Source: Oribacterium sp. (GTDB taxonomy: Bacteria; Bacillota; Clostridia; Lachnospirales; Lachnospiraceae). Taken from it: 32,579 nt of DNA. The stretch covers positions 1 to 32,579 of the forward strand of contig JAILDF010000313.1 of the NCBI GenBank assembly GCA_024689585.1. Direction: 5' to 3'. Positions 1 to 32,579 of the stretch are shown here, piece by piece; position 1 is the first letter of the stretch, and every line of letters begins with the position of its first letter. The notes under the pieces are model-generated. The model made no database searches. It saw only the letters and a list, made by a program, of their open reading frames with translations, and was not told where the DNA came from. The translations under genes were made by a program, and so were the position numbers.

Positions 1-111
1 GTAGGCCGGAGCCGGTGGGCATCCATTTGAATGCGAGTCGCCTCGTCGGAAAAATCTAAGACAGGACTCAGCTCAACGCATTCAAATGGACGCCCACCGG
101 CCCCGTCCTAC
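1..111. repeat. Long imperfect inverted repeat (arms 1-35 and 77-111, 41-nt spacer), family A
   Basis: gtaggccggagccggtgggcatccatttgaatgcg versus reverse complement of 77-111 (gtaggacggggccggtgggcgtccatttgaatgcg): 32/35 match. Confidence 0.9.
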
Positions 112-288
112 TCATCTACCATCTGAACTGTTCCAAAATCAAAGGAAATCTGAAAAGTTTTGGTAAGGTTTTAGAGCCTCTCCTCATGGTACTATATACG
201 TACTAAAAGGGGAGGTTTGCTTTATCCGACCGGCAACAGGGAAACATTTTTACAGTACACCTTTTATTACGAGGAGTCGGATGTCAGC

Positions 289-1773
289 ATGATGAATAAT
301 ATGAAGAATTACAAGAAATATTTACATAAAATCACTGCCGGTATGATGGTGGCGGTTATGTCAACATTATCCATATCATCTACAGTTCTTGCGGACAATG
401 AGGTTTCCGTGGTCATTTCAGAATACGGGCCTTTGAGTGCACAGATGGGTGAAACTGAGGCTGCCGTGGCAAATGAGGGGCTGGAGGTTTCGGTTTCCGA
501 TACTGTGGTATCAGATGCAGCCGGCACTTCTCAGGTTGTTGAGGCAGGAGCTTCTGTTACGGTCGAGGTTTCAGGAACCGGTTCTTCAGCAGCTTCACAG
601 ACCTCAGAAGGTGCTCAGGCGACAGCTGCCACTGCTGCAGGTACAAACCAGTCTGCTCAGATTACGGAAACATCGGCTGCAGCAGGCCAGGCTGTTCAGA
701 CTTCAGAAACAAGCGGCACTCAGGTTGCGGAAACATCTTCAGGAACTGAAAGCTCTTTGTATTCAGCACCTACCGCAGGATCGGTTCAGGTTTCAGGGAC
801 TACAACAGCACCTGACCAGGCAACAGTTACAGTTCAATCTGCGGATAGTACAACATCTGCATCCGGTCAGACTTCCGGAACAGTTCAGTCAACAGATTCC
901 ACAACATCAGCAACCACTGAGGCCGCAGCTTCAGAAGCTCAGACGGGCAACTACTTCCAGTCTGCAGCTACAGGTTCAAAATTTGTAAAGACTGCCCTTA
1001 CAGCTACACCTGATGTGAATGCAAACTTTATGATTCTTGTGGATGCGGATTCAAACCTTATTGTGGCTGAGAAGAATGGGGAATCAAAGATGTATCCCGC
1101 ATCCATGACCAAGGTCATGACTCTTCTTGTTGCATGTGAGAACATTACCGATCTTGATCAGGAAGTGGAGATCACAAGCGATATCATTGATTATGTTAAT
1201 GATAATGACGCTTCAAACTGTGGCTTCAAGGCAGGGGAGATTCTAACCGTTAAGGATCTTTTGTATGGTCTTATTCTTCCGTCAGGAGCTGATGCGGCTC
1301 TTGCTCTTGTAAGACTTATCGCAGGTTCCGAAAAGCAGTTCGTAAATCTCATGAATCAGAAGGCCCAGGAGCTTGGTATATCCTCAACAACTCACTATAC
1401 CAACAGTACCGGTCTTTACAATGATAACCATTACACTACCGCAAAGGACATGGCATTGGTCATGAAATACGCTATGGCAAATCCTTACGCAAGTGCAATT
1501 CTTTCAACAAGAAACTACACAACCAAAGCCAGCAACAAGCATAGTTCAGGAATCAGTTTCTCAAACAAATTCCTGACCCGCATAGATACCCAGTCCACTG
1601 GCGGAAAGGCTCTTATGGCGAAAACCGGTTATGTTTCAAAAGCCGGCAACTGTGCGGTATCCTCCTTCACAGGTCCCAGCGGATCACATTATATCTGCGT
1701 TACCGGAAAAACCTCCGGCGCCTGGAATGTAGTCTATGCACATGCAGATCTTTATAAGAAATACGGAAAATAA
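289..1773 (+). CDS. Serine-type D-alanyl-D-alanine carboxypeptidase (peptidase S11 / DacA-like), secreted, with Ser/Thr/Ala-rich linker
   Basis: Signal-peptide-like N-terminus; SxxK motif in YPASMTKVM, KTG motif in LMAKTGYVSKAGNC; gaggag 13-18 nt upstream of ATG 289 (ORF track begins at an upstream TTG with no spacing to its SD). Confidence 0.88.
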   Translation: MMNNMKNYKKYLHKITAGMMVAVMSTLSISSTVLADNEVSVVISEYGPLSAQMGETEAAVANEGLEVSVSDTVVSDAAGTSQVVEAGASVTVEVSGTGSSAASQTSEGAQATAATAAGTNQSAQITETSAAAGQAVQTSETSGTQVAETSSGTESSLYSAPTAGSVQVSGTTTAPDQATVTVQSADSTTSASGQTSGTVQSTDSTTSATTEAAASEAQTGNYFQSAATGSKFVKTALTATPDVNANFMILVDADSNLIVAEKNGESKMYPASMTKVMTLLVACENITDLDQEVEITSDIIDYVNDNDASNCGFKAGEILTVKDLLYGLILPSGADAALALVRLIAGSEKQFVNLMNQKAQELGISSTTHYTNSTGLYNDNHYTTAKDMALVMKYAMANPYASAILSTRNYTTKASNKHSSGISFSNKFLTRIDTQSTGGKALMAKTGYVSKAGNCAVSSFTGPSGSHYICVTGKTSGAWNVVYAHADLYKKYGK

Positions 1774-1861
1774 TGCCGTATCCCTCAGCAGGCTGTCAGA
1801 TATACCCGGCAGTCATACGTATGCACTAGCATGCACAGTTCAGACATAACTCATATTCATT

Positions 1862-1893
1862 ATCCGTCGCCTCTTTGGCGGCGGATTTCTTTT
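1862..1893 (+). terminator. Rho-independent terminator downstream of the carboxypeptidase
   Basis: atccgtcgcc-tcttt-ggcggcggat stem (one G-U) followed by ttctttt. Confidence 0.8.
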
Positions 1894-2061
1894 ATATAAA
1901 CTCTTCTTAAGACGATATTAAATAGGTATAGCATTAAATCCTGTGCTATAATTTTACCTAGATTGTGTTGTGTCAGGTTTTCCCTGAAAGCCTGATATGT
2001 AACACCGGTTCAATGGGAAGTGTAGTTTCACCGGACCGGTGTTCATAAAATGGAGGTTTAT

Positions 2062-3747
2062 ATGTCCGGACTTTTGGAAGATCTCGTCGACCCCGCGAAA
2101 ATCGTCGTGATAAAAATAGGAAGTGTTCCCAAGCAGTTCAGAGTGGAAAAAGAGCTCGCCATCGGCAAGCAGAGTCTGTTCCACTTTAAAAATGATGACA
2201 AAATCTCTTTGGAATATCCCCTTCTTGATAAAAAGCAGGGGAAGCTGAGCCATACCTTCGGAAACTGGCATTATGCCAATCTCACAGACAGCAATGTCAC
2301 CACCATCAATGACGTAGATGTGGAATTTGGTTCTTATACCATACTTAAAAACGGTGATGTTATCCGAATTAAGAATGACGAGGATATGCTCATATTTGTT
2401 TTCCTGAAGAAATTTGCGGGAAATCTGGAGTGGAAGCGTGTGCCTCTCAATCCGGAGCAAAAGGTATATCATATCTACAGTCATGTCAGTGATTATCTGA
2501 AAAACCGAAAGGGAGAGCCAGCTGCTTCTACAGATGAAACAAGGACAGAATCGGAGCACCATGCTGTGGTACGTTATACTAACGGAAGCTGGTACGTTGA
2601 AGACATTGACACCACAAGAGGTGTCCTTGTGAACCAGAACAAGATTGAAGGTTCAAGGAAGCTGGAGCTTTATGATGTTATAAACATTGGCGATACCCAT
2701 TTTGTTTTTGTAGGGGACTATCTTGCTTATAATCATGAAACCTTCAAAAACCATGACCTGGAGATCCATATCCAGGAGCGTTCCGTGCGGAACATGTTTA
2801 AAAAGCAGATTCTCCTGAAAGACATTAACCTGAAGATAGAACCGGGAAATATGGTTCTGATCCTGGGAGGTTCCGGTGCAGGTAAGACCACATTTATCAA
2901 TGCTGTCACAGGTTACGAGAAAGCAAAGGCAGACATCACCCAGGGTGATCTTAATGTTTATAATGACTATTCAAAAATGAAATACAAGATCGGCATGGTT
3001 CCACAGCAGGATCTTCTTCGTGGAGACGATACCGTTATCATGACCCTCACCAATGCTGCGGAAATGCGCATGCCAAGTGATACAAGCTTTGAAGCCCGAA
3101 GGGCCCGTGTTCAGGATACCCTTGACCTCTTTGGTCTTGATGCGGTTAAGAATGAACTGGTTGATAAACTTTCAGGCGGTCAGAGAAAGCGACTTTCCAT
3201 AGCTGTTGAATTCGTAGCGGATCCAAGCCTTTTCATTCTTGACGAACCGGATTCCGGTCTTGACGGAGTTATGGCCCGGGATCTTATGAGACAGCTCAGA
3301 AATATCGCCGACCAGTACAAGATAGTTATGGTCATCACCCACACACCTGACCGAGTTATCGACCTCTTTGACAAGGTCATCGTTCTGGCAAAGAACAGCA
3401 GTCATACCGGCCAGCTTGCCTTTTACGGAAGCATTAGCGAAGCTAAGGAATTCTTCAACAAGGAAACCATGGAAGACATCGTCCTTGCCATCAACAGCGA
3501 GGGAGAGGGCGGTGAAGGTCAGGCTGATGTGTTTATAGAAAAATTCGCAAAGCTGCAGGCTGAAAAGGCGGCAGCACCTGTCGAAAATACAGAACCGGAG
3601 ATTGATGATGCGGAGGTAAAAACCGAATCAGGAGAGAAGGTTGCGTCTGAAAATATTACCGCTGACGACAAGCCAAAAGCCGGCTCAGCTCCTTCCGGAG
3701 ACAGCTCCACTACCCCAAACCCGGAGGTGGAAGTATCACTCACATGA
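2062..3747 (+). CDS. FHA-domain-containing ABC transporter ATP-binding protein (ABCG/Rv1747-like NBD)
   Basis: Walker A GGSGAGKTTFINAVTG, signature LSGGQRKRLSIAVEF, Walker B LFILDEPDSGLDG; N-terminal FHA-like segments (HHAVVRYTNGSWYVEDIDTTRGVLVNQNKI...). GGAGG SD at 2052 supports ATG 2062. Confidence 0.88.
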   Translation: MSGLLEDLVDPAKIVVIKIGSVPKQFRVEKELAIGKQSLFHFKNDDKISLEYPLLDKKQGKLSHTFGNWHYANLTDSNVTTINDVDVEFGSYTILKNGDVIRIKNDEDMLIFVFLKKFAGNLEWKRVPLNPEQKVYHIYSHVSDYLKNRKGEPAASTDETRTESEHHAVVRYTNGSWYVEDIDTTRGVLVNQNKIEGSRKLELYDVINIGDTHFVFVGDYLAYNHETFKNHDLEIHIQERSVRNMFKKQILLKDINLKIEPGNMVLILGGSGAGKTTFINAVTGYEKAKADITQGDLNVYNDYSKMKYKIGMVPQQDLLRGDDTVIMTLTNAAEMRMPSDTSFEARRARVQDTLDLFGLDAVKNELVDKLSGGQRKRLSIAVEFVADPSLFILDEPDSGLDGVMARDLMRQLRNIADQYKIVMVITHTPDRVIDLFDKVIVLAKNSSHTGQLAFYGSISEAKEFFNKETMEDIVLAINSEGEGGEGQADVFIEKFAKLQAEKAAAPVENTEPEIDDAEVKTESGEKVASENITADDKPKAGSAPSGDSSTTPNPEVEVSLT

Positions 3748-3807
3748 AGGGCACCTCGGATATATCATCCGAGAAAATATTTTGTAAAAGAAATGAGGAA
3801 GCAGCAA

Positions 3808-4734
3808 ATGGATGACGCTATTCACACCGGAAGGTTAGGACAGGTTAATATTTATCTCGGAAAGCTCTTCCGCATCTTTGTTAATGAACGTGACTGGAAA
3901 GGACTTCCCCTGTCTGCAGCCATCGCACTGATGGTAGCTTTTGTAATGGGAAAGAGCCTCTTCACCAATATGGAAAGACTTAAGGCCGGATCCTTTGCCA
4001 TTGTCTGCGTCTGCATATGGAACGGTTTCTTTAATTCCATTCAGATGGTATGCCGGGAGAGGGCAATAGTTAAAAGAGAGCACAGGGCGGGACTTCATAT
4101 AACTGCATATATTGGCGCCCACATGATATATCAGGCCATAATGTGCCTTTTGCAGGTCATCATCTCCATCGTGGTATATAAACTTTACGGCATCAAATTC
4201 CCGGAGGAAAGTATCGTCACCGGATCCTTTACTTTGGATTTTGCCATCACTTTATGGATCATCACCTTTTCCGCAGATATGATCGCCCTGATGATATCCT
4301 GTATTGTAAGGACAACCACCGCCGCAATGACGGTGATGCCATTCCTCCTCATAATACAGCTGGTATTTGCAGGTGTTATCTTTTCCTTCAGCTCAGGACC
4401 TGCAGTTATAGTGGAAAAAATGACCATAAGCCACTGGGGCACAGTCGCCATATGTGCCGTTGCTGATTACAATTCACTTACATCACATGCATTGTTCTCA
4501 GCCATATACCAGTTCAGGTCAGTGCCCGAGGTTCAGTCACTGGTGGACTACATTCAGAGGACCGATATCCGTTACAAGATGGATCTTCTTTCAGCACAGT
4601 CCATGCAGAACACACTTTATGCCGGAACCATCGATAACATCCTCCATTGCTGGGGTGTCATAGCACTGATCGGCATTGTATGTATAACAATCGGAATCAT
4701 TTCACTGGAAATGATAGACAGAGATAAGCGATAA
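3808..4734 (+). CDS. ABC-2 type membrane permease, likely partner of the upstream FHA-ABC ATPase
   Basis: Multiple hydrophobic helices, ABC-2/ABCG-like layout directly downstream of the ATPase; gagga SD upstream of ATG 3808. Confidence 0.75.
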   Translation: MDDAIHTGRLGQVNIYLGKLFRIFVNERDWKGLPLSAAIALMVAFVMGKSLFTNMERLKAGSFAIVCVCIWNGFFNSIQMVCRERAIVKREHRAGLHITAYIGAHMIYQAIMCLLQVIISIVVYKLYGIKFPEESIVTGSFTLDFAITLWIITFSADMIALMISCIVRTTTAAMTVMPFLLIIQLVFAGVIFSFSSGPAVIVEKMTISHWGTVAICAVADYNSLTSHALFSAIYQFRSVPEVQSLVDYIQRTDIRYKMDLLSAQSMQNTLYAGTIDNILHCWGVIALIGIVCITIGIISLEMIDRDKR

Positions 4735-4755
4735 AATCCACCCGATAAAGGTGAA

Positions 4756-4809
4756 TCCACCGGGGACGGGACGGTTCTCGCCGGCGAGAACCGTCCCGTC
4801 CCCGGTGGA
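4756..4809. repeat. 54-bp perfect palindrome, family B element 1
   Basis: tccaccggggacgggacggttctcgcc|ggcgagaaccgtcccgtccccggtgga, 27-bp arms, no mismatch, no spacer. Confidence 0.97.
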
Positions 4810-4820
4810 CTTTATAAAGA

Positions 4821-4853
4821 AAATCCCGACGGACCAAACCGTCGGGATTTTTT
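4821..4853. terminator. Bidirectional intrinsic terminator between convergent permease and LacI genes
   Basis: aaatcccgacgg-accaaa-ccgtcgggattt perfect 12-bp stem, T-run on the right and A-run on the left. Confidence 0.9.
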
Positions 4854-4856
4854 GAT

Positions 4857-5867
4857 TTACATGGTGGATTCCAGCCAGTTCACAGAACACTTCAGTGTCT
4901 GATGAGGCTTTTCGGAATTCGTTTCTTTTATCTGATCTATGAGAATTTCGGCAGCTTTCTGACCTTCCTCATAGGCAGGCTGGACTATGGTTGTGAGCTT
5001 AGGGTCAGAATATATGGCCCATTCAACATTGTCAAAGCCTATGATCCCGAGCTCCTTGGGGATCTTTTCTTTTAACGGCTGGAGTGCATGATAGACCTCA
5101 GGAAGTGCCCAGCAGTTAGGCACATACACAAGGGCAGGGTGGTTGGCTTTCATATGGGACTTCACAAAATCCAGAACCTTTTCACCATCTATTTCCCCAT
5201 CCTTAATCTCAAGGCTCTCATAACTGTACCCGTTCTCAAGTATGCAGTCTGTAAATCCGGAGGATCTCTCTATGCGGGTACTGAGTCTCGATGGATCCGC
5301 TCCAATCATAAGAAAAGTTTTATAGCCCTTTTCCATAAGCTTTTCCATGGTTCGGTAAGTAGCGGTATAATTGTCCGTCTTAACCCAGTAGGCATCGTCC
5401 TCATAAACCTTACTGTCAAAATATACGAAGGGTTTTCCTCCTCTATTCAGTATCTTTGAGGTTTCATGAAATCCCGGTGTAGGCTGAATGATAAAACCGT
5501 CTGCCCCAAGAGTCAGCATCCTGTTTACATAACTTGCTTCCATCTCGGCATCATAGGAAGAATTGCCGATCAGGGTCTGAAAACCGTGCTTTCTTGCGGT
5601 ATCCTCGATTCCCTTAACAATCCTGTTGGAAAAGCTATTGGTAATGTCTCCGATGATCACTCCCATAAGATTGGTCTTTTTCTGATTCAGAGTACGGGCG
5701 GCGATATTCGGACGATAGTTCGTCTTCTCGATCATCTCCCGGATCCGTGCCTCGGTTTCCGGTGACATCTTATCGGTTTTTCCGTTCAGAAAAAAAGAAA
5801 CCGTAGTCTTGGATACCCCGGCCATTTCCGCTATATCTTTTATGGTTATCTTTCCGTCTCTTCCCAT
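4857..5867 (-). CDS. LacI-family transcriptional regulator
   Basis: N-terminal ITIKDIAEMAGVSKTTVSFFLNG HTH and periplasmic-binding-like effector domain (LMGVIIGDITNSFSNRIVKGIE; IIGFDNVEWAIYSDPKLTTIVQP). GGAG before the MGRDGK start. Confidence 0.94.
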   Translation of the reverse strand: MGRDGKITIKDIAEMAGVSKTTVSFFLNGKTDKMSPETEARIREMIEKTNYRPNIAARTLNQKKTNLMGVIIGDITNSFSNRIVKGIEDTARKHGFQTLIGNSSYDAEMEASYVNRMLTLGADGFIIQPTPGFHETSKILNRGGKPFVYFDSKVYEDDAYWVKTDNYTATYRTMEKLMEKGYKTFLMIGADPSRLSTRIERSSGFTDCILENGYSYESLEIKDGEIDGEKVLDFVKSHMKANHPALVYVPNCWALPEVYHALQPLKEKIPKELGIIGFDNVEWAIYSDPKLTTIVQPAYEEGQKAAEILIDQIKETNSEKPHQTLKCSVNWLESTM

Positions 5868-5917
5868 TCCATTACTCCGATCTGACATCCAAATCAACTG
5901 GGCTATATCTCAACCAC

Positions 5918-5965
5918 GTGCCAACAGGGACGGTTCTCGCCGGCGAGAACCGTCCCTGTTGGCAC
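5918..5965. repeat. 48-bp perfect palindrome, family B element 2
   Basis: gtgccaacagggacggttctcgcc|ggcgagaaccgtccctgttggcac, 24-bp arms, no mismatch. Confidence 0.97.
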
Positions 5966-6139
5966 CCTCTGGCATAAAACCGGTAAACTCATTGAATTTA
6001 CTTGATATTTAAATTCTAATTATCCGAACAATTATTGTCAACATGGCAGAATTCCCTAAAAAAAATAATCCTTATTTCCATGTGATTTTTTGATATGGCA
6101 TTACCGAAAGGATTAATGTATAATGAAGTCATTTCAAAA

Positions 6140-6155
6140 ATGTAAAGGCTTACAT
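6140..6155. promoter_or_regulatory. Operator-like inverted repeat in the maf 5' region
   Basis: atgtaa-aggc-ttacat perfect inverted repeat, downstream of a TATAAT at 6119-6124 and upstream of the maf start. Confidence 0.4.
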
Positions 6156-6178
6156 ATTTTCGTAAAAGGATAAATTAT

Positions 6179-6847
6179 ATGAGTATAGACCGCTTTATTT
6201 TAGCCTCCGGTTCCCCCCGTCGAAAAGAACTGCTGGAGCAGATAGGTATAAATCCGGAGATCATTCCAAGTGATATAGATGAAAAGGTCACCGGCTCTGT
6301 TCCCGAGGAGCTTGTGATCAGCCTCTCAAAAAGCAAGGCTATGGATATCGCTTCAAAGCTGCAGAAGTCAGAGAGAACCGATGATATTTCTCTTTCGGTC
6401 GGTACACCAGTGAGTTCTGAAGACATTTCCCTTGCAGCATCTCATCAGAATAAACTCACCCTCATCCTGGGAGCCGACACAATTGTTTCCGTGGATGGTC
6501 ATATCCTGGGGAAGCCTCATTCCCATGAAGAGGCAGCAGAGATGATCCGGTCCATTCAGGGGCGCAGCCACCAGGTTTATACCGGTGTCACCATCATAGC
6601 TAGAGACAGCGCAGGTCAGGATACCATTGATTCCTTTGCAGTAAAAACCGATGTTAATGTTTACCCCATGACAGAAGAAGAGATCACTGCCTATGCCGAA
6701 TCCTCAGAGCCTATGGATAAGGCCGGCGCCTACGGAATCCAGGGAGCCTTCGCAAAATACATTAAAGGCATAGAAGGTGACTACAACAATGTTGTAGGTC
6801 TTCCGGTAGCAGAAGTTTACCAAAGGATAAAACACCACATAAACTGA
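6179..6847 (+). CDS. maf: Maf family nucleotide pyrophosphatase (septum formation protein Maf)
   Basis: FILASGSPRRKELLEQIGI signature, LGADTIVSVDGHILGKP, DKAGAYGIQGAFAKYIKGIEGDYNNVVGLP. Confidence 0.95.
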   Translation: MSIDRFILASGSPRRKELLEQIGINPEIIPSDIDEKVTGSVPEELVISLSKSKAMDIASKLQKSERTDDISLSVGTPVSSEDISLAASHQNKLTLILGADTIVSVDGHILGKPHSHEEAAEMIRSIQGRSHQVYTGVTIIARDSAGQDTIDSFAVKTDVNVYPMTEEEITAYAESSEPMDKAGAYGIQGAFAKYIKGIEGDYNNVVGLPVAEVYQRIKHHIN

Positions 6848-6965
6848 CTCTGTTCCATAATCCTTACGCATCACCGGAAGGAACCATTTATCCAGCCCCC
6901 ATGCAGACCATGATTCCTGACATTCTTAAACCAACCTGATTGGAACATAATTAAAGGAGCACCAC

Positions 6966-8354
6966 TTGTATCACTATCTTTTTCGTTTAGACAGACTTTA
7001 TGACAAAAGTAAAATCGCCTGGGATGATCTCGAGTTTACCGACGTTGACCTTCGTAAACTCCTCATTCCCCTCATGATAGAGAATCTCCTGACCTCCTTT
7101 ATGGGTATGGCAGATTCCATGATGGTGACTCGTATCGGCAGCGCTGCCATCTCCGCGGTATCCCTCACCGATGCCATTAACACCCTGGTACTTCAGATGT
7201 TCTCGGCCATAGCCACCGGCGGCACCATCATTTGTTCCCAGTATATCGGAGCAAAGGATACAAAAAAAGCTAATGAAGCTGCCCGGCAGATAGTTCTTTC
7301 CGTCATGTTCATCGCCTTTCTGGTAATGCTTATTGCAGAGATCTTCAATGCCGGCATCCTGAAGCTGGTTTTCGGATCGGTGGATGATGCAGTCATGAAT
7401 GCCTCACGCATTTACTTCCGATTTACTGCTGCATCCTTCCCCTTCATCGGCCTTTATCAGGTCTGTGCAGCATTTTACAGAGCCGGCGGAAACAGCAAAT
7501 ATCCCATGAATATATCCGTACTTTCCAATATCCTTAACATAATAGGAAATTTCACATTTATATTCATATTTAAATGGGGAGTAATGGGGGCAGCATTATC
7601 AACACTTTTATCGAGAATCTTTTCCGCCATAGTGTTGACTGTTTCCCTTAGATTTCCGAGACAGCCCATCGTGATACGACATTATCTGGTAAAGCCGGAT
7701 CCCGGAATGATAAAGCGGATCCTTTACATCGGAATCCCTTCAGGCATTGAAAACGGAATGTTTCAGTTCGGAAAGCTGGCGATCCAGTCCTCGGTTTCAA
7801 CCCTGGGAACTACCGCCATCGCAGCCCAGGCCATGACCATTATCTTTGAAAGCATCAATGGAATTGCCGCCATCGCTGTCGGTATGGGGCTTATGACCGT
7901 CGTCGGTCAGACTCTGGGAGCCGGCAGAAGAGAAGAAGCCAAATACTACATTGTAAAGCATATGAGGATAGGCGATGTCATCATTATTCTTTCCTGTCTT
8001 CTGACCTTCGTATTTTGTAAGCCGGTAATGTTTCTGGCGGGCATGGAACAGGAGAGTGCACGTATCTGTTTTAACATGATGATTTATATCACCATAGTGA
8101 AGTGTCTCGTCTGGGTGCCAAGCTTCATCACTCCCTACGGACTGAGAGCTGCCGGAGATGTAAAATACTCTATGATAGTCTCATCTCTTTCCATGTGGCT
8201 TACAAGAGTTGCCCTGTCAACCATCCTTATCAGGTTTTTCGGATTTGGACCCATTGCCGTCTGGTACGGCATGTCTCTGGACTGGCTTGTAAGAGGACTT
8301 TTTTTCCTCCACCGATTCATGGGCAAAAAATGGCTCAGCCATAGCTTTCTGTAA
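6966..8354 (+). CDS. MATE family efflux transporter
   Basis: LLIPLMIENLLTSFMGMADSMMVTRIGSAAISAVSLTD and repeated 12-TM MatE layout; TTG start with aaaggag SD at 6953-6959. Confidence 0.92.
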   Translation: MYHYLFRLDRLYDKSKIAWDDLEFTDVDLRKLLIPLMIENLLTSFMGMADSMMVTRIGSAAISAVSLTDAINTLVLQMFSAIATGGTIICSQYIGAKDTKKANEAARQIVLSVMFIAFLVMLIAEIFNAGILKLVFGSVDDAVMNASRIYFRFTAASFPFIGLYQVCAAFYRAGGNSKYPMNISVLSNILNIIGNFTFIFIFKWGVMGAALSTLLSRIFSAIVLTVSLRFPRQPIVIRHYLVKPDPGMIKRILYIGIPSGIENGMFQFGKLAIQSSVSTLGTTAIAAQAMTIIFESINGIAAIAVGMGLMTVVGQTLGAGRREEAKYYIVKHMRIGDVIIILSCLLTFVFCKPVMFLAGMEQESARICFNMMIYITIVKCLVWVPSFITPYGLRAAGDVKYSMIVSSLSMWLTRVALSTILIRFFGFGPIAVWYGMSLDWLVRGLFFLHRFMGKKWLSHSFL

Positions 8355-8360
8355 TACGGC

Positions 8361-8404
8361 CGGTCAGCGTCGGAGGGCATCCATTTAAAACCGAGGCGCT
8401 GACC
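8361..8404. repeat. Inverted repeat related to family A (shares GGGCATCCATTT)
   Basis: ggtcagcg-tcgg...ccga-gg-cgctgacc stem around a loop containing gggcatccattt, which also occurs in the arm at 19-30. Confidence 0.7.
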
Positions 8405-8420
8405 TTGACTTATGCTTCAT

Positions 8421-9986
8421 CTACATTGTCGGAAGTTCGATTTTAAATGTGTTGATGCCGTCTTTTGATTCTGCCCAGATCCTGCCTTTATGCTCTGTCA
8501 CTATATTCTGGGCTATAGAGAGGCCGAGGCCGTAGGAGTGGTTCATGGCACGGGCTTCGTCGATGCGGTAAAAACGTTTGAAGATGTTTTTGAGATCCTC
8601 CTCGGATATCTGTTCTCCGGGATCCGCAACACTTATGAGGCACTTGTGTGAACCGGATTTTTCAAGGGATACAGTGACTGTGCCCTTTGGATCCGAATAC
8701 TTTTGGGCATTATCCAAAAGTATTTCTATAGCCTGCTTGATATGCTGTCTTGAGCCTTTGATTCTGATACCTTCCTGAGTATTTTCCGTAAGCGTCAGAC
8801 CTTTTTCAAAGAATAGCACTTCAAAAGTCAGGATCTCGTCAGAAATCATCTTGGAAAGATCGATTATCTCGTGAGGCTGCTTTTGTATAGCACCGTTATC
8901 AACTCTGGCAAGCTGCAGGAGACTGTCCACCAGGCCCCGCATCTGATGGGCCATGGTAAATATGTTTTCGGCAAACTGTTTCTTCTGTGCATCCTCCAGA
9001 TTCCGGGATTTGAGCATTTCCGCATCCGTCAGTATGACAGTAAGAGGCGTCTTAAGCTCATGGGAAGCATCCGACACGAACTGCCGCTGCTGTATCCAGG
9101 CATCCTCCACAGGCTTTACCGCCCATCTGGCGAAGAAGATTGCAATAACCAGAAATACCAGGAAACTGAGAATTGCTATGAGCATACAGTTTCTTATGAG
9201 GTTTCTCATAGTTGCAACTTCAGAAGATATGTCGGCGAATACGATGACACGGTTTCTCTTTCCATCCCAGTTTTCTTTCCCTATCGCTCGGGGATCAAAA
9301 TCTTCATTATTTGTTATTTCAGGATTTGGATCTCCGTTTCCTGAAATATTCTGACCGGAGCTTTCGGGTGGCTGCCCCGGACCCTCCATTCCGGAATCCT
9401 TCTGAGGCAGACCCATGGACGTTGAGTTATCATCGCCCTGCGGTATGTTATCTCTGTTTCCATTTACTTCCGGGTGTGTCGGTTCTGAACTTCCGGCCTC
9501 CAATGCTTTACCATCTTTATCTACCTGAGGACTCTCGCCCGGAGCCGGCTGAGCTCCCGGATCCATCATTTTTATATCTGATGCCATTGAACGGAAGTAT
9601 CTTAGGTTATAGTCACTTAAATCCCCGATCCTCTCTGAACGTGACAGCACATCATCTACCAGTGTCTGGAGGCTGTCTTCATCCGTAAGATCGTAAAAAT
9701 CGCCGTCTGTGGCAATGATTTCTCCGTTACTGTCCACCTCAACCCTGAAAAACGGAAGCTGCACATTGGTTTCCTTATTCCGTTCCCGTCTTTCCGGACG
9801 ACGGTTCTGATTCATACCCAGTGGCACTCCGGACAATTGACTGAGCATTTTTACACTGTCGGAGTAGATACGTCTATGGGTGAGACTCAGCACCAGTCCG
9901 AAAATGACTATAAGCATGACGGTTACGATAGTCATGGTAATGGCCACAAAACGGAATCTCAGTTTCTTTATCATTTCCATAAGCAT
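8421..9986 (-). CDS. Sensor histidine kinase
   Basis: H-box FVSDASHELKTPLTVILTDAEML; N-box ILLDNAQKYSD; ATP-lid YGLGLSIAQNIVTEHKGRIWAES; two TM segments flanking a Pro/Gly/Asn-rich extracytoplasmic region. Confidence 0.95.
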   Translation of the reverse strand: MLMEMIKKLRFRFVAITMTIVTVMLIVIFGLVLSLTHRRIYSDSVKMLSQLSGVPLGMNQNRRPERRERNKETNVQLPFFRVEVDSNGEIIATDGDFYDLTDEDSLQTLVDDVLSRSERIGDLSDYNLRYFRSMASDIKMMDPGAQPAPGESPQVDKDGKALEAGSSEPTHPEVNGNRDNIPQGDDNSTSMGLPQKDSGMEGPGQPPESSGQNISGNGDPNPEITNNEDFDPRAIGKENWDGKRNRVIVFADISSEVATMRNLIRNCMLIAILSFLVFLVIAIFFARWAVKPVEDAWIQQRQFVSDASHELKTPLTVILTDAEMLKSRNLEDAQKKQFAENIFTMAHQMRGLVDSLLQLARVDNGAIQKQPHEIIDLSKMISDEILTFEVLFFEKGLTLTENTQEGIRIKGSRQHIKQAIEILLDNAQKYSDPKGTVTVSLEKSGSHKCLISVADPGEQISEEDLKNIFKRFYRIDEARAMNHSYGLGLSIAQNIVTEHKGRIWAESKDGINTFKIELPTM

Positions 9987-10658
9987 TTACCCCTCGAGCT
10001 CGAGATGGTAACCGAGACGTCTTGCTGCAACGATGTTCACATTGGAACCTATGGACTTAAGCTTCTTTCTAAGGAAACCTACATAAACCTCCACATGGTT
10101 TTCAACCGCATCGGAATCATAGCCCCAGGCCTTGCTGAGAATGGTTTCCTTTGAAAGATTCTTCTCCTTGGACTGCATCAGCATCCTCATGACATCAAAC
10201 TCCTTGGCGCTGAGTCGAAGCTCGTTGCCCTCGCACATCAGGGCTCCGGTTTCCAGATCAAGGGAAGTATTTCCGAAACAAAGCTCGTCTACTTCATTTC
10301 CCTGACGGCGCAGAAGAGCAGAGACACAGGCGAGAAGCTCCCTGCTGTCAAAGGGCTTTGTAAGATAGTAGTCAGCCCCGGAGTTAAGCCCCTCCACACG
10401 GTCCATAAGCTCCGACTTCGCAGTCAGCATCAGGATAGGAGTGCTGAGATGTATCTGGCGGAGCTTCTTTGCCACCTGATAGCCGTTCATCTTCGGCATC
10501 ATTACATCCAGTATTATAAGGTCATAAACCCCGGTCTCAGCGTAATCCACTCCGGATTCCCCGTCATAAACAGCATCTGCATCGTAACCTTTTTCTTCCA
10601 AAAGAGTCTTTACGGAATCAGCCAGTAGTTTCTCGTCTTCTACAATCAAAATCTTCAT
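9987..10658 (-). CDS. OmpR/PhoB-family response regulator
   Basis: MKILIVEDEKLLADS receiver, YDLIILDVMMPKMNGY, LTAKSELMDRVEGLNSGADYYLTKPF, C-terminal winged helix; stop TAA abuts the kinase ATG. Confidence 0.95.
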   Translation of the reverse strand: MKILIVEDEKLLADSVKTLLEEKGYDADAVYDGESGVDYAETGVYDLIILDVMMPKMNGYQVAKKLRQIHLSTPILMLTAKSELMDRVEGLNSGADYYLTKPFDSRELLACVSALLRRQGNEVDELCFGNTSLDLETGALMCEGNELRLSAKEFDVMRMLMQSKEKNLSKETILSKAWGYDSDAVENHVEVYVGFLRKKLKSIGSNVNIVAARRLGYHLELEG

Positions 10659-10794
10659 TATCTTATCCTTCAACATTTTTAAATATGCTAATGCTAAGCA
10701 CCTGAAAACACTCTCTTCTTTATTATATCCCAGTACTGTGAAAATCATAACTTTTAAGTCTTAAAAGAAACTGAAAATCCTGAAGAGGACTTCA

Positions 10795-10846
10795 GAATTC
10801 CACCGGGAGCGGTTCTCGCCGCCGGGAACCGCCCCCGGTGGAATTC
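10795..10846. repeat. Imperfect palindrome, family B element 3
   Basis: gaattccaccgggagcggttctcg-ccgc-cgggaaccgcccccggtggaattc; 24-nt arms with one mismatch and one G-U. Confidence 0.93.
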
Positions 10847-11035
10847 CTGCGGCTTTTCTATTTATGATTTTTTTGTGAACTATGCTGCAGTTTGCCCATT
10901 CCTGAAAGATTTTTCAGCTTCGTTTCAGTTTTCATCTTTACAATGCAAAACGTATTGAGCACAGGAGCCAATTAGTTCTGCATCCAGGCGTCAGATATTG
11001 TGGCTCAAAAAAGTATTCAAAGATAAGGAGAGCAT

Positions 11036-12136
11036 ATGTACAACAGATTCACGTATGGCGCCCTCGCTGCCGTAACCGGCATTGTGAGCGTCGTTTCATA
11101 TACACCGATGACAGCATTTGCATCTACAACCTTGACCCAGAGAAAGAACGCACTGGTGAGCGCAAAGATAATTGAGAACTTCGATGTTACTCTGAACGAG
11201 CAGCCGGTTTCCAGGGCGCTCTTCGCAAAAATGCTGGTAATGGCATCAACCTACCATACCACAGTTGCTGCGGAGTCCAATGTCTCCGTATTTTCAGACG
11301 TTCTCGCAACTTCAGAGTACGCTTCCTATATAAGAATAGCAGCAGAGCAGGGCTGGCTCAGTGCCTACCTTGGCGGTCTCTTCAAGCCTGATCAGGGCAT
11401 CAAGATGGCGGAGGCCGAGAAAGCCTGCCTTACCCTCCTTGGTTACACCAACGAGGATTTCAGCGGCAGCATGGTGTCAAACAGAAATGCCAAAGCAACA
11501 GCCATAGGTCTCGTGGAAAACATTTCGAAGGGTGTGAACGAATACCTGACCTACGAGGATTGCGTCAACATTTTCTATAATCTTATGAAGACCAATACTT
11601 CTGCCAATGAAACTGCCACCAGATCCAACAGCACCATCTACGGCAAGTTATTTGGCTACACCCTTTCAGATAACGATGAGATCAATCTTCTGGATACCCT
11701 TGAGTCCAATCTTAAAGGTCCTTACCTTCTTAAGGTGGACAAGAGTCTCACTTCCATCATCCCCTTCAGCAGAAGTGATGCAAGCTGTACTCTCAACGGC
11801 GAGTCTTCCTCTGCGGATGAGATCGAGGACGAAGCTTCCAGCGGCGATCCTGTTGTGGTTTACTATAATTCTTCAACAAAGTCGGTTTATGCTTACTCAT
11901 CAACCGGAAACGATATGGGTACCATCACAGGTGAGATAACCAATATTTACTACAGCTCAAGCAACCTCATGACACCTACCTCTGTAGAGATCGACGGAAC
12001 AGAATATGATGTGGGCAATGACGATGTGGCTTATGCATTCTCCGTATACAGTTCACGTGAGAAGGGCGATAAGGTAACTGTTGTATGGAGACGTAACTCT
12101 GACGGAAGCCAGGAAATAACCGCAGTTGCAAAGTAA
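11036..12136 (+). CDS. Secreted S-layer homology (SLH)-domain-like protein
   Basis: Signal peptide (ALAAVTGIVSVVSYTPMTAFAS) and SLH-like VSRALFAKMLVMAS...VFSDVLATSEYASYIRIAAEQGWLSAYLGGLFKPDQGIKMAEAEKACLTLLGY. Confidence 0.75.
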   Translation: MYNRFTYGALAAVTGIVSVVSYTPMTAFASTTLTQRKNALVSAKIIENFDVTLNEQPVSRALFAKMLVMASTYHTTVAAESNVSVFSDVLATSEYASYIRIAAEQGWLSAYLGGLFKPDQGIKMAEAEKACLTLLGYTNEDFSGSMVSNRNAKATAIGLVENISKGVNEYLTYEDCVNIFYNLMKTNTSANETATRSNSTIYGKLFGYTLSDNDEINLLDTLESNLKGPYLLKVDKSLTSIIPFSRSDASCTLNGESSSADEIEDEASSGDPVVVYYNSSTKSVYAYSSTGNDMGTITGEITNIYYSSSNLMTPTSVEIDGTEYDVGNDDVAYAFSVYSSREKGDKVTVVWRRNSDGSQEITAVAK

Positions 12137-12178
12137 TATTGAAAGAAGAGTCATTCATCCTTTCTTTAGGTATCTGAT

Positions 12179-12195
12179 ATCCGGTTAAACCGGAT
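12179..12195. promoter_or_regulatory. Short hyphenated palindrome between SLH and HlyD genes
   Basis: atccggtt-a-aaccggat, 8-bp arms. Confidence 0.5.
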
Positions 12196-12238
12196 CGGAC
12201 ATACACGAAATTCAAAATTATCTGTTTTGGAGCAATTA

Positions 12239-13996
12239 ATGAAATTTAAATTACCAGTTAAGAAATTAGTCATCGGAGCTGTGGTACTGGCAGCGGTGAT
12301 AGGCGGCATAAAATTCTACACCGCCAAAAAAAGTCAGCCGTCAGCATCCGATAACAAAGTAAAGACCGGAACCGTAACGAGACAGACCATCCAGTCATCT
12401 CTTTCAAGTTCCGGAACCATTTCACCAAAGAACAGTTACAAGATCACTTCCATGGTAGACGGTAAAGTCATTTCCGCAGACTTCCAGGAAGGAGATGTGG
12501 TAGAAAAGGGACAGGTTCTTTACGAGATAGATTCTTCCTCCATTACATCAAAGCTTAGTTCCGCAACCAGCTCCCTTGAGCGTTCGGAAAACAAGTACAG
12601 TGATGCCGTGAAGGATTACGACACGGCAGTGGCGGATTTCAGCGGAAATACCGTAAAGTCTCCCTATTCCGGTCACATTAAGACCCTCAACATCTCTATA
12701 GGTGATCAGGTAAATTCCAACACCGCAATAGCCGAGATCTATGATGACTCCACCATGAAAATAGACATTCCATTTCTTTCCGTGGAAGCAGCAATGATCC
12801 CTGTGGGAAATACAGCCACAGTCATTCTTGATGACACGCTGGAAGAGCTCATCGGTGTTGTTACTTCTGTGGATTCCATGGAAACCACACTTGCCGGCGG
12901 ACAGCTTGTAAGATACATCACCATCGAGGTGGCAAACCCCGGCGGACTTACCACCGATATGTATGCCACTGCCAATATCAATGGCATGAATGCCTCAGGA
13001 AGTGCAGTTTTTGAATCCGCAAGGGATTTCACCATTAAGGCTAAAAATCTTACTTCCACAGTAACTGTTGCGGATCTCCTCGTGGACGAAGGTGATTATG
13101 TCACAGCAGGGCAGTCACTTTTCCTTGCAGAAGCAGATGATATAGAAGACATCATTGACTCCTACAAGGATAAGGTAGACAGTGCAAAATCCTCAGTGGA
13201 AAGTGCACAGTCAAGCCTTGATACAACCTCAGATAACTTTGAAGACTACACTATCACAGCACCGATTTCGGGAACTGTTGTCACAAAATCTGTCAATGCC
13301 GGTGAGAATGTACAGAACGGTTCACAGGCAACTTCCCTTGCAGTTATATATGACCTGACGGAAGTGACCTTTGACATGAACATTGACGAGCTTGATATCT
13401 CCAATGTTGCTGTTGGTCAGTCTGTGGATGTTACGGCAGATGCCTTTGAAGGCCAGACCTTCAAGGGAACGGTAACAAAGATTTCTATGGAAGGTACTTC
13501 TTCAAACGGTGTTACCTATTATCCTGTAACGGTTACCATGACTGAATTCGGAAGTCTCCTTCCGGGCATGAACGTTGAGGGTGTCATAATCCTTGATGAG
13601 GCAGAGAACACTCTTGCAATCCCTATCGATGCACTTCAGAGAGGCGACAAGGTTTATGTAAAGAATAAGGAAGGAGAGACCTACACTGAAGATGAGAATT
13701 CCCATGTACCTGAGGGCTTCCATTCGGTTTCCGTTGAAACTGGTCTTACTTCAGACAGTTACGTTGAGATCCTTTCGGGAGACCTCAGCGAAGATGACGA
13801 GGTTTACATTTCCCAATCCACAGTCGGCTCAGATGATGCCGGCATGATGATGGGAGGCTTCGGAGGCCAGCCGGGCGGAGGTTTCAGCGGCTCCGGCGGT
13901 CCGCCCAGCGGTAGCGGCTTCGGAGGCGGTTCAGGCGGAAGCAGAAGCGGCGGATCAGGCAGCAGAAGCGGCGGCATGGGCGGCGGTCCGATGTAA
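12239..13996 (+). CDS. HlyD/MacA-like efflux adaptor subunit with Gly-rich C-terminal tail
   Basis: N-terminal TM; biotinyl-lipoyl-like motifs (VKSPYSGHIKTLNISIGDQV; ITAPISGTVVTKSVNAGENV), coiled-coil segments; ATG 12239 preceded by ggagc. Confidence 0.88.
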   Translation: MKFKLPVKKLVIGAVVLAAVIGGIKFYTAKKSQPSASDNKVKTGTVTRQTIQSSLSSSGTISPKNSYKITSMVDGKVISADFQEGDVVEKGQVLYEIDSSSITSKLSSATSSLERSENKYSDAVKDYDTAVADFSGNTVKSPYSGHIKTLNISIGDQVNSNTAIAEIYDDSTMKIDIPFLSVEAAMIPVGNTATVILDDTLEELIGVVTSVDSMETTLAGGQLVRYITIEVANPGGLTTDMYATANINGMNASGSAVFESARDFTIKAKNLTSTVTVADLLVDEGDYVTAGQSLFLAEADDIEDIIDSYKDKVDSAKSSVESAQSSLDTTSDNFEDYTITAPISGTVVTKSVNAGENVQNGSQATSLAVIYDLTEVTFDMNIDELDISNVAVGQSVDVTADAFEGQTFKGTVTKISMEGTSSNGVTYYPVTVTMTEFGSLLPGMNVEGVIILDEAENTLAIPIDALQRGDKVYVKNKEGETYTEDENSHVPEGFHSVSVETGLTSDSYVEILSGDLSEDDEVYISQSTVGSDDAGMMMGGFGGQPGGGFSGSGGPPSGSGFGGGSGGSRSGGSGSRSGGMGGGPM

Positions 13997-14014
13997 TCAG
14001 AACCAATAAACCAT

Positions 14015-14058
14015 ATACCGGGATGAAAGTGGATTAATTCCGTATTCCTTCCCGGTAT
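14015..14058 (+). terminator. Possible weak intergenic hairpin/attenuator between adaptor and ATPase genes
   Basis: ataccggga ... tcccggtat (9 bp, 26-nt loop) followed by ttcttta. Confidence 0.4.
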
Positions 14059-14135
14059 TTCTTTATACCGAGCAGATAACATTAACTCAATGTTTATCAC
14101 CGTACGATTTATATTTCGTAGCATATTAGGTAATT

Positions 14136-15155
14136 ATGTCATTAAAGGATTTTAAGAATAAAAACATAAACGAAAAAACTCAGGGAACCGAAACTCTTGA
14201 AGTGGAAGATTTATCTGTTTCTGATGAATCGACAGACGATCTTTCCTCAGAGGATAACGCTGATCATTTAAACAATGACAGTAATGCTGACTCAGAAAAC
14301 GCTTCAGAAAAAACCGAAACTGAGGAAGATGAACCCGACGAGTATGCCGAGAACCACGACGAGATTGCGAAGCTGAAGGCTGCCCAGGAGGCAGCCTCAG
14401 GAAGCTCCGAACTGGGAAATGTGGTCTTCATTCCGAAGGAACACATCGGAGAGCTTCCTCTGCTGGAACTCCATGACATTTATAAAATCTATAAAATGGG
14501 TTCCGAAGAGGTTCATGCCAATGACGGCATCTCCGTAAACATTTACAAAGGAGAGTTCGTGGCCATAGTCGGAAAATCCGGCTCGGGAAAATCTACCCTT
14601 ATGAACATTATCGGAGCTCTGGACGTGCCCACCAGCGGAAAATATCTCATCAGCGGTCAGGACACCTCCTCCATGAAGGATGATGAACTGGCAGCCATCA
14701 GAAACAAGAAGATCGGTTTTGTCTTCCAGCAGTACAACCTGCTTCCGAAGGATAACCTTCTTGATAATGTCTGCCTGCCCCTTCTTTATGCAGGAGTTCC
14801 AAAGGCTGAGCAGAATGAGCGTGCCATGAAGCAGCTGGAGCGTGTCGGACTTGCAGACAAATGGATGCAGAAGCCGGCACAGCTTTCCGGTGGTCAGCAG
14901 CAGAGAGTTTCCATTGCGAGAGCCCTGGCAGGAGATCCCGAACTTATCCTTGCAGACGAGCCGACTGGTGCATTGGACTCAAAAACCTCAAAGCAGGTTC
15001 TTGGATTCCTTAAGGAGATCAATGAAGACGGAAACACGGTAGTCATGATAACCCATGACAATTCCATCGCGCTTGAAGCCAAAAGAATCATCCGTATCTC
15101 TGACGGCAAAGTAGTTTATGACGGAACAGCGGAGGACTATGCTAAACTCATTTAA
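14136..15155 (+). CDS. MacB/LolD-like ABC transporter ATP-binding protein with acidic N-terminal extension
   Basis: IVGKSGSGKSTLMNIIGALDVPTSG, LSGGQQQRVSIARALAGDPELILADEPTGALDSKTS. Confidence 0.95.
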   Translation: MSLKDFKNKNINEKTQGTETLEVEDLSVSDESTDDLSSEDNADHLNNDSNADSENASEKTETEEDEPDEYAENHDEIAKLKAAQEAASGSSELGNVVFIPKEHIGELPLLELHDIYKIYKMGSEEVHANDGISVNIYKGEFVAIVGKSGSGKSTLMNIIGALDVPTSGKYLISGQDTSSMKDDELAAIRNKKIGFVFQQYNLLPKDNLLDNVCLPLLYAGVPKAEQNERAMKQLERVGLADKWMQKPAQLSGGQQQRVSIARALAGDPELILADEPTGALDSKTSKQVLGFLKEINEDGNTVVMITHDNSIALEAKRIIRISDGKVVYDGTAEDYAKLI

Positions 15156-16329
15156 TCTTGCTCTTAAGAGCATCTGGGCAAACAAGATGCGTTCGTTTCT
15201 TACGATGCTTGGTATCATCATCGGTGTTGCGGCGGTTATCATTCTGGTAGGAATAGTAAACGGCGAGATGTCCTTTATGACCTCAAGCTTTGCCTCAATG
15301 GGAACCAACCGTATCAACGTAAATGTCACAAATCTCAGTTCCCGTTCGGTAAGCGTGGACGAGATGTATGACTTCTATCAGGATAATGAAAAGTATTTTT
15401 CACATCTTTCACCTACGGTAAATGTCAGCGCCACTGTAAAGGTGGGTAATGAAAACTCCTCAAACACTTCTGTCACAGGTGTTTCGGAGGACTATCTGGA
15501 TATCATGGCTTATGACCTTGATAAAGGCCGTTTCATCCAGTACGCAGACATTGCCGCAAGACAGAAGGTTGCGGTCATCGGACTTTATGTGGCGAAGACC
15601 TATTACGAGAGCGCCGAAAAGGCTCTCGGACAACGCATAAGTATTAACGGAACAAAGTATGAGATAGTGGGCGTTGTTGAAAGGCAGACCTCCGAAAGCG
15701 ACGAGATGAGCGAGGGCGGAAGTGATGATTTCGTTTACATCCCCTACACTGCAGCCGTAAAGCTGTCCCGAAACGGAACCATCAACAGCTACACCTTCAC
15801 TCTTCATGATGAATACGTTGAGGAATCCTCAACCGTCACCACTATCATCGAGGATTTCCTTTACACCATCTTCAAAAACGATGACCTCTACAAAGTCACA
15901 GCCATGAGCGAGCTCCTGGATTCCATGAACGAGATGATCGCATCCATGTCTCTGATGCTGGGCGGTATCGCAGGAATCTCACTTCTTGTTGCCGGCGTGG
16001 GTGTCATGAACATCATGCTGGTATCCGTAACGGAGAGAACCAGAGAGATCGGTATCAGAAAGGCTCTCGGTGCAAAACGTTCCACCATACTTACTCAGTT
16101 TGTCATTGAGGCGGCTGTTACCAGTTCCATGGGCGGACTCATCGGCATTGTAGTCGGATTCATAGGTACTACACTGGCAGGCAAGGTGATGAACATTGAC
16201 GCACAGCCCTCCTTAGGCTGGGTCATCGCCTCCTTCAGTATTTCCATCGCCATCGGTCTCATTTTCGGTTACATGCCCGCAAGAAGCGCGGCAACTCTGA
16301 ACCCGATTGACGCACTGAGGTCGGATTAA
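15139..16329 (+). CDS. MacB/FtsX-like ABC transporter permease
   Basis: ALKSIWANKMRSFLTMLGIIIGVAAVIILVGI and C-terminal GVMNIMLVSVTERTREIGIRKALGAKRSTILTQFVIEA; gcggagg SD before ATG 15139, overlapping the ATPase stop. Confidence 0.95.
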   Translation: MLNSFNLALKSIWANKMRSFLTMLGIIIGVAAVIILVGIVNGEMSFMTSSFASMGTNRINVNVTNLSSRSVSVDEMYDFYQDNEKYFSHLSPTVNVSATVKVGNENSSNTSVTGVSEDYLDIMAYDLDKGRFIQYADIAARQKVAVIGLYVAKTYYESAEKALGQRISINGTKYEIVGVVERQTSESDEMSEGGSDDFVYIPYTAAVKLSRNGTINSYTFTLHDEYVEESSTVTTIIEDFLYTIFKNDDLYKVTAMSELLDSMNEMIASMSLMLGGIAGISLLVAGVGVMNIMLVSVTERTREIGIRKALGAKRSTILTQFVIEAAVTSSMGGLIGIVVGFIGTTLAGKVMNIDAQPSLGWVIASFSISIAIGLIFGYMPARSAATLNPIDALRSD

Positions 16330-16336
16330 AATATGT

Positions 16337-16377
16337 AAAACACATAAGTCGAATCATCAGGCTTATGTGTTTTTTGT
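16337..16377 (+). terminator. Rho-independent terminator of the export operon
   Basis: aaaacacataagtc ... ggcttatgtgtttt stem followed by tttgtttt. Confidence 0.9.
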
Positions 16378-16527
16378 TTTGTTCAAATGTAATCATTATG
16401 ATAATTTGACCACTTTTAGGAATTCAACCATCCCATACAAGCTTTGTTGTATAATTTAAAAAGCGAAATTCCCTGAACCGGCACAAGCTATTTATATTGG
16501 GAAGATTATATTTTTGGAGGACTTCAC

Positions 16528-17205
16528 ATGCAGGATTTGATAACAGGAACAGTTGCAAAAAAGGCAGACATGATTGCCATGAGAGAGATGGGCTTTGAGT
16601 CCCTTGCCTTGATGGAAACTGCCAGCTCAAAAATAGCCATATATATAAACCGGCATTATACCTACGAGCGGGATGCCCGCATACTGGTACTTGCAGGTGT
16701 CGGCAACAACGGAGCAGACGCGGTGGCTGCTGCCCGCATGCTTAAGGAGACCGGCTACGACCCGATTGTATGGGTTGTGGGAAAGCTTGAAAAGGCAAGC
16801 TGGGAATTTCTTTATCAGATGTTTCACTTTCAGAAGCTTCTCGGAAGAGTAAATCTTTACCGTGCCGGTGACGAGCTTCCGGACTGTGACATTTGCATCG
16901 ACGGAATCTTCGGCATAGGCCTTCACCGCCCTGTAGAAGGTGTTTACAGGAGCTTCATAGAAGAGGCCAATGCTCACACCCGTGGCTTTACCCTTGCCAT
17001 CGACGCGCCCTCCGGCATCAATACCGACACCGGTGAGCTTCTGGGATGCGGCATAAAAGCGGATGTGACCATCACCTTCGGAAAAAACAAGACCGGACTT
17101 ATAACCGGGGCCGGAAAAGAGTACAGCGGGAAAATCTTTGTTGAGGATATAGGCATCCCTGAGGAGGCTTATACAAAGGCAGAAGAAGCGCTTAACAGGA
17201 CTTAA
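16528..17205 (+). CDS. nnrE: NAD(P)H-hydrate epimerase (YjeF N-terminal domain), stand-alone
   Basis: ALMETASSKIA, ILVLAGVGNNGADAVAAARML, CDICIDGIFGIGLHRPVEG, LAIDAPSGINTDTGE; no YjeF-C (dehydratase) domain follows. Confidence 0.88.
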   Translation: MQDLITGTVAKKADMIAMREMGFESLALMETASSKIAIYINRHYTYERDARILVLAGVGNNGADAVAAARMLKETGYDPIVWVVGKLEKASWEFLYQMFHFQKLLGRVNLYRAGDELPDCDICIDGIFGIGLHRPVEGVYRSFIEEANAHTRGFTLAIDAPSGINTDTGELLGCGIKADVTITFGKNKTGLITGAGKEYSGKIFVEDIGIPEEAYTKAEEALNRT

Positions 17206-17293
17206 ACACTTTAATAGCATTAAAAAAGCAACACGCTATACAAAAATAATTACAAAAAGGCTTAAATTTTTCATTTTTCTGTTTACTTTTCAT

Positions 17294-17322
17294 TTGAATA
17301 AGACTAATATAAAACTTATAAA
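17294..17322 (+). promoter_or_regulatory. Sigma-A-like promoter for the SARP-like gene
   Basis: TTGAAT -17 nt- TATAAA, followed by aagtaagggg SD and ATG 17346. Confidence 0.6.
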
Positions 17323-17345
17323 ATGTCTTAAAGTAAGGGGAAATT

Positions 17346-18608
17346 ATGAGTGAAAACAAAATAGACATACGTATGCTCGGTGGTTTTTCCATTTCTGTCA
17401 ACGGACAGTACATGGGACTCGGGCAGAATAACAAAGCAAATTTCTTAAAGCTTATCCAGATCATTCTTTTAAATTATAAGAAGGGCATCTCCAAGAGAGA
17501 GCTGATAGACGGAGTTTTCGGCTACAAGGATCTTCTTGACGAAAACAACAGCTTAAACAACCTGCTTCATCAGGCAAGAACACAGCTTAAAAAGAGCGGT
17601 GTTCCCGGAAAGCGGTATATCGAAGGAAAGAAAGGTATCTACTACATTGAGAAGCCCGAAGGCTACGAGGTGACTCTTGATGTAAAGACCTACACTGACG
17701 ATTGCCGCAAGGCTGCCGAAGCCGAAGATGAGGAGTCAAAAGCAAAGCTTTACGAGCAGGCTTTCGAACTTTATAAAGGTGAACTTCTTCCCGAATTTTC
17801 CACAGACAACTGGGTTATCGTTGAATCTGTCAAGCTGAAGCATCTCTTCGATGAGCTTGTATTGTTCCTCGGTGATTACTACAGAAAAAAAGAAGATTAC
17901 AACAATCTCTACAAGCTATACAGCAAAGCCAGCCAGATTTATCCTGACGGCGGATGGCAGATCAATGTTATCGACGCGTTGATCCTTCGCAAAGAATACA
18001 AAGAAGCTTATGAGCTCTACAATAAAACAGCCCGTTATTATCTTGATGATCTGGAAGTTCCTCTTCCTGACGACCTTATCAAGTGCTACGAACGCATTTA
18101 TGATGACATCAAGGTTGTTTCCGATGATATCGAGGAAATCCAGGCTGGTATCCTTGAGCGTGATGCAGCTCTTAAAAACAGTAAGGGCGACAGTCGCAGC
18201 CTTGGTTCATACTACTGCGCATTCTCAAGCTTCATCGACGTTTACAATGTTCTCCGTCGTAACCTGGTACGCAGAGGTAACTCCATCTTTATGATGCTTT
18301 GTACTCTGGTTGACTACGAAGGAAAACCTATACAGAATCAGGAGAAGCTTTCCGCAAGAGCCGAAGCCTTGAAAAACGCTCTCTATGCAGAACTCAGACA
18401 AGGTGATGTCTATACAAAATACAGCTCAAGCCAGTACCTCCTTCTTCTGATAGGTACCAAAAAAGAAGATTGCGGCATAATCTATCACAGAATTTCCAAG
18501 AAGCTTAAGGAACTTGCCGGTTCCCGTGCCGAACTCAAGTACCGCATTGTTTCTCTTGCCGAGATTCCATCGGTTTTGGAGAATGCAAAGAATGCCGACC
18601 TTTTCTAA
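17346..18608 (+). CDS. SARP/BTAD-like transcriptional regulator with possible degenerate GGDEF-like C-terminus
   Basis: N-terminal IRMLGGFSISVNG...FLKLIQIILLNYKKGISKRELIDGVFG (winged helix) followed by BTAD-like VKTYTDDCRKAAEAEDEESKAKLYEQAFELYKGELLPEF. Confidence 0.72.
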   Translation: MSENKIDIRMLGGFSISVNGQYMGLGQNNKANFLKLIQIILLNYKKGISKRELIDGVFGYKDLLDENNSLNNLLHQARTQLKKSGVPGKRYIEGKKGIYYIEKPEGYEVTLDVKTYTDDCRKAAEAEDEESKAKLYEQAFELYKGELLPEFSTDNWVIVESVKLKHLFDELVLFLGDYYRKKEDYNNLYKLYSKASQIYPDGGWQINVIDALILRKEYKEAYELYNKTARYYLDDLEVPLPDDLIKCYERIYDDIKVVSDDIEEIQAGILERDAALKNSKGDSRSLGSYYCAFSSFIDVYNVLRRNLVRRGNSIFMMLCTLVDYEGKPIQNQEKLSARAEALKNALYAELRQGDVYTKYSSSQYLLLLIGTKKEDCGIIYHRISKKLKELAGSRAELKYRIVSLAEIPSVLENAKNADLF

Positions 18609-18650
18609 GGTCCCGGTATGACGGATAAACTTCTTATCATTAACCGTGTA

Positions 18651-18693
18651 AGCCGCCGGTCATTTTTGACCGACACCTTTTTATCCGGCGGCT
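18651..18693 (+). other. Hairpin in the intergenic region upstream of the NSS symporter
   Basis: agccgccgg ... ccggcggct, 9-bp perfect outer stem enclosing an overlapping cggtc/gaccg hairpin. Confidence 0.6.
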
Positions 18694-18709
18694 CTGTTTA
18701 AATAATTCA

Positions 18710-18739
18710 GGGCTTGCAGTTTGCTGCAAGCCCTTTTTT
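18710..18739 (+). terminator. Intrinsic terminator abutting the SD of the NSS symporter
   Basis: gggcttgcag-tttg-ctgcaagccc-tttttt then gaggag and ATG 18751. Confidence 0.9.
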
Positions 18740-18750
18740 GAGGAGATTTT

Positions 18751-20130
18751 ATGAACGATAATCGTGAAAGTTTTAAATCAAGACTGGGCTTTCTTCTGGT
18801 AAGTGCCGGTTGCGCCATAGGAATAGGAAACGTATGGAAATTCCCGTACCTGGCGGGTCAGAACGGAGGAGGAATATTTGTCATATTCTACCTTATCTTC
18901 CTTGTGATCATGGGTGTTCCGGTTCTCACCATGGAGCTTGCGGTGGGACGCGCCTCCCGCAAGAGTGCGGTGCTGGCATATAAAAATCTGGAGCCCTACG
19001 GCAGCAAATGGCATATTCACGGATGGTTTGCCATTGCCGGTGCTTATATCCTTATGATGTATTACACAACTGTTTCCGGCTGGATGGTTTCATACTTTAT
19101 GAAATTTGCCGTCGGTAAATTCAACAATATTTCCCTGGATGAAGTAGATTCCGTTTTTGTCGGGCTTCTTTCAGATCCGGAAGAAATGATGATCTGTATG
19201 ATACTGACAGTTCTGTTGGGTTTCCTTGTATGTTCCTTCGGAATCCAGAAGGGTCTGGAGAAAGTAACAACAGCCATGATGGCTGTTCTTCTTGCCCTGA
19301 TCATTATCCTCGCTATTCACAGCATTACTCTGCCGGGAGCTGCAAAGGGAATCAATTTTTATCTTGTTCCAAACCTTGAGAGAGTAGCAGCGGCAGGAAA
19401 CGGAAGTATCCTGAAAGGTCTTGGTTCGGTTGTTTCCGCTGCCATGAACCAGGCATTCTTCACCCTGAGTCTCGGCGTTGCATGTATGGAGATTTTTGGT
19501 TCCTACATGTCTGACCGCTTTACGCTTGTCAGCGAATCCGTAAGAATCTGCGCTCTGGACACTTTTGTTGCCATAGTCTCCGGTCTCATCATTTTTCCTG
19601 CCTGCTTCAGTTTCAATGTCGATCCCGATGCAGGTCCGAGTCTTATTTTCATGACTCTCCCAAAGGTATTTATGAGCATGACCGGCGGACAGCTCTGGGG
19701 TTCACTTTTCTTCCTGTTCATGTCCTTTGCAAGCTTCAGTACCGTAATAACCGTATTTGAAAACCTCCTGTCCACCTCCATTGATAATTTCAACTGGACA
19801 AGAAAGAAAGCGGTTCTTATAAACTGCATTTTCATACTTATCACAAGCATACCTTGTGTACTCGGTTACAATATCTGGTCCAATGTTCATCTGATAGGGG
19901 CAAGAGACGTTCTTGATTCAGAGGATTTCATCGTATCAAATCTTCTGCTTCCGGGCGGTTCCCTTATATACCTTCTTTTCTGCGTGAGCAAGTGGGGCTG
20001 GGGCTTTGATAACTACGTGAACGAATGCAACAAGGGAGAGGGCATGAAGATCCATCCGGGCGTAAAACGATACCTTCAGTTTGTACTTCCGATTCTGATC
20101 CTTATCATTCTTGTCCGCGGACTTATGTGA
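18751..20130 (+). CDS. Neurotransmitter:sodium symporter (NSS/SNF) family transporter
   Basis: FLLVSAGCAIGIGNVWKFPYLAGQNGGGIFVIFYLIFLVIMGVPVLTMELAVGR is characteristic of TM1-2. Confidence 0.96.
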   Translation: MNDNRESFKSRLGFLLVSAGCAIGIGNVWKFPYLAGQNGGGIFVIFYLIFLVIMGVPVLTMELAVGRASRKSAVLAYKNLEPYGSKWHIHGWFAIAGAYILMMYYTTVSGWMVSYFMKFAVGKFNNISLDEVDSVFVGLLSDPEEMMICMILTVLLGFLVCSFGIQKGLEKVTTAMMAVLLALIIILAIHSITLPGAAKGINFYLVPNLERVAAAGNGSILKGLGSVVSAAMNQAFFTLSLGVACMEIFGSYMSDRFTLVSESVRICALDTFVAIVSGLIIFPACFSFNVDPDAGPSLIFMTLPKVFMSMTGGQLWGSLFFLFMSFASFSTVITVFENLLSTSIDNFNWTRKKAVLINCIFILITSIPCVLGYNIWSNVHLIGARDVLDSEDFIVSNLLLPGGSLIYLLFCVSKWGWGFDNYVNECNKGEGMKIHPGVKRYLQFVLPILILIILVRGLM

Positions 20131-20200
20131 GTTTATTAAAAAAAGTGTTGATTTTACGATATTCTTGTGTTATCTTTGTACCGTATTTATTGACTAGTTG

Positions 20201-20230
20201 AAAGGAGCAGGCGTTAAGCCCGCTCCTTTT
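20201..20230 (+). other. Leader hairpin upstream of the rimP/nusA operon
   Basis: aaaggagc-a-ggc-gttaa-gcc-c-gctccttttgctt; stem interrupted by one mismatch, short T-run. Confidence 0.6.
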
Positions 20231-20253
20231 GCTTAAGTTTAGAGGATTTTTAT

Positions 20254-20628
20254 ATGCAGGCAAACGGTGATTACACAGTAAGGGTAAAAAAATATCTCGA
20301 TGAGATGTGCCCTAAAGAAGGGTATCAGGTAGACAGTGTTACTTTTACACTAGAAAATGGAGAATGGTACCTTAGATCTTTCATTTACCGCACAGACGGA
20401 GTCGACATGACTGTAGATGATTGTGCCAGGGTTTCCAGAAAACTGTCAAAATGGCTCGATAAAGAAGATTTCATTCCCGAGCAGTATATGATGGAAGTAT
20501 GTTCACTCGGTTTCAAAGACCAGCCTGGAAACGACGATATCATACCGGATGATGCGGCTGATGATAACGCAGAGGAAACCTCAGATGATGGATCAAATGA
20601 TAATATTACCGGGAGGGGTAAAAACTAA
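20254..20628 (+). CDS. rimP: RimP-like ribosome maturation factor, apparently lacking the C-terminal domain
   Basis: Position immediately upstream of nusA; YQVDSVTFTLENGEWYLRSFIYRTDGVDMTVDDCARVSRKLSKWLDKEDFIPEQYMMEVCSLG matches the RimP N-domain pattern. Confidence 0.82.
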   Translation: MQANGDYTVRVKKYLDEMCPKEGYQVDSVTFTLENGEWYLRSFIYRTDGVDMTVDDCARVSRKLSKWLDKEDFIPEQYMMEVCSLGFKDQPGNDDIIPDDAADDNAEETSDDGSNDNITGRGKN

Positions 20629-21785
20629 TGAATAAAGAACTTAGCGAAGCACTCGATCTACTTGAGAAGGAAAAAGGAATTTCAAAGCAGTCTCTTATAG
20701 AAGCAATCGAGCTTTCACTTCAGACAGCTTGCAAGAACCACTTCGGTTCTTCCGACAACATCCGTGTCAGTGTAGATCCTGACACCTGCGATTATTCCGT
20801 AATTGCCGACAAAACCGTAGTAGAAGAAGTACTTGATAAAAACACCGAGATCACACTTGCTGATGCAAGAATGATTGATCCCGGATATACACTTGGTTCC
20901 ATCGTCCCGGTAAAGGTTGATTCCAAGACCTTCGGACGTATCGCAACACAGAATGCAAAGGGCGTTATAGTACAGCGCATACGTGAAGAGGAGCGTAAGG
21001 TTCTTTACAACGAGTACTACTCCATGGAGAAGGAAGTTGTTACAGGAACAGTTGACAGAGATAACGGAAGATCCATTATCATCAATTTAGGTAAGGTTGA
21101 CGGATATCTTTCAGAGAATGAGCAGATCAAGGGCGAAAAGCTTGAGACCAATGACAGAGTAAAGGTATACGTAGTTGAAGTTAAGGATTCTCCTCGCGGA
21201 CCTCGCGTTATGGTATCCAGAACCCATCCGGAACTCGTAAAGCGCCTTTTCGAAGAAGAGGTTTCCGAAGTAAGAGACGGTATCGTAGAAATCAAGGCTA
21301 TCTCCCGCGAAGCCGGTTCCAGAACCAAGATGGCTGTTTTATCAAACGATCCCGATGTTGATCCTGTTGGAGCATGTGTAGGTCTCAACGGTTCCAGAGT
21401 CAATACTGTGGTAGAAGAACTTCGCGGAGAGAAGATCGATATCATTAACTATGACGAGAACCCTGCATACCTTATCGAAAATGCTCTTTCACCTGCAAAG
21501 GTTATCGCCGTTATCGCGGATCAGGATAATAAGGAAGCCATGGTCATCGTACCTGACGCCATGCTCAGTCTTGCCATCGGTAAGGAAGGACAGAATGCCC
21601 GCCTTGCTGCAAAGCTTACAAACTACAAGATCGATATCAAATCAGAGTCCCAGGCTCAGGAGCAGGGTATCTTTGATGAGATGGGTATCGATTATCAGGG
21701 TGAAGACTATGAAGATGATGGTGTAGCCGAAGATGATTACGAGTCAGATTCAGAAATGATTTCTGATGAAAGTGAAGAAGTATGA
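20628..21785 (+). CDS. nusA: Transcription termination/antitermination protein NusA
   Basis: NusA N-domain, S1 and KH regions (DPVGACVGLNGSRVNTVVEELRGEKIDIINYDENPAYLIENALSPAKV; IGKEGQNARLAAKLTNYKIDIKSE). Confidence 0.97.
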   Translation: MNKELSEALDLLEKEKGISKQSLIEAIELSLQTACKNHFGSSDNIRVSVDPDTCDYSVIADKTVVEEVLDKNTEITLADARMIDPGYTLGSIVPVKVDSKTFGRIATQNAKGVIVQRIREEERKVLYNEYYSMEKEVVTGTVDRDNGRSIIINLGKVDGYLSENEQIKGEKLETNDRVKVYVVEVKDSPRGPRVMVSRTHPELVKRLFEEEVSEVRDGIVEIKAISREAGSRTKMAVLSNDPDVDPVGACVGLNGSRVNTVVEELRGEKIDIINYDENPAYLIENALSPAKVIAVIADQDNKEAMVIVPDAMLSLAIGKEGQNARLAAKLTNYKIDIKSESQAQEQGIFDEMGIDYQGEDYEDDGVAEDDYESDSEMISDESEEV

Positions 21786-22057
21786 CCGGTATGAAGAAAC
21801 TGCCGGAAAGAACCTGTATAGGCTGTGGTCAGAAAAGAGAAAAACCTGACCTTATACGTATCGTCCATTCACAGGACGATACCTTCAGCATTGATCCGAC
21901 CGGCCGGAAAAACGGCCGCGGTGCATATATCTGCAACGACCTTGCATGCTTTGAAAAAGCAGTTAAACGCAAGGCACTGGATCGTGCTTTCAAGGTAAGT
22001 ATTTCTGAAGCTACAGCACAGGCACTCAGAGAGGAACTGATAAAGCTTGATAGATGA
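21782..22057 (+). CDS. rnpM: RnpM/YlxR (DUF448) RNA-binding protein
   Basis: ERTCIGCGQKREKPDLIRIV, GRGAYICNDLACFEKAVKRKALDRAF; 4-nt overlap with nusA. Confidence 0.93.
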   Translation: MTGMKKLPERTCIGCGQKREKPDLIRIVHSQDDTFSIDPTGRKNGRGAYICNDLACFEKAVKRKALDRAFKVSISEATAQALREELIKLDR

Positions 22058-22370
22058 TAGAATATACGGTCTGCTGGGCTTATGCCAGAGAGCAGGCAAA
22101 TTGAAAAGTGGCGAGTTCGCAGTGGAAAAATCCCTTAAGGGCGGAAAATCCCAGCTAGTGATAGTTCCCGAGGATGCGTCAGATAACACAAAGAAAAAAT
22201 TCAAAAATATGACAACCTACAGAAATGTGCCGTATTTTGAATTGGGAACTAAAGACAGGCTGGGGGCACAGCTCGGAAAATCCGAACGGTCATCTCTCAG
22301 CGTAGAAGATGAAGGTTTCGCAAAAGCGATGATCAAATATATTGACGGAGGTAATGTGAATGTCAGATGA
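22047..22370 (+). CDS. L7Ae/YlxQ-family ribosomal-associated protein
   Basis: [50 protein letters not shown] start overlapping rnpM. Confidence 0.9.
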
Positions 22371-25116
22371 GAACCAGAAAGAAAATGGATTAAACAGCAA
22401 GGAAGCTAAGAAGGAAGAGGCACCAAAGAAGAAAAAGCTTGCTGTGGTTTTCCATTCCCAGAACTCCGCTAATCATAAGAACCATCCACTTGGCGGAAAG
22501 CTTTCTTCAGCCAAGGAGCAGGGCGCACGTAAAACCAGATCTGCTGCAGAGGCAAAAGAAAAGGATCAGCCCAAGAAGACAAGCCCCAACGGAAGACCGC
22601 TTCCTCCGGGAACAGCAAGAGTCACACCTCTTCGCGAGCTGAATGAAATTCAACAGCGTCAGGCCGAAGAAGAAGCAAAGGCTGAGGCAGCACGTAAGGC
22701 AGCTGAGGAAGAAGCAAGAAAGAAGGCTGAAATCGAGGCTAAGGCAAGAGCTGAAGAAGAAGCAAAGGCTGAAGCAGCACGTAAGGCTGCAGAAGAAACA
22801 GCCAGAAAGTCTGAGACACGTCCTTCAGCTTCTGTCGAAGGAAGATCCGGCGATCAGAAGCCTCGTATGGACAGAAATACAGGCGACCGTCAGCCGAGAA
22901 CCGGCTTCGCACCGAGAACCGGCTTCGCACCGAGAACCGACCGTGGCGACAGACCTCAGGGAGGTTTCCATAAGGACGGTGCAAGACCTGCCGGCACAGG
23001 AAGACCCGCAGACCGAAACGGTCAGCAGAGACCGGGACAGAGACCTGCAGGTACAGGCTTCGGCGGTCAGAGACGTACTGACAGTTCAGCTGCGGCTGTA
23101 GATATTTCATCAAAGCCAACAGCCAACAGAAATGCACACAAGCCATCAGACAAGAATTTCGGAAATAAGAATTTCGATAACGAGAGAGCTGAGGCAGCCA
23201 AGAGAAATCGTACCAATCGTAAGCAGAATAAGTACACTGCTGAGCAGTCTTACGAGAGAGACGATGAGATGGCAGCACGCAAGAAGAAGACCGGAAAGGG
23301 TGCATTTATCAAGCCTGAAGTTGTTAAGCCGGTTGAGGAAGAGATCAAGTCCATCACAATCCCTGAGGTTATCACCATCAAGGATCTTGCGGACAAGATG
23401 AAGCAGAAGCCTGCCGACATCATCAAGAAGCTCTTCATGCAGGGCCAGATGGTAACTCTCAATACCGAGCTTTCCTATGAAGAAGCCGAGAATATCGCAG
23501 TTGATTACGATATCCTTTGCGAGATGGAAGAGAAGGTAGATGTAATCGCAGAGCTTGTTAAGGATGATATCGAAGACCAGGAAGAGGATATGGTATCCAG
23601 ACCTCCTGTAGTCTGCGTAATGGGTCACGTTGACCACGGTAAAACATCTATCCTCGATGCTATCCGTAATACAAATGTTACCGCAAAGGAAGCCGGCGGT
23701 ATCACTCAGTCCATCGGTGCTTACCAGGTATCAGTTAATGTTAACGGCGAAGACCGTCTCATTACCTTCCTTGATACACCGGGACACGAGGCATTCACAG
23801 CCATGCGTATGCGTGGTGCACAGTCAACAGATATCGCTGTACTTGTAGTAGCAGCAGATGACGGTGTCATGCCTCAGACAGTAGAAGCTATCAACCACGC
23901 AAAGGCTGCAAACACTCCTATCATCGTAGCTATCAACAAGATCGATAAGGAGGGTGCAAATCCTGACCGTGTTAAGCAGGAGCTTATGAAATATGATCTT
24001 GTTCCCGAGGATTACGGCGGAGATACCATCTGTGTACCTGTTTCCGCAAAGAAGGGTATCGGTATCGAAGATCTTCTTGAGAACGTAGTTCTTGAGGCAG
24101 ACGTTATGGAGCTTAAGGCTAACCAGAATCGTTCAGCTTACGGTGTTGTTATCGAGGCAGAGCTTGATAAGGGACGTGGTTCCGTTGCCAGACTTCTGGT
24201 TCAGAAGGGAACTCTTCACCAGGGTGATGTAGTTGCAGTAGGTTCCGCTTACGGTAAGGTTCGTGCCATGACTGACGACAAGGGCAGACGTATCAAAAAG
24301 GCCGGTCCTTCACAGCCATGTGAGATACTTGGTCTCAATACTGTTCCCAATGCCGGAGAGATTTTCCAGGTTAAGGACAGCGAGAAGGAAGCCAAGGCTT
24401 ATGCTGCTGCCTTCGTAACAGAGAACAAGCAGAAGATGGTTGAGGAATCCAAGAAGAAGGTATCTCTTGATGCACTCTTCGACCAGATCAAGGCCGGCGA
24501 GATCAAGGAACTTCCTATCGTTGTCAAGGCTGACGTTCAGGGTTCAGTTGAGGCCGTTAAGGATTCCCTTGAGAAGATCAAGAACGATGAGGTTGCCGTT
24601 AAGGTTATCCATTCCGGTGTTGGTGCCATCAACGAATCCGATGTGGTTCTTGCAAGTGCTTCCAATGCTATCGTCATCGGTTTTGACGTTAAGCCTGATG
24701 CTACCGCAAAGGAAATTGCAGAGCGCGAGCATGTTGATGTAAGACTTTACAACATTATCTATAAGGCTATCGAAGATATCGAGGATGCAATGAAGGGTAT
24801 GCTTGCTCCTGTTTATGAGGAGAAGGTTATCGGTCATGCAGAGATCCGTCAGATCTTCAAGGCTTCCGGCGTTGGTAACATCGCAGGATGTATGGTTAAG
24901 GACGGTCTCGTACAGAGAGGTGCCAAGGCCCGTATCATGCGCGGACCAAAGCAGGATCTGGTATTCGAGGGCGAGATTGCTTCCGTAAAGCGTTTCAAGG
25001 ACGATGTAAAGGAAGTAAAGGCAGGCTACGAATGTGGTCTTGTATTTGAAGCCTTTAACGAGATCGAGATCGATGATTATGTTGAAGTCTATGTAATGGA
25101 AGAGGTTAAGCGTTGA
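22360..25116 (+). CDS. infB: Translation initiation factor IF-2
   Basis: [44 protein letters not shown]; long Ala/Glu/Lys/Arg-rich N-terminus. Confidence 0.98.
22663..22810 (+). repeat. Imperfect tandem repeat in infB (87-bp / 29-aa period)
   Basis: [29 protein letters not shown] followed by [20 protein letters not shown]. Confidence 0.85.
22894..22938 (+). repeat. Perfect 18-bp tandem repeat in infB (2.5 copies)
   Basis: ccgagaaccggcttcgca x2 + ccgagaacc, encoding (P)[14 protein letters not shown]. Confidence 0.95.
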
Positions 25117-25529
25117 GAAAAAATTCCGTTAAAAATACAAGAATAAATGCCGAGGTCATGAGAGAACTTTCCGTAGCGATCCGTGACCTCAAGGATCCCC
25201 GCATTTCACCTATGGTGTCTGTTACCGGTGCTGATGTAACTCCCGATCTTCAGTATTGCAGAGTTTACATTTCAGTACTCGGCAGCGAGGAATCCCTTAA
25301 AAAAACCATGGAAGGCTTAAAGGCCGCCAGTGGTTTCCTGCGTCGTGAACTTGCGCAGACCGTAAATCTCCGTCACACCCCGGAGCTTCAGTTCATTGAG
25401 GATCACTCCATAGAGTATGGTGCCCACATGGAAGAGCTCATCAGCAAGGTTGCCAGAGAAGATGCGGAAAAGCATGTTGATCAGGAAGAAGATCCTGCTC
25501 AGGATCCTGACACAACAGAAGAAGTATGA
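25113..25529 (+). CDS. rbfA: Ribosome-binding factor A
   Basis: (M)[56 protein letters not shown] start overlapping infB stop. Confidence 0.95.
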
Positions 25530-25592
25530 TCATTGACAGGCAGAGGTGCATCCATGCATTTTCTGCCTTAATTTCTATAGAGGAAAAAGAGT

Positions 25593-26576
25593 TTGATGAA
25601 CGAATTTGAAAAGTTGATAGAAGCAGCAGAAAGCATTTGCATTCTCGGACACACAAATCCCGATGGCGATTGTCTCGGTTCCACCCTCGGTACAAAGCTT
25701 TATATACAGGAGCGTTACCCTGATAAGAAGGTCAATGTTTATCTCCAGACCGCCAATGAAAAATTCAGGTTTATGCCCGGTTTCGACGACATTATACATG
25801 TTCCCTCAGACCGCAAATACCAGTTATGCATCATCTGTGACTGTAACGGCTATGACAGAGTAGGTGACTTCAAGATTCTTGCGGAGCACGCCGAAAATGT
25901 CTATGTTGTGGATCATCACATTCCCGGAAATCAGAAATTCGAAAAGTGCACTATCATCCCTGAGGCTTCAAGTACCTGTGAGGTTGTTTACGATCTCATG
26001 GATGACAGCTTCGTTAATAAGGATGCAGCTTCCTGTCTCTATCTTGGCTTAGTCCACGATACAGGCGTTTTCAAATATAACTGCACCTCCAAACATACCA
26101 TGGAGATAGCAGGACAGCTTATGTCAAAGGGAATAGATTTCGGTTCCATAATTGATGATACCTACTACACAAAGACCTATGCACAGCAGCAGGTAATGGG
26201 CCGTGTCCTTACGGAAAGCCTTATGATCATGGACAAGAGGTGTATAGCCGGATGGCTGACCGCCAAGGACATGAGATTTTACAATGTCACCTCTAAAGAC
26301 ATTGACGGAATAGTAAGTACCATGCGTGAAACCAGAGGCGTAGACTGTGCTGTTTTTATTTACGAAATGACCAACCAGAATTATAAAGTAAGCCTGAGAA
26401 GCAACAACAATATGCTGGATGTTGCCAAGGTGGCTTCTCATTTTGGTGGCGGAGGTCATAAAATGGCAGCCGGATGCACCTTACAGGGGTCACATTTTGA
26501 TGTTATAAACAACGTTACAAAGGAGTTGGCAAAACAGCTGGATGCGCCGGGATTCGTGTCTAACAGCGCCCAGTGA
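25593..26576 (+). CDS. nrnA: DHH-family phosphoesterase, NrnA-like (nanoRNase/pAp phosphatase)
   Basis: ILGHTNPDGDCLGSTLG, VDHHIPG, C-terminal DHHA1 SLRSNNNMLDVAKVASHFGGGGHKMAAGC. Confidence 0.92.
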   Translation: MMNEFEKLIEAAESICILGHTNPDGDCLGSTLGTKLYIQERYPDKKVNVYLQTANEKFRFMPGFDDIIHVPSDRKYQLCIICDCNGYDRVGDFKILAEHAENVYVVDHHIPGNQKFEKCTIIPEASSTCEVVYDLMDDSFVNKDAASCLYLGLVHDTGVFKYNCTSKHTMEIAGQLMSKGIDFGSIIDDTYYTKTYAQQQVMGRVLTESLMIMDKRCIAGWLTAKDMRFYNVTSKDIDGIVSTMRETRGVDCAVFIYEMTNQNYKVSLRSNNNMLDVAKVASHFGGGGHKMAAGCTLQGSHFDVINNVTKELAKQLDAPGFVSNSAQ

Positions 26577-26586
26577 AAAATAACCA

Positions 26587-28179
26587 ATGGATGGAATTAT
26601 AGTTGTAAATAAAGAAAAAAACTGGACCAGCTTTGATGTCACAAAAAAGCTCCGCTCAATCCTTCATGAAAAGAAGATCGGTCACACAGGAACTCTGGAC
26701 CCGCTGGCGGAAGGAGTGCTGGTGGTCTGTGCCGGTGCCGCAACAAAGCTTGTGGAAACCATCTCAGGTACCGAAAAGGTTTATGAAGCTGAGATGCAGC
26801 TTGGTATGATCACTGATACAGAGGATATAACAGGAACCGTGCTGGAAGAGAAGCCTGTGAAGGTTACCGAAGATGAGGTCAGGGATGCCATAAGTTCTTT
26901 CATAGGAACCTATGACCAGATTCCGCCCATGTACAGTGCGAAAAAGATCAATGGCAAAAAGCTTTATGATCTTGCCCGTCAGGGAAAGACCGTTGAACGT
27001 AAAGCCAACAGAATCACGGTACATGACATTAAAATACTTGATATCAGTCTTCCTTATATAAAAATGGAGGTCACCTGTTCCAAAGGCACCTACATAAGAA
27101 CCTTATGTAAGGACATAGGAGAAAAGCTGGGAACAGGAGCTGCCATGACTGCATTGCTCCGCACCAGAGTGGGAAAGTACACTCTTTCAGAAAGCCATAC
27201 CATAACAGAGCTTTCAGAGCTTGAGCAGAAGGGTGAACTCTATTCCGTTGTAAAGCCGCCTATTTTTGTTCCGGAACCGGCAGTTGTTGCCTTCGGAAAA
27301 TTTGACGGAAGCCATAAAGGACACCAGCTTATATTTGAGAATATGTTTGCCATTGCGGGAGCCAAGCATTACAAAACCGCTGTGCTGACGTTCTCACAAA
27401 ATCCGGACAATCTATTTTCCGGAACCAGTAAAACCTCGATTTCCTCAAGTGATGAACACCTCACAAGACTCAGAAACCTTGGTTTTGATTATGTATTTTC
27501 ATATCCTGTGAACCGCGACACCATGAAGGTTCCGGCGGAATTCTTTTTAAGAGATGTGCTTATCGAGGGCATGAATGCAAAGGACATCGTTGCAGGAACC
27601 GACTGCAGGTTCGGTCACAAGGCACAGGGCGATGCGGACATGCTGCTGGCCCTTCAGGAAAAATACGGTTATACCGCCCACATCATCAAAAAACGTCAGG
27701 TTCTTGATGAGAACGGTAACTCCAGAGAGATATCCAGTACCTTTATCCGTGAAGAGATCCAGAAAGGCAATGTCAAGCTGGCAGCAGATCTTCTCGGAAG
27801 GCACGTTGCATTAAGCGGCACAGTCATCCACGGAAAACATTTAGGCTCAACAGTCCTTGGTTTTCCTACCGCGAATATCCTGCCAACTTCAGGAAAGACC
27901 CTTCCGAAAGCCGGAGTTTATATCTCCAGAGTCCTGGTGGGGCAGGTGCTTTACCGGGGAGTTACCAATATAGGTACAAATCCCACAGTAGCGGACGACA
28001 ATCCCGTAAGTGTGGAAACCCATATAATTAATTTCAACAAAGATATCTATGGTCAGAAAATCCGCGTGGAATTTATGGACCGGATAAGAGACCAGGAAAA
28101 ATTTGCATCCCTTGAAGTCCTTAAACACCAGTTGGAGAAGGATGTAGATGCGGCAATGCATTATCCCATGGATTTGTAA
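26587..28179 (+). CDS. Fusion: tRNA pseudouridine synthase TruB catalytic domain + RibF (riboflavin kinase/FAD synthetase)
   Basis: TruB motifs GHTGTLDPLAEGVLVVCAGAATKL, CSKGTYIRTLCKDIGEKLG; then RibF motifs VVAFGKFDGSHKGHQLI, GTDCRFGHKAQGD, ISSTFIREEIQKGNVKLAADLLGR, LGFPTANI, YRGVTNIGTNPTV, IYGQKIRVEFMDRIRDQEKF in one uninterrupted frame. Confidence 0.93.
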   Translation: MDGIIVVNKEKNWTSFDVTKKLRSILHEKKIGHTGTLDPLAEGVLVVCAGAATKLVETISGTEKVYEAEMQLGMITDTEDITGTVLEEKPVKVTEDEVRDAISSFIGTYDQIPPMYSAKKINGKKLYDLARQGKTVERKANRITVHDIKILDISLPYIKMEVTCSKGTYIRTLCKDIGEKLGTGAAMTALLRTRVGKYTLSESHTITELSELEQKGELYSVVKPPIFVPEPAVVAFGKFDGSHKGHQLIFENMFAIAGAKHYKTAVLTFSQNPDNLFSGTSKTSISSSDEHLTRLRNLGFDYVFSYPVNRDTMKVPAEFFLRDVLIEGMNAKDIVAGTDCRFGHKAQGDADMLLALQEKYGYTAHIIKKRQVLDENGNSREISSTFIREEIQKGNVKLAADLLGRHVALSGTVIHGKHLGSTVLGFPTANILPTSGKTLPKAGVYISRVLVGQVLYRGVTNIGTNPTVADDNPVSVETHIINFNKDIYGQKIRVEFMDRIRDQEKFASLEVLKHQLEKDVDAAMHYPMDL

Positions 28180-28205
28180 AATTTTGTTTATTTTTTTGAA
28201 ATGCA

Positions 28206-28234
28206 TTGACAAGGTTTAAGGGCTTTGCTAAATT
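28206..28234 (+). promoter_or_regulatory. Sigma-A-like promoter for rpsO
   Basis: TTGACA -17 nt- TAAATT. Confidence 0.65.
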
Positions 28235-28301
28235 ACATGAGTATGCGCGTTGACATGGTTCTGCGGAACTCCTTTCGGGAACTCTGTTAACGTAAGTTTA
28301 A

Positions 28302-28317
28302 TCACGAGAGATCGTGA
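28302..28317 (+). other. rpsO leader hairpin with GAGA (GNRA) tetraloop
   Basis: tcacga-gaga-tcgtga, 11 nt before the aggagg SD. Confidence 0.6.
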
Positions 28318-28341
28318 AAGTTATTTTAGGAGGAATTAAAA

Positions 28342-28608
28342 ATGATTTCTAAGGAAAAGAAAGCCGAGATCATCGCACAGTACGGACGTAAGCCCGGTGA
28401 CACAGGTTCACCTGAGGTTCAGGTTGCTATTCTTACAACAAGAATCAACGAGCTTACTGAGCACCTTAAGAAGAACCCTAAGGATCACCACTCAAGAAGA
28501 GGACTTCTTATGATGGTAGGTCAGAGAAGAGGACTTCTTCAGTACCTTGCTAAGACAGACCTTGAGGGATACAGATCACTCATCGAGAAGCTCGGTATCA
28601 GAAAGTAA
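28342..28608 (+). CDS. rpsO: 30S ribosomal protein S15
   Basis: [51 protein letters not shown]. Confidence 0.98.
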
Positions 28609-28619
28609 TTTTGATAAAG

Positions 28620-28649
28620 AAGAGCGGAGATTTTTTCTCTGCTCTTTTT
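28620..28649 (+). terminator. Rho-independent terminator after rpsO
   Basis: aagagcggaga-ttttt-tctctgctctt-ttt, one G-U pair. Confidence 0.9.
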
Positions 28650-28984
28650 CTTTATTAAGAAATCACTTAAAAACGGTCGACCAAACGTAGAGAATCTGTT
28701 AAAATCTGTATGGTGATCCTCGAATGGGAAATCAGAGATTCTAGTTTTCTATAAGAAGGTCAGATCAAAAATACAAACGACAGGAGAGATATCCGAGATC
28801 ACTGATGAGATTCCGGTTCAAATTGGGCTTTACTATAACTCAGATAGCGATGAAGCTTTATACATCTGCTTATAAGGTTTCGAATATGCCCAGGCAAAGG
28901 AAAATGTGCACGTAAATCCGGCATACTATATGTTTAAAGCATTTCCTGAGAGCCCCTGAGGCAGAACCCCATCAGTGTTTTTGG

Positions 28985-29009
28985 ACCTCCCTGTCAATAT
29001 AATGGAGGT
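28985..29009 (+). promoter_or_regulatory. Possible SD-sequestering hairpin in the pnp leader
   Basis: acctcc (28985-28990) is perfectly complementary to the pnp SD ggaggt (29004-29009). Confidence 0.45.
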
Positions 29010-29014
29010 AAATA

Positions 29015-31108
29015 ATGTACAAGAGTTATTCAATGGAACTCGCCGGCAGAACACTTACCGTTGATATCGGTCGTGTTTGTGCACAGGCAAACGGTGCAGC
29101 ACTTATGCACTATGGCGATACAACCGTACTTTCAACATGTACCGCTTCAGCCGCTCCAAGAGACGGCATTGATTTCTTCCCTCTTCAGATCGAGTATGAG
29201 GAGAAGATGTATTCAGTCGGTAAATTCCCCGGTGGATTTAAGAAGAGAGAAGGCCGTGCAGGTGATAATGCTATCCTTACATCACGTGTTATCGACCGTC
29301 CTATGAGACCTCTTTTCCCTAAGGATTTCAGAAATGACTGTCTCGTTGACAACCTGGTTATGTCAGTTGATCAGGATTGCTCACCTGAGCTTCTTGCAAT
29401 GCTTGGTTCATCCCTCGCAACAGCTATCTCAGATGTACCATGGGACGGACCATGTGCATCAACACAGGTTGGTATGATAAACGGCGAGTTCATCATCAAC
29501 CCTACCAATGCAGAGAAGGCAGTTTCAGACCTTGCTCTTACAGTTGCTTCAACCCGCGACAAGGTTATCATGATCGAAGCAGGTGCAAACTGCATTTCCG
29601 ATGACAAGATGATCGAGGCTATCTACAAGGCTGACGAGATCAACAAGCAGATCATCGGATTCTTCGATTCCATCATCGCAGAGTGCGGAAAGAAGAAGAT
29701 GGAATATGTCAGTGCTGCAGTACCTGAAGAGGTATTTGAGAAGATCAAGTCCATCGTTCCTCCTGAGGAGATGGAAACAGCAGTATTCACTGATGACAAG
29801 CAGCAGAGAGATCTCAACATGGCTGAGGTTACAAAGAAGCTTGAAGAGGCTCTTGCAGAAGACGAGGAAGCTCTTGCTATCCTTCCTGATGCCATCTATC
29901 AGTATGAGAAGAAGACCGTTCGTAAGATGATCCTCAAGGATCACAAGAGACCGGATGGTCGTAGAATCGACGAGATCAGACCTCTTGAAGCTGAGGTAGA
30001 CCTTATTCCAAGAGTACACGGTTCTGCTATGTTCAAGCGTGGACAGACTCAGATCCTTGATATCGTAACCCTTGCTCCGCTTTCAGAGGTTCAGAAGGTT
30101 GAGGAACTTAACGAGTACATCACAGAGAAGCGTTACCTTCACCAGTACAACTTCCCGGGTTACTCAGTAGGTGAGGCTAAGGCAAGCCGCGGTCCGGGAC
30201 GTCGTGAGATCGGTCACGGAGCACTTGCTGAGAGAGCGCTCCTTCCTGTACTTCCTTCAGTAGAAGATTTCCCATATGCTATCCGCGCGGTTTCAGAGAC
30301 AATGGAGTCTAACGGTTCTACATCAATGGGTTCAACCTGTGCGTCCTGCCTCTCACTTATGGCAGCCGGCGTTCCTATCAAGGAGCCTGTAGCAGGTATC
30401 AGCTGCGGTCTTGTAACCGGTGATACAGATGATGATTATCTGGTTCTTACAGATATCCAGGGTCTCGAGGATTTCTTCGGCGACATGGACTTCAAGGTAA
30501 CAGGTACTCATGAAGGTATCACAGCTATCCAGATGGATATCAAGATCCACGGTCTTACAAAGGATATCGTAACAGAAGCCATCAAGAGAGCACATGAAGC
30601 ACGTCTTTTCATCATGGACGGCGTTATGAAGGATGCTATCGCAGAGCCTCGTAAGGAGCTTTCACCATATGCACCTAAGATCATCACCATCCAGATTGAT
30701 CCTGAAAAGATCGGTGATGTTATCGGCAAGCAGGGTAAGACCATCAATGCAATCATTGATGAAACAGGTGCAAAGATCGATATCGACGATAACGGTATGG
30801 TTTCCATCTCCGGCATTGACCTTGCAGCTCTTGAAAAGGCTAAGAAGATCGTCGAGTCCATCGTTAATGAAATCGAGCCTGGACAGATCCTCACAGGTAA
30901 GGTTGTACGTCTTATGAACTTCGGTGCATTCGTACAGTTAAGCCCTAACAAGGACGGTATGGTTCACATCTCAAAGCTTGCTGATGGAAGAGTTGATAAG
31001 GTTGAGGATGTTGTAAACATCGGCGATGAGGTTACCGTAAAGGTACAGGAAATCGACAAGATGGGCAGAATCAATCTCACCATGAGACCACAGGATCTTA
31101 AAGATTGA
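29015..31108 (+). CDS. pnp: Polyribonucleotide nucleotidyltransferase
   Basis: DYGDTTVLSTCTAS-type RNase PH core, FKKREGRAGDNAILTSRVIDRPMRPLFPK, C-terminal KH (IGKQGKTINAIIDETGAKIDID) and S1 domains. Confidence 0.98.
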   Translation: MYKSYSMELAGRTLTVDIGRVCAQANGAALMHYGDTTVLSTCTASAAPRDGIDFFPLQIEYEEKMYSVGKFPGGFKKREGRAGDNAILTSRVIDRPMRPLFPKDFRNDCLVDNLVMSVDQDCSPELLAMLGSSLATAISDVPWDGPCASTQVGMINGEFIINPTNAEKAVSDLALTVASTRDKVIMIEAGANCISDDKMIEAIYKADEINKQIIGFFDSIIAECGKKKMEYVSAAVPEEVFEKIKSIVPPEEMETAVFTDDKQQRDLNMAEVTKKLEEALAEDEEALAILPDAIYQYEKKTVRKMILKDHKRPDGRRIDEIRPLEAEVDLIPRVHGSAMFKRGQTQILDIVTLAPLSEVQKVEELNEYITEKRYLHQYNFPGYSVGEAKASRGPGRREIGHGALAERALLPVLPSVEDFPYAIRAVSETMESNGSTSMGSTCASCLSLMAAGVPIKEPVAGISCGLVTGDTDDDYLVLTDIQGLEDFFGDMDFKVTGTHEGITAIQMDIKIHGLTKDIVTEAIKRAHEARLFIMDGVMKDAIAEPRKELSPYAPKIITIQIDPEKIGDVIGKQGKTINAIIDETGAKIDIDDNGMVSISGIDLAALEKAKKIVESIVNEIEPGQILTGKVVRLMNFGAFVQLSPNKDGMVHISKLADGRVDKVEDVVNIGDEVTVKVQEIDKMGRINLTMRPQDLKD

Positions 31109-31231
31109 TATAATCACAGGAAATCAACATCGGGAATCTCGTGTCAATGTCATTCCCGATGCATCAGTACATAGAGAATAGCCTTTTTAGGCTTAAGTCT
31201 CTGTGAATATCAAATTTCAAATCTAAGAGCG

Positions 31232-31254
31232 GGGACTGGCAACAGTCCCTTCTT
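31232..31254 (+). terminator. Hairpin with GCAA tetraloop between pnp and gltX (weak terminator or processing signal)
   Basis: gggactg-gcaa-cagtccc-ttcttt. Confidence 0.55.
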
Positions 31255-31272
31255 TACATTTAGGAGAACAAA

Positions 31273-32579
31273 ATGAAGATCAGAACACGATACGCTCCGT
31301 CACCAACCGGAAGAATGCATGTTGGTAATTTAAGAACTGCACTGTATGCTTACCTCATTTCAAAGCACGAGGACGGCGATTTCCTTCTCAGAATAGAAGA
31401 TACAGACCAGGAGCGTCTTGTTGAAGGTGCGGTAGACCTTATTAACAGAACCCTTGCCGACACAGGTCTCATCCCTGATGAGTCTCCTGACAAGCCGGGT
31501 AATTGCGGACCTTATGTTCAGTCAGACCGTGTTAAGTCCGGAATCTACATGGATTACGCAAAGCAGCTCGTAAACGAGGGCAAGGCTTACTACTGCTTCT
31601 GTACAAAGGAGCGTCTTGAGACTCTGAAGACAACCGTTAACGGCGAGGAGATCATGCACTATGATAAGCATTGTCTCGGCCTTTCAAAGGAAGAGATCGA
31701 GGAGAATCTTAAGGCAGGAAAGCCTTATGTTATCCGTCAGAACAACCCAACAGAGGGAACAACCTCTTTCCATGACGAGCTTTACGGAGATGTCACAGTA
31801 GACAACTCTGAGCTTGATGACATGGTACTTATCAAGTCCGACGGATTCCCTACTTACAATTTTGCCAATGTTATCGACGATCATCTTATGGGTATCACTC
31901 ACGTTGTCCGCGGCAATGAGTATCTGAGCTCAAGCCCTAAGTACAACCGTCTTTATGATGCATACGGATGGGAGATTCCCAAGTATGTTCACTGTCCGCT
32001 CATTACAGATGAAAACCACAAGAAGCTTTCAAAGCGTTCAGGACATTCTTCTTTTGAGGACCTCATCGACCAGGGCTTTGTTGCAGAGGCAGTTGTTAAC
32101 TTCGTAGCTCTTCTCGGCTGGTCACCGGATGACAATGATGAGATCATGTCTCTTCAGGATCTCATCCGTAAGTTTGATTACACCCGTATCTCCAAGAGTC
32201 CGGCTGTTTTCGACATGGGCAAGCTTCGCTGGATGAACGGCGAGTATATCAAGGCTATGGATTTCGATAAGTACTATGAGAGAGCGCTTCCTTTCATTCA
32301 GGAAACCATTAAGAAGCCTCTTGACTTCAAGCATATCGCTACCATGGTTAAGACCCGTATAGAGATTTTCCCGGATATCCCTGAAATGATATCTTTCTTT
32401 GAGGAGGTTCCTGAGTACGAGAATGATCTTTATGTAAATAAGAAGTCTAAGACAAATCTTGAGAACTCACTTCAGCTTCTTAAGGATGTGCTTCCTCTTC
32501 TTAAAGCTCAGGAGGATTACTCCAATGATGCGCTTTTCGCACTTCTTTCGGAGTACGGCAAGGAGAAGGAGCTTAAGAC
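31273..32579 (+). CDS. gltX: Glutamyl-tRNA synthetase, 3' end truncated by the window
   Basis: Own reading (absent from ORF track because no stop in window): [53 protein letters not shown]..., KLSKRSG motif; taggag SD. Confidence 0.95.

Follow-up and report, generated by a model that had tools for sequence, protein, structure and literature searches.

In Oribacterium, the pseudouridine synthase TruB and the bifunctional RibF are joined in one open reading frame (ORF), a new combination of domains from known enzymes that is fixed in a single genus. In the window, i.e., the whole stretch of 32,579 nucleotides of Oribacterium sp. DNA that was analysed, a single 530-aa ORF with an ATG start and a stop codon spans positions 26587-28179 of the + strand. 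Judged from its sequence, this ORF very probably yields a single trifunctional polypeptide making Psi55 and FMN/FAD at a fixed 1:1 dosage. The gene belongs to the infB-rbfA-nrnA-truB-ribF-rpsO-pnp cluster, which is usual and conserved in Bacillota, and the features of the region are the following:

22360..25116, + strand: infB (IF2), upstream; identified from sequence and used for the IF2 tree
25113..25529, + strand: rbfA, upstream; identified from sequence, tree marker
25593..26576, + strand: nrnA-like DHH/DHHA1 phosphoesterase, upstream; its end lies 10 nt upstream of the start of the fusion
26587..28179, + strand: truB-ribF fusion ORF, 530 aa plus stop; equivalent ORF in 17/17 genus genomes
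26587..27258, + strand: TruB Psi55 synthase catalytic core, residues 1-224; from Pfam, NCBIfam and alignment
27097..27258, + strand: PF16198 TruB_C_2, residues 171-224; from Pfam; part of the catalytic domain (its second half) rather than PUA
27250..27276, + strand: fusion junction, residues 222-230, VKPPIFVPE; from alignment, with dN/dS over 210-245
27274..27714, + strand: FMN adenylyltransferase (FMNAT; FAD synthetase) domain, residues 230-376; from Pfam, with GKFDGSHKGH inside
27793..28161, + strand: riboflavin kinase domain, residues 403-525; from Pfam, with PTAN at 427-430 and E477
28342..28608, + strand: rpsO (S15), downstream; tree marker
29015..31108, + strand: pnp (PNPase), downstream; tree marker

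At positions 26560-26589, the fusion ATG is seen without an evident Shine-Dalgarno sequence and 10 nt past the nrnA stop, which suggests that translation of the fusion may be coupled to nrnA.

A Pfam search of the 530-aa protein recovered the TruB core followed by a complete bifunctional RibF within one ORF, bearing out the in-frame TruB-RibF fusion proposed in the original prediction. The matches were TruB_N at residues 23-170 (E 3e-57), TruB_C_2 (PF16198) at 171-224 (E 4e-13), FAD_syn at 230-376 (E 1e-35) and Flavokinase at 403-525 (E 6e-42), and the NCBIfam models TIGR00431 (TruB; 255.9 bits vs a cut-off of 151.45) and TIGR00083 (RibF; 228.7 bits vs 184.35) were both passed. The compact TruB-RibF fusion, defined as one ORF with no PUA domain, a fixed short junction and a single origin, comprises 17/17 genus members and the Clostridia MAG L031; among these, curated cut-offs were exceeded by TruB_N and FAD_syn in 18/18 and by Flavokinase in 17/18. 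The core carries the TruB catalytic motifs GHTGTLDP, with catalytic D38, and GTYIRTL, with Y169 and R171, all invariant in 18 homologues, and the RibF half keeps the motifs of its family, namely GxFDGxHxGH (GKFDGSHKGH), SSTxIR (ISSTFIR, residues 382-388, just past the FMNAT domain), PTAN (427-430) and the catalytic Glu (E477). The invariance of the TruB residues, together with a core dN/dS of 0.06-0.08 between close relatives, argues against the TruB half being a degenerate passenger kept as a translated leader for RibF; such a passenger is highly improbable, even if truB deletion leaves exponential growth of E. coli unaffected, according to a paper cited in PMC11301382.

A C-terminal PUA domain, which provides an extra tRNA contact, is usual in bacterial TruB, and the TIGR00431 model ends at position 210 and does not require it. 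In the fusion, RibF follows directly once the core ends, at residue 224, the segments alignable to stand-alone TruB and RibF homologues lie 4 residues apart, and no PUA match was obtained with Pfam within the 530-aa protein; unfused TruBs of relatives retaining the domain extend 57-124 residues beyond the core, whereas the fusion has none. By homology, the domain lost from the fusion is the TruB C-terminal PUA, since a profile of the tails of unfused relatives (A3) matches T. maritima TruB 1ze1 at residues 223-284 (E 2e-7), and Pfam recognizes in these tails PF09157 (TruB-C_2) in 15/22 and PF17785 (PUA_3) in 6/22. No homologue of the PUA tail was found elsewhere in the 17 genus genomes. A relocated PUA was considered for a weak match in G016 (E 0.007), which contains stops and was dismissed. 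The earlier claim that the TruB C-terminal domain is absent, with RibF in its place, was thus accurate for PUA, but not for the Pfam family TruB_C_2, which is still there. Despite its "TruB C-terminal" name, PF16198 makes up the latter half of the pseudouridine-synthase domain (PMC7955657); being within the catalytic core, its presence does not contradict the missing C-terminal domain.

The junction is indel-free across the 17 Oribacterium species and L031, with P224 invariant and identical spacing in all, and between the last residues of the TruB core and the FMNAT motif the protein alignment of the 17 members (48-98% identity to the window) is free of indels. For comparisons with unsaturated dS, pairwise dN/dS was 0.02-0.10 for the core, the junction (residues 210-245) and RibF, indicating strong purifying selection through the junction of the fusion ORF. 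Since 17/17 genus members preserve the reading frame, the spacing of the junction and the catalytic motifs, chance or the indel error feared in the original prediction is excluded. The window genome (G000) is fragmented (317 contigs, 77% complete), and a sequencing or assembly artefact, in which a missed stop or an indel merges two genes, might be suspected on that account; however, the equivalent ORF occurs at these identities in 17 genomes of different origin, two-contig assemblies included, with no junction indel. Such an artefact is extremely improbable, and assembly error is ruled out by the conservation across the 17 genomes. Further, no Rfam match to an RNA element was obtained in the fusion region.

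One ORF may also give rise to two proteins, if a stand-alone RibF is made from an internal start or released by proteolysis near residue 222, a reading that we consider unlikely. It draws on codon -15 relative to GKFDG, which is ATG, GTG or TTG in 14/17 genus members and is situated near the start site of stand-alone RibF; however, this codon is GTA in the window, a start-like codon is also absent from L022 and L015, no conserved Shine-Dalgarno-like sequence is found at this position among genus members, and the junction is under selection, indel-free and predicted to be ordered. The window has no in-frame ATG, GTG or TTG from codon -42 to +16, in agreement with the initial remark that no obvious Shine-Dalgarno plus start is present at the junction, and the search for a conserved internal RibF start across the 17 species, a separate start having been raised as an objection to the fusion, found none.

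For the single-chain product, the AlphaFold model reached a mean pLDDT of 89.5 and a pTM of 0.82, with junction residues 211-240 (pLDDT about 89-94) predicted to be ordered, without a disordered or flexible linker. One half of the model matches TruB structures and the other FAD synthetase structures; no solved chain spanning both halves was present among the matches listed. Compared with bacterial TruB (TIGR00431; T. maritima 1ze1/1r3e, E. coli 1k8w), the fusion has the same whole catalytic core and motifs (35-42% identity in the structure alignment), but a RibF module where those enzymes carry their C-terminal PUA. With respect to bifunctional RibF (TIGR00083; C. ammoniagenes 2x0k, S. pneumoniae 3op1), the FMNAT-kinase order and the motifs are the same (TM-score about 0.8 over the target); those proteins are stand-alone, whereas the RibF of the fusion lies behind TruB and is devoid of its own start codon or N-terminus. 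Human TRUB1 (8jfx, "TruB domain of TruB1"), whose TruB catalytic domain was solved alone, is a close fold match to the model, but is eukaryotic and has no RibF.

Each of the 17 genus genomes has one TruB, one FAD_syn and one Flavokinase locus, all in the same ORF, and no second truB, ribF or PUA copy was found in any of them; the fusion is therefore the only candidate source of the essential cofactor enzyme. The ORF measures 499-569 residues in these genomes, the value of 499 being due to a contig end. Within the genus, one member (L014:1480-3171, - strand) shows an insertion of ~31 residues in the TruB core near position 93, and in G001 an insertion breaks the TruB_N match into two parts. Most of the named matches, at 65-98% identity, were from Oribacterium. 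Searching for the architecture across relatives, as originally proposed, gave the compact fusion in 17/17 Oribacterium and, among the matches listed, nowhere else in the family sample; among the matches listed for ~1,300 sampled Bacillota genomes, none was found outside the genus, and the same held for the best ~150 matches listed for the family (397 genomes), class (391) and phylum (398) samples, where numbers of PUA-less and of PUA-retaining fused TruBs are to be read as "at least". In a scan of 84,980 species genomes, the best 80 matches consisted solely of Oribacterium-type loci and L031. No report of a TruB-RibF fusion was found in the open literature searched, and the concern that the architecture might already be catalogued as common found no catalogue entry behind it in the literature and libraries searched. 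Adjacent operon genes are known to fuse, and both component enzymes are well known; the novelty is real but modest.

Other arrangements of the two genes were also recovered. PUA-less stand-alone TruBs (L030, L076, L078/L112/L137/L152, L113/L136/L151, L115/L126, L116/L128 and L127) end 3-12 residues past the core, much as the core of the fusion does, and correspond to approximately four independent losses in the flanking-gene tree; they are, however, unfused, with ribF separate, adjacent or elsewhere. A metagenome contig with a 239-aa TruB adjoining a 278-aa RibF has been described (PMC4630832). Fusions that retain PUA were verified in two single genomes, L087 (Clostridium sp. chh4-2) and L111/L138 (G277); they share TruB and RibF in one ORF with the compact fusion, but keep PUA, have 80-90 residues between the segments and are of independent origin. 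Their open frames measure 673 aa (L087:2815-4833) and 670 aa (L138). In L087, an internal Met persists at the old RibF start, and this fusion may therefore reflect a sequencing indel. Common PUA-retaining fusions, considered on the basis of open frames of ~600-720 aa, were rejected: 11/11 loci checked were separate in-frame genes with a stop between them, and such lengths were thus not counted as fusions.

In a tree of the flanking genes (infB, rbfA, nrnA, rpsO and pnp; 30 rows; IQ-TREE), the compact fusions, L031 included, formed one clade with 100/98 support, which was also recovered by IF2 alone and by the TruB+RibF trees. The trees indicate a single, ancient fusion event in the common ancestor of Oribacterium and its sister, L031, whose placement is less sure than the support values suggest, as it is a long branch. 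At L031:3001-4218, a TruB-FMNAT fusion has the same junction as in the genus, and the frame terminates past the FMNAT domain. No Flavokinase family match was found in the L031 genome (1.9 Mb), and by its gene content this MAG has lost the riboflavin kinase domain while keeping the fusion. The next sister group includes G112, with a PUA-bearing unfused TruB, and G365 and L078, with PUA-less unfused TruBs. In the genomes of the latter two (L169, L172), ribF is on another contig and does not adjoin truB, which is unusual for the neighbourhood. Over 102 loci, PUA-less unfused TruB required four changes and PUA-retaining fusion two. When the PUA-less sisters were forced together with the fusion clade, the constraint was not rejected (AU p = 0.1), so that the order of PUA loss first and fusion afterwards is compatible with the data, although an ancestral PUA loss before fusion is not favoured. 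Regarding the proposed deletion of the TruB C-terminus and the intergenic region, the fused arrangement is indeed ~250 nt shorter than the unfused one of its sister G112 (L139), where the tail runs from 3941 and the RibF segment from 4201, the difference being PUA, stop, intergenic gap and ribF start; a single deletion, or a PUA loss that came first, may account for it.

We propose that truB and ribF, as neighbours, would have been joined once in the Oribacterium ancestor, at the cost of the PUA-coding end and the stop codon of truB, the gap between the two genes and the start of ribF. In the resulting chain, the TruB core would still isomerise U55 in the tRNA T arm, and the RibF module would phosphorylate riboflavin to FMN and then adenylylate it to FAD, both activities being produced 1:1 from a single start site. 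PUA would be dispensable for the function of the TruB core, which probably suffices without it, since unfused TruBs have lost PUA about four times; this dispensability is consistent with the recognition of a 17-nt T-arm stem-loop by E. coli TruB (PMC9458420). The presence of both activities in the cell and the absence of processing are what we infer, and any benefit would be one of dosage, or the fusion may be simply neutral, rather than cross-regulation. The suggested linking of tRNA Psi55 formation with flavin synthesis is upheld as a physical linkage with shared dosage only, both being in one ORF.

A closer, functional coupling, in which Psi55 formation or tRNA chaperoning is under the control of the flavin state or of RibF occupancy, or RibF assumes the tRNA contact of PUA, is improbable. 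RibF does sit at the PUA position, the junction is ordered and pTM high in the AlphaFold model, junction spacing is fixed genus-wide, and TruB has a tRNA-chaperone role independent of its activity (PMC11301382). Against this, unfused TruBs lost PUA about four times without replacement, and therefore nothing needs to fill its place; moreover, L031 dropped the kinase domain yet keeps the fusion, and two single genomes have fusions with PUA retained. We know of no flavin-dependent Psi55 chemistry, which also counts against such coupling. That RibF functionally replaced PUA, with flavin or ATP binding modulating TruB tRNA binding, chaperoning or Psi55 formation, is likewise a slim prospect; if true, it would directly link flavin status with tRNA maturation.

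Taken as a trifunctional chain, the Oribacterium fusion is a clean, genus-fixed case in which a tRNA-modification enzyme and an enzyme of cofactor biosynthesis share one polypeptide, which automatic annotation pipelines may label as TruB or RibF only. The wider clade contains unfused, PUA-less, fused and kinase-less forms, and the order of steps can therefore be studied. Together with the approximately four PUA losses in unfused relatives, the fusion provides natural evidence for a dispensable TruB PUA domain in bacteria.
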